Notes under the pieces: model-generated | Told to the model about the DNA's origin: nothing | What the model saw: the letters and a program-made list of their open reading frames with translations, nothing else | Databases searched by the model: none | Position numbers and translations under genes: made by a program | Shown here: piece after piece, positions 1 to 32,014 of the stretch | How positions within the stretch are numbered: position 1 is the stretch's first letter | Layout: every line of letters starts with the position of its first letter | DNA from: a virus | IMG/VR virus record: IMGVR_UViG_3300011440_000020 | Location: 1-32,014 of that record | Direction: 5' to 3' (one strand) | DNA length: 32,014 nucleotides

Positions 1-123
1 GCCGAACCATCGACTCCAACGCACGACGCAAACGGCGGACAATCGGAGCAGCGTGATGCGGGTATCACACACAGATCACCCCAACAGGTGTATAAGCTTG
101 CCGCACCAGCCGTGTCCCCAACA
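1..123. repeat. Terminal direct repeat, left copy
   Basis: Bases 1-123 are identical to bases 31892-32014. The repeat contains the last residues and stop codon of the 31423 gene (stop at 54-56 in this copy). The simplest reading is assembly overlap of a circular or circularly permuted molecule, giving a unit of 31,891 bp. A true short terminal repeat on a linear virion is possible but less likely, because the repeat splits a coding region that is intact only when the ends are joined. Confidence 0.95.
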
Positions 124-136
124 GGTAGACACCTGA
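56..136 (+). CDS. Tiny ORF between two phage genes (26 aa)
   Basis: This 26-codon frame starts at an ATG overlapping the stop of the preceding gene on the circular map (TGATG at 54-58). Its own stop overlaps the ATG of the HNH gene (TGATG at 134-138). This double overlap is the junction type used throughout the genome, which is the only reason to list it. It may be a leader peptide coupling translation of the HNH gene. The sequence has no recognisable domain, and it could equally be non-coding spacer. Confidence 0.3.
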   Translation: MRVSHTDHPNRCISLPHQPCPQQVDT

Positions 137-381
137 TGCCCGCCCACGTTCGACGCAACTACGGCACCGCACACCAACGCACACGCCAAGCATGGGCACC
201 CGCAGTAGCCACCGGAACCATCCGATGCTGGCGCTGCAACCAGTACATCACAGCACTCCAACACTGGGACCTCGGCCACCGCGACGCCCTCCCCTCCCAC
301 CCCGAACACCGCGAGTGCAACCGCTCAGCCGGCGCCACATACGGCAACACGAAGCGCGAACCACGCTCCAACATCTGGTGA
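136..381 (+). CDS. HNH endonuclease, small phage type
   Basis: This 81-residue protein has a zinc-binding CWRC pair (C31, C34), a WDLGH motif (H48) and HPEHRECNRSAG (H58, C61, N62), the signature of short actinophage HNH endonucleases. Such genes commonly sit beside the terminase and can help the large subunit cut concatemers at the packaging site, so a role in packaging is inferred from position. The ATG at 136 was chosen because it overlaps the preceding stop. A GTG at 88 in the same frame would add 16 residues unlike the family start. The gene is complete. Confidence 0.8.
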   Translation: MPAHVRRNYGTAHQRTRQAWAPAVATGTIRCWRCNQYITALQHWDLGHRDALPSHPEHRECNRSAGATYGNTKREPRSNIW

Positions 382-472
382 CGCAACACGTTCGGTTTTT
401 TTCTGACGACGCACGCTCCCACACCCCGCTCTCGTCCGATACCCCCCTTGTGAATTTCGACGGAGGTGGGCT
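382..472 (+). other. Leader of the packaging/head operon
   Basis: This short gap separates the HNH gene from the terminase genes. It holds a run of seven T at 396-402 and a good ribosome binding site (GGAGG near 462-466) for the 473 gene. No convincing promoter or stable hairpin is visible. A cos or pac site would be expected near here in many phages, but it cannot be read from sequence alone. Confidence 0.4.
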
Positions 473-724
473 GTGACGGAGGACCGGATCGAGGCGTTGA
501 ACGGTTTGCTGGTCCTGTTGGATGCGGCGTTGGCTGGGGCGGAGCCGAGGGAGTTGGCGGCGTTGTCGCGGGAGAAGCGGCAGGTGCTCGGCGAGTTGGA
601 TTCGTTGGCGGGGACGCGGAAGGGATCGGCCGTCGATGAGCTTGGTAAGCGACGTGCGGATCGGCGCTCAACGGCCGCAGTGGGAGCACAGCCCGCCAAG
701 CGTCGTCAGCAGCGCGGGAAGTGA
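473..724 (+). CDS. Probable terminase small subunit-like protein
   Basis: This is an 83-residue, charged, mostly helical protein that starts at GTG with GGAGG about eight bases upstream. It resembles short helical proteins placed directly before the large terminase in many actinophages, with an N-terminal amphipathic helix pair followed by a basic tail rich in R and K. A DNA-recognition role in packaging is inferred from position and charge; no specific motif proves it. Its 3' end overlaps the start of the large terminase by 89 bases in another frame, so the two are probably translated together. Confidence 0.55.
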   Translation: MTEDRIEALNGLLVLLDAALAGAEPRELAALSREKRQVLGELDSLAGTRKGSAVDELGKRRADRRSTAAVGAQPAKRRQQRGK

Positions 725-2057
725 AGCGGTCGATCTCGCTGCGGCGGCGGGGATTCTGCTGGATGACTGGCAGTGCCATGTGCTCGAGGTGTCGTTGGGT
801 GAACGCCTCGACGGGACGTGGGCGGCGCTCGAGGTGGGCATCATCGTGCCCCGGCAGAACGGCAAGAACGAGATCCTGGCGGCGCGTGAGCTCGCCGGCA
901 TCGTTCTGTTCGACGATGATCTGATCACCCATTCGGCGCATCGTGCGGATACGACGTTGGAGCAGTTCCGCAAGATGGAGCAGCTGGCGGAGGAGTTCGA
1001 CGAGTTCGGTCGGCTGGTGAAGCGGATCAGTCGGGTGAACGGGCATGAGTCGATCGAGTTGAAGGGCGGTCGCCGGGTCAGGTTCGTGTCGCGGCAACGG
1101 AACCCCGGCCGTGGGTTTTCGGGTTCGGTCGTGGTGTTGGATGAGGCGTTCGATCTGTCGGCGAAGGCGGTCGGGGCGATGATCCCGACACTGAGCACGC
1201 GGTCGATGGCGCAGGTGTGGTATGCGTCGTCGCCGCCCCACTCCGACTCGCGGGTGTTGCATTCGGTGCGGCGTCGGGTGATGGCGTGTGAGGGCGATCG
1301 GCTGGCGGGGTTCATCTGGGAGAACCCTGCCGATGTGGACCCGGCGGATCGGAACGCCCAGTACGCGGTGAACCCGGCGATGGGCAGGCGCATCTCCGAA
1401 GACTTCATCGATGCCGAGCGCGAGTTGATGACGGACATCCCCGAGGAATTCGCCCGCGAGGTGATGGGTGTCCCCGAAGACCTCGACGATGGCGAGGTCG
1501 AACTTGTCGTTCCGTCTGCTGTCTGGGCGGCGCTCGTTGATCCGTCGAGTGTGATCGGGTCGCATCTGTGTTACGCGTTGGATGTTTCGCCTGACCGCCG
1601 CTACGCGTCGTTCGCGGCCGCCGGTCGTCGTGAGGATGGCCGTCTGCACGTCGAGGCACCTGAGCGTCGACCACACACCGCGTGGGTGATCCCCTATGCG
1701 GTTCAGTTGTGGGAGAAGTACCGGTTGCCGATCCGCATCGACAAGTCAGGGCCGGCGGCCTCGTTCATCACATTGCTGCGTGAGGCTGGTGTCGACGTGA
1801 TCGAGGTTTCGTCGGCTGAGGTGTCGCAGGCGTGCGGCCAGTTCCTCGACGCCGCGCTAAACGACGGTCTTCGCCACCTTGACGGGGTATGGCTCAACTC
1901 TGCTCTGAAAGGGGCGGTGTTGCGAACTTCTGGTGACGCCTCGTTGTGGGGTCGCCGCGTGTCCAAGGTCGACATCTCGCCGTTGGTGGCGGTGACAGTC
2001 GCCCTTGGTGGTGTCCCGGGGACTGAGGTTTACGAACTTCTCGACAGTGTCGGATAG
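636..2057 (+). CDS. terL: Terminase large subunit
   Basis: This 473-residue packaging motor pumps DNA into the prohead and cuts the concatemer. Walker A is VPRQNGKNE at residues 71-79, Walker B is VVVLDEA at 165-171, and the coupling motif YASSP is near 196-200. The C-terminal RNase H-like nuclease shows acidic residues at D316 (ALDVSPD), D369 (IRIDKSG) and D446 (KVDISPLVA). The frame is open further upstream, but ATG 636 gives the usual family start shortly before the RPQW segment. Length and motif order are normal for an HK97-type siphovirus terminase. Confidence 0.95.
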   Translation: MSLVSDVRIGAQRPQWEHSPPSVVSSAGSEAVDLAAAAGILLDDWQCHVLEVSLGERLDGTWAALEVGIIVPRQNGKNEILAARELAGIVLFDDDLITHSAHRADTTLEQFRKMEQLAEEFDEFGRLVKRISRVNGHESIELKGGRRVRFVSRQRNPGRGFSGSVVVLDEAFDLSAKAVGAMIPTLSTRSMAQVWYASSPPHSDSRVLHSVRRRVMACEGDRLAGFIWENPADVDPADRNAQYAVNPAMGRRISEDFIDAERELMTDIPEEFAREVMGVPEDLDDGEVELVVPSAVWAALVDPSSVIGSHLCYALDVSPDRRYASFAAAGRREDGRLHVEAPERRPHTAWVIPYAVQLWEKYRLPIRIDKSGPAASFITLLREAGVDVIEVSSAEVSQACGQFLDAALNDGLRHLDGVWLNSALKGAVLRTSGDASLWGRRVSKVDISPLVAVTVALGGVPGTEVYELLDSVG

Positions 2058-2060
2058 GCG

Positions 2061-3290
2061 GTGACCGTGGGTTTGTTTCGCCGCAACAAGACGGCGCCGG
2101 TCGAGGCGCGTGATATCACGTCGGTGCCGTGGGATGTGGGCGGCCCGCTCGTTACTGCGGTGACGCAGGATCGGGCGCTGACGTTGGCGCCGGTGTATGC
2201 GGCGGTCCGGTTTCTTGCCGATCAGATTTCGTCTTTGCCGTTGCAGCCGTTTCGGCGTGCCGGGTCGGTCCGCGACAAGCTCGACACGTTGCCGCAGCTG
2301 TTCCGCATGTTGGACGACGACGGTGTGTTGAACGATTGGGTGTTCACGGCGGTGTCGTCGTTGGCGTTGCGTGGCAACGCGGTCGGTTTGGTCACGGCAC
2401 GCGATGGGATGGGGTTCCCGACGGTCGTCACCTGGCTGTCGATGGATGACATCTGGGTTGACGACGCGAACTATCCGCGGCCTGTCTGGTATTGGAAGGG
2501 TCATTGGGTCGATTCGGACGACATCGTTCATATCCCGTGGTTCAAGATCGCGGGTCGGACGTTGGGGTTGTCGCCGATCGAGGCGTACGCGTTGACGATC
2601 ACGGCGGGGTTGGAGTCGCAGAAGTTCGGGACGGACTGGTTCCAGCATGGCGGGTTCCCGCCGGGGACGTTCCGTAACTCGGCGAAGACGGTCGATGCCA
2701 CTGAGGCGGATGTGATCAAGAACCGTTTGGTGGCGGCGATCCGTTCCCGTAAGCCGCTGGTGTACGGCAACGATTGGGAATGGAAGGCGGAGACGATCCC
2801 GCCGGAACAGGCCCAGTTCATCGAGACGTTCAAGCTGACCGCGAATCAGATCGCCGCGATCTACGGGATAGCCCCCGAGGAGATCGGTGGCGAGGCGGCG
2901 AACTCGATGACGTACATGAACGAAGAGCACCGCGAGTTGCGCCGGATGGCTGATTGTCGGCCGTGGCTCGACAAGCTCGAACGAAAGTTCGGGTCGTGGC
3001 TGCCGGAGCGGCAGTTCGTGCGGTTCAACGTTGATGCCCCGATCCGTGTCGATTTGAAGACCCGCCGTGAGGTGTTCAAGCTCGAGCGGGAGATGGGGTT
3101 CCGCAACATCGATGAGCAGCGCGCTCTTGAAGATTTGCCGCCTTTGCCGAATGGTGAGGGCGAGGACTACACGCCATTGTCGAAACCCGCAGCCTCTGCT
3201 GCACCTGCGAATGAACCTGCGTCGGCGCCGGCTGCCATGAACGGGCACAGCCCGACACCGGTCCCCGCCATGAAAGGGAGCACCACATGA
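2061..3290 (+). CDS. Portal protein, HK97 family
   Basis: This 409-residue protein forms the dodecameric portal at the capsid vertex through which DNA is packaged. It starts at GTG three bases after the terminase stop. Features seen include the early TLAPVYAAVRFLADQISSLP segment, a central ETFKLTANQIAAIYGIAPE stretch typical of HK97 portals, and an Ala/Pro-rich low-complexity tail over the last 40 residues. The tail end overlaps the protease start (ATGA at 3287-3290). Size and order (terminase, portal, protease) match HK97-like phages. Confidence 0.93.
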   Translation: MTVGLFRRNKTAPVEARDITSVPWDVGGPLVTAVTQDRALTLAPVYAAVRFLADQISSLPLQPFRRAGSVRDKLDTLPQLFRMLDDDGVLNDWVFTAVSSLALRGNAVGLVTARDGMGFPTVVTWLSMDDIWVDDANYPRPVWYWKGHWVDSDDIVHIPWFKIAGRTLGLSPIEAYALTITAGLESQKFGTDWFQHGGFPPGTFRNSAKTVDATEADVIKNRLVAAIRSRKPLVYGNDWEWKAETIPPEQAQFIETFKLTANQIAAIYGIAPEEIGGEAANSMTYMNEEHRELRRMADCRPWLDKLERKFGSWLPERQFVRFNVDAPIRVDLKTRREVFKLEREMGFRNIDEQRALEDLPPLPNGEGEDYTPLSKPAASAAPANEPASAPAAMNGHSPTPVPAMKGSTT

Positions 3291-3967
3291 CGTCCGACAT
3301 TGAACGCCGCTACGAAGTCAACGTGGTCGAGGCCCGTTCCCGCGACAACCGTCGCACGATCGGCGGGTACGCCGCGAAGTTCGGGCGACCCTCCCAGAAT
3401 CTGGGCGGGTTCATCGAAATGATCGACCCGAGGGCGTTCAACAAGTCGCGGGGTGACGGCTGGCCCGATGTGATGGCCCGCTACAACCACGACGACGGCT
3501 TCGTGTTGGGCACCACCGCCGGCGGCACCCTGCGTCTCTCCGTCGACAAGATCGGGTTGGACTACGAGGTCGATGTCCCCGCCGCCCGGGCCGACGTGTA
3601 CGAACTGATCGAACGTGGCGACGTGTCGAAGTCGTCGTTCGCGTTCCGCACCATCGAAGATGACTGGGGTCCATCCGATCAGGATTTCCCGATGCGGACA
3701 CTGTTGCAGGTCGGTCTGGTTGATGTGGCCCCTGTGAACTTGCCGGCGTACACCGACACGTCGTCTGGTGTGCGGAATCGTGAGGTGGCGTTCCGGTCGC
3801 TCGCAGCGAAGATGGATGCCCCGTTCGACGACATCGTGCGTTTGGCGTCCGAGAATGAGCTGCGGAAGCTGTTCCGCCGCACCGATGGTGGCCCACCCGC
3901 TCACACTTTCGGGCCGACAGCGCTGATCGAGCTCCAAGCGAAACAAGATCCCGCCGTCTCCATTTGA
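3287..3967 (+). CDS. Prohead maturation protease, HK97/U35 family
   Basis: This 226-residue serine protease cleaves the N-terminal delta domain of the capsid protein during maturation. The fold signature is clear: IGGYAAKFG near residue 25, catalytic His68 in RYNHDDGFVLG, and the serine motif GDVSKSSFAFRT with S116/S117 as candidate nucleophiles. The C-terminus is extended and probably disordered. Translation is coupled to the portal gene by the ATGA overlap. Only one protease gene is present and no separate scaffold gene is seen, consistent with a scaffold domain fused to the capsid protein. Confidence 0.92.
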   Translation: MTSDIERRYEVNVVEARSRDNRRTIGGYAAKFGRPSQNLGGFIEMIDPRAFNKSRGDGWPDVMARYNHDDGFVLGTTAGGTLRLSVDKIGLDYEVDVPAARADVYELIERGDVSKSSFAFRTIEDDWGPSDQDFPMRTLLQVGLVDVAPVNLPAYTDTSSGVRNREVAFRSLAAKMDAPFDDIVRLASENELRKLFRRTDGGPPAHTFGPTALIELQAKQDPAVSI

Positions 3968-3976
3968 CGGCGAGCC

Positions 3977-4018
3977 CACAGAGGGGCCGGCCGGGCGCCA
4001 CCCACCGGCCTCTCTGTG
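3977..4018. promoter_or_regulatory. Strong stem-loop between protease and capsid genes
   Basis: Bases 3977-3990 pair with 4005-4018 over 14 positions with a single G-U wobble, leaving a 14-base loop. No T tract follows, so it is not a standard rho-independent terminator. Placed 85 bases before the capsid start, it may mark an RNA processing or stabilising site that lets the capsid gene be expressed above its neighbours. Confidence 0.7.
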
Positions 4019-4019
4019 C

Positions 4020-4035
4020 GTGCAGCAGGCTGCAC
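4020..4035. promoter_or_regulatory. Second stem-loop before capsid gene
   Basis: GTGCAG at 4020-4025 pairs perfectly with CTGCAC at 4030-4035 around a four-base loop. It directly follows the larger stem-loop, so the capsid leader carries two adjacent hairpins. The function is inferred as mRNA stabilisation or attenuation. Confidence 0.6.
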
Positions 4036-4102
4036 ACCCCCATCCCTTTTGTGAGGCCGGCCGCCAGCCACCTCGCGCCCCCTTCAACACTTAGGAGCCA
4101 TT

Positions 4103-5371
4103 GTGGAACTTCTCACACGGCTGCGCGACCAACGCCTCAACGTCTGGGAACAGGCCAAGGCGGTCGCATCAGCAGCCTCCGACCAGAACCGTGCCTTCAC
4201 CGGCGAAGAGCAAGCCCAATGGGAAACGCTCAACGCCGAACTCGAAGCGCTCGACCGGCGCATGAAGTCGATCGCCGACGGCGAGCAGCGTGCCAAGGAA
4301 ACCGAGGCCCGTTTCGCTGAGATCGAAGGCCGCCCCTCCGACAGCGGCAAGACGCCTGCGAAGCAGAACAGCATGAGCGAGCTCCGTTCGTTCCTGCTCG
4401 GCGAGCCCGGCGCCCCCCGCGCGTTCGAGGTTGAGGTCGCCGACCCGTCGACGGTCCCCACCTCGCAACGTGACCTGTCGAAACTGACGAACGCCGCCGG
4501 TGCGTTCACGGTGCCGACGTCGTTCTACAACCGGCTCGTCGAACACATGATCGAAGTGTCCGGTGTGTTGCAGGCCGGTCCAACCGTGCTGAACACCTCG
4601 GGTGGTGAGGTCATCCAGATCCCCAAGACGCTGACGCACACGCCGTCTCCGGCGATCGTGCTCGAGGCCGGCGCGATCTTGGAGTCGGACGGCACGTTCG
4701 GTCAGACCTCGCTCGGTGCGTTCAAGTACGGCCGCATGGTCCAAGTCTCGAGGGAACTCCTGACGGACACCGGCATCGACCTCACCGGCTACCTCGCCCG
4801 CAGTGTGGGTCGTGCGCTCGGCAACGCGTTCGGGTCCGATCTGATCATCGGGGGCGGCACCACCGCACCCCGAGGCATCCAGCTCGACGCCGCCGCAGGT
4901 GTCACCGGCCCCGCCGGCACCACCGTCACGTTCGGCAACCAGGCCACCGTCGGCCAAGGTTTCGACCTGATCATCTCGCTCTACCACAGCGTGATCTCGC
5001 CGTACCGCTCAAGCCCGTCGTGTGCGTGGGTGATGAACGACACCACCGCGTCGCTGGTGCGTCGGATCAAGAACACCGCCGGCGACTACGCGTGGCAGCC
5101 GTCGTTGACGGTCGGCAACCCCGACCTCATCTTGGGCAAGCCGGTGTACATCGATCCGTTCGTGCTGTCCCCGGCGGCGTCGGTCGAGTCGATCTTCTTC
5201 GGTGACTGGTCGCAGTTCTTCGTCCGCTACGCGGGCGGGATCCGCTTCGAGCGCTCCGACGACTTCGCGTTCGCGAACGACCTCGTCAGCTTCCGGGCGC
5301 TCCTCCGGGCTGACGCCGCGCTCGTCGACCTCACCGGCGCCATCAAGTCGTTTACCCACAGCGCCATCTGA
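4103..5371 (+). CDS. Major capsid protein, HK97 fold with N-terminal delta domain
   Basis: This 422-residue protein builds the icosahedral shell. Residues 1 to about 105 are charged and helical (coiled-coil delta domain, acting as internal scaffold). The HK97 fold follows, with recognisable segments AGAFTVPTSFYNRLVEHM, KYGRMVQVSRELLTD, GRALGNAFGSDLIIGGGT and a C-terminal FFGDWSQFFVRYAGGIRFE. It starts at GTG preceded by TAGGAG. The long hairpin-rich leader before it is the largest gap inside the head operon. Cleavage by the upstream protease is expected near residue 100, but the exact site is not visible. Confidence 0.93.
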   Translation: MELLTRLRDQRLNVWEQAKAVASAASDQNRAFTGEEQAQWETLNAELEALDRRMKSIADGEQRAKETEARFAEIEGRPSDSGKTPAKQNSMSELRSFLLGEPGAPRAFEVEVADPSTVPTSQRDLSKLTNAAGAFTVPTSFYNRLVEHMIEVSGVLQAGPTVLNTSGGEVIQIPKTLTHTPSPAIVLEAGAILESDGTFGQTSLGAFKYGRMVQVSRELLTDTGIDLTGYLARSVGRALGNAFGSDLIIGGGTTAPRGIQLDAAAGVTGPAGTTVTFGNQATVGQGFDLIISLYHSVISPYRSSPSCAWVMNDTTASLVRRIKNTAGDYAWQPSLTVGNPDLILGKPVYIDPFVLSPAASVESIFFGDWSQFFVRYAGGIRFERSDDFAFANDLVSFRALLRADAALVDLTGAIKSFTHSAI

Positions 5372-5374
5372 GCC

Positions 5375-5851
5375 GTGTTGTCGCCGGGGCCGACGTTCGA
5401 TCCGGAACGTTTGGCCTCGGCGTATGCACGGTTGCCGGGGTCGGCGTGGGCGTTGCCTGTCACGGACAACGACGACGTCAACCCCGGCTACCAGTTCGCG
5501 CCGCTGATCCAACAACGCGTCGCCAAAGACGCCGCCGCGCTGTTCGCGTTCGTGCTGGTCGAGTTCGCTCCGGTGTGGACGGCATGGTTGGCGAAGGTGC
5601 CGGCGCACGGTTTCATCGGCCCACACATCGACGAAGGTCCGTACCGCGAACGGTGGCATGTGCCGGTCCTGCCTTCCGGCACGTTCGACGGGGTCGAGGT
5701 ACAGGCGGGGGTGTCATTCCCCGTGGCTCACTGGGTTGTGCACCGGGTTGACAACCCGACGGACTCTCCTCGGGTTCATCTGGTTGTTGATCGCGATGTG
5801 TGGGTCGATGTTCCGTCGGCCCCGTTCCAACGAATCGAGGTAACACGATGA
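5375..5851 (+). CDS. Aspartyl/asparaginyl beta-hydroxylase-like 2-oxoglutarate/Fe(II) dioxygenase
   Basis: This 158-residue protein starts at GTG four bases after the capsid stop. The Fe(II)-binding pattern of the AspH family is present: HID at H84-D86 in GPHIDEGPYRERWHVPV, a distal histidine H123 in HWVVHRVDNPTD, and R133 in SPRVHLVVD as the candidate 2-oxoglutarate contact. Family members hydroxylate Asp, Asn or Pro side chains of proteins or free amino acids. Its position directly behind the capsid gene suggests, by inference, that a virion protein is the substrate. It overlaps the next gene by ATGA. Substrate and activity are unknown. Confidence 0.78.
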   Translation: MLSPGPTFDPERLASAYARLPGSAWALPVTDNDDVNPGYQFAPLIQQRVAKDAAALFAFVLVEFAPVWTAWLAKVPAHGFIGPHIDEGPYRERWHVPVLPSGTFDGVEVQAGVSFPVAHWVVHRVDNPTDSPRVHLVVDRDVWVDVPSAPFQRIEVTR

Positions 5852-6138
5852 AGGTCCGCATGTTGGTTGCACGGACGGGGACACATAACGGTGTGCCGTA
5901 CCCGGAGTACGGCGCTGTCGGCGAGGTCGATGATGACCACGCTGCGCAGCTGATCGCGAAAGGGTTGGCGGAGAAGCCGTCGGTGGGCAGCGTCGGCCCG
6001 CAGGAAGAAACCGAAGCGAAAGAAACACACGACGACGTCCACGAGTCCCAGGTGGAGGAACGCCCCGCACCTGATGTGGCTGAGACACGGCCGGCGATCA
6101 CGCGTGCCCGGTCGAAGACGTCGAAGCCGAAGCGGTGA
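5848..6138 (+). CDS. Small head-associated protein (hypothetical)
   Basis: This 96-residue protein has a compact N-terminal segment of about 45 residues (MKVRMLVARTG start, PEYGAVGEVDDDHAAQLIAKGLAE), resembling short SH3-like proteins found after the capsid gene in many siphoviruses. An acidic then basic disordered tail ends in SKTSKPKR. It starts at ATG inside the ATGA overlap with the dioxygenase gene. A head accessory role is inferred from position. The basic tail could contact DNA or a glycan-bearing partner, but nothing proves this. Confidence 0.55.
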   Translation: MKVRMLVARTGTHNGVPYPEYGAVGEVDDDHAAQLIAKGLAEKPSVGSVGPQEETEAKETHDDVHESQVEERPAPDVAETRPAITRARSKTSKPKR

Positions 6139-6141
6139 CCT

Positions 6142-6720
6142 GTGGCGATCCTTACGCTCCCGGAGTTCACCAGTTACGTCGGCTCCGAGATCGTCGCGAA
6201 CCAGACCGATCTAGCCGTCGACCTGGCGGCCGCTGAGTACGCGATCGGGAAGCACTGCCAACGAAAGTTCTTCGTGTCGTCCGCTACCACAGCGCGGGTG
6301 TACAAGCCGCCCTGCTACGACGACGTGCTGTACGTCGACGACTTCTCGACGACTGTGGGGCTGGTCATAACCGACAACGCTGTAGCCGTCGCGTCGACCG
6401 ATTACCAGTTGGAGCCGTTGAACGGCATCGATGCGGCCGGTGAGGTGGTGCCCTACACGGCGATTCGCCGTATCGCGGGGTCGTGGTACTGGTCCGGTGA
6501 CAAAGCAACAGTGTCCGTCACAGCGAAGTGGGGGTGGGCTGCGATCCCGGCGGATGTGGTCGAAGCCTGCCGGATCTTGGCGAAGGATCTTGCTGCTCAT
6601 CGCGACACCCGGTTCGGTGTTGCGGGGTGGGGTGAGTTCGGGTTGGTTCGGTTGCGTGCGAACCCGACCGTGCTCGGGCTGCTCAACGACAACATGCGCC
6701 CTGACCGGGTCGGAGTCTGA
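6142..6720 (+). CDS. Head-tail connector (adaptor), HK97 gp6-like
   Basis: This 192-residue protein starts at GTG with the typical LTLPEFTSYVGSEI N-terminus of phage head-tail adaptor proteins, followed by helical residues and a beta-rich centre (DDVLYVDDFSTTVGLVITD). These proteins form a ring below the portal. Order after the capsid protein and size support the call. The C-terminal segment (RVRA-like LVRLRANPTVLGLL) is also usual. It ends two bases before the methyltransferase gene. Confidence 0.72.
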   Translation: MAILTLPEFTSYVGSEIVANQTDLAVDLAAAEYAIGKHCQRKFFVSSATTARVYKPPCYDDVLYVDDFSTTVGLVITDNAVAVASTDYQLEPLNGIDAAGEVVPYTAIRRIAGSWYWSGDKATVSVTAKWGWAAIPADVVEACRILAKDLAAHRDTRFGVAGWGEFGLVRLRANPTVLGLLNDNMRPDRVGV

Positions 6721-6722
6721 CC

Positions 6723-7217
6723 GTGCATGACGCGGCGTGGGCGTACGTGTCCGACACCGTCGCCAGACGCGACCTCGACGGCGGCGACATCCTCGATCTG
6801 GGCGGCCGTGACGTGAACGGCACCACCCGCGCCCTGTTCCCGAGAGCGAACGTGTACATCACCGTCGACATCGAACCTCACCCGTCCGTCGACTACGTGG
6901 CCGACGCCGGCGACCTCGAGCTGGATGACCGGTTCGACGTCGTCGTGTCCACCGAATGCCTCGAACATACGAAGCGGGCGCCGGACATCGTCCGCTCCGC
7001 CTGGCGCCATCTGCGTGACGGCGGGGTGTTTGTGGCGACGATGGCCGGCGAAGGCCGTGAACCGCATTCGGCGGCGGGTGGTCCGGTCGGCGACGAGTAC
7101 TACCACAACGTCTCCTCCGATGAGCTCGGCGAGTGGTTGGAGGCGGCCGGGTTCGACGACTGGACGGTCGACGTCGCCGGCACCGACATCCGCTGCATCG
7201 CCGTCAGAGGAGTGTGA
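6723..7217 (+). CDS. Class I SAM-dependent methyltransferase
   Basis: This 164-residue Rossmann-type methyltransferase lies between two connector genes. SAM-binding motif I is ILDLGGRD at 23-30, the acidic end of strand 2 is VDIEP at 48-52, and motif IV region is DVVVSTECLEHT at 72-83, as in small-molecule and glycan methyltransferases. It lacks NPPY/DPPY and PCQ motifs, so it is not a DNA base methyltransferase of the usual kinds. Its place near a hydroxylase and a glycosyltransferase suggests modification of a virion protein or its sugar (inference). It starts at GTG and its stop overlaps the next ATG. Confidence 0.8.
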   Translation: MHDAAWAYVSDTVARRDLDGGDILDLGGRDVNGTTRALFPRANVYITVDIEPHPSVDYVADAGDLELDDRFDVVVSTECLEHTKRAPDIVRSAWRHLRDGGVFVATMAGEGREPHSAAGGPVGDEYYHNVSSDELGEWLEAAGFDDWTVDVAGTDIRCIAVRGV

Positions 7218-7663
7218 TGGCGCTCAACCTGACCGTGATCCGTGAAGCGTTGGCGGCGCAGATCACCGCCGGTACCGGCCGCGAGGTCCGCGGATACCCC
7301 TACCCGACAGGGTCGATCAACGAACTGCCATGTGTCGTGGTCCGCTGCGACGACGACTACGTCAACTATCACGCTACCCAAGGCGAAGCCGCCGACGTCG
7401 GATTGGTGATCGACGTGATGGCCGCCTGTCGGGCGTCGATCGAAGACGGTCTGCGGGTGTTGGATGAGTTGTTGTCGTCGGCTGCTGGTCAGCCGACGAG
7501 TGTGATCGACGCGATCGAGGCTGACGATTCGTTGGGTGGTGCCGTGGAACGTGTCGTCGTCGGGACAGCCGGTCAGCAGACAGGGTTCGGGACGGTGGAA
7601 GATGGCCGCCCGATCGGTGTCATCGCGTCGGTGCCGGTCGAGGTGTGGGTGAACCGTTCGTGA
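7217..7663 (+). CDS. Head-tail connector / tail terminator-like protein
   Basis: This 148-residue protein occupies the slot of tail terminator or head closure proteins. The start MALNLTVIREALAAQI and the following GYPYPTGSINELPCVVV segment resemble small connector proteins of actinophages that pair with the major tail protein. No catalytic motif is seen. It starts at ATG in a TGATG overlap with the methyltransferase and ends inside the glycosyltransferase start (GTGA). The exact connector role is inferred from order only. Confidence 0.55.
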   Translation: MALNLTVIREALAAQITAGTGREVRGYPYPTGSINELPCVVVRCDDDYVNYHATQGEAADVGLVIDVMAACRASIEDGLRVLDELLSSAAGQPTSVIDAIEADDSLGGAVERVVVGTAGQQTGFGTVEDGRPIGVIASVPVEVWVNRS

Positions 7664-8709
7664 AGGTTCTGATCGTCCACCCCGGCGCCCACTACTCGGT
7701 CGCCGACGTCCACAACGGTCTGGTCCGAGGGTTGAAAGCGAACGGCTGCGACGTCGGCGTGTTCAACCTCGACGACCGCATCGAGTTCTACACCCGAGCC
7801 CACGTCCAACAAGACGACGGCACCTACACCAAAGCGTTCTCCGACAACGACGCGATGCTGATGGCCGCCAAAGGCATCGAAACGGTGTGCTACGAGTGGT
7901 GGCCCGACGTAGTGATCGTCGTGTCCGGGTTCTTCATCCCGCCGCAGGTGTGGGGTGTGCTCACCCGCCGCCCCCATCACGTCGTCTACTGGTGCACCGA
8001 ATCACCCTACGAGGATGACAGGCAGGGGCAGCCCGGCCGGTACGTCGACACCGTCGTACTCAACGACCCCACCAACCTCGACCAGTTCGTCGCCGACATC
8101 AACCCGAACACCCACTACATCGGCCACAGCTACGACCCCGACGTCCACCACCGCGGCGGGCGGCGGCCGTCGCTCGCCTGCGACTTCGGATTTGTCGGCA
8201 CAGCGTTCCCGTCACGCATCGATTTCTTCGAGGCTGTCAACTGGGATGGGATCAACGTCAAGCTGGCCGGCAACTGGCAAGGACTCGAGCCGTCTTCGCC
8301 GCTGACCCCGTTCCTTCACGACGAGCCGGATCGCTGCATGGACAACATCGTCACCGCCGACCTGTACCGATCGTGTCGGGTATCGGCGAACCTGTACCGC
8401 AAAGAACACTCCGAGCATGGGCACGCCGAGGGTTGGGCGATCGGGCCGCGTGAGATCGAGCTCGCCGCGTGTGGGACGTTCTTTCTGCGTGAGCCCCGCC
8501 CCGAAGGCGACGCCTTGTTTCCGATGTTGCCGACGTTCACCGAATCAGATGAGTTCTCCGACAAGCTTCGCTGGTGGCTGGCCCGCCCGGAGCTCGCCGC
8601 AGAGGCCGCCACGCAAGCGTGTGCGGTGATTGCCGACCGGACGTTCACGAACACCGCAGCAGAACTGTTACGGATCGTGGAGCGGGTCGGCACCAGACGC
8701 GCCGCATAG
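7660..8709 (+). CDS. Glycosyltransferase, GT-B type, CgeB-like C-terminus
   Basis: This 349-residue protein begins MKVLIVHPGAHYSV, the first Rossmann strand of a GT-B glycosyltransferase. The C-terminal third contains EGWAIGPREIELAACGTFFLREPRPEGDALF split over the donor-sugar site, like CgeB/GT4-like enzymes. GTG 7660 was chosen because it overlaps the previous stop; an in-frame GTG at 7645 is possible. It sits directly upstream of the major tail protein gene. Mycobacteriophages are known to glycosylate capsid and tail proteins with enzymes encoded in structural modules, so a virion target is plausible. Host cell-wall glycan is the alternative. Confidence 0.8.
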   Translation: MKVLIVHPGAHYSVADVHNGLVRGLKANGCDVGVFNLDDRIEFYTRAHVQQDDGTYTKAFSDNDAMLMAAKGIETVCYEWWPDVVIVVSGFFIPPQVWGVLTRRPHHVVYWCTESPYEDDRQGQPGRYVDTVVLNDPTNLDQFVADINPNTHYIGHSYDPDVHHRGGRRPSLACDFGFVGTAFPSRIDFFEAVNWDGINVKLAGNWQGLEPSSPLTPFLHDEPDRCMDNIVTADLYRSCRVSANLYRKEHSEHGHAEGWAIGPREIELAACGTFFLREPRPEGDALFPMLPTFTESDEFSDKLRWWLARPELAAEAATQACAVIADRTFTNTAAELLRIVERVGTRRAA

Positions 8710-8752
8710 GCGCACCCCACCCGGCCCCGGCCGCAAACAAAGGGAGTCCCAT

Positions 8753-9151
8753 ATGGCTCGCATCGCCGGCCGCCAAGGCCGTCTGTACGCAAACCTCACA
8801 TCGGGCGGCACCGCCGAACCGATCGCGTTCCTCACGAACTGGTCACTCAGCGCGACGACGAACAAAATCAAGGTGACCGCGTTCGGTGACACGAACGAGG
8901 TGTACGTCGGCGGGATGCCCGACGCCCAAGGATCCCTCAGCGGCTGGTACGACAACGCCACCGTGCAGTTGTACACCGCCGCCGTCGACGGGGTGGCCCG
9001 CAAGATGTACCTGTACCCAGACAACACGCTCACCACCCAGTATTTTTGGGGGACAGCGATCTTCGATTTCTCGGTCGACATCGGTGTGGATGGTGCGGCA
9101 GCGATCTCGGGGTCGTGGGCTGCGGCGACACCGATCCTCAAGGCCGGCTGA
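8753..9151 (+). CDS. Major tail (tube) protein
   Basis: This 132-residue beta-rich protein starts at ATG with AGGGAG upstream after a 43-base gap, the longest in this stretch. The pattern of a short N-terminal strand, TNWSLSATTNKIKVTAFGDTN and a C-terminal ISGSWAA segment is typical of actinophage tail tube subunits. It is short compared with many tube proteins, and no Ig-like extension is attached. The separate leader suggests independent translation at a high level. Confidence 0.78.
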   Translation: MARIAGRQGRLYANLTSGGTAEPIAFLTNWSLSATTNKIKVTAFGDTNEVYVGGMPDAQGSLSGWYDNATVQLYTAAVDGVARKMYLYPDNTLTTQYFWGTAIFDFSVDIGVDGAAAISGSWAAATPILKAG

Positions 9152-9154
9152 CCG

Positions 9155-9628
9155 GTGCCGGACGACACGTTCGCGTCGTTCGGTCATCGGGTCAACGTGT
9201 TCGTCAACGGCATCTCCGGCCCCGAACTCAAAGCCGTCATGACGAAGCTCGGCGTCGAAGCGAAGAAAGATGCGGAGGCCGCCGCATCCGGTGACCTCGG
9301 CGGCGACCCCAAGTTCTCCGGGTGGGCGCCACGGCTTGACACACGGTTCGATCATGCGGGTGAGGGACGGATCTCGTTCCATCCGTCGAAGTCCGGGTCG
9401 GGGCCGTGGACTGTTGCCGAGTTCGGCCGGCATTCGGCGGCTGGGCCGCCGATGACCGGACCGAAGCTGACAAAGTCCGGCAAAGTGTCGAAGGCCAAGA
9501 CCAAGAGATGGAACGGCCGCACCCGAGGTAAGGGGACGGCGACGACAGCGTTGGCGAAGATCGAGAAGGCGACGCCGGACCGGTTCGAGGCGGAGTTGCG
9601 TAAGGCGCTGCGGAAGGCGTTCGACTGA
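9155..9628 (+). CDS. Minor tail / tail completion-like protein (HK97 gp10-like position)
   Basis: This 157-residue basic protein starts at GTG three bases after the tube gene. The segment RLDTRFDHAGEGRISFHP followed by GPWTVAEFGR is common to actinophage proteins placed near the tube gene and usually annotated as tail proteins. The C-terminal half is rich in Lys and Arg (SKAKTKRWNGRTRGKG). It stands where tail assembly chaperones are normally found but shows no chaperone features and no slippery frameshift site. The function is inferred from position. Confidence 0.55.
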   Translation: MPDDTFASFGHRVNVFVNGISGPELKAVMTKLGVEAKKDAEAAASGDLGGDPKFSGWAPRLDTRFDHAGEGRISFHPSKSGSGPWTVAEFGRHSAAGPPMTGPKLTKSGKVSKAKTKRWNGRTRGKGTATTALAKIEKATPDRFEAELRKALRKAFD

Positions 9629-9646
9629 ACGGAGAGGCGGCGCCCG

Positions 9647-11479
9647 ATGGCCAACAAAATCTCCGTCCTGATCGACGTCGCAACCGACAAAGCCGTCTCC
9701 GGGCTGAAAGGGTTCAAGGCGTCGATCAACGACGCCGACGGCGCAGTCGGCAAGATGAAGGCCGGGACGGGTGCGGCGTTCGATTCGATCAAGGCGCACG
9801 CCGGCCAGTTGGCTTTGGCGGGCGGGGCGGCGCTCGTCGGGTTCGGTGTCAAAGCCGTAGCCGCGTTCCAAGACACCGCCCTCGCGGCCGGGAAGATGGC
9901 CGACTCGTCCGGGCTCGCGGTCGATGAGGCGTCACGCTGGATCGCTGTCGGTGACGACATCGGTGTGTCCGCCGAGACGATGTCGAAAGGGTTCAACAAG
10001 CTCAACATCGAAACCGCTAAAGCGAACCCGCTGCTCGCCGAGTTGGGGATCACACAGCAACGCAACGCCGCCGGCCAGGTCGACGCCAACAAGACGATGC
10101 TCCACGCGATCGACGTCATCAAAGGCATCCAAGACCCCACCAAGAAAGCGCAGGCCGCCCAGGCAGCGTTCGGTAAGGGCTGGATGGAGATGGGCGAGCT
10201 CATCAACATGGGCTCGACCGAGATCGCTGCCGGCATGGCGAAGGTGTCCGACGCCCAGGTCATCGACGACAAAGAGTTGGCGAAGGCCCGAAAGTTCCGC
10301 GACGCCCTCGATTCGTTGCAGGACAAGTTCAAAGACATCGCCACGGAGGTCGGCGAGAAACTCGTGCCGGTCCTGTCCGATGTCGGGCCGATGTTGGAAA
10401 CGATCGGTGACGGCATCGTCATCGTCGCGTCAGCGACAGGTAAGTTCACCGGCGCCCTCTCCGATGTCAACGAGGCCGCCTACGACCTGGGCGCCGGGCT
10501 GGGCCGCGTCATTCACGGCACTGACGAAACAGTCGAGAATCTGCACGACGCCGAGCAGGCAGCCCGCGACATGTTCGACGGCCTCGCGTCAGGCATCACG
10601 ACCCTCGACGGGTTCATCGCCGTGTTGGATGAGAACAACGTCCAGTACACCGAACGCGCCCTGCTTATCAACGAGTTCATCGAACAACACCCGAAAGAAT
10701 CGGCGGCGTACAAAGAGAAGGCCGCCGTTGTCGGCATGTACGTCGAGATGCAGGAAGGGTTGAAGGGTGCGCTCGAGGACACGGGTGAGGCGACCGAGGA
10801 TCTGGCCCGCGAGAACGACCTGTTGGCGGATGCGATCCAGCGGACCCAGGATCGTTACGCCGACCTGAAAGGCGAACTCTCAGACGAGGAGGCGTTCCAC
10901 ACCGCCGAAGGGATGTGGACCGACCTCAAGCAGTCAGCGATCGACGCCTATACGGCGGCCGGTGAGAACGCCGACGACGCGGCGGCGAAGGCGTACGATC
11001 ATGCGGGTGCGGTGATCGCGGCGAAGCAGCAGGTGGTCGAGCTCGGCGAGAAGTACGCCGATCTGCCCGAGGAGGAGATCACCCGCATAGTCGCGATGAT
11101 CGACGAGGGCCAGTTGGCGGAAGCGGAACGCCGGTTCAACATCCTCGCCCGGAATCGCGAGATGCGGATCTCTGTCATTGCCTCCGGCGCGTCGGGCAAC
11201 TTCAACATTCCGGTGCATGGCTCGATCTCGATGGGTGCGACTGGCGGGATCGTCACGCAGCCGACCCTTGCGGTGATCGGTGAGGCTGGCCCGGAAGCGG
11301 TGGTGCCGCTGAATCGGACGCCAGGTTCGTCTCCGCTTCCGGCCATGAACGGCGGGACCGCTCCGATCAACGTGACGGTGAACGCGGGGTTGGGTGCGAA
11401 CGGTCGTGAGATCGCCGATGTGATCGTCGGGGAGTTGAAGAAGTACACGCGTCGTAACGGGCCGGGGTGGATGGGCTGA
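9647..11479 (+). CDS. Tail tape measure protein
   Basis: This 610-residue protein sets tail length and passes into the host during DNA entry. It is largely helical and has one hydrophobic segment near residues 54-73. The conserved C-terminal block TGGIVTQPTLAVIGEAGPEAVVPL is a hallmark of tape measures in actinophages. At roughly 1.5 angstrom per residue the tail would be about 90 nm, short to medium for a siphovirus. It starts at ATG with GGAGAGG upstream. The stop overlaps the next ATG (TGATG at 11477-11481). Confidence 0.93.
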   Translation: MANKISVLIDVATDKAVSGLKGFKASINDADGAVGKMKAGTGAAFDSIKAHAGQLALAGGAALVGFGVKAVAAFQDTALAAGKMADSSGLAVDEASRWIAVGDDIGVSAETMSKGFNKLNIETAKANPLLAELGITQQRNAAGQVDANKTMLHAIDVIKGIQDPTKKAQAAQAAFGKGWMEMGELINMGSTEIAAGMAKVSDAQVIDDKELAKARKFRDALDSLQDKFKDIATEVGEKLVPVLSDVGPMLETIGDGIVIVASATGKFTGALSDVNEAAYDLGAGLGRVIHGTDETVENLHDAEQAARDMFDGLASGITTLDGFIAVLDENNVQYTERALLINEFIEQHPKESAAYKEKAAVVGMYVEMQEGLKGALEDTGEATEDLARENDLLADAIQRTQDRYADLKGELSDEEAFHTAEGMWTDLKQSAIDAYTAAGENADDAAAKAYDHAGAVIAAKQQVVELGEKYADLPEEEITRIVAMIDEGQLAEAERRFNILARNREMRISVIASGASGNFNIPVHGSISMGATGGIVTQPTLAVIGEAGPEAVVPLNRTPGSSPLPAMNGGTAPINVTVNAGLGANGREIADVIVGELKKYTRRNGPGWMG

Positions 11480-12726
11480 TGGGGATCGTCGCACCTGTCA
11501 TCACCGCCTACTTTGACCTCAGCGCGCAGGGCGGCGAGTTCTTCACCGTCGAAGACCCGCTGCTCGGCCGGTTGGACACCGGCGGTGTTGACGGTTTGGC
11601 CGGCGATATCGCGCAGGTGATCGACGGCTACGGATACGACATCAACATCAACCGTGGCCGTGACCGCGACCTCGACGAGATCCCGGCTGGGACATGCCGG
11701 ATCACGTTCCGTAACCAGGACCGCAGCTTCGACCCCGCCTACACCGCTAGCGCGTTCTTCCCGAACGTCACCCCCGGCAAACGAATCTCGGTGTCGATCT
11801 ACGGCGCCACCATCTTCGACGGGTCGGCGGAGGATTGGGAAAACCAGTACGACCGATCGCTACAAGCCGACGCCTCCGTCCTGTGCGTGGATGCGCTCGG
11901 GTTGCTGGCACGCAAAGACTTCGACGCATGGACCACAACCGATCTGGAGACAGCAGGTGAGCGGATCGGGTCGGTGTTGAACCGCTCCGAAGTGAACTAT
12001 GCGGGTGGCCGCGACCTCGACGACGGGGTTGAGCCGTTGCAGGACGACGCCGTGTCGTGGGGGTCGAACGTCCTCAACTATTTGCAGCTCGTAGCGAAGT
12101 CCGATCTGGGCCGTCTGTTCGCATCACGCGCCGGGGTGCTCACCTACAGGGACCGAGTCTCGTTGGCCGGGTCGACAGCGGTGTTGACGTTCGCCGATGA
12201 CGGCACCGGGTTGCCGTTCCACGGGGTGACGAAACGGTCAGCGTCCGAACTGCTGTACACCCGTGTTGGTGTCGACCGTGAAGGCGGCACCCTCCAAACC
12301 GTCACAGACGCCACCGCAGTCGAAGCGTTCGGAGTCCGCACACTCTCCCTCGGCGGGCTGCTGTTGAACACCGACGCCCAATCGGAGGCCCTCGCCGAGT
12401 TCCTGCTCGGCATCTACAAGCAGCCCGACGACCGCATCGCCACCCTCGCCATCTACGTGTCCGGGTACGAGTCGCAAGCCGATCAGGCGGCGGTCGCCGG
12501 CCTCGAGATCGGTGACCTCGTAACGGTGGTGTGGACCCCGGCAGGTGTTGGTGATCCGATCGATGAGTTGATGGTGGTGGAGGGTGTGGCGCATCAGTTG
12601 CGGTTCGACGACGGGCATTGGATGACGTTGTCGTTGTCGAACGCTTCGCAGCAGTCGGCATTCATCTTGGACGATCCGATCTTCGGGATTCTGTCGCCGC
12701 CTACCAATTCTGTGTTGGCTTTCTAA
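11479..12726 (+). CDS. Minor tail protein, probable tail tip/baseplate hub
   Basis: This 415-residue beta-rich protein directly follows the tape measure, the place of distal tail or hub proteins. Segments such as DININRGRDRDLDEIPAGTC and a C-terminal region with DLVTVVWTPAG and HQLRFDDGHWMTLSLS match hub-like minor tail proteins of actinophages that combine distal-tail and gp27-like parts. ATG 11479 was preferred to GTG 11467 because it gives the TGATG coupling seen elsewhere. No peptidase or lysozyme motif is seen. Confidence 0.72.
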   Translation: MGIVAPVITAYFDLSAQGGEFFTVEDPLLGRLDTGGVDGLAGDIAQVIDGYGYDININRGRDRDLDEIPAGTCRITFRNQDRSFDPAYTASAFFPNVTPGKRISVSIYGATIFDGSAEDWENQYDRSLQADASVLCVDALGLLARKDFDAWTTTDLETAGERIGSVLNRSEVNYAGGRDLDDGVEPLQDDAVSWGSNVLNYLQLVAKSDLGRLFASRAGVLTYRDRVSLAGSTAVLTFADDGTGLPFHGVTKRSASELLYTRVGVDREGGTLQTVTDATAVEAFGVRTLSLGGLLLNTDAQSEALAEFLLGIYKQPDDRIATLAIYVSGYESQADQAAVAGLEIGDLVTVVWTPAGVGDPIDELMVVEGVAHQLRFDDGHWMTLSLSNASQQSAFILDDPIFGILSPPTNSVLAF

Positions 12727-12738
12727 GGAGCGTGCTGA

Positions 12739-13227
12739 GTGGCGATTCACACGTTCGTTGCCGGTGAGGCGTTCACCGCCGCACAAGCCAACTTCATCAA
12801 CACCGGCGCCGACACAGGCACCTACACCCCGACGCTGACCGGGATGGCGATAGGGACCGGCGGGACACCGCTCAACACGGCGTCGTTCTGCTACATCGGC
12901 GGCGTCCTCGTCGTGGAGGGCAACATCCAGTTCGGGACGTCTGGGCAGACGTTCCCGACCGCACCGACGTTGACGTTGCCGTCGGGGTACACGATGACCA
13001 CGTTCTTCTCGGCGCGGCCGATCGGCAACGCGACGTTTAACGATTCAGGTTCGGGCGGGTTCGCCGGCCGGGTGTTCGCGGCGACATCGTCGACGGTGGC
13101 GTTCAACGCTGAGAACGCGGCGGGGACCCATTCGTCGCTTGTCGCCTTGTCGACGACGGTGCCGTATACGTGGGCGTCGAACGACGGCATCTACTACGAG
13201 TTCGTCGTGCGGGCGACAGCGGCATGA
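12739..13227 (+). CDS. Minor tail protein, beta-rich
   Basis: This 162-residue protein starts at GTG with AAGGAG upstream. The N-terminus FVAGEAFTAAQANFIN is a common opening of phage tail-tip and fibre proteins that bind the preceding hub. The rest is rich in Thr, Gly and short strands (PTLTLPSGYTMTTFFSARP), fitting a trimeric beta-structured fibre or tip subunit. No enzymatic motif is seen. The following gene begins with a related N-terminal motif, so the two may be alternative or stacked tip components. Confidence 0.6.
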   Translation: MAIHTFVAGEAFTAAQANFINTGADTGTYTPTLTGMAIGTGGTPLNTASFCYIGGVLVVEGNIQFGTSGQTFPTAPTLTLPSGYTMTTFFSARPIGNATFNDSGSGGFAGRVFAATSSTVAFNAENAAGTHSSLVALSTTVPYTWASNDGIYYEFVVRATAA

Positions 13228-13240
13228 TCGGGAGGCACTG

Positions 13241-13858
13241 ATGGCCGGGTCGGGGTACCGCGATTGGGTTGCTGGTGATGTGCCGACCGCAGCGCAGTTC
13301 GACACGTATTTGCAGGAGCAGACGGTGATGGTGTTCGCGTCGGCAGCGGCGCGTGACGCCGCGTTGACGACCGTCAAGGCCGAAGGGATGACCTGCAAGC
13401 TGCTCGATGAGAACCGGGAGTACACGTACGACGGGGCGGCGTGGCAGCGGACCGGCTGGTGGGCATCAACCGGGCGGACCGGTGTCACCGCCCTCCGCAA
13501 CGCTGCACAATCGATCGCGAGTGATACGACGACAGCGATTTCGTGGGATGCCGAGACAGGTGACAGCGACGGGTTCCTCACCCCGACCTCGACTACGGTC
13601 ACGATCCCGTCCGGGTTGGGCGGGTTGTACGCGATCACCGCCCGCGTTGTGGCATCCGTGGGTCTGACCGGTGTCGCGATCACAGCAGGCGGCATCGCGT
13701 ACTCAGTCTTCGTCGACAACGCGATCGGCGACACACACGCCTACAGCTTGACGATGCCGCTCAACGCGGCGGACACCATCCAGTTCTCCGTCCGCCACAT
13801 CACTGGTTCACCCACGAACGTGACCGGCGCCATGTTTGTCTACCGGATCGGGTTGTGA
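13241..13858 (+). CDS. Minor tail protein, C1q-like jelly-roll candidate
   Basis: This 205-residue protein begins MAGSGYRDWVAGDVPTAAQ, the same kind of attachment segment as the previous gene. A central region has LLDENREYTYDGAAWQ, often found in fibre proteins. The last 130 residues alternate short strands (GLYAITARVV, AYSLTMPLNAADTIQFSV) and end in a hydrophobic FVYRIGL, which fits a C1q/TNF-like trimeric jelly roll that binds receptors. The fold call is by eye. It is the last gene before a likely two-way terminator. Confidence 0.6.
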   Translation: MAGSGYRDWVAGDVPTAAQFDTYLQEQTVMVFASAAARDAALTTVKAEGMTCKLLDENREYTYDGAAWQRTGWWASTGRTGVTALRNAAQSIASDTTTAISWDAETGDSDGFLTPTSTTVTIPSGLGGLYAITARVVASVGLTGVAITAGGIAYSVFVDNAIGDTHAYSLTMPLNAADTIQFSVRHITGSPTNVTGAMFVYRIGL

Positions 13859-13902
13859 TCGAGGGCCGGGAGAAAGGGCGAACTAACCACCGGCCCCCGA
13901 TC
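13857..13902. terminator. Stem-loop between convergent genes
   Basis: Bases 13857-13869 pair with 13890-13902 at 12 of 13 positions, with a 20-base loop. The element sits exactly in the 55-base gap between the end of the + strand tail operon and the end of the - strand lipoprotein gene, where a two-way terminator is expected. No T tract is present, as is common in high-GC phages. Confidence 0.65.
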
Positions 13903-13913
13903 GGCAACGGATG

Positions 13914-14285
13914 CTAGTCGCGGATAGGTGTCCCAGGCGGGGCATTGCCGGATCCTTCGACACATCCGGTCGGTGCCGACACCAACCCTTGCTCTTCGCA
14001 GTCGCGGTACACCCATCCCGGCTCGGCCGGCGGGGGCGGTTCCGTAGTGGAGCAGGCGTTCTCGTGGAACTCGCAGGTGTACGGCACACCATCAACGATC
14101 GGCGGCGCCGCCACCGCGGGAGCGGGTTCTGGTTCGACGACCGCTTCTGGGATGTCGACCTGTACGACGGGCGCCGGCTGACGTGTCGGCGTTTCAACGG
14201 CCGGGCCGACAGGGTTCCGGGCGACAGCACAACCGCCCCCAAGAACAGTGATAGCGAACAGTGTGAGGATGCTGAGGAGCTTCAT
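13914..14285 (-). CDS. Predicted lipoprotein, antisense to the late operon
   Basis: This 123-residue protein has a clear export signal (MKLLSILTLFAITVLGGGC): a Lys, a hydrophobic core and a Cys at residue 19 as probable lipidation site, although the residue at -3 is Gly rather than the usual Leu. The mature part is Pro/Ala-rich for about 45 residues, then has four Cys (in PYTCEFHENAC, YRDCEEQG and TGCVEG) suggesting two disulfides. It is the only - strand gene in the structural half and has its own promoter and terminator. Expression from the prophage and a role in blocking superinfection or altering the host surface are inferred. Confidence 0.78.
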   Translation of the reverse strand: MKLLSILTLFAITVLGGGCAVARNPVGPAVETPTRQPAPVVQVDIPEAVVEPEPAPAVAAPPIVDGVPYTCEFHENACSTTEPPPPAEPGWVYRDCEEQGLVSAPTGCVEGSGNAPPGTPIRD

Positions 14286-14361
14286 ACCTTCACCCTACGC
14301 CCGCACGGTGGGATGTCAACCGTTTTACGTGGTGGCGCACCCCTTTCAGCTCCTCAGCATC
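14268..14361. repeat. 14-bp perfect inverted repeat around the lipoprotein promoter
   Basis: Bases 14268-14281 (codons 2-6 of the lipoprotein on the other strand) are the exact reverse complement of 14348-14361. The arms enclose the promoter and start codon. They could be operator half-sites or the trace of a small inversion or duplication. Confidence 0.7.
14286..14319 (-). promoter_or_regulatory. Promoter of the lipoprotein gene, probably leaderless
   Basis: On the - strand a perfect -35 TTGACA (14319-14314) is followed after 16 bases by TAGGGT (14297-14292) as -10. Only six bases separate the -10 from the ATG at 14285, so the predicted start of transcription falls on or beside the start codon. 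No ribosome binding site fits in that space. This points to a leaderless mRNA from a strong housekeeping-type promoter. Confidence 0.75.
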
Positions 14362-14375
14362 GGGGATGCGCCACC
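14331..14375. promoter_or_regulatory. Bulged stem-loop upstream of the lysis operon
   Basis: GGTGGCGCA at 14331-14339 pairs with TGCGCCACC at 14367-14375. The next CCCC (14340-14343) pairs with GGGG (14362-14365), leaving one bulged A and an 18-base loop. It lies between the divergent lipoprotein promoter and the 14409 gene. It could end antisense transcription, mark the 5' end of the lysis mRNA or bind a regulator. Confidence 0.6.
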
Positions 14376-14408
14376 AACCCCCTGATCGTAGACCGCCGGG
14401 AGGTCCCG

Positions 14409-14621
14409 ATGGCGACCATCACTTTGACCATCCCCGACGCTGTCCTGCCCCGCGTGAGGGCCGCTCTCTGCACCCAAGCCGGACTCCCCGACTCGAACGC
14501 CAACGCCAAAGAGGCCGTCATCATGTGGATGAAAGCGACGGTGCAGGCGGTCGAGTATCAGGCGGCTGTCGCTGCCCGGGCCGACGTCGTCCAATCCGAC
14601 GTCACAGACATCGTCACCTGA
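14409..14621 (+). CDS. Hypothetical protein before the endolysin (70 aa)
   Basis: This 70-residue protein starts at ATG with GGGAGG upstream and overlaps the endolysin start (TGATG at 14619-14623). Its sequence, with TLTIPDAVLPRVRAALC and a following helix rich in Ala and Val, resembles short proteins found next to endolysin or tail genes in actinophages. No catalytic motif is visible. The tight coupling suggests a lysis or tail-tip accessory function, but this is inference. Confidence 0.6.
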   Translation: MATITLTIPDAVLPRVRAALCTQAGLPDSNANAKEAVIMWMKATVQAVEYQAAVAARADVVQSDVTDIVT

Positions 14622-15601
14622 TGCCCGCTACCGTTCGCGCAGGCGAGAAGGGCGTCGACTTCTCGTTCGCCAAACCGCCAGCGGCCCGACTGCTCGAGCT
14701 CGGCTACACGTTCGTTGTCGGCTACATCTCGATCCCGCCGGCGACCGCAGCGAAGAACCTGTCGAAAGCCCAGTGCGACGGCTACCTCGCCGCCGGGTTG
14801 AAGGTGTTGTTGGTGTGGGAGATGTCGGCGACCAGGCCGAACCTTGGCGCCTCTGCTGGTGCGACCGATGGCCGTAACGCCGCCTTCCAGGCCGCCGAGC
14901 GTGGCTATCCGCCTGACGTTCCGATCCTGACGGCGGTCGATACGAACACGACTGCTGTCAACGGTGACGCCCACCAGGATTATGTGGAGGCGTTCGCCGA
15001 TAACTGTTCGCCGTATCCGGTCGGGGTGTACGGCGACACCGACATCCTGACCCGCTGTAGCGGCCTGTGGCGGATCGGGTGGGTTCCTAACGCCTGGTCG
15101 TGGTCCGGTAGCTCACGCAAAGACGCAGAGGCCAAAGCGGCGACTGTAGGGGCACATGTGCTGCAACGCACCGGGTTCCACATCGACGGCCTGTGGGCGG
15201 TCGACCCGAACGACGCCATCGCCGACTTCCCCGCATGGGGCGTCGCCGTCGAACCACCGTCACCACCAACGACGCCGCCGGCTGAGCCGGTCGACGAGGA
15301 GGACCCAACCATGAGGATCAAGGCGGCAGGGCAATGGTTCGAGAAGGTGGGTGTGGATTTGCGGGCGATCGCGAACGGCGCCGAATACGCCGGGCTCGGT
15401 GGCAACGAAGTCCAGTTGACGAACCCGGAGATGGAGCAGCTGTTGGCGACGTGCCGGTACACGTACGGGGTGGCGAAGCCGGAGATGGGTGCGTCGTTCG
15501 TGGCGTTGTGGAACACGAAACGTGAACCCGCCCCCGGCTCGGGTGGTGGTGGTACCCCGGCGGAGTACACGATCCAGGGTGTAGCGCGACCTGTGCTCTG
15601 A
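14621..15601 (+). CDS. Endolysin, DUF1906 (Rv2525c-like glycoside hydrolase) type
   Basis: This 326-residue lysin has an N-terminal TIM-barrel domain of about 205 residues with hallmarks of the DUF1906 family: KGVDFSFAKPPAARLLELG at the start, FVVGYIS, KNLSKAQCDGYLAAGLKVLLVWE and a late IDGLWAVDPNDAIADFP. Such domains are thought to cleave cell-wall glycan. A Pro-rich linker near residues 210-230 leads to a C-terminal part of about 95 residues, probably wall-binding. A strong ribosome binding site inside the linker is aimed at Met231, so the C-terminal part may also be made separately. No signal peptide is present, so a holin is required. Confidence 0.85.
   Translation: MPATVRAGEKGVDFSFAKPPAARLLELGYTFVVGYISIPPATAAKNLSKAQCDGYLAAGLKVLLVWEMSATRPNLGASAGATDGRNAAFQAAERGYPPDVPILTAVDTNTTAVNGDAHQDYVEAFADNCSPYPVGVYGDTDILTRCSGLWRIGWVPNAWSWSGSSRKDAEAKAATVGAHVLQRTGFHIDGLWAVDPNDAIADFPAWGVAVEPPSPPTTPPAEPVDEEDPTMRIKAAGQWFEKVGVDLRAIANGAEYAGLGGNEVQLTNPEMEQLLATCRYTYGVAKPEMGASFVALWNTKREPAPGSGGGGTPAEYTIQGVARPVL
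15297..15313 (+). promoter_or_regulatory. Internal ribosome binding site and start inside the endolysin gene
   Basis: A perfect AGGAGG at 15297-15302 lies eight bases before an in-frame ATG at 15311 (Met231). Translation from here to 15601 would give a 96-residue product containing only the C-terminal domain. Several Gram-positive phage endolysins are known to make free wall-binding subunits in this way and assemble them with the full-length enzyme. Confidence 0.72.
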
Positions 15602-15610
15602 CGGCCCGGT

Positions 15611-15643
15611 GGCCGGGGTGACGGATCCGACCGCCCCCCGGCC
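15611..15643. terminator. GC-rich stem-loop after the endolysin gene
   Basis: GGCCGGGG at 15611-15618 pairs with CCCCGGCC at 15636-15643 around a 17-base loop, ten bases after the endolysin stop. No T tract follows. It may be a partial terminator or an RNA-stabilising 3' end that separates endolysin from holin-cassette expression. Confidence 0.5.
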
Positions 15644-15675
15644 GTGACCAACCCCTTGATTGGAGGAGTCGGCCA

Positions 15676-15786
15676 ATGCTCAACGTAAACCCCCTTGCCG
15701 AAACTGTCCCCCGATTTTCGTCGTCGACGGCCAAGACCTCGCCGCCGGCCCCAGTCTCCAACCACCAGGCGGGTGGTGGATCCTGA
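15676..15786 (+). CDS. Small ORF in the lysis cassette (36 aa)
   Basis: This 36-residue frame starts at ATG with GGAGGAG upstream (about 15662-15668), and its stop overlaps the next ATG (TGATG at 15784-15788). The sequence is Ser/Pro/Ala-rich with no membrane segment or known motif. The good ribosome binding site and coupling argue for translation. It may act mainly as a leader that drives expression of the following membrane protein. Confidence 0.5.
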   Translation: MLNVNPLAETVPRFSSSTAKTSPPAPVSNHQAGGGS

Positions 15787-15986
15787 TGCCGTCAATAGAG
15801 GAGCGAGTCATGGGACTCGAAACAGGCATGGAGAACGTCACGGACGACATCCGCGAAATGAAAGACGACGTCCGTGCCATCCGCAACCAGTACTCCGCCC
15901 GCCCAAGCTGGGCGGTGAGCGTCATCATCACGATTCTGTCGTCGGCTTCCGTTGGGCTCGCTGTCGCGTTGGCGACCACCCGCTGA
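15786..15986 (+). CDS. XhlA-like small membrane protein, holin accessory candidate
   Basis: This 66-residue protein has an N-terminal coiled coil (GLETGMENVTDDIREMKDD, then VRAIRNQ) and one C-terminal membrane segment (SWAVSVIITILSSASVGLAVALA). This layout, coil then tail anchor, is that of XhlA-type proteins that act with a holin and endolysin. A start further upstream in the same frame is possible, but ATG 15786 gives the usual TGATG coupling. The next gene overlaps in the same way. Confidence 0.62.
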   Translation: MPSIEERVMGLETGMENVTDDIREMKDDVRAIRNQYSARPSWAVSVIITILSSASVGLAVALATTR

Positions 15987-16165
15987 TGACGCATGACGAA
16001 CTGTTCCTAGCGGTTGTGTCGCTGTTCGTGGCGTCGATCTTGGCGCCGATGATCATCGCCTGGTGGAACACCCGGCTCCGGGTTCATGAACGCCAGTTGG
16101 AGCGGGCACGGCAGGAAGGTGCGGCGGAGGCGAGACGGGCAATGGGCGCAGGAGGCGACACCTGA
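15986..16165 (+). CDS. Small membrane protein with N-terminal TM (59 aa)
   Basis: This 59-residue protein has one membrane segment near residues 5-26 (ELFLAVVSLFVASILAPMIIAWW), then a basic helical tail rich in Arg, Glu and Ala (RLRVHERQLERARQEGAAEA). It is coupled by TGATG on both sides. Topology is the reverse of the preceding XhlA-like protein, so the two may pair through their helices in the membrane. Holin, antiholin or spanin-like accessory roles are all possible. Confidence 0.6.
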   Translation: MTHDELFLAVVSLFVASILAPMIIAWWNTRLRVHERQLERARQEGAAEARRAMGAGGDT

Positions 16166-16722
16166 TGACTGACCGGGCTCCGTCCTCATCGCAGATGCCG
16201 CCCGGTCCCGGTGTCGACGCCGAAGGCCGACCCGTCATCGACCCGACCGCCAACGTGATCGCGTTGACAGATGCCGCGGTGAAACGGATCGACGACCTAC
16301 GCGACGCCGAGGCCCGTTTCGCCAAGGCTGAGAACGCCCACATCCGCGAAATACTCGACCTCATCGGCACGTTCACCGCGCAGCTCCGCGAAGCCGAATC
16401 GGGACGCATCGACGCTATCCGAGCCGTCGATGTCGGCAACGTGCAACGTGCCGCAGAGGTCGCCGGGGCACAGGCCGAAGCGCTCCGCAACCAAGTCGCC
16501 GCCGCCGCCGCGGCGGCAGCCACCGCCCTGTCCGCCGCGCTCGACCCCATCCAGAAAGACATCGCCGATCTTCGGCGGGCGCAGTACGAGGCGCAGGGCA
16601 AGCAGGGTCAGATCGTGGAGGCCCGTGGCATCACGGGTGCGGCGATCGGCCTCATCGGGCTCGGTGTCTCGATCCTGATGGCGTTGGTCGCCGTGGCGGG
16701 CATTCTGATCGCAACCCGATAG
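16165..16722 (+). CDS. Coiled-coil protein with C-terminal membrane anchor
   Basis: This 185-residue protein has a Pro-rich start, a long helical region (about 30-150) rich in Ala, Glu and Arg with heptad character and an Ala-only run, and one C-terminal membrane segment (AAIGLIGLGVSILMALVAVAG) ending in ATR. It resembles an enlarged version of the XhlA-like layout. It is probably part of the lysis or membrane-disruption set. No enzymatic motif is seen. Confidence 0.6.
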   Translation: MTDRAPSSSQMPPGPGVDAEGRPVIDPTANVIALTDAAVKRIDDLRDAEARFAKAENAHIREILDLIGTFTAQLREAESGRIDAIRAVDVGNVQRAAEVAGAQAEALRNQVAAAAAAAATALSAALDPIQKDIADLRRAQYEAQGKQGQIVEARGITGAAIGLIGLGVSILMALVAVAGILIATR

Positions 16723-16732
16723 GAGGCGCCCG

Positions 16733-16798
16733 ATGCTTGTCACGATCCTCGTCATCCTCGCCATCGTCTGCCTCATCCTGTACATCGTGAGGCGCTGA
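16733..16798 (+). CDS. 21-residue membrane peptide
   Basis: An ATG preceded by TAGGAGG at 16721-16727 opens a 21-codon frame that is almost wholly hydrophobic (MLVTILVILAIVCLILYIVRR): one membrane helix with two Arg at the end. Its stop overlaps the next ATG (TGATG at 16796-16800). The perfect ribosome binding site and the clean positive-inside tail argue that it is made. Size and form recall pinholin-like or regulatory micro-peptides, but the function is unknown. Confidence 0.6.
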   Translation: MLVTILVILAIVCLILYIVRR

Positions 16799-17007
16799 TG
16801 TTGCGCCTCGAGTGTGATTACTGCGATCACCACATCGGCCGCTCAGGCGGCAACTGGCTCGGAGTCGACCACGCCAAGTTGGACGAAGACGGCAACCTGA
16901 CCGAACCGGAAGCCGAATACCAGTACCACTTCTGCTCGTTCTCGTGCCTCCAGAAATGGGCGTTCGAGCGTGAGTACACCTCACAATCGAAAGGCAACGC
17001 CACATGA
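16798..17007 (+). CDS. Zinc-finger-like protein in the lysis cassette
   Basis: This 69-residue soluble protein has two Cys pairs: C6 and C9 (ECDYCDHH) and C46 and C50 (HFCSFSC), spaced as in a treble-clef or zinc-ribbon fold. Similar short proteins occur in actinophages without known function. Its place among small membrane proteins is unexpected. It could be a regulator or an inhibitor of a host factor. It ends in an ATGA overlap with the holin candidate. Confidence 0.6.
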   Translation: MLRLECDYCDHHIGRSGGNWLGVDHAKLDEDGNLTEPEAEYQYHFCSFSCLQKWAFEREYTSQSKGNAT

Positions 17008-17204
17008 CGTTCATCAAGGCCAACGCGAAAGCGATCGCAGGGTTCCTCACACCGATCGTGGTGTTGGTGTTGACGTGGGCGGCGAAGCAGGCCGGCGCTG
17101 ACTTCATCGCGGATGAGCCCGCGGTTGAGGCGGCGATCGTCGCTGTCCTCACGTACGTGTCGGTGTGGTTCACACCGAAGAACGTCCCGGCCCCACCGGA
17201 GTAG
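17004..17204 (+). CDS. Holin candidate, two membrane segments
   Basis: This 66-residue protein starts MTFIKANAKAIAGFLTPIVV and contains two hydrophobic segments (about 11-30 and 41-58) separated by a short acidic loop, ending in a Pro-rich tail. Layout and N-terminal KAIAGF resemble common actinophage holins that form the membrane lesion releasing endolysin. It is the best holin candidate in the window, although the 54-residue protein at 17457 also has two segments. Confidence 0.7.
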   Translation: MTFIKANAKAIAGFLTPIVVLVLTWAAKQAGADFIADEPAVEAAIVAVLTYVSVWFTPKNVPAPPE

Positions 17205-17207
17205 CTG

Positions 17208-17363
17208 ATGGCTCGGGCGCCGGAGGGGATGCGACGGATCACCGTCAACATCGACCGGGTGCTGGCCGACTGGCTCGACGAGTACGCCCGCGAACGCGGC
17301 CTCGGCCGCGAACACATCGTCGAAACCGCACTCATGCAACTCAGGGAACGGGGGCCGCGATGA
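17208..17363 (+). CDS. Ribbon-helix-helix (Arc/CopG-type) DNA-binding protein
   Basis: This 51-residue protein fits the ribbon-helix-helix fold: a basic strand RRITVNID at residues 9-16, helix VLADWLDEYARERG, a Gly turn, and helix REHIVETALMQLRER. Dimers of this fold bind operator DNA through the strand. It starts at ATG four bases after the holin stop, and its own stop overlaps the next ATG. A DNA-binding regulator inside a lysis and late cassette is unusual and suggests late-gene timing control. Confidence 0.72.
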   Translation: MARAPEGMRRITVNIDRVLADWLDEYARERGLGREHIVETALMQLRERGPR

Positions 17364-17446
17364 CCGATGAACGTTTCGAGACGTACGCATCGTTCCTGGC
17401 CATCGTCGCGATCGTCGCCGCCTACCTCGCAGTAAGAACCCTCTAA
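17360..17446 (+). CDS. 28-residue membrane peptide
   Basis: This short frame starts at ATG overlapping the stop of the ribbon-helix-helix gene. It encodes seven polar residues and then one membrane helix (FLAIVAIVAAYLAVRTL). Translational coupling supports expression. With the 21-residue peptide at 16733 it makes a second micro-membrane protein in the cassette. The function is unknown; antiholin or holin-modulator roles are possible. Confidence 0.5.
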   Translation: MTDERFETYASFLAIVAIVAAYLAVRTL

Positions 17447-17456
17447 GGAGAACATC

Positions 17457-17621
17457 ATGTTCGCTGCCATCGTGGAAGGGGAAACGGCCTGGTCCGAGTT
17501 CCTTCTTCTCCTCGCCGTCATCCTCTCGCTGGTCGTCGGGTTCATCCGACGCGCATCGGTCGACGCTGTCCTCATGGCCGTCGCTGTCGCCTGCATCGCC
17601 GGCGCACTCCTCGTCCTCTAA
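17457..17621 (+). CDS. Small two-segment membrane protein (54 aa)
   Basis: This ATG is preceded by CTAAGGAG at 17443-17450. The 54-residue product has an acidic N-terminus, a membrane segment (FLLLLAVILSLVVGFI), a short RRAS loop and a second segment (VLMAVAVACIAGALLVL). It could be a second holin or an antiholin paired with the 17004 protein. No homology is claimed. Confidence 0.6.
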   Translation: MFAAIVEGETAWSEFLLLLAVILSLVVGFIRRASVDAVLMAVAVACIAGALLVL

Positions 17622-17639
17622 CCCTAAGGAGACAATGAC

Positions 17640-18014
17640 ATGGCGAAGTTCGCCTCAGACACTGTGATGGACGCCGCGCTCGGTGTCGTCGACAACGCCA
17701 CCCGGCTCGTCGTGACCTCCGCGCAGCCCGCGAACTTCGCCGGGATCGCCGCCGTCGCGCTCGCCGACGTCACGATGACCGCGGGTGCCGGGAACGGCGA
17801 CTACACCCTCGCGAACGGTGACACCTCGGGCCGCAAGCTCACGGTCGCCGCACAGTCGGCAGTCCCGATCGACAGCTCAGGCACAGCGACACATGTGTGT
17901 CTCGATGACGGCACCACGCTGCTGTACTGCACGACCTGCACATCGCAGGCGTTGACGGCCGCCGGCACCGTCGACGTACCCGCCTGGGACATCGAGATTG
18001 CCGACCCCTCCTGA
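17640..18014 (+). CDS. Virion-associated protein, tail-fibre region (hypothetical)
   Basis: This 124-residue protein starts MAKFASDTVMDAALGVV and contains VALADVTMTAGAGNGDYTL then ANGDTSGRKLTVAAQ, a pattern seen in short structural proteins of many tailed phages that sit near fibre genes. It is beta-rich with no membrane segment. It starts at ATG with AAGGAG upstream. A decoration or fibre-base role is inferred from neighbours and composition. Confidence 0.6.
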   Translation: MAKFASDTVMDAALGVVDNATRLVVTSAQPANFAGIAAVALADVTMTAGAGNGDYTLANGDTSGRKLTVAAQSAVPIDSSGTATHVCLDDGTTLLYCTTCTSQALTAAGTVDVPAWDIEIADPS

Positions 18015-18111
18015 CACCGACGACGACCCACCCGAAGAGGAGGTGGAGCGTCCGCATTACGTGTTGGAGGTGCAGTCGTCCGTGATCGGCCACACCGGCA
18101 CACCGACCTGA
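17998..18111 (+). CDS. Small ORF with TTG start (37 aa), tentative
   Basis: The 109 bases between the 17640 gene and the fibre gene are open in one frame, which starts at TTG 17998 overlapping the preceding gene and stops at 18109-18111. The product is acidic at first (PPDTDDDPPEEEVERPHYV) and ends with QSSVIGHTGTPT. No clear ribosome binding site precedes the TTG; a GTG at 18043 is another start. It is listed because it fills the gap with normal codon use. Confidence 0.35.
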   Translation: MPTPPDTDDDPPEEEVERPHYVLEVQSSVIGHTGTPT

Positions 18112-18123
18112 GAGGGGTGACGG

Positions 18124-20277
18124 GTGGCGTACACACACGACGACTTCAACCGCACCACCCCAGCCGGCCCCGGTGGCGGCACCCACGGCAACCCCTCCTA
18201 CGAGCTCGGCGCCGGTCACACCGCATGGAACGCGTCGGCCTCGTCGAACGGCTGCGTCATCTTCGACGGGAAGATGACCCAGTTCGAGAACTTCTCGTTC
18301 CACACCGTCGACATCTTCGCGACCGCATCAACCGGCGACGACCAGGCCGTCAGGTTCCAACTCAACAACTACAACGAACAAATCTGGGTGCTGCTCCGCG
18401 TCCACGACGACGTCATCACGAACGGCCCCGCCGCGAACATGGACGTCGATGCGGCGACCGGCAACGGCGCGATCTCGGTGCGGGTCCAGATGGAACAGGG
18501 CACCCCCGGCCAGGTCACCACCATCATCAACGGCAGCTACCAAGGCCCCGTCGACATCACCGGGTCGACCCGGTTCAACGACTCCACCCCCCACATCTGC
18601 GAAGTCCGTGTCATCTCGAACACCGTGTCTGTCCTCATGGACGGTGTCGAGGTGTCATCGCGGAACAACATGGGGACGTTGCCGTCGGGGTCGACCCGCC
18701 GTCACATGGGCATCCAGTTCGCCGGTGACAACAACCCGAAGTACCTCGAGAACTTGGAGTACGGCGACTACCCGCTGACGTCCACGGCGACGGAGGACAT
18801 CACCCCGTCGCTGTTCGCTGCCGGCGCACTGTTCGCTGCGGCGACGGGGACATCGATCACGCCGGTCATCCCCGCCAGCGACGCCGCCGACGACATCCTC
18901 GTGATGCAGGCGTTCTGCAACGCGTCGTCAACGTTCTCCACCCCGACGAACTGGACACCGATCCTCGACTCTGGCGGCGGATCGACCGCTGTCGACTCTG
19001 CGAACCTGTCCGCCGCGTGGTTCTGGAAACGGGCATCCGGGTCGGACGGCAACCCGACGTCGACCACGTCGGCGACCGGGTCGTCAACGATCGGGCTGTA
19101 CGGCCGGATCTGGGTGTACCGCAACTGCCTCTCGTCGGGCACCCCGTACGAAGACGCCACGGTCGCGGGGACACCGACGTTGTCGACGACGCCGCAGTCG
19201 GCGTCTATCGACACCACCGGAACGTTTCGGCTGGCCGTCTGCTATGTGTCCGTCGATGACGACAACACGCTCGGCACGAACTATCCGCCGAACCTGTGGT
19301 TGCCACACGCGACGACGTTCGCTCAGCCCCGCCTCGCGTCGACCACCGGCGGCGACGGCATGTCCGACGCGATTCAGCGGTGGATGCCTGCCTCCGGCAA
19401 CGTCGCCGCGGTCACGGTCGGCACGATGGCGTCGGACTACTGGCGCACACTCACACTCGCACTGCTCCCCGACGCCGGCGGCACCCCCACCCTCGTCGTA
19501 GCTGACGCCACCCACGCCCACAGCGCAGACAACGTCGCACTCACCCAACACAACGCGTTGGTGGTGGACGACGCGTTGCAGGCCCACACGGTCGATGCGG
19601 TGGCGCTGGTCCAGCACAACCTGTTGGCGGTCGCCGAAACTCTCCACGGCCACACCGTCGACAACGTCACGTTGACCGTGGGCGCCGGACTCGTCGTCGC
19701 CGACGCGTTGCAGGCGCACACGGTCGACAACGTCGACCTCACCCAACACAACGTTCTCGCTGTCGACGACGCGCTCCACGCCCACAGCGCAGACAACGTC
19801 ACGTTGACGGCAGCGGGCGGCCTCACCGTCCAAGACGCCCTACACGGCCACACCGTCGACAACGTGGCGCTCACGCAACACAACGTCCTCGCCGTCGACG
19901 ATGCCCTACACGGCCACACCGTCGACGAGCTCGGGCTGACGCAACACAACACCCTCGCAGTAGCTGACGCCGTCCAGGCGCACACGGCGGATGCGGTGGT
20001 GCTGTCTCAGCATGTGGTGCTGGTCGTCGCCGAAGCCGTCCACGCCCACACAGTCGACGCGGTAGCGCTCACACAGCACAACGTGCTGACGGTCGCCGAT
20101 GCGTTCCACGCCCACCTGGCGGAGCCGGCGCTGTTCCAAATCCCGATCATCGGCGGCGTCGCCACAGCGACCGTCATCTGGCGTGACAACGGCACCACCA
20201 CCGCCGCCTCGAGAGACACTGCGCTAGCCACGACCGGCGCAGCCCACAGCGCCGCAGGAGGAATCAGCCAGCCATGA
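18124..20277 (+). CDS. Large tail-fibre/receptor-binding protein with His-rich repeats
   Basis: This 717-residue protein starts at GTG with GAGAGGGG upstream. Residues 1-220 look like a concanavalin-type jelly roll (DDFNRTTPAG opening, VSVLMDGVEV and MGIQFAGDNN near its end). Residues 240-455 form a second beta domain (DDILVMQAFCNASS, TPTNWTPIL). From residue 457 there are nine 22-residue repeats and a partial tenth of the form LAVDDALHAHTVDNVALTQHNV. A short C-terminal part follows. Such proteins are minor tail or fibre proteins that touch the host. The repeated HxH pairs may bind metal, as in some trimeric fibres. Confidence 0.78.
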   Translation: MAYTHDDFNRTTPAGPGGGTHGNPSYELGAGHTAWNASASSNGCVIFDGKMTQFENFSFHTVDIFATASTGDDQAVRFQLNNYNEQIWVLLRVHDDVITNGPAANMDVDAATGNGAISVRVQMEQGTPGQVTTIINGSYQGPVDITGSTRFNDSTPHICEVRVISNTVSVLMDGVEVSSRNNMGTLPSGSTRRHMGIQFAGDNNPKYLENLEYGDYPLTSTATEDITPSLFAAGALFAAATGTSITPVIPASDAADDILVMQAFCNASSTFSTPTNWTPILDSGGGSTAVDSANLSAAWFWKRASGSDGNPTSTTSATGSSTIGLYGRIWVYRNCLSSGTPYEDATVAGTPTLSTTPQSASIDTTGTFRLAVCYVSVDDDNTLGTNYPPNLWLPHATTFAQPRLASTTGGDGMSDAIQRWMPASGNVAAVTVGTMASDYWRTLTLALLPDAGGTPTLVVADATHAHSADNVALTQHNALVVDDALQAHTVDAVALVQHNLLAVAETLHGHTVDNVTLTVGAGLVVADALQAHTVDNVDLTQHNVLAVDDALHAHSADNVTLTAAGGLTVQDALHGHTVDNVALTQHNVLAVDDALHGHTVDELGLTQHNTLAVADAVQAHTADAVVLSQHVVLVVAEAVHAHTVDAVALTQHNVLTVADAFHAHLAEPALFQIPIIGGVATATVIWRDNGTTTAASRDTALATTGAAHSAAGGISQP
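19492..20085 (+). repeat. Nine tandem 66-bp repeats inside the fibre gene
   Basis: Nine in-frame units of exactly 66 bases encode a 22-residue motif; a partial tenth starts at 20086. Several units share long near-identical DNA stretches, for example around 19845-19870 and 19904-19930, while others differ at silent sites. The array could grow or shrink by recombination and so change fibre length. Confidence 0.9.
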
Positions 20278-20594
20278 CCATCCAACGGGTTCTCGCCGGC
20301 AACGTCGTCGAATCCACCGTCACGTTCACCCCCGAATCCGGCACCGTCGCACTCGCCGACGTCACCGCCCGCCTCCGCAAACACGACGGCACCGAAGTCG
20401 TATTGACGACAGCCGTCGCCGGAGTGTCATCCGGCATCTCCGGCGCACACCCCACGTTCGAGGTCGAATGGACCTCCGAAGACGACGATCCCACCGGCGT
20501 CTACCGGATCCGCTGGGAGAGCAACTTGCCGTCCCCGAAGATTGTGTTCGAGGACGTCGTCCACATCATCGGTTCCACATTCGCGGCACCATGA
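20274..20594 (+). CDS. Tail-fibre associated protein (hypothetical, 106 aa)
   Basis: This 106-residue beta-rich protein starts at ATG in an ATGA overlap with the fibre gene. It carries an Ig-like pattern: VESTVTFTPESGTV, VTARLRKHDGTEVVL and GVYRIRWESN. Short proteins of this kind follow fibre genes in many phages and may cap the fibre or assist its folding. It is the last gene of the late operon, followed by a strong hairpin. Confidence 0.6.
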   Translation: MTIQRVLAGNVVESTVTFTPESGTVALADVTARLRKHDGTEVVLTTAVAGVSSGISGAHPTFEVEWTSEDDDPTGVYRIRWESNLPSPKIVFEDVVHIIGSTFAAP

Positions 20595-20624
20595 CCGGCT
20601 AGTTTCGTCTGTCAGCGCATACCC

Positions 20625-20668
20625 GCCCCGCCCCGACCGTCGCCCCAGTTGGCGGCCCGGGGCGGGGC
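20625..20668. terminator. Long GC stem-loop between late operon and integrase
   Basis: Eleven bases at 20625-20635 pair perfectly with 20658-20668. The 22-base loop can itself form a small CGCC/GGCG stem. It lies in the 113-base gap where the late operon and the - strand integrase gene converge, and fits a two-way terminator. Confidence 0.75.
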
Positions 20669-20707
20669 ATCGTCGCGTCTACCGTCATGACAAAAACAGC
20701 GGTGGAC

Positions 20708-21853
20708 TCAGGTACCGGAGCTTTCGGTCCCGAATGCCCGCTCTATCGCCGCGACGGCCGCGAGCTCACCGACGTCGGTGCCATGCCCGTAGATATCGGT
20801 CGTCGTCGACGTCCGCGAGTGGCCGAGCCGTTTCGACACGGTCGTGATCGGCACCCCTTCATCGATGAGTGTGGTGGCGTGGAGGTGGCGCAGGTCATGC
20901 AACCGGATCCCGGTCGCGCCTTGTTTGGCGCAGAGCTGCCGCCACCGCAGCGACAACCAGCCCGGCCGCCGCGGGATCTTGCCGTTCGGGTCGACGCGCA
21001 GGTCAGCCCAGATCGGCCCCGCCGGATTCGGGACGGTGCCGAGCTTGGCGGTGACGGTCTCGAGGTGCGCCCACTGGACGGCGAGCACGGCGACGGCGAG
21101 CGGTGACAGGGCGATGGTGCGCGGCTCACCACCCTTCGGTACTTCTTTGACGCCAACGCCGCCGCCGGGTTTGTCGTAGACGGTGCGATGCACCACCAGC
21201 CGCCCATCCGCGACGTCCGGCCATGCCAGGCCGCAGAGTTCGCCGCGTCGTAGTCCGGTTAGCTGAATGAACCTGAGCGCTGTCGCCAGGTCGCCGGTGG
21301 CTGACGCGATGATCGCCTCCGCTGCCGCCACTGTGGGCGGTGTCGCCTTGTACCGGCGTGCTGTCGGCGGCGACGCGTTGAACGTCGCGATCCGCTCCAC
21401 CATGTCCCACTTCGCCCCGCGTCGCAGCATCGCCCGGAGGACGGTGTGGTACTTCCCGATCGACTGCGGGGTCATCCCGGCGTCGAGCAGTTCGCCGTAC
21501 CAGCGGTCGAGGTGGCGGGCGTTCAGGTCGTTGAGGAGCATCCGGCCGAACCGTTCGTCGATCACCCTGGCGATCCGCTGGTAGTTCGGCCAGGTGGTCG
21601 GTGACACCCGTCGCCGACGGTCGTCGAGCCATTCGTCTACGAGCTGGCCGACGGTGCCCTTGCGTTGCGCTATGCCGGTGAGCTCGGAGCGGATCCTGAC
21701 GCGGTGCTCGTCGGCGATCTTGTTGGCGGCGCGGCTGTTCGGCGCACGGAACGTCTTGGTGCGGGACGTGTCCCGACCGGTGCGCGGGTCAGGTCCGGCG
21801 TACACCCGTAGCTGCCACCGGTCCCCGCCGAGGTGTCGTACGCTGCCTGTCAT
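20708..21853 (-). CDS. int: Tyrosine site-specific integrase
   Basis: This 381-residue recombinase integrates the phage into the host chromosome. There is an N-terminal arm-binding region, a core-binding SAM-like domain (about 65-150, TVGQLVDEWLDDRRRRVSPTT) and a catalytic domain with Arg202 (TGLRRGE), His319 and Arg322 (LHDLRH), His345 (LGHS) and nucleophile Tyr355 (TDIYGH). All catalytic residues are present. It starts at ATG with GTGAGG nearby. The putative attP lies about 70 bases upstream of the start. Confidence 0.95.
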   Translation of the reverse strand: MTGSVRHLGGDRWQLRVYAGPDPRTGRDTSRTKTFRAPNSRAANKIADEHRVRIRSELTGIAQRKGTVGQLVDEWLDDRRRRVSPTTWPNYQRIARVIDERFGRMLLNDLNARHLDRWYGELLDAGMTPQSIGKYHTVLRAMLRRGAKWDMVERIATFNASPPTARRYKATPPTVAAAEAIIASATGDLATALRFIQLTGLRRGELCGLAWPDVADGRLVVHRTVYDKPGGGVGVKEVPKGGEPRTIALSPLAVAVLAVQWAHLETVTAKLGTVPNPAGPIWADLRVDPNGKIPRRPGWLSLRWRQLCAKQGATGIRLHDLRHLHATTLIDEGVPITTVSKRLGHSRTSTTTDIYGHGTDVGELAAVAAIERAFGTESSGT

Positions 21854-21925
21854 GGCCTCACCGATCCGTCCACCTTGGCAGCCTCCCTTGGCTCGCTGAT
21901 GTAGCCGAACCGTATCACACCTGAT

Positions 21926-21970
21926 GCCCCCGTAGCTCAGTCCGGATAGAGCAACGGCCTTCTAATCCGT
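21926..21970 (+). other. attP: Putative attP core: 5' half of tRNA-Arg(TCT)
   Basis: These 45 bases read as a tRNA from position 1 through the anticodon stem: acceptor strand GCCCCCG (21926-21932), TA, a D arm closed by GCTC/GAGC, and anticodon arm ACGGC-CTTCTAA-TCCGT with anticodon TCT (21961-21963). The last stem pair (C-T) is mismatched, and no T arm or acceptor 3' strand follows. A tRNA half next to an integrase gene is the normal sign of an attachment site. The host target would be tRNA-Arg(TCT). The 5' half is carried rather than the more usual 3' half. Confidence 0.75.
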
Positions 21971-22372
21971 CCGACAGATGCCGACTGCCGACGTGTCGAG
22001 GTCGAATAGTGGCGTGACCTGCGACTATGTCTAGCCCGGATCTGTTAAACACCTGCTCAAACAGGCCGTAATCGTGGCTCGCTGTCGTGGCTCGCTTTTC
22101 GGGCCCAGCCCGTACCCCGTGGGGGTATCCGGCTGGTCACCACGACGAGTGAATAGCCGGACATAGCCCTTGCCGACGCCCCCCCCTGGTGGCATCATCG
22201 ACAACGACGACGACCCCAGACCTCGGCCGCCGCCGGTCAGCGCGAACACGGCTCCACACAACCCGGTGTAGTTGCGAGTAGAGCCCTGGACGGGAAAGGC
22301 CCTACCACATGGACGGGGAAATCCTGCGTCACCTCCAAGCCGTCGACGACCACCTCGCCCACGTACGGCGAG
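21971..22372. other. Non-coding stretch between attP and repressor
   Basis: No convincing gene is seen. The stretch holds two adjacent 12-bp direct repeats TCGTGGCTCGCT (22072-22083 and 22085-22096), a perfect hairpin TACCCC/GGGGTA (22113-22118, 22122-22127), a 7-bp inverted pair (22128-22134 with 22155-22161) and a hairpin 22278-22285/22298-22305. The direct repeats could be integrase arm sites. The hairpins may terminate the repressor transcript coming from the right. Confidence 0.5.
22072..22096. repeat. Paired 12-bp direct repeats near attP
   Basis: TCGTGGCTCGCT occurs twice with one base between copies (13-bp period), about 100 bases from the putative attP core. Tyrosine integrases bind paired short arm-type sites flanking the core, so this pair is a candidate arm site. 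The assignment rests on position only. Confidence 0.55.
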
Positions 22373-22780
22373 TCATAGGGCGGAAGAAGTCTCTTCTCCG
22401 CGTCGTCGTCCCGCGTGAGTGTGTGACATCACAGCCAGATCATCCAACGTCTCGGCCATGTCAGATAGTCGCGATGCGAACGCCTCCTGTAGACGCTCGA
22501 CGCGCTCAAGCCTGACCGCCAGCTCATCGAGCTCGGCCGGAGGTTCGTCGGCGAGGATGGTTGGTTCGTGGCCGGCGACGAGCCGGTCGTACCAGTCGCG
22601 GCCGACCCAGAGTGCGTTAGAGACGCCGAGTTGTGTGTCGGTGCCGGGTGGGTGGCGGCCGGCCTCGAGGTCGTACCAGGCGGTGCGTGAGATCCCTGCC
22701 AGTTCTGAGGCGCGTTTCACGCCGAGTTTGAGTGTCTGTCTGCGGGCCTTCACCCATGCGCCTACCTGCGGATCTGTCAC
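22373..22780 (-). CDS. Immunity repressor, XRE-type helix-turn-helix
   Basis: This 135-residue protein has an N-terminal helix-turn-helix (VKARRQTLKLGVKRASELAG, then ISRTAWYDLEAGRHPP) and a C-terminal helical part (about 75-115, ELAVRLERVERLQEAF) suited for oligomerisation. It has no autoprotease motif of LexA/CI type, so induction probably does not use RecA-driven self-cleavage. It is transcribed away from the Cro-like gene, with operator copies in the shared 129-base promoter region. GTG 22780 is the start; the predicted mRNA start is at the same place. Confidence 0.82.
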   Translation of the reverse strand: MTDPQVGAWVKARRQTLKLGVKRASELAGISRTAWYDLEAGRHPPGTDTQLGVSNALWVGRDWYDRLVAGHEPTILADEPPAELDELAVRLERVERLQEAFASRLSDMAETLDDLAVMSHTHAGRRRGEETSSAL

Positions 22781-22811
22781 GCCCCTCAGTATGAACGGAC
22801 ACGGTCTGACA
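22781..22811 (-). promoter_or_regulatory. Repressor promoter and operator 1
   Basis: On the - strand a -10-like CATACT (22793-22788) ends seven bases before the GTG start at 22780, again leaving no room for a leader. The 15-bp operator GGACACGGTCTGACA at 22797-22811 lies just upstream, where bound protein would touch RNA polymerase. The -35 is weak (TTGCTG at suitable spacing). Autoregulation is inferred. Confidence 0.55.
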
Positions 22812-22822
22812 CAGCAAGCAAC

Positions 22823-22852
22823 TACAAGGAGAACAATAAGCCGACCCTTGTA
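22823..22852. promoter_or_regulatory. 7-bp inverted repeat in the divergent control region
   Basis: TACAAGG at 22823-22829 is the reverse complement of CCTTGTA at 22846-22852, with 16 bases between. It lies between the two promoter areas and differs from the main operator, so it could bind a second factor. No other evidence is available. Confidence 0.4.
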
Positions 22853-22873
22853 ATTACGCAGACGAAGTCTTGC

Positions 22874-22909
22874 TTGTCAGATCGTGTCCGATAGTGTACG
22901 GTCTGACAC
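22874..22909 (+). promoter_or_regulatory. Early (cro) promoter with operators 2 and 3, probably leaderless
   Basis: TTGTCA (22874-22879) and TACGGT (22897-22902) are separated by 17 bases. The ATG of the Cro-like gene at 22910 lies seven bases after the -10, so the transcript should start at the start codon. Operator 2 (22875-22889) is the reverse complement of operator 1 at 14 of 15 bases and covers the -35. Operator 3 (22894-22908) matches it at 12 of 15 in direct orientation and covers the -10. Repressor binding would therefore block this promoter. Confidence 0.72.
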
Positions 22910-23122
22910 ATGAGGTTGAATCACTCCGCACTCCGGGTCATCCGCGAGCGCAGCGGATACGGCCAAACGCAGATCGCTGAACTGGCCGGAATCGACCGCC
23001 CGAACTACGCGCACATCGAGGCGGGTCGCCGCCCCGGCACCCCCGCGCAGATCAAGGCGATCGCCGTCGCGTTGCAAGTACCCGTCGACGCCCTACTCGG
23101 CCCCGAACTCGCGGTCGCGTGA
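22910..23122 (+). CDS. Cro-like XRE-family regulator
   Basis: This 70-residue protein is almost entirely a helix-turn-helix domain: LRVIRERSGYGQTQIAELAG, IDRPNYAHIEAGRRPGTPAQ and VALQVPVDALLG. It is the first gene of the early operon and is divergent from the repressor, the usual Cro position. ATG 22910 directly follows the last operator and has no ribosome binding site, consistent with leaderless translation. It ends in a TGATG overlap with the excisionase-like gene. It probably represses the repressor gene during lytic growth. Confidence 0.82.
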   Translation: MRLNHSALRVIRERSGYGQTQIAELAGIDRPNYAHIEAGRRPGTPAQIKAIAVALQVPVDALLGPELAVA

Positions 23123-23322
23123 TGCCCGGGGTGTTGCTCACCCAGCTCGAGGCCGCCGCGTACCTCGGCAAGTCGCGAGACAAGGTGCGCGAGTGGACAA
23201 AGGCCGGGCTCATCCCGGTCATCTACGACCCGCTGTCGACCCGCGCCATGTACCCCCGCCCCGCCCTCGACGCCTGGATGCAGGCGCTCGGCGAAGCCAC
23301 AGCCCGCAAGGCGGCGTCGTGA
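23122..23322 (+). CDS. xis: Excisionase-like MerR/HTH_17-type protein
   Basis: This 66-residue protein has the winged-helix pattern LLTQLEAAAYLGKSRDKVREW, then AGLIPVIYD and YPRPALDAWM of small excisionase and AlpA-like proteins that bend DNA at att sites. The gene is second in the early operon, which suits an excisionase needed on induction. A role in early transcription control is the alternative. The start is ATG in the TGATG overlap; its stop overlaps the next GTG. Confidence 0.7.
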   Translation: MPGVLLTQLEAAAYLGKSRDKVREWTKAGLIPVIYDPLSTRAMYPRPALDAWMQALGEATARKAAS

Positions 23323-23510
23323 ACGCCGTCCTGTTGTTGGTGGTGTTCGCCGGGCCGATCCTGGTCGGCTGTGTGTTGGGTGTGTGGGGTTGGTGGAGGC
23401 CGAGGGTTCATCTGGCCCGGGCATTCGCCGCCGGCAGGGCGGAGCACATCGCCCGCCTCCCCGCACCCGTCGAGCCGATGCCGACATTCCCGCTCGAGGA
23501 CGTCGCATGA
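23319..23510 (+). CDS. Small membrane protein in the early operon (63 aa)
   Basis: This 63-residue protein starts at GTG (GTGA overlap) with an N-terminal membrane segment (NAVLLLVVFAGPILVGCVLG) followed by WGWWRPR and a cytoplasmic tail ending PTFPLEDVA. No known domain is seen. Early expression and membrane location would fit superinfection exclusion or interference with host envelope functions, but this is inference. It ends in an ATGA overlap. Confidence 0.6.
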   Translation: MNAVLLLVVFAGPILVGCVLGVWGWWRPRVHLARAFAAGRAEHIARLPAPVEPMPTFPLEDVA

Positions 23511-23821
23511 GCGAGCACAAGGCAGCTAGTCCCGTTCCGGCTGCTAGCCCGACCGTCGGTGAGGTGCTGTGGAGGGCGCTGCAAGGCACTGCCATGATCG
23601 GACCTCAACCACGCAACATTGCCGTCGCTCTCGGCATCGACCCAGACCTACCCATTGAGACGCTGAGGCGTCGACTCGGTCGCCCCCTGATGTGTGAGCA
23701 CTGCGACAACATCACGGGTGTTACTTGGTGTCCCAACGTCGAAGACGACGATGTTGTGCCCCTGTGCTCTCAGTGTCGAGGCATGTTCCTGAGGTCAGAC
23801 AACACGGATGGTCCGCTGTGA
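23507..23821 (+). CDS. Zinc-binding protein of unknown function (104 aa)
   Basis: This 104-residue protein has an Ala/Pro-rich start, a helical middle (NIAVALGIDPDLPIETLRRR) and a C-terminal cluster of Cys (C63, C66, C75, C87, C90: CEHCDN, TWCPN, LCSQC) that fits a zinc ribbon. Its last codons lie in a 19-bp stretch repeated at 26020-26038, also at the end of a gene. It overlaps the LPXTG gene by GTGA. The function is unknown. Confidence 0.55.
   Translation: MSEHKAASPVPAASPTVGEVLWRALQGTAMIGPQPRNIAVALGIDPDLPIETLRRRLGRPLMCEHCDNITGVTWCPNVEDDDVVPLCSQCRGMFLRSDNTDGPL
23797..23815 (+). repeat. 19-bp gene-end repeat, copy 1
   Basis: AGACAACACGGATGGTCCG here is identical to 26020-26038. In both places it encodes the last residues DNTDGP of a gene and is followed within a few bases by a GTGA stop/start overlap. 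It may be a trace of modular recombination. Confidence 0.8.
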
Positions 23822-24288
23822 GGCGCGTCCTGCTTGCAGCCGTGTTCGCGGTGTCGGGTGGGTGGGTGGGTGCGAACGACCAGTGCCGGGACCGCACCGA
23901 ACGAAACGGGGACAAACCATGCCAGACAACGACCACGTCGTCTTCGACTACCACGAGCACACCCACTACCTCGACGACGGCACCCGCCTCGACCGTCCCC
24001 TCCTCAAGCACGACCACCAGCACGACCACTACCCCCGGCACACCCACGACGTCAACGGATCCATCTGCTACTACTTCCACAGCCCCGGCAACAACGTCGC
24101 CCTCTACCACCTTCCCGGCGGTGCCGGCCTCATCGGCGAATCCGGCTACGACATCACCCACCGCACCCCCCGAAGCGCTTGACCGCCTACCCGACACCGG
24201 GTACCCGATCCCGTGGTGGGTCGGTGTGACGGTGATCCTGTTGGCGTTGGGTGGCGGCGCAATGTACGGCACACGGAGACAACCATGA
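23818..24288 (+). CDS. Secreted LPXTG cell-wall-anchored protein with Thr/Ser-rich stalk
   Basis: This 156-residue protein has all parts of a sortase substrate. A signal peptide (MRRVLLAAVFAVSGGWVGA) is followed by a short Cys-containing head (C23, C35), a stalk of about 80 residues made mainly of Thr, Ser, Pro and Ala, LPDTG at 124-128, a membrane segment (WWVGVTVILLALGGGAMY) and a basic tail GTRRQP. The host sortase would attach it to peptidoglycan. A His-rich ORF overlaps the stalk in another frame. The GTG start and ATGA end fit the operon. Masking of phage receptors or altered adhesion of the host are possible roles (inference). Confidence 0.75.
   Translation: MRRVLLAAVFAVSGGWVGANDQCRDRTERNGDKPCQTTTTSSSTTTSTPTTSTTAPASTVPSSSTTTSTTTTPGTPTTSTDPSATTSTAPATTSPSTTFPAVPASSANPATTSPTAPPEALDRLPDTGYPIPWWVGVTVILLALGGGAMYGTRRQP
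23919..24182 (+). CDS. His/Asp-rich ORF overlapping the LPXTG stalk
   Basis: This 87-residue frame starts at ATG 23919 with GGGGAC a few bases upstream and ends before the LPXTG motif region. It is rich in His, Asp and Tyr (DYHEHTHYLDDGTRLDR, LLKHDHQHDHYPRHTH), and nearly every codon ends in C, as in real genes here. The C-terminal half (SICYYFHSPGNNVALYHLPG) is not low-complexity. Because NAC codons read as Thr in the next frame, one frame may be the by-product of the other. Both may be used. The many His could bind metal. Confidence 0.45.
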   Translation: MPDNDHVVFDYHEHTHYLDDGTRLDRPLLKHDHQHDHYPRHTHDVNGSICYYFHSPGNNVALYHLPGGAGLIGESGYDITHRTPRSA

Positions 24289-24503
24289 GAGCAGCCCAGT
24301 TCGATTGCACGGTCGAGCTGCTCGCCGAGGTCCTGCACATGCCGCCAGGCGCGCGAGTCATCGGCGCTGAGATGTCGGACTCGATGCGGTCAGTCCGGTT
24401 CACCGTCGATGATCCGTCGCTGCCGGAGGCGCCCGACCCGTACCTGTGCATCCCGGTCATCACGCGTGAGGCGTTCAAGTGGGATTGGAAGGTGCCGTCG
24501 TGA
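24285..24503 (+). CDS. Hypothetical early protein (72 aa)
   Basis: This 72-residue soluble protein starts at ATG in an ATGA overlap with the LPXTG gene and a GGAGAC upstream. The sequence alternates helix and strand (FDCTVELLAEVLHMPPGARVIGAE, split by MSDSMRSVRFTVDD). It ends FKWDWKVPS. It resembles short conserved early proteins of actinophages with no known role. No motif is assigned. Confidence 0.55.
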   Translation: MRAAQFDCTVELLAEVLHMPPGARVIGAEMSDSMRSVRFTVDDPSLPEAPDPYLCIPVITREAFKWDWKVPS

Positions 24504-24667
24504 GTGTTGTGCCGTTGACGGATCCGGTGGATGACATCCATCGGTGGTCGTGTGCGGAGGTGGCGATCATCCGCGGCCACTATGCGGACGCCCAACGCCG
24601 CGTCGACGCCGAATACCGCAAGTTCGCCGCAGACATCGAACACATCGCCGCACAGGTCCAACCATGA
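24500..24667 (+). CDS. Hypothetical early protein (55 aa)
   Basis: This 55-residue helical protein starts at GTG overlapping the previous stop (GTGA) and ends in an ATGA overlap with the C5 methyltransferase gene. The helix CAEVAIIRGHYADAQRRVDAEYRKF is amphipathic and could form a coiled coil. Function is not recognised; its fixed link to the methyltransferase suggests co-expression. Confidence 0.5.
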   Translation: MSVVPLTDPVDDIHRWSCAEVAIIRGHYADAQRRVDAEYRKFAADIEHIAAQVQP

Positions 24668-25647
24668 CCTACACCGTGGGTTCGCTGTTCTCAGGCATCG
24701 GAGGGATCGACCTCGGCCTCGAACGCGCCGGGATGACTGTTCGGTGGCAGTCCGAGAACGACCCGTACTGCTGCCGCATCCTCGCGAAGCACTGGCCGCA
24801 CGTCCCGAATTTGGGTGATGTGACCGCGATCGATTGGAGCACTGTTGAACCCGTCGACCTCATCTGCGGCGGCTACCCCTGCCAGCCGTTCTCCCTCGCA
24901 GGGGCTCGAGCCGGAGAAACCGACGCCCGACATCTTTGGCCGTTCTTCGCCGCCGCCATTCGCCACCTACGACCCCGATACGCGTTGCTGGAGAACGTCC
25001 CAGGGCACCTTTCCCTGGGGTTCGGACGAGTACTCGGAGACTTGGCCGAGTGCGGGTACGACACGGAGTGGGATTGCATTCCGGCTGCCGCCGTTGGTGC
25101 CCCGCACCTCCGCTACCGCGTCTTCGTTGTTGCATACCCCCACCGCGAAAGCGAACCAGGCTTCACCGTCGATGCGGTCACGGGACCCAGGGTCGTGGTT
25201 CCCAACACCAACGGCCACACCGTACGGCAGCAACCAGTCGCCATCTTCGGGCGCCGCTGTGCGACCGTCGCTGCAGGCAATGGCAACAACTGGGATGTGG
25301 CCGACACCTCGAGCGTCCCCGAACGAGAATCGGCAGACCAAGCCGACCCCGTCACAGTTGGCCGGGAAGCACGGGCGATCGCTTGCGGCGGAGGTGAACT
25401 GGCGGACGCCGAAGGCGAGCGATGCCGCTCACTCGGGCCGTACAGCGCCGGCGAAGCCCGGGCAGACAACATCGCTGGACATGCAGGTGAACTCGCAGGA
25501 GGACACGCCTGGGCAGTTGAACCCGATGTGGGTCGAGTGGCTGATGGGGTTCCCCATCGGGTGGACCGACTGCGAGCCCTCGGCAACGCCGTAGTCCCCC
25601 AAGTAGCCGAACTCATCGGCCGGCGCATCCTCGAGGCAGCCGCGTGA
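24664..25647 (+). CDS. C5-cytosine DNA methyltransferase (Dcm type)
   Basis: This 327-residue enzyme transfers a methyl group from SAM to C5 of cytosine in DNA. Motif I is LFSGIGGIDLGLERAG at the start, motif IV has the catalytic Cys in GGYPCQPFSLAG, motif VI is LLENVPG, motif VIII is PHLRYRVFVVAY, and motifs IX/X appear as RVDRLRALGNAVVPQVAELIGRR at the end. The target-recognition part is about 110 residues. It has no restriction partner, so it probably protects phage DNA from host restriction. Its C-terminal half overlaps a long second frame described separately. Confidence 0.92.
   Translation: MTYTVGSLFSGIGGIDLGLERAGMTVRWQSENDPYCCRILAKHWPHVPNLGDVTAIDWSTVEPVDLICGGYPCQPFSLAGARAGETDARHLWPFFAAAIRHLRPRYALLENVPGHLSLGFGRVLGDLAECGYDTEWDCIPAAAVGAPHLRYRVFVVAYPHRESEPGFTVDAVTGPRVVVPNTNGHTVRQQPVAIFGRRCATVAAGNGNNWDVADTSSVPERESADQADPVTVGREARAIACGGGELADAEGERCRSLGPYSAGEARADNIAGHAGELAGGHAWAVEPDVGRVADGVPHRVDRLRALGNAVVPQVAELIGRRILEAAA
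24845..25594 (+). CDS. Overlapping frame inside the C5 methyltransferase gene (249 aa), possible second protein
   Basis: In the +1 frame a stop-free run covers most of the methyltransferase gene. Its translation contains YDPDTRCWRTSQGTFPW, YSETWPSAGTTRSGIAFRLP, WPTPRASPNENRQTKP and ends NPMWVEWLMGFPIGWTDCEP. These WPTP-rich segments and the EWLMGFPxGWTD end look to me like proteins I recall from phage genomes beside or inside Dcm genes; I cannot check this here. The first start is only a TTG (24845), so expression might need frameshifting or a non-standard start. It may also be a conserved shadow. Confidence 0.35.
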   Translation: MNPSTSSAAATPASRSPSQGLEPEKPTPDIFGRSSPPPFATYDPDTRCWRTSQGTFPWGSDEYSETWPSAGTTRSGIAFRLPPLVPRTSATASSLLHTPTAKANQASPSMRSRDPGSWFPTPTATPYGSNQSPSSGAAVRPSLQAMATTGMWPTPRASPNENRQTKPTPSQLAGKHGRSLAAEVNWRTPKASDAAHSGRTAPAKPGQTTSLDMQVNSQEDTPGQLNPMWVEWLMGFPIGWTDCEPSATP

Positions 25648-25859
25648 GCGACCTGGAGCGTGCCCTAGAAGACCTGGAGGCGTCGCTTGCTGCGGTGTGG
25701 GAGCAGGCCGACGCCGAATATGTCGCCCGCCACTACCCGTGGCACCCCAACGGCGACCGCTGCGACCAATACCCCGACCACGTCCACGCCGCATTGGGGC
25801 GTATCTACTACTGGCCCGACCAGATCACCATCCACCCACCCGACGAGGCCGAGTCGTGA
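25644..25859 (+). CDS. Hypothetical early protein (71 aa)
   Basis: This 71-residue protein starts at GTG overlapping the methyltransferase stop. An acidic N-terminal helix (DLERALEDLEASLAAVWEQAD) is followed by a His/Trp/Tyr-rich part (ARHYPWHPNGDRCDQYPDHVH). It resembles short conserved actinophage proteins of unknown role. It is coupled to the next gene by GTGA. No function is proposed. Confidence 0.55.
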   Translation: MSDLERALEDLEASLAAVWEQADAEYVARHYPWHPNGDRCDQYPDHVHAALGRIYYWPDQITIHPPDEAES

Positions 25860-26044
25860 GCGACCCGAGTGCATTCGATGTCGAGGACTGGCGCACCTGG
25901 CCGATCCCGATGCACTACGTCGCCGATGGTCGCACCTGCACGGCGTGGGTCGAGGGGTTCGACCAGGCGCTCCGAATGACCGACCACTTCCACAAGCACG
26001 GCGAATGGCCCACGGAACGAGACAACACGGATGGTCCGGCGTGA
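25856..26044 (+). CDS. Hypothetical early protein (62 aa)
   Basis: This 62-residue soluble protein starts at GTG in a GTGA overlap. Aromatic and His residues are frequent (DWRTWPIPMHYVADG, TDHFHKHGEWP). Its end DNTDGPA is encoded by the second copy of the 19-bp gene-end repeat. Function not recognised. Confidence 0.5.
   Translation: MSDPSAFDVEDWRTWPIPMHYVADGRTCTAWVEGFDQALRMTDHFHKHGEWPTERDNTDGPA
26020..26038 (+). repeat. 19-bp gene-end repeat, copy 2
   Basis: These bases are identical to 23797-23815. Each copy encodes the C-terminus of an otherwise unrelated small gene and precedes a GTGA junction. The 2.2 kb between the copies holds the LPXTG gene and the C5 methyltransferase. Confidence 0.8.
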
Positions 26045-26160
26045 GCGTTTTAGGCCGTGTGGCGTCCCTCCCAGCGTCACGCGTGGTGCATGTACCCGCG
26101 GCTCCCGGTGTCAGGCCGGTTGAGCTGCGGGACAGCACCCACACCGAGGAGGCGTCGTGA
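26041..26160 (+). CDS. Small ORF (39 aa)
   Basis: This 39-residue frame starts at GTG overlapping the previous stop, and its own stop overlaps the next ATG (TGATG at 26158-26162). The sequence (MSVLGRVASLPASRVVHVP then APGVRPVELRDSTHTEEAS) has no clear motif or membrane segment. Coupling on both sides is the evidence for translation. Confidence 0.4.
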   Translation: MSVLGRVASLPASRVVHVPAAPGVRPVELRDSTHTEEAS

Positions 26161-26327
26161 TGCGGCTCCTGTTGTCTTTCGCCGTCATCGGAGGCGTGGT
26201 CGGCGTGTTCGGGTTGTTGGTGTGGTTGGCGGCCGGCATCGCCCGCGTCGAGGAGCACCGCTCCGACGAAGACCGCCGCATGATCGCAGCCGTACAACGA
26301 CTCGACCGCGAAAACGGGCAGCCGTGA
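26160..26327 (+). CDS. Small membrane protein with cytoplasmic coil (55 aa)
   Basis: This 55-residue protein has an N-terminal membrane segment (LLLSFAVIGGVVGVFGLLVWLAAGI) and a charged helical tail (EEHRSDEDRRMIAAVQRLDREN). It starts at ATG in TGATG and overlaps the next gene by GTGA. Function unknown; it forms a pair with the following membrane protein. Confidence 0.6.
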   Translation: MRLLLSFAVIGGVVGVFGLLVWLAAGIARVEEHRSDEDRRMIAAVQRLDRENGQP

Positions 26328-26464
26328 GGACTATCGCGGCTGTCGTGTTCATCGCCCTCTCAGCCGGGCTGTTGGTGTGGATGAAGCTCGGCGCCCGCCG
26401 CGAATTCCCCGCCGACGGCGTACACGCCCCCAGATCGATCAACAACAACCGGAGCCGGCGATGA
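26324..26464 (+). CDS. Small membrane protein (46 aa)
   Basis: This 46-residue protein starts at GTG and has one membrane segment (IAAVVFIALSAGLLVWMKLG), then a short basic tail with RREFPADGVHAPRS. It is coupled to neighbours by GTGA and ATGA overlaps. With the preceding gene it makes two adjacent one-segment membrane proteins in the early region, directly before the exonuclease. Function unknown. Confidence 0.55.
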   Translation: MRTIAAVVFIALSAGLLVWMKLGARREFPADGVHAPRSINNNRSRR

Positions 26465-27708
26465 CTGTTCTGCGTGGTCCTGCCGACGCCGACCACTACC
26501 GGGTGAAGGTCGGACGTTACGGCGACCGCTGGTACACCGACCCGTTGCCGTCGTGCCCGATCGCGGAGGCGTCGGATTGGCAGGGTCCGTCGTGGTCGAT
26601 CGTGAAAGGCGCCGCCGGCAAAGACTGGTCGTACGTCACCAACAAACGCAACGGCCACACCCCCACCGTCGAACTCCACCGCATCGCCGACCTCCCACCC
26701 GATGAACGCACCCAGGCGTTCAACGCGATCAACCGCAACGGGCTCAACCAGGCCGGCGGACGCGGCACCATCGTCCACCTGTGGGCGGAGGATCTGTTGG
26801 CCGGTCGGACACCACGCGACTTCACCGGGCCAGCCCTGTTCGCGCTCAAGTTGACACAGGCCGCCTACAACGAAGCCCTCGAGTACCTCCCGGCGCTGTC
26901 AGCGTTCTTCGATCACTACCAGCCTGAAACGGTGATGGCCGAATACGTCTGCATCCACCGTGACCTCAACGGCTACGGCTACGGCTGCACCCCCGACGTC
27001 ATCGCCCATGTTCAAGGACAACTCGTCGGCATCGACTGGAAGTCGCGTGGCGCCGATTCCGACCACGGCGCCTACCCCGAGGAAGCCGCACAGATCGCCG
27101 CCGGTGCTCGAGCCCAATACAGCATCATCACCCACCCCGAAACCGGCCACCCCGTACGCGACCGCATCCCACCCATCGACTGCGGACTCGTCGTCTCCAT
27201 CAAACCCGACGGAGCACGCATCTACCCGACCGACATCGACCTCGGCTTCGCGCATGTCGAAGCGATGCACGCCTTCTGGGTTGCCCGCCTCACCGAAAAG
27301 GCTGCGATCGGGAAACCGTGGCCCCCAACACCAACAAACCAGGAGGCACTGTGGTCGTCCACTTCCACATCGACGGCGACAACCACACCTGGACCGCCAC
27401 CCACCCCAACTACCCCCAACCCCACCACCACCAACACGGCGCCGACGGCTGGGAATGCATCAACGACCCCTGGCCCACCGAACAACGACTACACCGTCAC
27501 CTCCCGTGTACTCGCCCACGCCATGACCGAATGGACACCTGAACTCCGCCAATACCTCAAAGACTGGTGGCCCGACGGCTACCCCACCCCCGGCACCGTC
27601 CGTAGAGGTGAAGCCGTATGGACCGAAGAACAACTCGACCAAATCGAACAACTCTGCGATTTGGGTGACGCCCCATTCTGGCAACCAGCCACACCCCAAC
27701 CCCGATAA
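26461..27708 (+). CDS. PD-(D/E)XK exonuclease, RecB/Cas4-like phage recombination nuclease
   Basis: This 415-residue protein is typical of actinophage exonucleases. RGTIVHLWAEDLLAG (101-115), a Glu at 161 (AEYVCIH), TPDV with Asp179, IDWKSRG with Asp192 and Lys194, and QIAAGARAQY (211-220) make up the nuclease core. Residues 285-345 form a Thr/Pro-rich linker, and a C-terminal piece (TPGTVRRGEAVWTEEQLDQI) resembles the usual family end. It likely resects double-stranded ends for recombination or replication with the next gene's product. A small His-rich ORF lies inside the linker region. Confidence 0.83.
   Translation: MTVLRGPADADHYRVKVGRYGDRWYTDPLPSCPIAEASDWQGPSWSIVKGAAGKDWSYVTNKRNGHTPTVELHRIADLPPDERTQAFNAINRNGLNQAGGRGTIVHLWAEDLLAGRTPRDFTGPALFALKLTQAAYNEALEYLPALSAFFDHYQPETVMAEYVCIHRDLNGYGYGCTPDVIAHVQGQLVGIDWKSRGADSDHGAYPEEAAQIAAGARAQYSIITHPETGHPVRDRIPPIDCGLVVSIKPDGARIYPTDIDLGFAHVEAMHAFWVARLTEKAAIGKPWPPTPTNQEALWSSTSTSTATTTPGPPPTPTTPNPTTTNTAPTAGNASTTPGPPNNDYTVTSRVLAHAMTEWTPELRQYLKDWWPDGYPTPGTVRRGEAVWTEEQLDQIEQLCDLGDAPFWQPATPQPR
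27351..27542 (+). CDS. His-rich ORF nested in the exonuclease gene (63 aa)
   Basis: An AGGAGG at 27341-27346 stands four bases before GTG 27351 in a frame different from the exonuclease. The 63-residue product begins MVVHFHIDGDNHTWTATHPN and includes HHHQHGADGWECINDPW. C-ending codons dominate in the first two thirds. A perfect ribosome binding site in the middle of a gene, aimed at another frame, argues that this nested protein is made. It overlaps the low-complexity linker, where the host frame is under weak constraint. Function unknown. Confidence 0.5.
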   Translation: MVVHFHIDGDNHTWTATHPNYPQPHHHQHGADGWECINDPWPTEQRLHRHLPCTRPRHDRMDT

Positions 27709-27727
27709 CCCAACAACACAAGGAGCA

Positions 27728-28108
27728 ATGACAATGGACATCACAGAACTAGCAAGTGGCGGCCCCGCCATAGACCTCGACGAAGTCGGTCAAACGATCG
27801 AAGGCACCCTGCTTGCAATCCGTGAATGGCGCGACATCACCGGCAATTTCGGCACCGTCAGCAAAGCCCCATTTGACCTAATGGTCGACGGCGAAGAACG
27901 CACCCTATGGGTGAAAAAGAACAGCCGGTTGGCAACCGTCTTGGGAGCCGCGTTCAAGGAAGCAGGACTCACCAAGATCACCACAGGCGGGGTGCTAAAG
28001 GTGCGTCGTGTGCAGGACGTGCCGACCGGCAAAGGGAACCCGATGAAGGACTACCAAGCCAAATACACCCCACCCGCCGGCACCGGCCCCGAGCTCGACG
28101 ACTTCTGA
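27728..28108 (+). CDS. Exonuclease partner, possible ssDNA-binding protein
   Basis: This 126-residue protein starts at ATG with AAGGAGC upstream; a second in-frame ATG follows at 27734. The sequence (TELASGGPAIDLDEVGQTIEG, GVLKVRRVQDVPTGKGNPM) and an acidic GPELDDF end resemble small OB-like proteins paired with phage exonucleases, and the acidic tail recalls single-strand binding proteins. Recombination or replication support is inferred from the pairing and tail. Confidence 0.55.
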   Translation: MTMDITELASGGPAIDLDEVGQTIEGTLLAIREWRDITGNFGTVSKAPFDLMVDGEERTLWVKKNSRLATVLGAAFKEAGLTKITTGGVLKVRRVQDVPTGKGNPMKDYQAKYTPPAGTGPELDDF

Positions 28109-28119
28109 GCACAAGCCCA

Positions 28120-28440
28120 GTGCCGATCTCACCGACGCAGCTCACCCTTCGGCACCTCCGCGCCGAAGGGTGGCCGCTCGTCGAAGTCGTCGAACACTGG
28201 AACCCCCACGCCCGCATCCGCCAAGACCTCTTCGGCTTCATAGACGTCATCGCCGTACGCCCCAACCACACACTCGCCATACAAGCAACCACCGCCCCCA
28301 ACGTCGCCTCAAGGATCACCAAGATCGCCGACCACCCCAACATCGGCCCCGTACGCGAAGCCGGCTGGCAGATCGAAGTCTGGGGCTGGAAAAAGGTGAA
28401 GGGCCGCTGGACGCTGCACCGACGAATCGACATCTCATGA
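28120..28440 (+). CDS. Small PD-(D/E)XK-type nuclease, resolvase-like
   Basis: This 106-residue protein starts at GTG. RIRQDLFGFIDVIAVRPN followed by LAIQATTAPNVASRITKI is the pattern of a widespread small phage nuclease group: an Asp in the first strand and Q-x-T in place of the usual E-x-K, then VREAGWQIEVWGWKK near the end. Members are thought to cut branched or replicating DNA. It overlaps the following methyltransferase by ATGA, so nuclease and methylase are made together. Confidence 0.7.
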   Translation: MPISPTQLTLRHLRAEGWPLVEVVEHWNPHARIRQDLFGFIDVIAVRPNHTLAIQATTAPNVASRITKIADHPNIGPVREAGWQIEVWGWKKVKGRWTLHRRIDIS

Positions 28441-29837
28441 GCCTCGAGTACCGGATAGGCGACGTCTTCGACCGGCTCGCCGAAATCCCCGACGGCACCA
28501 TCGACCTGATCGTCACCTCGCCGCCGTTCCTGGCGTTGCGGTCCTACCTCCCCGCCGACCACCCCGACAAAGGCAAAGAGATCGGTTCGGAGGCGACCCC
28601 GGCGGCGTTCATCGACACCCTCCTCGAGCTCACCGCCGAGCTCGGCCGGGTGCTCGCCCCGCACGGCTCCCTCTGTGTCGAACTCGGCGACACCTACAGC
28701 GGGAGCGGGGGAGCCGGCGGCGACTACAACCCCGACGGGCTACGAGACGGCCAGGCGAAGTTCGACGGGTCTGCGTCACGGCACAAGGCGAACACCACCC
28801 GCTACACCTACGGCGAGAAGGACGGCAGCCGTATCGACGCTGGGCCCAGCAGCTCGCAGATCCGCAACGGCGGCGGCTCCGGTTGGCCGCTCGCCAAGAG
28901 CCTCACCGGCATCCCGACGCTGTACCCCTGGTCGCTCGCCTACGGCCGCAACCTCCTACGACGACCCCTTCTAACTCAACACCAGGCAATGACATACGCA
29001 GGAGTGATGGGCGAAACGGTCGGCTGGCGACGGGCACGCAACTTCATCAACACATTCGCCCCGGACCGCCACGACTTCCCGCCGTGGCGGATCCGCAACA
29101 TCATCGTCTGGGCACGCCCCAACCCGCCCGTCGGGGCGCTCGGTGACAAGTTCCGGCCCGCCACCTCATACATCACCGTCGCCTGCAAAGGCCCCCGCAG
29201 GTTCTTCGACCTCGACGCCGTACGCACCGACAACCCGCGCGTCAACGAAGACCCAGGCGGCTACCGCATGGTGTCGGGCGAACCAACCCACAACGCCGGA
29301 CCGCGATCACAGAACCCGGCTGGTGCGCCGCCGCTCGACTGGCACACCGACCTCGAAGACGGCGACTGGCTCTGGAAACTCCCCACCCAACCCTACAAAG
29401 GCTCCCACTACGCCACCTTCCCCCTCGAACTCCCCACCCGCCTCATCACCGCAATGTGCCCGTTGAAGGTTTGCACCGTGTGCGGGAAACCGAGTGAGCG
29501 GATCACGGATGCGGAGTATCACTCTCAACGCAATGGAGGCATGAAGGACGGCGAGATCATCCCGCCGGGCGGATGGCGATCGGGACGAGGCGGCACCGAC
29601 AGCGGCTTAAGCACCGGAAAGCTGATGGCGACTAAAGCTATTAAAACTCTCGGCTGGTCGGATTGCGGACACAACTCCTGGCGCACCGGCGTCGTCCTCG
29701 ACCCTTTCGCCGGCTCCGGCACCACCCTCCAAGCCGCCCAGAACGTCGGACGCCACGCCATCGGCATCGACCTCGACCCCCGCAACGCTGATTTGGCGCG
29801 GGACAGGGTCGGCATGTTCCTCGAGGTCAACCCGTGA
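28437..29837 (+). CDS. N6-adenine/N4-cytosine DNA methyltransferase, beta class order
   Basis: This 466-residue enzyme has the catalytic TSPPF at 27-31 and SAM-binding DPFAGSGTT near 422-430, i.e. catalytic motif first, as in beta-class enzymes. SPPF allows either N4-C or N6-A methylation. A Cys cluster near CPLKVCTVCGKPSERI and SDCGHNSW looks like a zinc ribbon common in phage methylases. Bases about 29505-29660, within this cluster, use codons rare elsewhere (TTA, ATT, ACT), suggesting local exchange. It probably blocks host restriction. Confidence 0.88.
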   Translation: MSLEYRIGDVFDRLAEIPDGTIDLIVTSPPFLALRSYLPADHPDKGKEIGSEATPAAFIDTLLELTAELGRVLAPHGSLCVELGDTYSGSGGAGGDYNPDGLRDGQAKFDGSASRHKANTTRYTYGEKDGSRIDAGPSSSQIRNGGGSGWPLAKSLTGIPTLYPWSLAYGRNLLRRPLLTQHQAMTYAGVMGETVGWRRARNFINTFAPDRHDFPPWRIRNIIVWARPNPPVGALGDKFRPATSYITVACKGPRRFFDLDAVRTDNPRVNEDPGGYRMVSGEPTHNAGPRSQNPAGAPPLDWHTDLEDGDWLWKLPTQPYKGSHYATFPLELPTRLITAMCPLKVCTVCGKPSERITDAEYHSQRNGGMKDGEIIPPGGWRSGRGGTDSGLSTGKLMATKAIKTLGWSDCGHNSWRTGVVLDPFAGSGTTLQAAQNVGRHAIGIDLDPRNADLARDRVGMFLEVNP

Positions 29838-31270
29838 TGGACGTCGAACGCGAACCCGCCCTCGGCTTCGGCCACCAAATCGGACCCCTAGAACCCCGCT
29901 ACGGCCCCGACTGGGCGCCACTCCAATGCGACGTCTGCAAAGCCACCTGGATCGGACCCATCGGCGAATGGTGCTCCTTCTGCACCACCTGGAACGAACG
30001 CGCCGAACGCAACCAAATCCCCAAACCCAAGGCCAAGGCCGACTTCACCTACGAACAACTGTTAGCCGTGTTCGAAGCAGCCGGCCCCAACGGCCACAAA
30101 CCCGGAGACATGGCAGGCGACAACGAGCTCCGCGCCCTCCTCATCAACTGGCCCCTCTTCTGGGCCAAAGACCATTCGGAAGCCGAATGGCTCGCCGAAC
30201 CCCTCATCCCATCAGGCCGCAGCGTCGCCCTGTTCGCCCCCGGCGGCACAGGCAAATCACTCCTCGCGCTCTGGTTGGCAGCCGGCATCGCCACCGGCAC
30301 ACCCATCTTCGGCACCACCCAACCCCCCAGACGGGTCCTGTACCTCGACTACGAAATGACCGAAGACGACCTCGCCGAACGCCTAGAAACGATGGGATAC
30401 GCCGATGTGGACCTACAAAACCTGCACTACGCCCTCCTGCCTTCGCTCCCTGGTCTTGACCAACGGGAGGGTGGTGAAGCTATATGTCGACTGGCTGAAC
30501 TGTGCGACGCCGAGCTGGTCATCATCGACACCTTCGGCCGCGCCGTACACGGCGACGAAAACGACGCCGACACCGTCCGCGCCTGGTACCGCTTCACCGG
30601 CATCCACCTCAAAAACGCCGGCCGCGCCTTCGTCCGCGTCGACCACGCCGGCAAAGACCTAGCGAAAGGGCAGCGCGGCACCAGCGCCAAAAACGACGAC
30701 GTCGACATCGTCTGGCAAATGACCGTCAAAGACGACTCGAGCTTCACGTTGACCGCGAGGAAGCGGCGCATGAGCTGGGTCCCTGAAACCGTCAACCTCC
30801 ACCTCGACGACAACGACCTCCTCCACTTCGCCCGACTCGACATCCCACCCCCACCACCCGGCACCAACGACACCGCAACCCTCCTCGACCAGTACGGCGC
30901 CGACCCGGACATCACCGTCAGCCAAGCCGTCCAACTCCTACGCGACCACGGCACCGCCACCCGGAAACAGGTCGTCGCCGCAGCCGTCAAACACCGCCGC
31001 CAAGCTGTGGAAAACCTGCTCGGAACCTGTGGACAACCAGCGGGAACCGCTGCCGGAACCGACCTCCCCCCAAAGTGGTCAGGAACCGACATCGGAACCG
31101 CCTACGACCCCAAACCAAACACCCTGCTAGACGACCTGGGAACCGAAACCGGAACCGACGGGAACCGTTCATCCGGGCAAGGGGGTTCGGGTGGGTGGTT
31201 ACCCGTAGGGGAACCACCCGAACCCCGCCCCAACCCCATCGACCCACTCGCAGACCTCGAGGAGTTCTAA
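29837..31270 (+). CDS. RepA/RecA-like replicative helicase or primase-helicase loader
   Basis: This 477-residue ATPase has an N-terminal zinc ribbon (C31, C34, C46, C49), Walker A APGGTGKS (134-141), LYLDYEM (168-174), Walker B LVIIDTF (227-233), VDHAGKD and RGTSAKNDDVD (280-290), which together are typical of AAA_25/RepA-type hexameric helicases of phages and plasmids. After residue 335 the chain becomes Pro-rich and then Gly/Thr-rich; the DNA of that tail holds DnaA-box-like sites and GGAACC repeats. ATG 29837 was preferred to GTG 29834. It drives phage replication. Confidence 0.85.
   Translation: MDVEREPALGFGHQIGPLEPRYGPDWAPLQCDVCKATWIGPIGEWCSFCTTWNERAERNQIPKPKAKADFTYEQLLAVFEAAGPNGHKPGDMAGDNELRALLINWPLFWAKDHSEAEWLAEPLIPSGRSVALFAPGGTGKSLLALWLAAGIATGTPIFGTTQPPRRVLYLDYEMTEDDLAERLETMGYADVDLQNLHYALLPSLPGLDQREGGEAICRLAELCDAELVIIDTFGRAVHGDENDADTVRAWYRFTGIHLKNAGRAFVRVDHAGKDLAKGQRGTSAKNDDVDIVWQMTVKDDSSFTLTARKRRMSWVPETVNLHLDDNDLLHFARLDIPPPPPGTNDTATLLDQYGADPDITVSQAVQLLRDHGTATRKQVVAAAVKHRRQAVENLLGTCGQPAGTAAGTDLPPKWSGTDIGTAYDPKPNTLLDDLGTETGTDGNRSSGQGGSGGWLPVGEPPEPRPNPIDPLADLEEF
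31006..31215 (+). other. Candidate origin of replication
   Basis: TGTGGAAAA (31006-31014) and TGTGGACAA (31028-31036) lie 22 bp apart on the same strand; the second is exactly the reverse complement of the actinobacterial DnaA box TTGTCCACA. GGAACC then occurs at 31022, 31043, 31055, 31082, 31094, 31139, 31151, 31161 and 31210. Three pairs have 12-bp spacing. The copies at 31161 and 31210 are in other reading frames than the rest, so the repetition is not explained by protein sequence alone. Lambda-like phages place iterons inside the replication gene in a similar way. Confidence 0.65.
31182..31226. repeat. 13-bp perfect inverted repeat at the end of the helicase gene
   Basis: Bases 31182-31194 are the exact reverse complement of 31214-31226 with 19 bases between. 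A shorter alternative stem (31193-31200 with 31212-31219) is also possible. It borders the candidate origin and could act as a cruciform, a helicase loading site or a transcription stop. Confidence 0.75.
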
Positions 31271-31426
31271 ATGACCCTCCCGCAGTACTGGTGGTGCCCC
31301 CGCTGCAACGCCAGCTACACCTCCCCACTCCCCCTCGAACACCCACCCACCCACTTCTGCCGACCACCCACCGGCCGCTCCGGGCTACGCAACTTCGAAC
31401 TCACACCCACAGAGCCAGCACGATGA
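31271..31426 (+). CDS. Small zinc-ribbon protein (51 aa)
   Basis: This 51-residue protein starts at ATG immediately after the helicase stop. WWCPRC (C9, C12) and a later HPPTHFC (H24, H28, C30) provide zinc ligands. It ends in an ATGA overlap with the next gene. Short Cys-pair proteins of this form are common next to replication genes in actinophages. Function unknown. Confidence 0.6.
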   Translation: MTLPQYWWCPRCNASYTSPLPLEHPPTHFCRPPTGRSGLRNFELTPTEPAR

Positions 31427-31947
31427 ACGGCCCCGGGAAACGCATCCTCACCACAGCCGTCGCCGTACAACACCTCGCCCTCGCCGCACGCCACCGCCTC
31501 GACACAACCATCCCCCGATTGTCTTCCGAACTCGACGCATACGACGGCTACCCCCCAACCGCCTCCGGATCCGACACAGGCGGCCACTCCCCGTACATCC
31601 CCCACGGCCCCAACGCCTCCACCAGCTCCACCGAACGCGCAGCCATCGCACCCGACGAACGCAACAACACAGACACCTGGGCCATCGGAGCACGCGCCGC
31701 ACTCACAGAACTACAGGACTACCTCGACGCCGCAGTACACGCCCTCGAAACCGTCATCCGAGAATGCGACCGCCGCCACCCACCCATGAGCGTCATCGAC
31801 ATCTCACGCCTCCGCTGCGCCACCATCCCCAAAGGCACCTGCACTCAATGGGCCGACCCCCAACGTTCGGACGGATACTGCATCGACCACGGCCGAACCA
31901 TCGACTCCAACGCACGACGCAAACGGCGGACAATCGGAGCAGCGTGA
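31423..31947 (+). CDS. Conserved-type actinophage protein with C-terminal Cys cluster (174 aa)
   Basis: This 174-residue protein has a helical N-terminal half (TTAVAVQHLALAARHRLD), a disordered middle (PPTASGSDTGGHSPY), a helix with ALTELQDYLDAAVHALE, and a C-terminal cluster (LRCATIPKGTC, DGYCIDHGR) likely to bind zinc. The sequence resembles actinophage early proteins of unknown role. ATG 31423 gives ATGA coupling to the zinc-ribbon gene. Its 3' end runs into the terminal repeat and is therefore also present at 1-56. Confidence 0.65.
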   Translation: MNGPGKRILTTAVAVQHLALAARHRLDTTIPRLSSELDAYDGYPPTASGSDTGGHSPYIPHGPNASTSSTERAAIAPDERNNTDTWAIGARAALTELQDYLDAAVHALETVIRECDRRHPPMSVIDISRLRCATIPKGTCTQWADPQRSDGYCIDHGRTIDSNARRKRRTIGAA

Positions 31948-32014
31948 TGCGGGTATCACACACAGATCACCCCAACAGGTGTATAAGCTTGCCGCACCAG
32001 CCGTGTCCCCAACA
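31892..32014. repeat. Terminal direct repeat, right copy
   Basis: This is the exact duplicate of bases 1-123. Joining the ends here makes the 31423 gene, the tiny ORF at 56 and the HNH gene continuous. Confidence 0.95.

What the first reader, a model, noticed from the sequence alone, without database searches (positions are those of the whole stretch)
5375..8709. Hydroxylase, methyltransferase and glycosyltransferase inside the head-tail module: possible virion decoration system
An AspH-like dioxygenase (H84, D86, H123, R133) follows the capsid gene, a class I methyltransferase sits between connector genes, and a GT-B glycosyltransferase precedes the tube gene. In sequence, hydroxylation could create an OH acceptor, the glycosyltransferase add a sugar and the methyltransferase cap it. 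Glycosylated virion proteins are known in mycobacteriophages; I know of no described system that also uses an AspH-type hydroxylase.
Basis: partly seen in the sequence, partly recalled or inferred. Interest (0 to 1): 0.8.

Follow-up and report, generated by a model that had tools for sequence, protein, structure and literature searches.

The report
Capsid-linked hydroxylase, tube-linked glycosyltransferase
This uncultured phage carries a hydroxylase gene that recurs directly after the capsid gene in many related phages, and a sugar-transferring enzyme gene that almost always sits beside the tail-tube gene, so it probably modifies its own particle in at least two separate ways rather than by one three-step pathway.

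Summary
The three genes are real and intact, and are under purifying selection. The hydroxylase has an AspH/proline-hydroxylase fold (model pLDDT 96) with an intact HxD...H...R site. The single-pathway reading is not supported, because the genes assort independently. (1) The AspH-like gene lies downstream of the major capsid gene, directly or behind an inserted ORF (often HNH), in four capsid groups. These include a complete M. abscessus prophage with no annotated glycosyltransferase. (2) The glycosyltransferase belongs to a family of 347 IMG/VR loci and sits immediately upstream of one tail-tube family in 55 of 56 dereplicated loci. Searching from the tube instead, it is immediately upstream in 75 of 79 and absent from only one. 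It has no match among 50,697 phage records. (3) The methyltransferase is optional (20 of 40) and sometimes overlaps the glycosyltransferase. All three occur together here and in one second lineage (L048). Best reading: separate virion-tailoring enzymes, each tied to its own structural partner (hydroxylase with capsid, glycosyltransferase with tube, methyltransferase probably on the sugar). Virion glycosylation is known in mycobacteriophages. A capsid-linked AspH-type hydroxylase is, as far as I could find, undescribed. Substrates are inferred, not shown.

The parts
4103..5371 (+). Major capsid protein (HK97 fold), proposed substrate of the hydroxylase
   Evidence: Pfam Phage_capsid E=1.4e-51; phrog_10 major head protein
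5375..5851 (+). AspH/proline-hydroxylase-like Fe(II)/2-oxoglutarate dioxygenase, 158 aa; metal ligands H84, D86, H123; 2OG arginines R93 and R133
   Evidence: dN/dS about 0.2 in most pairs
5848..6138 (+). Small head-tail ORF overlapping the hydroxylase stop (ATGA); alternative substrate candidate
   Evidence: phrog_2616 E=3e-9, phrog_2322 head-tail connector E=7e-5; overlap read
6142..6720 (+). Head-tail adaptor
   Evidence: phrog_442 E=5e-15
6723..7217 (+). Class I SAM-dependent methyltransferase, 164 aa; probable sugar O- or protein methyltransferase
   Evidence: PF13489 E=1.7e-12; phrog_32762 E=2e-16; overlaps or abuts GT in some relatives
7217..7663 (+). Tail terminator
   Evidence: phrog_17840 E=2.6e-9
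7660..8709 (+). GT-B glycosyltransferase (PF13524), 349 aa, proposed to glycosylate the tail tube
   Evidence: PF13524 47.4 bits, cut-off 25; model pLDDT 91.9 matching GT4-type GT-B enzymes; tube immediately downstream in 55/56 loci
8753..9151 (+). Major tail (tube) protein, 132 aa, proposed glycosylation substrate
   Evidence: phrog_10528 E=1e-8; similar to annotated tail tube / major tail proteins; GT immediately upstream in 75/79 tube-first loci

Best explanation
The window encodes separate virion-tailoring enzymes, each tied to its own structural partner. The AspH-like enzyme is an Fe(II)/2-oxoglutarate hydroxylase, expressed with the capsid gene, that hydroxylates a side chain of the major capsid protein (or an immediate head neighbour). 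The GT-B enzyme transfers sugar to the tail-tube protein encoded directly downstream of it. The methyltransferase most likely O-methylates that sugar and is optional. Shown here: enzyme classes, intact hydroxylase site, purifying selection, hydroxylase-capsid linkage over several capsid groups, near-obligate GT-tube linkage, independent assortment. Inferred: catalytic activity, substrates, benefit to the virion.
For: Hydroxylase: confident DSBH model whose top PDB hits are proline cis-4-hydroxylase and AspH. H84, D86, H123, R93 and N127 are invariant, R133 nearly so. H84-R93 spacing (9) and H123-R133 spacing (10) equal AspH H679-R688 and H725-R735 (numbers read from PDB titles). The gene follows the capsid in the window, L003-L010, L012 and L028 (group A), in L002, L029-L034, L037, L042, L043 and L045 (group B), in L041 (C) and L046-L048 (D), directly or with an inserted ORF that is HNH by Pfam in L029, L034 and L037. 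The hydroxylase tree splits by capsid group with one change each for A and B, reached in 0 of 500 shuffles. GT: tube immediately downstream in 55/56 dereplicated loci; starting from the tube, GT immediately upstream in 75/79 and within about 1.2 kb in three more. MT upstream in 20/40 GT loci, abutting or overlapping GT in 6. Precedent: cluster O mycobacteriophage glycosyltransferases downstream of an O-methyltransferase are stated to modify capsid and tail tube (PMC11600133, citing Freeman 2023).
Against: No activity or mass data. Adjacency does not prove a substrate. Capsids 72-73% identical to the window's lack the hydroxylase (L013 cleanly; L014 with another ORF in its place), so it is dispensable. 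No capsid residue tracked the hydroxylase convincingly. Within group A the pairwise distances of hydroxylase and capsid do not correlate by rank (Spearman -0.12). L049 carries a relative after what looks by eye like a tail protein, not a capsid. Loci kept by the tube search are those nearest a query built from GT-linked tubes, which favours linkage.
Confidence: 0.55

Rival explanations
1. One sequential pathway: the hydroxylase makes a hydroxyl acceptor, the glycosyltransferase adds a sugar to it and the methyltransferase caps it, on one virion protein.
For: All three genes are present in the window and in L048, in nearly the same order.
Against: Hydroxylase-bearing records lack the GT (0/15) and GT-bearing records lack the hydroxylase (0/29). 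prophiGD02-2 is complete, has the hydroxylase and no annotated glycosyltransferase. L019 has MT and GT without the hydroxylase. The hydroxylase stays with the capsid and the GT with the tube.
Confidence: 0.07
2. The hydroxylase acts on something that is not a virion protein (free amino acid, host protein or host-defence target), and the slot after the capsid gene is only a tolerated insertion site for accessory genes.
For: Closest folds include free-proline hydroxylases. The slot also receives other genes: HNH ORFs in many loci and a lysozyme-like ORF in L006 (by eye).
Against: Across capsid groups the same gene recurs there and its tree follows the capsid group, which a random cargo slot would not predict.
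Confidence: 0.25
3. The hydroxylase modifies another head protein, such as the small protein encoded by the overlapping downstream gene (5848-6138), rather than the major capsid protein.
For: ATGA overlap with that gene in the window; matching end/start overlaps in L003-L005 and L028.
Against: The small gene persists without the hydroxylase in L013 and L014, and is separated from it by another ORF in L006.
Confidence: 0.13
4. The glycosyltransferase modifies host surface or phage DNA rather than the tube (superinfection exclusion or DNA protection).
For: Phage glycosyltransferases with such roles are known (general knowledge); GT-B fold and PF13524 do not fix the acceptor.
Against: Near-strict, reciprocal adjacency to a single tube family; distant annotated tubes without an annotated adjacent GT show that the tube does not need it as a family.
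Confidence: 0.12

Closest known systems
Virion glycosylation in mycobacteriophages (Freeman et al. 2023, cited in PMC11600133)
   Same: Phage-encoded glycosyltransferases with a neighbouring O-methyltransferase; stated targets are capsid and tail tube
   Different: Here one GT gene sits directly upstream of the tube gene in a family with no match in 50,697 phage records; the published cluster O case has three tandem GTs; no hydroxylase is mentioned in the passages read
Human aspartyl/asparaginyl beta-hydroxylase (AspH, PF05118)
   Same: DSBH fold, two histidines, equal spacing of the two 2OG arginines
   Different: Stand-alone 158 aa, has the HxD aspartate, below the Pfam cut-off, and no EGF-like substrate is seen in the capsid
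L-proline cis-4-hydroxylase / proline 3-hydroxylase / PolD
   Same: Best structural matches in the PDB (4p7w, 1e5r, 9blq)
   Different: Those act on small molecules (general knowledge); 13-19% identity only
prophiGD02-2 gene 86 'oxidoreductase' (Mycobacterium abscessus prophage)
   Same: 45% identical, directly after the capsid gene
   Different: Capsid of another group; no annotated glycosyltransferase in the genome
Asparaginyl beta-hydroxylases and other 2OG oxygenases of cyanophages (PMC3037559)
   Same: Phage-encoded oxygenases of this broad class
   Different: Discussed there in relation to 2-oxoglutarate and nitrogen metabolism, not capsid genes

Membership tests
Asp_Arg_Hydrox (PF05118) / AspH family | Pfam gathering score reached | tested here: not met
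   13.5 bits, cut-off 22.6 for the window protein; 15/21 relatives match at E<=0.1, best 1.6e-5
Asp_Arg_Hydrox (PF05118) / AspH family | Double-stranded beta-helix fold | tested here: met
   Model pLDDT 95.9; 5apa TMq 0.66, 4p7w TMq 0.68
Asp_Arg_Hydrox (PF05118) / AspH family | Two iron-binding histidines and 2OG-binding arginines at matching spacing | tested here: met
   H84/H123 invariant, R93 invariant, R133 nearly invariant; spacings 9 and 10 as in AspH
Asp_Arg_Hydrox (PF05118) / AspH family | Hydroxylates Asp/Asn in EGF-like domains | not testable with these tools
   No activity data; the capsid shows one cysteine and the tube none by inspection, so no EGF-like domain is expected
Fe(II)/2OG dioxygenase superfamily | HxD...H facial triad plus 2OG arginine | tested here: met
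   H84, D86, H123, R133 in 21-sequence alignment
GT-B glycosyltransferase (PF13524) | Pfam gathering score and GT-B fold | tested here: met
   47.4 bits, cut-off 25; model matches GT4-type GT-B structures such as 3mbo, 2jjm
Phage virion glycosylation system | GT gene linked to structural genes | tested here: met
   55/56 GT-first and 75/79 tube-first loci
Phage virion glycosylation system | Glycan on capsid or tube in purified virions | not testable with these tools
   Needs mass spectrometry
Class I SAM methyltransferase | Family score reached | tested here: met
   PF13489 47.8 bits, cut-off 27
Single hydroxylase-GT-MT decoration system | The three genes co-occur across relatives | tested here: not met
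   GT in 0/15 other hydroxylase records, hydroxylase in 0/29 other GT records; all three only in window and L048

The most novel reading that the evidence does not exclude
A phage-encoded 2-oxoglutarate hydroxylase dedicated to the HK97-fold major capsid protein: a protein-hydroxylation step in phage head assembly or stability, carried through several capsid groups of uncultured phages and M. abscessus prophages.
Probability: 0.42. Interest if true: 0.75.

Novelty: new variant of a known kind. Interest (0 to 1): 0.55.

Why it matters
Hydroxylation of a phage capsid would be a new kind of virion maturation step and would link head chemistry to oxygen and 2-oxoglutarate in the host. The tube-bound glycosyltransferase would show that virion glycosylation extends to a large set of uncultured phages and would predict its target directly from gene order. 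Both can be tested, the hydroxylase in a named complete prophage.

Tried and rejected
Single pathway: rejected by independent assortment. Search for a capsid residue that tracks the hydroxylase: in group A the near hydroxylase-free capsids (L013, L014) differ at N143, D387 and others, but they look like one lineage and so one contrast; in group B D336 is shared by all nine hydroxylase-bearing capsids and is absent from 12 of 13 others, but L019 has it without the hydroxylase; the two sites do not obviously correspond, so no site is claimed. Correlation of hydroxylase and capsid distances within group A: inconclusive. Genome-contig scans: the first found nothing; the second gave only distant proteobacterial loci, not followed. 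Freeman 2023 full text is not held. Paper searches for phage capsid hydroxylation returned nothing relevant.

Full report
Observation. Pfam and PHROGs place the capsid, adaptor, tail terminator and tube around them. The hydroxylase is weak by Pfam (PF05118, E=0.064, below its cut-off) but convincing by structure: a 21-sequence alignment (A3) gave a model with pLDDT 95.9, and its best PDB matches are L-proline cis-4-hydroxylase and human AspH. H84, D86, H123, R93 and N127 are invariant. The spacings H84-R93 (9) and H123-R133 (10) equal H679-R688 and H725-R735 of AspH, residues named in the titles. Unlike AspH, which lacks the acidic ligand (my own knowledge), this protein keeps the full HxD...H triad. 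dN/dS is about 0.2 for the hydroxylase in most pairs (0.46 in one) and about 0.2 for MT and GT.

Hydroxylase and capsid. In the phage collection only two records (M. abscessus prophages prophiGD02-2 and prophiGD90-1) have a relative, 45% identical, and in prophiGD02-2 it lies directly after the capsid gene. In IMG/VR, profile searches gave 33 loci. Where enough upstream sequence is held, the capsid gene lies upstream in group A (window-like), group B (prophage-like), group C (L041) and group D (L046-L048), directly or behind an inserted ORF. Pfam confirms HNH in L029, L034 and L037; the other inserts were judged by eye or are unidentified (L043, L045). One remote relative (L049) follows what looks by eye like a tail protein. 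Two very remote ones (L050, L051) carry an extra C-terminal domain and lie near what looks by eye like a terminase gene. The hydroxylase tree separates by capsid group, one change each for A and B, 0 of 500 shuffles as low. L013 shows a capsid 72% identical with no hydroxylase between capsid and the next gene, so the gene is accessory. Cultured phages with group-B-type capsids such as Bunnybear and Brujita also lack it.

Glycosyltransferase and tube. The GT family has 347 relatives in IMG/VR and none in 50,697 phage records. After dereplication the tube ORF lies immediately downstream in 55 of 56 loci with room. Starting from the tube instead, GT is immediately upstream in 75 of 79, within about 1.2 kb in three more (one with an HNH-like ORF between), and absent in one short-flanked locus. 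The tube is related to annotated tail tube and major tail proteins of a Roseobacter phage and Prochlorococcus phages, which have no annotated glycosyltransferase beside it. The GT model (pLDDT 91.9) matches GT-B enzymes of the GT4 type. Donor and acceptor cannot be read from this.

Methyltransferase. It lies upstream of GT in 20 of 40 loci with room, and abuts or overlaps GT in 6, for example L048. It also occurs near other glycosyltransferases: L024 has, after its capsid region, a family 2 GT, a CmcI-type methyltransferase and this MT. This fits methylation of a sugar but does not show it.

Do the three belong together? Only the window and L048 hold all three. L048 has capsid, hydroxylase, small ORF, adaptor, tail terminator, MT, GT and tube in a row, with a capsid of another group. 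Otherwise the modules separate: GT absent from 15 hydroxylase records, hydroxylase absent from 29 GT records (most records may be fragments, and those empty searches had no positive control), and the complete prophiGD02-2 genome has the hydroxylase with no annotated GT. L019 has MT, GT and tube close to the window's with a group-B capsid and no hydroxylase. So the hydroxylase-to-sugar-to-methyl chain is not required by the data and is unlikely.

Known background. Mycobacteriophage virion glycosylation is established (Freeman 2023, as cited in PMC11600133; the paper itself is not held). AspH-like proteins occur in phages and giant viruses and asparaginyl beta-hydroxylases in cyanophages (PMC3037559). 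I found no paper on capsid hydroxylation in phages, within a library that lacks most subscription papers.

Verdict. The genes are real, the enzyme classes are well supported, and the physical linkages are strong. The substrates and the benefit to the virion are inferred.

Noticed in passing
L003, L007, L010, L029, L034, L037-L040 (between capsid and hydroxylase); L011, L014 (after capsid, no hydroxylase seen): HNH-type endonuclease ORFs recur at the 3' end of the capsid gene in several lineages (Pfam-confirmed in L029, L034, L037; by eye in the others), suggesting a homing hotspot.
   Followed up: partly
L050:6695-7741, L051:6761-7807: Remote AspH-like domain carrying an extra C-terminal domain (acetyltransferase-like by eye), near what looks like a terminase gene.
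   Followed up: no
L049:6854-7375: Divergent hydroxylase relative that follows a probable tail protein gene (judged by eye, no Pfam match) instead of a capsid gene.
   Followed up: no
L024:3396-6342 and L021:1-3880: Other sugar-related clusters near the head genes: family 2 glycosyltransferase, CmcI-type and class I methyltransferases (L024); three family 2 glycosyltransferases before the adaptor (L021).
   Followed up: partly
L006:4405-4851: A lysozyme- or transglycosylase-like ORF (by eye) inserted between the hydroxylase and the small head-tail gene.
   Followed up: no
window 24544-25647 and 28170-29837: Two DNA methylase genes (C5-cytosine and N6/N4 types) in the right half of the window.
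   Followed up: no
window 14366-15601: Protein with an Rv2525c-like glycoside-hydrolase-like domain downstream of the tail genes.
   Followed up: no

Follow-up and report, generated by a model that had tools for sequence, protein, structure and literature searches.

An antisense lipoprotein gene with a predicted leaderless promoter, a candidate superinfection-exclusion factor of an apparently temperate, probably actinobacterial phage

Introduction

The bor gene of phage lambda lies near the lysis genes and is oriented opposite to late transcription. Accessory genes that run antisense to late genes from a promoter of their own form an established class (PMC7067206), and the prophage-expressed Ltp lipoproteins are known as superinfection-exclusion proteins (PMC3952083). 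In Mycobacterium smegmatis, SigA prefers a TANNNT −10 box located between −13 and −6 relative to the start site, and leaderless mRNAs make up 24% of the transcripts (PMC6448022).

Here, we describe a lipoprotein gene on the − strand inside the late region of a viral contig of 32,014 bases. This whole stretch of DNA is referred to as the window.

Results

The lipoprotein gene (13914–14285, − strand) begins with an ATG and is defined by its translation, by a lipoprotein-signal detector and by the lipoproteins found at the same place in related contigs. The protein has 123 amino acids, starts with MKLLSILTLFAITVLGGGC, and contains a predicted signal peptide, the lipobox LGGGC with Cys19, and four further cysteines; its middle part is rich in proline and valine. 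The lipoprotein signal was judged by sequence pattern, using a purpose-made detector run on both strands of the 32-kb window. The detector returned exactly one match, the ORF running from 14285 to 13914, against 0.06 matches of at least 70 amino acids in shuffled windows. This result bears out the preliminary description of the DNA, which had claimed a − strand ORF with an export signal, Cys19, and four other cysteines. The gene has a weak codon preference (0.018 vs 0.24–0.27 in the neighbouring late genes), as for a gene of recent acquisition.

The window lipoprotein has no match at E ≤ 1 in the Pfam scan, which included Ltp (PF07553) and Bor, and none in PHROGs (E ≤ 1) or NCBIfam, Bor again included. 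No anti-phage defence model of PADLOC is matched by it, and Rfam yielded no family. Since Pfam, PHROGs, NCBIfam, and PADLOC give no match, the lipoprotein is filed under neither the Ltp, the Bor, nor a defence family and, judged by its sequence, is a member of a new protein group. Neither this lipoprotein nor those of its relatives, when searched against viral contigs and phage records, returned anything beyond the related contigs already identified. The structure model reached a pLDDT of 53, too poor for use.

Upstream of the gene, the order of elements is TTGACA-N16-TAGGGT-GAAGGT-ATG, where the −35 box (14314–14319, − strand) and the TANNNT-type −10 box (14292–14297, − strand) are separated by a 16-nt spacer and the latter stands 6 nt before the ATG at 14285. 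The pattern TTGACW-N16-18-YANNNT occurs a single time in the window (0.6 expected from shuffles); if a start codon must also stand 6 nt further on, the expectation falls to 0.015 per shuffled window. From the position of the TANNNT box in M. smegmatis and the 6-nt gap, the A of the ATG is predicted to be the first transcribed nucleotide, giving a leaderless mRNA. The window promoter sequence by itself is also compatible with a short leader, and an SD-like AGGG/AAGG precedes the ATG. A generic sigma-70 scan reported no promoter at the gene, because TAGGGT agrees with TATAAT at three of the six positions only, while fitting the actinobacterial TANNNT box.

Related contigs were reached from the endolysin and a tail protein and gave the loci L003 (= L087), L009, L004/L006, and L005. 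In these four distinct relatives, a − strand lipoprotein gene encoding 78–95 amino acids is found in the same place, between the fibre and endolysin genes. Outside the signal peptide, the lipoproteins of the window and its relatives are barely alike, L003 and L009 excepted. The promoters read TTGACA-17-CATAAT in L003, TTGACT-17-CATGAT in L009, TTGACA-18-CATAGT in L005, and TTGACT-16-TATGGT in L004. Although these sequences differ, the distance from the −10 box to the first start codon is exactly 6 nt in all five loci, the window among them. The arrangement in the preliminary description, a TTGACA and a TAGGGT placed for a start at the ATG, is thus confirmed, with its geometry kept in the five loci; by sequence and geometry, the gene has the predicted promoter of its own that marks a moron.

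In the relatives, the lipoprotein gene comes after a small gene and is preceded by an SD sequence (by eye). The first gene of the cassette encodes a ribbon-helix-helix protein in L009 (Pfam RHH_1, E 1.9e-7), an HTH protein in L005, and in L004 a Cys-containing protein similar to part of WhiB-like phage regulators, while in L003 a Cys-containing protein comes first and a ribbon-helix-helix protein (E 3.2e-4) second. The window cassette has no small regulator-like gene, and the lipoprotein gene stands directly behind the promoter. The promoter spacers of L009 and L004 contain palindromes (CCGATAGCGCTATCGG and TAACCTAGGTTA, respectively), possible operators for the small regulators.

When L003 is compared with L009, pN/pS of the lipoprotein frame is 0.13, and 14 of the 19 changes fall at third codon positions; one + strand frame comes close to this ratio with 0.19, but no + strand ORF spans the region there. 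This pattern of substitutions shows purifying selection on the − strand lipoprotein frame in the two loci. The lipoprotein and the distal part of the fibre are each 95% alike in L003 and L009, and the values are low for both in all other pairs, while the endolysins are 70–78% alike. The lipoprotein could vary jointly with the fibre tip, a reading for which L003–L009 is the single informative pair and which linkage alone could explain.

Comparison by eye of L003 (4700–5000) with L009 (8400–8800) indicates that the endolysin has been swapped, Rv2525c-like in one and GH25-like in the other. The breakpoint falls within the regulator part of the cassette, and fibre and lipoprotein genes remain together. 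In a further phage, whose capsid protein is 57% identical, an antisense lipoprotein (VGCNRTSKASNPAITRINAETDC) lies in the late region (L095:8702–8926, − strand), with a CATGCT box 6 nt before the ATG and a weak −35 element. In the distant relatives L032, L035, L041, and L062, the leaderless promoter pattern precedes − strand WhiB-like genes (WhiB by eye). Some lipoprotein-like ORFs in distant loci look like chance ORFs and were set aside.

On one side, the lipoprotein gene is convergent with a tail-fibre-like gene (13241–13858, + strand; phrog_22682, E 2.8e-7). On the other, it is divergent from a small late gene of 70 amino acids (14409–14621, + strand), next to which lies the endolysin gene (14621–15601, + strand), with an Rv2525c glycoside hydrolase-like domain found by profile matches; this gene served as the anchor for finding relatives. 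The stop codons of the tail-fibre-like gene and the lipoprotein gene face each other across a hairpin (13857–13902; −33 kcal/mol, z −4.85). A terminator stem had been proposed downstream of the gene. The strong hairpin is there, but it has no T-run after it and is not listed by the terminator scan, so that its role as a terminator is doubtful; a U-less bidirectional terminator is possible. The stop codons of the two converging genes overlap in L003 and in L009, and a terminator at this spot is therefore not general.

A second hairpin (14330–14376; z −4.58 for the − strand, −4.38 for the + strand), with 14-nt arms and 93% pairing, stands directly upstream of the −35 box. Its loop is exactly complementary to lipoprotein codons 2–7 and holds the second arm of a perfect 14-bp inverted repeat (14268–14281 and 14348–14361), the only one of 14 bp within 120 bp in the window (0.03 expected). 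Together, hairpin and repeat, neither of them in the preliminary description, may be a remnant of an inverted duplication or may serve as a control element acting on late or read-through RNA.

The contig ends in an exact 123-bp direct terminal repeat (1–123 = 31892–32014), and the genome of ~31.9 kb is therefore probably complete. Its + strand carries the terminase, portal, capsid, tape measure, and endolysin genes. A tyrosine integrase gene (20708–21853, − strand) was identified by profile matches, and an HTH repressor-like gene (22373–22780, − strand) has two exact copies of TGTCAGAYCGTGTC upstream. Together with two degenerate copies, these lie in 22798–22908, between the divergent repressor-like and cro-like genes, and are probable operators of the repressor. 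Both exact copies in the window stand beside the repressor gene and none at the lipoprotein promoter. With an integrase and a repressor-like gene in a closed genome, the phage looks temperate.

The terminase kin in named phages belong mostly to phages of Mycobacterium, Gordonia, Propionibacterium, Arthrobacter, and Microbacterium, which makes an actinobacterial host likely; hosts of this kind produce many leaderless mRNAs. Named phages have no DNA match to the window, and the kinship of its integrase with theirs is too distant for naming a host. When the tail and capsid proteins were used to scan bacterial genomes, no prophage of the same lineage turned up, so we infer both host and lysogeny. 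The integrase has no match in the relatives' contigs, which are fragments. Adjoining the integrase start, at 21926–21969, is GCCCCCGTAGCTCAGTCCGGATAGAGCAACGGCCTTCTAATCCG, which we take to resemble the 5′ half of a tRNA-Arg(TCT) gene and which is the probable attP core. An attP core with the 5′ rather than the 3′ half of a tRNA gene would be unusual.

Discussion

We read the gene as a moron lipoprotein expressed in lysogeny by a temperate, probably actinobacterial tailed phage, most likely excluding superinfecting phages, and give this reading a probability of about 0.5. From the SigA-type promoter TTGACA-16-TAGGGT, an mRNA beginning at the ATG would be made antisense to the late operon and independently of it, and the prophage would thus produce the protein while the late genes are silent. 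After export and cleavage ahead of Cys19, the lipoprotein would be fixed by its lipid to the outer face of the membrane, from which a flexible stalk rich in Pro and Val and a C-terminus containing Cys would extend. Anchored in this way, it would most likely block the entry of superinfecting phages, for example kin with the same surface receptor. Exclusion is slightly favoured because the lipoprotein varies with the distal fibre while the endolysins stay 70–78% alike. The preliminary description had likewise seen a gene expressed by the prophage, a likely superinfection-exclusion or conversion factor. The independent, predicted leaderless promoter, the coding frame, and a phage with integrase and repressor genes but no copy of the putative operator at this promoter uphold it in part, while the protein falls outside the PF07553 Ltp family and all families tested.

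An identical architecture would be expected of a Bor-like lysogenic conversion factor, a surface lipoprotein that aids the lysogen in its environment without any effect on phages. In lambda, the lysogen expresses bor and lom as fitness genes (PMC7067206), and the rapid divergence of the lipoprotein sequence among the relatives agrees with such a role. Divergence alongside the fibre tip suits a phage-related role slightly better, and we regard conversion as a serious possibility rather than the likely answer. That the transcript itself is the active part, as an antisense RNA against the tail-fibre and late mRNA that limits late expression or excludes kin, has a precedent in the STnc6030 RNA of prophage BTP1 (PMC7067206) and would make use of the antisense position within the late operon, the 14-bp inverted repeat, and the strong hairpins. 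It is nevertheless improbable: what all relatives keep at the site is a lipoprotein frame and not the nucleotide sequence, this frame has the pN/pS of 0.13 in the L003–L009 comparison, and the antisense stretch spans the cassette itself, not the fibre gene.

As a small Pro-rich lipoprotein adjoining the endolysin gene, the product could also be a lysis protein resembling an outer-membrane spanin, and the L005 lipoprotein weakly matches an Rz-like spanin (phrog_456, E 0.043). The window lipoprotein has no such match, the opposite strand and separate promoter predict that it is not late-expressed, and the terminase kin point to monoderm actinobacterial hosts, which have no outer membrane to require a spanin; we consider this role quite improbable. 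Some immunity proteins of polymorphic toxins in Mycobacterium abscessus prophages are predicted lipoproteins expressed by the prophages (PMC8092301), but no toxin-like gene was seen adjoining the lipoprotein gene in the window or its relatives and PADLOC gave no match, making an immunity lipoprotein of a toxin system very improbable here. Finally, the + strand frame is open across the region (ORF 13911–14621), and a − strand frame with codon bias this weak could be a chance ORF opposite a long ORF. We rejected the + strand ORF as a true gene, its codon score being −0.07 against 0.018 for the − strand frame and its protein Arg/His-rich and unlike a gene product. With the lipoprotein signal, the promoter, and the site conserved in relatives, a non-gene on the − strand is hardly credible.

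Beyond the preferred reading of a lysogeny-expressed exclusion lipoprotein, we tentatively propose a wider model, which as a whole is rather unlikely to hold. The site between the tail-fibre and endolysin genes would be a hot spot for interchangeable leaderless cassettes, made of an optional DNA-binding regulator and a lipoprotein, in an uncultivated actinobacteriophage lineage. Each lipoprotein would be matched to the adjoining fibre tip and hide, in the lysogen, the receptor that the phage itself uses. Such receptor-linked exclusion in monoderm hosts would resemble that of Cor/Llp of enteric phages. The moron lipoprotein plan is already known; new here is the cassette of regulator and lipoprotein, predicted to be leaderless, at a conserved site. 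A leaderless SigA promoter antisense to late genes may serve as a sequence-recognisable mark of prophage-expressed genes in uncultivated actinobacteriophages, and the locus directs attention to a diverse group of surface lipoproteins, as yet unnamed, with a probable influence on which phages can infect lysogens.

Among described systems, Rz1-like o-spanins are late genes co-expressed with the endolysin in diderm hosts, and the window gene, with its probable monoderm host, fits neither feature. The defence genes that mycobacteriophages express in lysogeny (Sbash 30/31, cluster N phages) are comparable as prophage-expressed accessory genes of temperate actinobacteriophages adjoining tail genes, whereas Sbash 30/31 are RexAB-like and transcribed rightward, and the paper mentions no lipoprotein (PMC6426596). 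The antisense moron locus STMMW_20121 of ST64B is alike in being antisense to lytic genes and independently transcribed (PMC7067206); the likeness is one of layout, as STMMW_20121 belongs to another host group and is not known as a leaderless lipoprotein. Lambda Bor is similarly a lysogen-expressed lipoprotein encoded outside the immunity region (PMC7067206), but sits in the outer membrane of a diderm host, and the window protein does not match its family. The Ltp gene of phage TP-J34, whose product blocks DNA injection by incoming phages, lies in the lysogeny module, whereas the window gene lies inside the late region behind a predicted leaderless promoter, and PF07553 is absent from its product. 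The two proteins have the lipobox-Cys signal pattern in common, and Ltp is, as we propose for the window protein, a small lipoprotein made by the prophage and anchored on the outer side of the membrane, from a phage with a Gram-positive host (PMC3952083).

Follow-up and report, generated by a model that had tools for sequence, protein, structure and literature searches.

Overlapping genes are a known kind of gene arrangement in phages. For virus genes that arose de novo by overprinting, excerpts of two reports indicate that codon usage is in use as a means of dating (PMC3744397, PMC8227390). The locus studied here resembles the cases in these excerpts in that two proteins, of which one is probably disordered, may be encoded by one stretch of DNA in different sense frames. 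It differs in that the host gene is a low-complexity, sortase-type stalk, on which the usual arguments from openness and codon usage fail. The pair formed by this LPXTG stalk and a nested His/Asp-rich open reading frame (ORF) was not described in the titles and abstract openings of the literature searched.

A second system for comparison is the internal ORF of phage cytosine methyltransferases, annotated as 'g55 internal gene' in Paenibacillus phage Shelly. A counterpart lies in the window, by which we mean the whole stretch of DNA analyzed, a 32,014-base IMG/VR virus record (W in pairwise comparisons; see Table 1 for its features). The internal frame matches 116 phage records, and its conservation beats synonymous permutation (z of 8.0 for W-Shelly, 5.8 for W-CheeseTouch, and 4.7 for CheeseTouch-Shelly); for the +2 frame of the same pairs, z was 0.9, 2.0, and 2.2. 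Judged by these alignments, it appears to be a dual-coding gene widespread among phages. No paper on it was found among the titles and abstract openings returned by literature searches. The ORF in the LPXTG stalk is likewise a long sense overlap inside a phage gene. In contrast, the methyltransferase ORF shows the opposite frame shift (+1 of its host), a much wider distribution, and stronger conservation, and it is much better supported than the nested ORFs in the LPXTG stalk and in a nuclease linker.

Family searches showed that the window carries portal, HK97-type capsid, and terminase genes, the HK97-type label coming from sequence and position. An integrase gene and an HTH repressor gene point leftward, and a Cro-like gene points rightward (repressor and Cro-like labels also from sequence and position). 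Integrase, repressor, and Cro-like genes together with virion genes indicate that the virus is most likely a temperate phage. Its early region contains two DNA methyltransferases, an exonuclease-like protein, and an AAA protein. The LPXTG gene sits in the rightward early region, close to the Cro-like gene; the small gene upstream of it is without a Pfam or PHROG match. A 26-base repeat with 92% identity, around 'gacaacacggatggtccg', is located at 23797-23822 and 26020-26045, at the ends of two early genes, and a similar stretch is present near 4811-4843 of a related contig, L003.

Table 1. Positions of the genes, nested ORFs, and signals of the window
Feature	Position	Strand	Evidence or remark
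Upstream small gene, 104 aa, cysteine-rich	23507..23821	+	Ends inside LPXTG start
LPXTG surface-protein gene, 156 aa, GTG 23818 to TGA 24288	23818..24288	+	4-nt overlap with each neighbor gene
Signal-peptide-like N-terminus VRRVLLAAVFAVSGGWVGA	23818..23874	+	Read by eye; cleavage site inferred
Shine-Dalgarno-like GGGGA ahead of nested start	23908..23912	+	Anti-Shine-Dalgarno (anti-SD) duplex, -8.3 kcal/mol
Nested His/Asp-rich ORF, 87 aa, ATG 23919, TGA 24180-24182	23919..24182	+	Conservation tests, start signal
Thr/Ser/Pro/Ala stalk, LPXTG frame	23923..24180	+	Translation, codon simulations, shadow-window comparison
LPDTG motif (at 24187), hydrophobic segment, RR tail	24187..24285	+	Read by eye
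Downstream small gene, 72 aa	24285..24503	+	ATGA overlap with LPXTG stop
m5C methyltransferase gene	24664-25647		Host frame matches phrog_363 (7.4e-83)
+1-frame internal ORF in methyltransferase, 249 aa	24845-25594		Matches phrog_1008 (9.8e-30)
Exonuclease-like gene (phrog_298), Thr-rich linker holds second nested ORF	26461..27708	+	PHROG match
Second nested ORF (candidate), GTG, 63 aa, His-rich, AGGAGG at 27341-27346	27351..27542	+	Same relative frame as LPXTG-stalk ORF

The LPXTG gene is a real gene, because it overlaps both neighbors by 4 nt and because the Thr/Ser/Pro/Ala content of its stalk (0.885) lies above that of all 82 open +1 shadow windows of 87 codons in this genome (maximum, 0.74). 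Its C-terminus, LPDTG-YPIPWWVGVTVILLALGGGAMYGTRRQP, consists of the motif followed by a hydrophobic segment and a basic tail, as in a sortase anchor. The sequence points to an LPXTG protein of the sortase type that is secreted and has a disordered stalk; this protein may alter the cell surface during infection or lysogeny. In its signal-like N-terminus, stalk, motif, hydrophobic segment, and basic tail, the predicted product is like described sortase-anchored proteins (TIGR01167, PF00746). It differs from them in that it is encoded by a temperate phage, its stalk overlaps a second ORF, and it stays below all curated anchor cut-offs: no Pfam family was matched, and NCBIfam NF058582 was matched with 21.9 bits (E of 1.4e-4), under the 27-bit cut-off. 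The homologue on another related contig, L004, scored 17.7 against TIGR01167 (LPXTG_anchor), above the cut-off of 15.9, and passed the PF00746 cut-off in one search and fell under it in another.

The preliminary description of this DNA had reported that 264 nt within the stalk are open in two frames, one of them an 87-codon ORF with an ATG start. The reading frames bear this out. The nested ORF ends just before LPDTG; its frame (the His frame) lies one base upstream of that of the stalk (the Thr frame) and continues without a stop in the 5' direction as far as an ATG at 23808. Searches of Pfam, PHROGs, and NCBIfam gave no match for the His protein, and its predicted structure is of low confidence (pLDDT of 48; the two structure models run had pLDDT of 57 and 48). 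It is taken to stay in the cytoplasm, because it has no signal sequence, and its His clusters allow the speculative guess that it binds metal during early infection.

A scan of viral contigs with a nearby nuclease yielded L003, L004, and L005. In the first two, both from one IMG sample, an LPXTG stalk gene is again paired with a His frame in the same relative position, and both frames are open in all three loci (3/3), as expected from the stalk. The His-frame proteins of L003 and L004 show 45% and 39% identity to that of the window, and 22 columns, including DYHxH and HDxNGSxxYY, are invariant across the three. Further relatives were collected with the second methyltransferase (10 loci including L003), the portal (9 loci), and a nuclease profile (5 loci). 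The scan for the LPXTG and His ORF pair covered the methyltransferase and portal sets, and the pair was present only in L003, among the methyltransferase and portal loci, and in L004, among the nuclease relatives. In a separate scan for open alternative frames, L030 gave a result, whereas L031 and L032 gave none and contribute nothing. Single-protein and profile scans of viral and genome contigs, a DNA pattern, and tblastn on phages revealed no fourth member; the four stretches matching the DNA pattern were the two known contigs and two chance matches. On L004, the frame of an N6/N4 methyltransferase at 8518-9959 seems broken, with matches scattered over separate pieces and no continuous long frame, which may reflect a pseudogene or a fault in the assembly.

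The start signal of the nested ORF was compared with 57 out-of-frame starts followed by at least 55 open codons, for which the median anti-SD duplex energy was -3.1 kcal/mol and the 5% quantile -7.3. Only 2 of these 57 equal or beat the value of the window; 20 real starts had a median of -6.0. The corresponding energies were -11.5 in L004 and -5.0 in L003. The signal is strong in the window and L004; in L003, the sole start codon is a GTG, and its site is weak.

Dual coding had been proposed from the His/Asp richness and C-ending codons of an open frame with a normal start. The stalk is encoded mostly by NCN codons (T, S, P, A), which read one base upstream as NNC, that is, as codons ending in C, in which stops are nearly impossible; every Thr 'AC' yields NAC (Tyr, His, Asn, or Asp). 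When the stalk protein was held fixed in codon simulations, the H/D/Y/N content of the His frame was invariant, and this frame was open in 0.69, 0.50, and 0.68 of the codon resamplings for the window, L003, and L004, respectively, and in 0.44, 0.19, and 0.64 of the synonymous permutations. Of 435 windows of 87 codons in the ordinary genes of the contig, 82 were open in +1 and 100 in +2. The openness and composition of the His frame are therefore not beyond chance: His/Asp richness, C-ending codons, and the open frame count for nothing as grounds for coding, since all three follow from a T/S/P/A stalk. What exceeds chance, and keeps the proposal alive, is the Shine-Dalgarno energy at the nested start and the conservation in two relatives. 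Long Thr/Ser-rich open frames were also seen at 30774-31130, where the AAA-protein gene is overlapped in another frame, and at 7916-8305, where the same is true of a gene for 354 aa (7645-8709). They look like mere shadows and illustrate how C-ending genes cast 'stalks'.

The automatic composition fits the possibility, which we take seriously without holding it probable, that the LPXTG stalk is the sole coding frame and the His/Asp-rich ORF a by-product of NCN codons, never made or functionless. The fixed H/D/Y/N content, the openness of the window frame in roughly half of the resamplings or more (0.44-0.69), and the abundance of long open alternative frames all agree with it, and so do two results given below, namely that the window pairs are without excess synonymous constraint and that the His-frame changes are not conservative. 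Against it stand the strong start signals in 2 of 3 loci and a His-frame similarity that beats a Thr-only null in 2 of 3 pairs.

Synonymous and nonsynonymous changes, suggested earlier as the check on both frames, revealed constraint in the Thr frame and gave mixed results for the His frame. For W-L003, the site-class rates were 0.40 at Thr-synonymous/His-nonsynonymous sites (SN), 0.25 (NN), and 0.17 (NS); for W-L004 they were 0.53, 0.22, and 0.34. NN/NS was 1.49 and 0.63, respectively, and differences were commonest at His position 1. Since SN was highest in both pairs, Thr-frame constraint is visible in them and His-frame constraint is not. For L003-L004, the three classes diverged about equally (0.19, 0.15, and 0.19). 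In this pair, 31 of 39 Thr-synonymous codons were kept versus 23.9 expected (P = 0.0075). In the window pairs, retention was not above the controls (W-L003, 12/23 versus 11.2, P = 0.44; W-L004, 11/23 versus 11.9, P = 0.72), which were other genes of the same pairs (868, 818, and 807 codons). Thr-synonymous changes showed no preference for conservative replacements in the His protein (p = 0.26, 0.27, and 0.99 on 8, 10, and 12 changes).

The His-frame local-alignment score was also compared with realigned synonymous permutations of the Thr frame. It exceeded them with z of 6.8-7.0 (L003-L004), 5.8-6.4 (W-L003), and 4.1-4.3 (W-L004), versus a mean z of 1.7-1.8 and maxima of 4.4, 4.2, and 4.2 in 27, 26, and 25 control windows of ordinary genes. 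Under an evolutionary null with selection on the Thr frame only, the observed similarity was reached in 0/3000 simulations for L003-L004, with p = 0.0023 for W-L003 and p = 0.20 for W-L004; the 53, 39, and 39 codons compared were placed in register by the His frame, which biases this test toward that frame, and retention rates came from two or three other genes per pair. When retention was raised by 15%, the values were 0.010, 0.015, and 0.44. Taken together, the selection tests favor the second frame in L003-L004, give a mixed picture for W-L003, and are neutral for W-L004.

The signal in L003-L004 could alternatively reflect recent exchange: if phages of one habitat swapped this DNA, the stalks would be alike and uninformative on the second frame. 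We regard this as unlikely, even with both contigs coming from one IMG sample and their site classes diverging about equally. Between these two contigs, the stalk indeed differs less than the anchor part of the gene (third-position difference of 0.21 in aligned stalk segments versus 0.58, P = 0.0009; 30/81 versus 19/33, P = 0.06, when the protein alignment was unbiased). The window pairs showed no clear contrast of this kind (third-position difference in W-L003, 0.61 in the stalk versus 0.64 in the anchor; identical codons, 23/46 versus 8/22, P = 0.31). The excess of His-frame similarity persists in W-L003 and argues against exchange, although it does not in W-L004.

Improbable, in our estimate, is the reverse order of events raised in the preliminary description, in which a small His/Asp gene came first and the LPXTG stalk arose on top of it. 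Codon usage alone would favor this order: within the overlap, synonymous usage in the Thr frame ranks at the 1st percentile of real genes versus the 88th for the His frame, and A/T-ending NCN codons are in excess in the stalk (24/74 versus 0.16 genome-wide, P = 0.0007). Both signals are confounded, however, and no stand-alone His homologue was found in viral contigs, genome contigs, phage tblastn, or the DNA pattern. Codon usage was set aside as a dating tool, because NCN forces C-ending codons on the other frame and ordinary disordered tails are also unusual; that of the portal (window starting at 3141) has 43% A/T-ending codons. Moreover, a His protein with the codon usage of the genome would cast an NCN fraction of 0.59±0.05 on the other frame, versus 0.85 in the window. 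The LPXTG-frame values of 0.85, 0.78, and 0.79 (window, L003, and L004) all exceed the null of 0.58-0.60 (0/5000 samples each), showing constraint on the Thr frame. Thus, the stalk is not merely the shadow of a His gene.

We consider it reasonably probable that the nested gene is real, that it arose by overprinting on a permissive stalk, and that it is initiated independently on a shared mRNA. Dual coding at this site is supported, not proven, by the sequence comparisons and start signals. In the -1 frame, an NCN stalk would read as NNC codons (His, Asp, Tyr, and Asn) with hardly any stops, and a ribosome-binding site and a start codon at the edge of the stalk would suffice to expose a new protein. 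The stalk would tolerate its sequence, because only its composition matters. The mRNA of the LPXTG protein would then also be initiated at the internal Shine-Dalgarno sequence and ATG, yielding an 87-residue His/Asp-rich protein without a signal peptide, whose putative core, DYHxH ... HDxNGSxxYY, is kept in two distant phages.

The linker of the exonuclease-like nuclease contains a further candidate, whose Shine-Dalgarno energy (-10.3) is the strongest of the 57 out-of-frame starts. In L004, a different, coiled-coil-like ORF of 59 aa (10897-11076), with AAGGAG and an ATG, lies at the matching place in the Ser/Thr/Asn-rich linker of the nuclease; the L003 linker has no nested ORF. The heptad pattern of the L004 ORF was rejected as evidence (p = 0.29 versus permutation, though p = 0.008 for helix-forming residues), and codon usage does not separate its frames. 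The phage collection held no relative of the nuclease, and no homologues fit for a selection test were found for the linker ORFs, with only weak, below-threshold-like matches for the L004 ORF. It is conceivable, though doubtful, that the disordered stalks and linkers of this phage group are a breeding ground for nested genes. New small genes would recur there in the same relative frame because disordered segments rich in NCN codons have almost no stops in it.

For His/Asp-rich ORFs over Thr-rich stalks, as for Thr-rich 'stalks' over C-ending genes, composition alone is no proof of coding. If the nested gene is real, it would represent gene birth on the low-complexity surface stalk of a bacterial virus, and the rule of the genetic code by which NCN in one frame gives nearly stop-free NNC in the next would show where to seek such births in GC-rich genomes.

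Follow-up and report, generated by a model that had tools for sequence, protein, structure and literature searches.

In the 32,014-base virus record IMGVR_UViG_3300011440_000020, the whole of which we call the window, a C5-cytosine methyltransferase gene (alpha, frame 0) and a second gene nested within it in the +1 frame (beta) probably encode the two chains of one heterodimeric C5-methyltransferase, with beta as the target-recognizing chain; we give this reading a probability of about 85%. At the level of the family, comparison of relatives shows two frames, an alternation of selection between them, and a conserved internal start. The large-domain fold of alpha is predicted from a structural model. 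For the window phage itself, we infer that beta would be translated, that it would join alpha in a heterodimer and take the recognition role, and that the enzyme would have a target, methylate it, and serve a biological purpose.

In C5-methyltransferases, the stretch from motif VIII to motif X contains the recognition region and motif IX. We propose that frame 0 would give alpha, the catalytic large domain with motifs I to VIII and X, with some 135 residues of unselected and probably disordered linker standing where the small domain would be. Beta would be made from the same mRNA by internal initiation at its own start inside alpha and would supply the recognition region, with its WPTP repeats, and motif IX. 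The two chains would most likely join as an active heterodimer, as in M.EcoHK31I, and frame 0 would be kept open through the recognition region only to attach motif X to alpha.

Two reading frames in one methyltransferase locus

The window encodes terminase, portal, head, tail, and endolysin proteins. Alpha lies at 24664 to 25647 on the plus strand, carries motifs I to VIII and X in frame over 327 amino acids, and its start overlaps the upstream open reading frame (ORF) in an ATGA. We use the residue numbers of alpha (W) for all genes; the third position of an alpha codon is the second position of a beta codon, and the first position of alpha is the third of beta. Beta (24845 to 25594, plus strand) is +1 relative to this intact Dcm frame. 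The best candidate for its start is the TTG at 24845, from which 249 codons run to the stop at 25592 to 25594 (256 codons from stop to stop), and we propose that its 249-amino-acid product is the small subunit based on a match to phrog_1008 and on the +1 constraint in relatives. The first-pass annotation of this DNA had described a +1 frame open for about 250 codons, a base-for-base correspondence between the motif text of the two frames, and a resemblance of the +1 text to annotated phage proteins. The run has the length described, the segments quoted are exactly antiphase, and the resemblance was confirmed by the phrog_1008 match (E = 1e-29) and by tblastn matches of beta in 116 of 50,697 phage records at 1e-5 (182 at 1e-3). 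Elsewhere in the window, a second methyltransferase-like gene lies 2.5 kb downstream (28170 to 29837; phrog_67, E = 3e-44), and a 717-amino-acid ORF at 18124 to 20277 had no PHROG match.

The alpha protein matched Pfam family PF00145 over amino acids 4 to 162 (E = 3e-42) and phrog_363 (E = 3e-81), with motifs I, IV (PCQ), VI (ENV), VIII (RxR), and X present in order. Among 60 alpha sequences, P72 and C73, E110, R150, R152, G307, and N308 were invariant or nearly so, and the motif X core GNAVVP (25582 to 25599, plus strand, frame 0) was near invariant. Where the LxPxWVEWLMGFP block would stand, frame 0 reads GRVADGVPHRVDR, and the block itself is in +1. The AlphaFold (AF2) model of alpha had pLDDT values of 86 to 98 for amino acids 1 to 160, mostly below 50 for 167 to 301, and about 95 for 311 to 327, where the C-terminal part forms ordered helices. 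This model superposed on M.HhaI over 206 aligned residues (VIA-align; Z = 27.2, rmsd 2.4, chain 10 to 323), and the superposition, as modeled, spans motif X and has space where the missing small domain would fit. On this basis, alpha is predicted to share the large-domain fold with motif X with M.HhaI and M.HaeIII. Unlike in the window, the recognition domain of these two enzymes is in the same frame, and ordinary phage C5-enzymes are constrained there in frame 0.

The beta translation has three recognizable parts. A segment from YDPDTRCWRTSQ to ETWPSAGTTRSGIAFRLPPLVP lies over alpha motifs V to VIII (24968 to 25102, plus strand), where the excess of +1 conservation rises from W 91. Repeats of the [WLF]PTP type follow (LHTPT, WFPTPTA, WPTPRA, and WRTPKA; 25130 to 25417, plus strand), in numbers that differ between betas. 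The most conserved block among 109 beta sequences, LNPMWVEWLMGFPIGWTD (25517 to 25570, plus strand), is the proposed motif IX of beta. The conserved parts of the family are YDPxTxSWKT, WPxSGMTRNG, and LNPMWVEWLMGFPxGWTD, and the window beta ends at SATP, before motif X. The text LNPMWVEWLMGFP is colinear with canonical motif IX, with weak E values of 0.0095 against the split-enzyme profile and 0.15 with the beta profile.

All 109 aligned betas matched both phrog_1008 and phrog_26627, and 85 of them matched phrog_27243. The label of phrog_1008 is "DNA methyltransferase," that of phrog_26627 gives no function, and neither mentions nesting in another methyltransferase; the inner frame apparently supplied at least part of the sequences behind all three families. 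Against the Pfam and NCBIfam models, beta gave nothing more than single weak rows at chance level. The AlphaFold model of beta had low confidence (pLDDT 59, pTM 0.29), and structure comparison of this model gave no match; a predicted fold of such low confidence is no evidence either way.

Alternation of selection between the frames

We compared 32 gene pairs with 2 to 25% divergence, with no gene reused, and counted the changes at each alpha codon position. The pairs came from virus contigs outside the window phage's own lineage, and several of them may share a clade. Over W 1 to 60, the third codon position varied more than the first in 29 of the 30 pairs with data, and the part that carries motifs I to VIII (W 1 to 158; 24664 to 25137, plus strand) is constrained in frame 0, with the third position most variable. 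Across the recognition region and motif IX (W 159 to 308; 25138 to 25587, plus strand), the constraint is in +1, and the first position varied more than the third in all 32 pairs. For W 159 to 283, the N/S codon counts over the 32 pairs were 1,164/89 in frame 0, 617/581 in +1, and 1,121/100 in +2, giving ratios of 13.1 for frame 0 and 1.06 for +1. The tail from motif X onward (25588 to 25644, plus strand) is again constrained in frame 0; past W 308, the first position varied less than the third in 26 of the 32 pairs, equally in 5, and more in 1. These results show that from motif VIII to motif X, frame 0 is not selected as protein and behaves like a noncoding frame.

The control set was 63 ordinary C5-methyltransferase genes from streptococcal phages, which gave 27 pairs. 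In their recognition region, the first position varied less than the third in 27 of 27 pairs, and the N/S count for frame 0 was 355/1,176. Since ordinary enzymes show the opposite pattern, the frame switch is a property of the family and not of the enzyme class.

Conservation in +1 exceeded that of synonymous shuffles with z scores of 12 to 13 before W 91 and then of 51, 66, and 38. This jump at W 91 means that roughly the first 30 residues of beta can vary almost freely, and there was little +1 constraint over its first 30 to 40 codons. Conservation in +2 also rose in the shuffle test because that frame shares the third position. The shuffle test replaced the N/S ratio of the catalytic region as evidence for dual coding; we dropped that ratio as a proof, since ordinary enzymes gave similar values in +1 (4.89 versus 4.12 and 3.59). 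Both frames look constrained only at about W 91 to 158 (motifs V to VIII) and at W 284 to 308. The earlier description of two conserved-looking frames thus held for +1 in the recognition region but not as strong constraint on both frames throughout. It had also proposed a comparison of selection on each frame, and the constraint on +1 exceeded that on frame 0 across the recognition region.

For the window itself, comparison with its five nearest relatives, which are 27 to 37% diverged, showed the first position varying more than the third in the recognition region in three of the five, clearly in L097 and L019, and at such divergence these pairs cannot settle the matter by themselves. At the level of the family, purifying selection specific to the second frame was found, which is a mark of overlapping genes.

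Of 152 distinct genes, 145 have motif IX in +1 and a frame 0 that extends to the end of motif X (132 by pattern and 13 counted from their Dcm matches). Among the remaining seven, three are split by an early frame-0 stop and four have motif IX in frame 0. When the +1 codons were shuffled synonymously, frame 0 stayed open in only 9.4 of 148 genes. The simplest reason that frame 0 is open though unselected is that motif X of alpha lies downstream. A count of frame-0 stops (0 of 148) was set aside as uninformative; the genes had been cut at their first frame-0 stop, and the split loci L006, L007, and L014 had been excluded beforehand. Four loci from phage records (L008, L013, L016, and L002) carry motif IX, for example, AEWMMGLPAGWVTD, in frame 0, and in two of these (L008 and L013) the WPTP/LPTP repeats are at least partly in +1. 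Genes of this type suggest that the recognition region has changed frame in the course of evolution.

Internal start, split relatives, and chance openness of the +1 frame

A +1 ATG is present at W 50 in 70 of 142 relatives, 77% of which have at least four Shine-Dalgarno bases upstream, and at W 86 in 37 of the 142 (68% with at least four such bases). The start-site codon counts were made over 128 nonredundant genes (<85% identity). Glu at W 46 was GAG in 47 of 50 cases versus 796 of 2,332 gene-wide (P = 7e-19), and GAA is commoner than GAG for Glu in nested genes overall. Similarly, the codon from which the +1 ATG at W 50 arises was NAT in 64 of 75 cases versus 2,113 of 5,584 (P = 3e-17). A typical start in relatives reads GAGGTNCCNAATC-ATG, with GAGG kept upstream at the synonymous level. 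Judged by these codon choices, beta in relatives keeps its own putative Shine-Dalgarno sequence and ATG. In the window, a possible Shine-Dalgarno sequence, GGAG (24836 to 24839, plus strand), stands 5 nucleotides before the TTG of beta, and the context of this TTG showed no conservation among the window's neighbors. Frame-specific constraint together with a conserved start in relatives indicates a real nested gene and not a shadow; of the two possibilities named in the first-pass annotation, a dual-coding gene or an annotation shadow, these data support the former.

The conserved start also bears on whether a separate beta exists at all. A programmed +1 frameshift near motif VIII would instead fuse the catalytic part to the recognition part, and the four split loci (L006, L007, L014, and L182), in which frame 0 ends just past motif VIII and a +1 ORF carries the rest, speak in favor of such a shift. 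In the nested form, however, a shifted product would be without motif X, the excess +1 constraint starts at W 91, upstream of any useful shift, and the Shine-Dalgarno sequence and ATG of relatives are kept at the synonymous level. We consider a frameshift improbable.

The split enzymes bear equally on the reading of alpha and beta as two chains of one methyltransferase. In split actinophage enzymes, frame 0 stops past motif VIII, and the same repeats as in beta, an EWMMG block, and motif X are found in the +1 ORF; examples are found in Streptomyces phages phiBT1 and Sebastisaurus (gp34/gp35, L006), Arthrobacter phage Andrew, and Mycobacterium phage Lorenzo (gp79/gp78, L182). When we aligned beta with a profile of five of these second ORFs (hhalign), the match had 99.5% probability and an E value of 4e-23 over 178 columns, which places beta between motifs VIII and X. 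The second ORF of Lorenzo was matched in 539 of 50,697 phage records. Pfam recognized none of the second ORFs submitted to it, which came from three split enzymes and a plasmid pair. The phiBT1 record states that the "DNA methylase may be inactive," with the first half alone annotated.

Beta could also be a real protein with a function of its own, such as anti-restriction or regulation, and not a methyltransferase subunit, and it has neither a confident fold nor a named family. Against a separate function, its homologues in the split enzymes have motif X on the same polypeptide and fill the position of the missing half, alpha is without a selected recognition region, and, in searches that favored good matches, beta was never found without alpha (176 and 83 loci). 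A separate function is therefore decidedly improbable in our view, and we retain beta as the second chain of the enzyme.

The openness of the +1 frame has to be judged against chance. The window run had a P value of 0.01 by synonymous codon shuffling within the gene and of 0.057 with the codon usage of other window genes, and it is only mildly unusual because the GC content is 66%. Other window genes have +1 open runs of up to 300 codons. The 300-codon run belongs to the tape-measure gene (9647 to 11479), is longer than that of beta, and is probably a composition effect. By itself, the window is weak evidence for beta, and the family comparison carries the case, with an openness of +1 that chance does not come near to explaining. 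From a set of 148 nonidentical genes, found in scans with beta and with the Dcm protein and in phage records, those with a GC content below 0.55 had +1 runs with a P value of ≤0.01 against synonymous shuffles in 98 of 98 cases, and the +2 run reached this level in 1 of the 98. The ordinary streptococcal C5-methyltransferases (L191 to L267) had a median +1 open run of 171 codons. These runs are a true shadow, with frame 0 alone selected in the recognition region, and serve as a useful warning control.

An annotation shadow at the window locus, with +1 open and similar merely through conserved, GC-rich Dcm codons, would fit the antiphase matches, the streptococcal runs, and the P value of 0.057 for the window alone, but it is extremely unlikely given that +1 and not frame 0 is constrained between motifs VIII and X, that low-GC genes are open beyond codon shuffles, and that the start site is conserved in relatives. 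The constraint data led us to reject GC content or codon bias as its source at the family level (window alone, P = 0.01 to 0.06). The first-pass annotation had expected a shadow to show matches always antiphase to Dcm and no frame-specific constraint; the matches were always antiphase (176 of 176 and 83 of 83 loci), but frame-specific constraint was present.

Spread of the nested pair and comparison with known two-chain enzymes

We kept 80 loci from each of two scans of virus contigs, with beta and with alpha. The beta match was in +1 to the Dcm match at 176 of 176 loci, a count over overlapping sets that includes redundancy. Among phage records, the beta matches include low-GC Paenibacillus phages, in one of which the inner frame is annotated as "g55 internal gene." Species genomes gave 353 stretches, of which 80 were kept, from many phyla as named in the records. 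With two plasmid loci and one Escherichia coli locus, these made 83 further loci, and beta was +1 to alpha in all 83. The loci were picked by good matches, and the rates are biased accordingly. Eighty of the 83 were nested. In the other three (L285, L322, and L340), the alpha frame is shorter and ends before the beta match does, and beta stays open; decay, a split, or a sequencing error may account for this. In searches that favored good matches, no stand-alone beta gene was found at the 176 or the 83 loci.

Only alpha is annotated at the E. coli and the two plasmid loci, and no restriction gene is named near them. Of 5,426 E. coli genomes, 69 contained DNA resembling at least part of the SEN4 gene, and at least 80% of the gene was covered in 2. 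On Paenibacillus polymyxa plasmid pAP1 (L178, 2242 to 3732), the C-terminal block is duplicated, with two LNPxWVECLMGFPLxWT copies in +1, stops between them, and two matching alpha copies in frame 0. In searches of the open-licence literature, we came across no earlier report of nested phage methyltransferases.

Lee, Kam, and Shaw in 1995 reportedly described the small gene of M.EcoHK31I as lying within its large gene but in a different frame, and such nesting of the small gene was found here in 145 of 152 distinct genes and at 80 of 83 further loci. M.EaeI is grouped with M.EcoHK31I (YGGCCR) as a two-polypeptide C5-methyltransferase. EcoHK31I is part of a restriction-modification system, whereas none is known for the window; the window pair probably acts as an orphan enzyme of the phage, with a role in protecting or marking its DNA.

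M.EcoHK31I and M.AquI are natural two-polypeptide C5-methyltransferases, and in the portion of the source available to us, the larger chain of M.EcoHK31I is given motifs I to VIII and X and a predicted recognition domain, with motif IX on the smaller chain, and the smaller chain of M.AquI is given the distal variable region and motifs IX and X (PMC3404938). Like the window alpha, the large chain of M.EcoHK31I has motifs I to VIII and X without motif IX. The two differ in the recognition region, which is predicted on the larger chain in M.EcoHK31I (same portion of PMC3404938) and which the selection data assign to the +1 product in the window. M.AquI and the actinophage pairs resemble the window in having motifs I to VIII on one chain and the variable region and motif IX on the other, and the actinophage pairs resemble it further in their WPTP/LPTP repeats and in a second ORF in +1. 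Unlike in the window, M.AquI and the actinophage enzymes have motif X on the second chain and only a short overlap; in the window, motif X is on alpha, not on the second chain as in the M.AquI type, and beta is nested. By this comparison, the window pair is most likely a further member of the M.EcoHK31I kind but with the recognition region on the small chain.

We lean toward the wider view, held less firmly than the reading of the window pair, that an entire clade of "Dcm" genes, found in phages and prophages of many bacterial phyla, encodes nested two-subunit enzymes in which selection switches frame at domain borders, with the catalytic domain in frame 0, the recognition domain in +1, and motif X in frame 0 again. 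The frame-0 text in between would be a translated linker of at least 100 unselected residues, open solely for the sake of its tail, and the recognition domain of M.EcoHK31I should be reassigned to its small chain. If this is true, many annotations of phage and prophage methyltransferases are half right, with the DNA-reading half missing or listed as "internal" or hypothetical, and specificity prediction and cloning from the annotated frame alone would fail. The family would also be an exceptionally clear system of overlapping genes, with hundreds of copies, split and ordinary enzymes as natural controls, and a frame switch at domain borders, and ideas on the origin and persistence of overprinted genes would be directly testable in nested methyltransferases.
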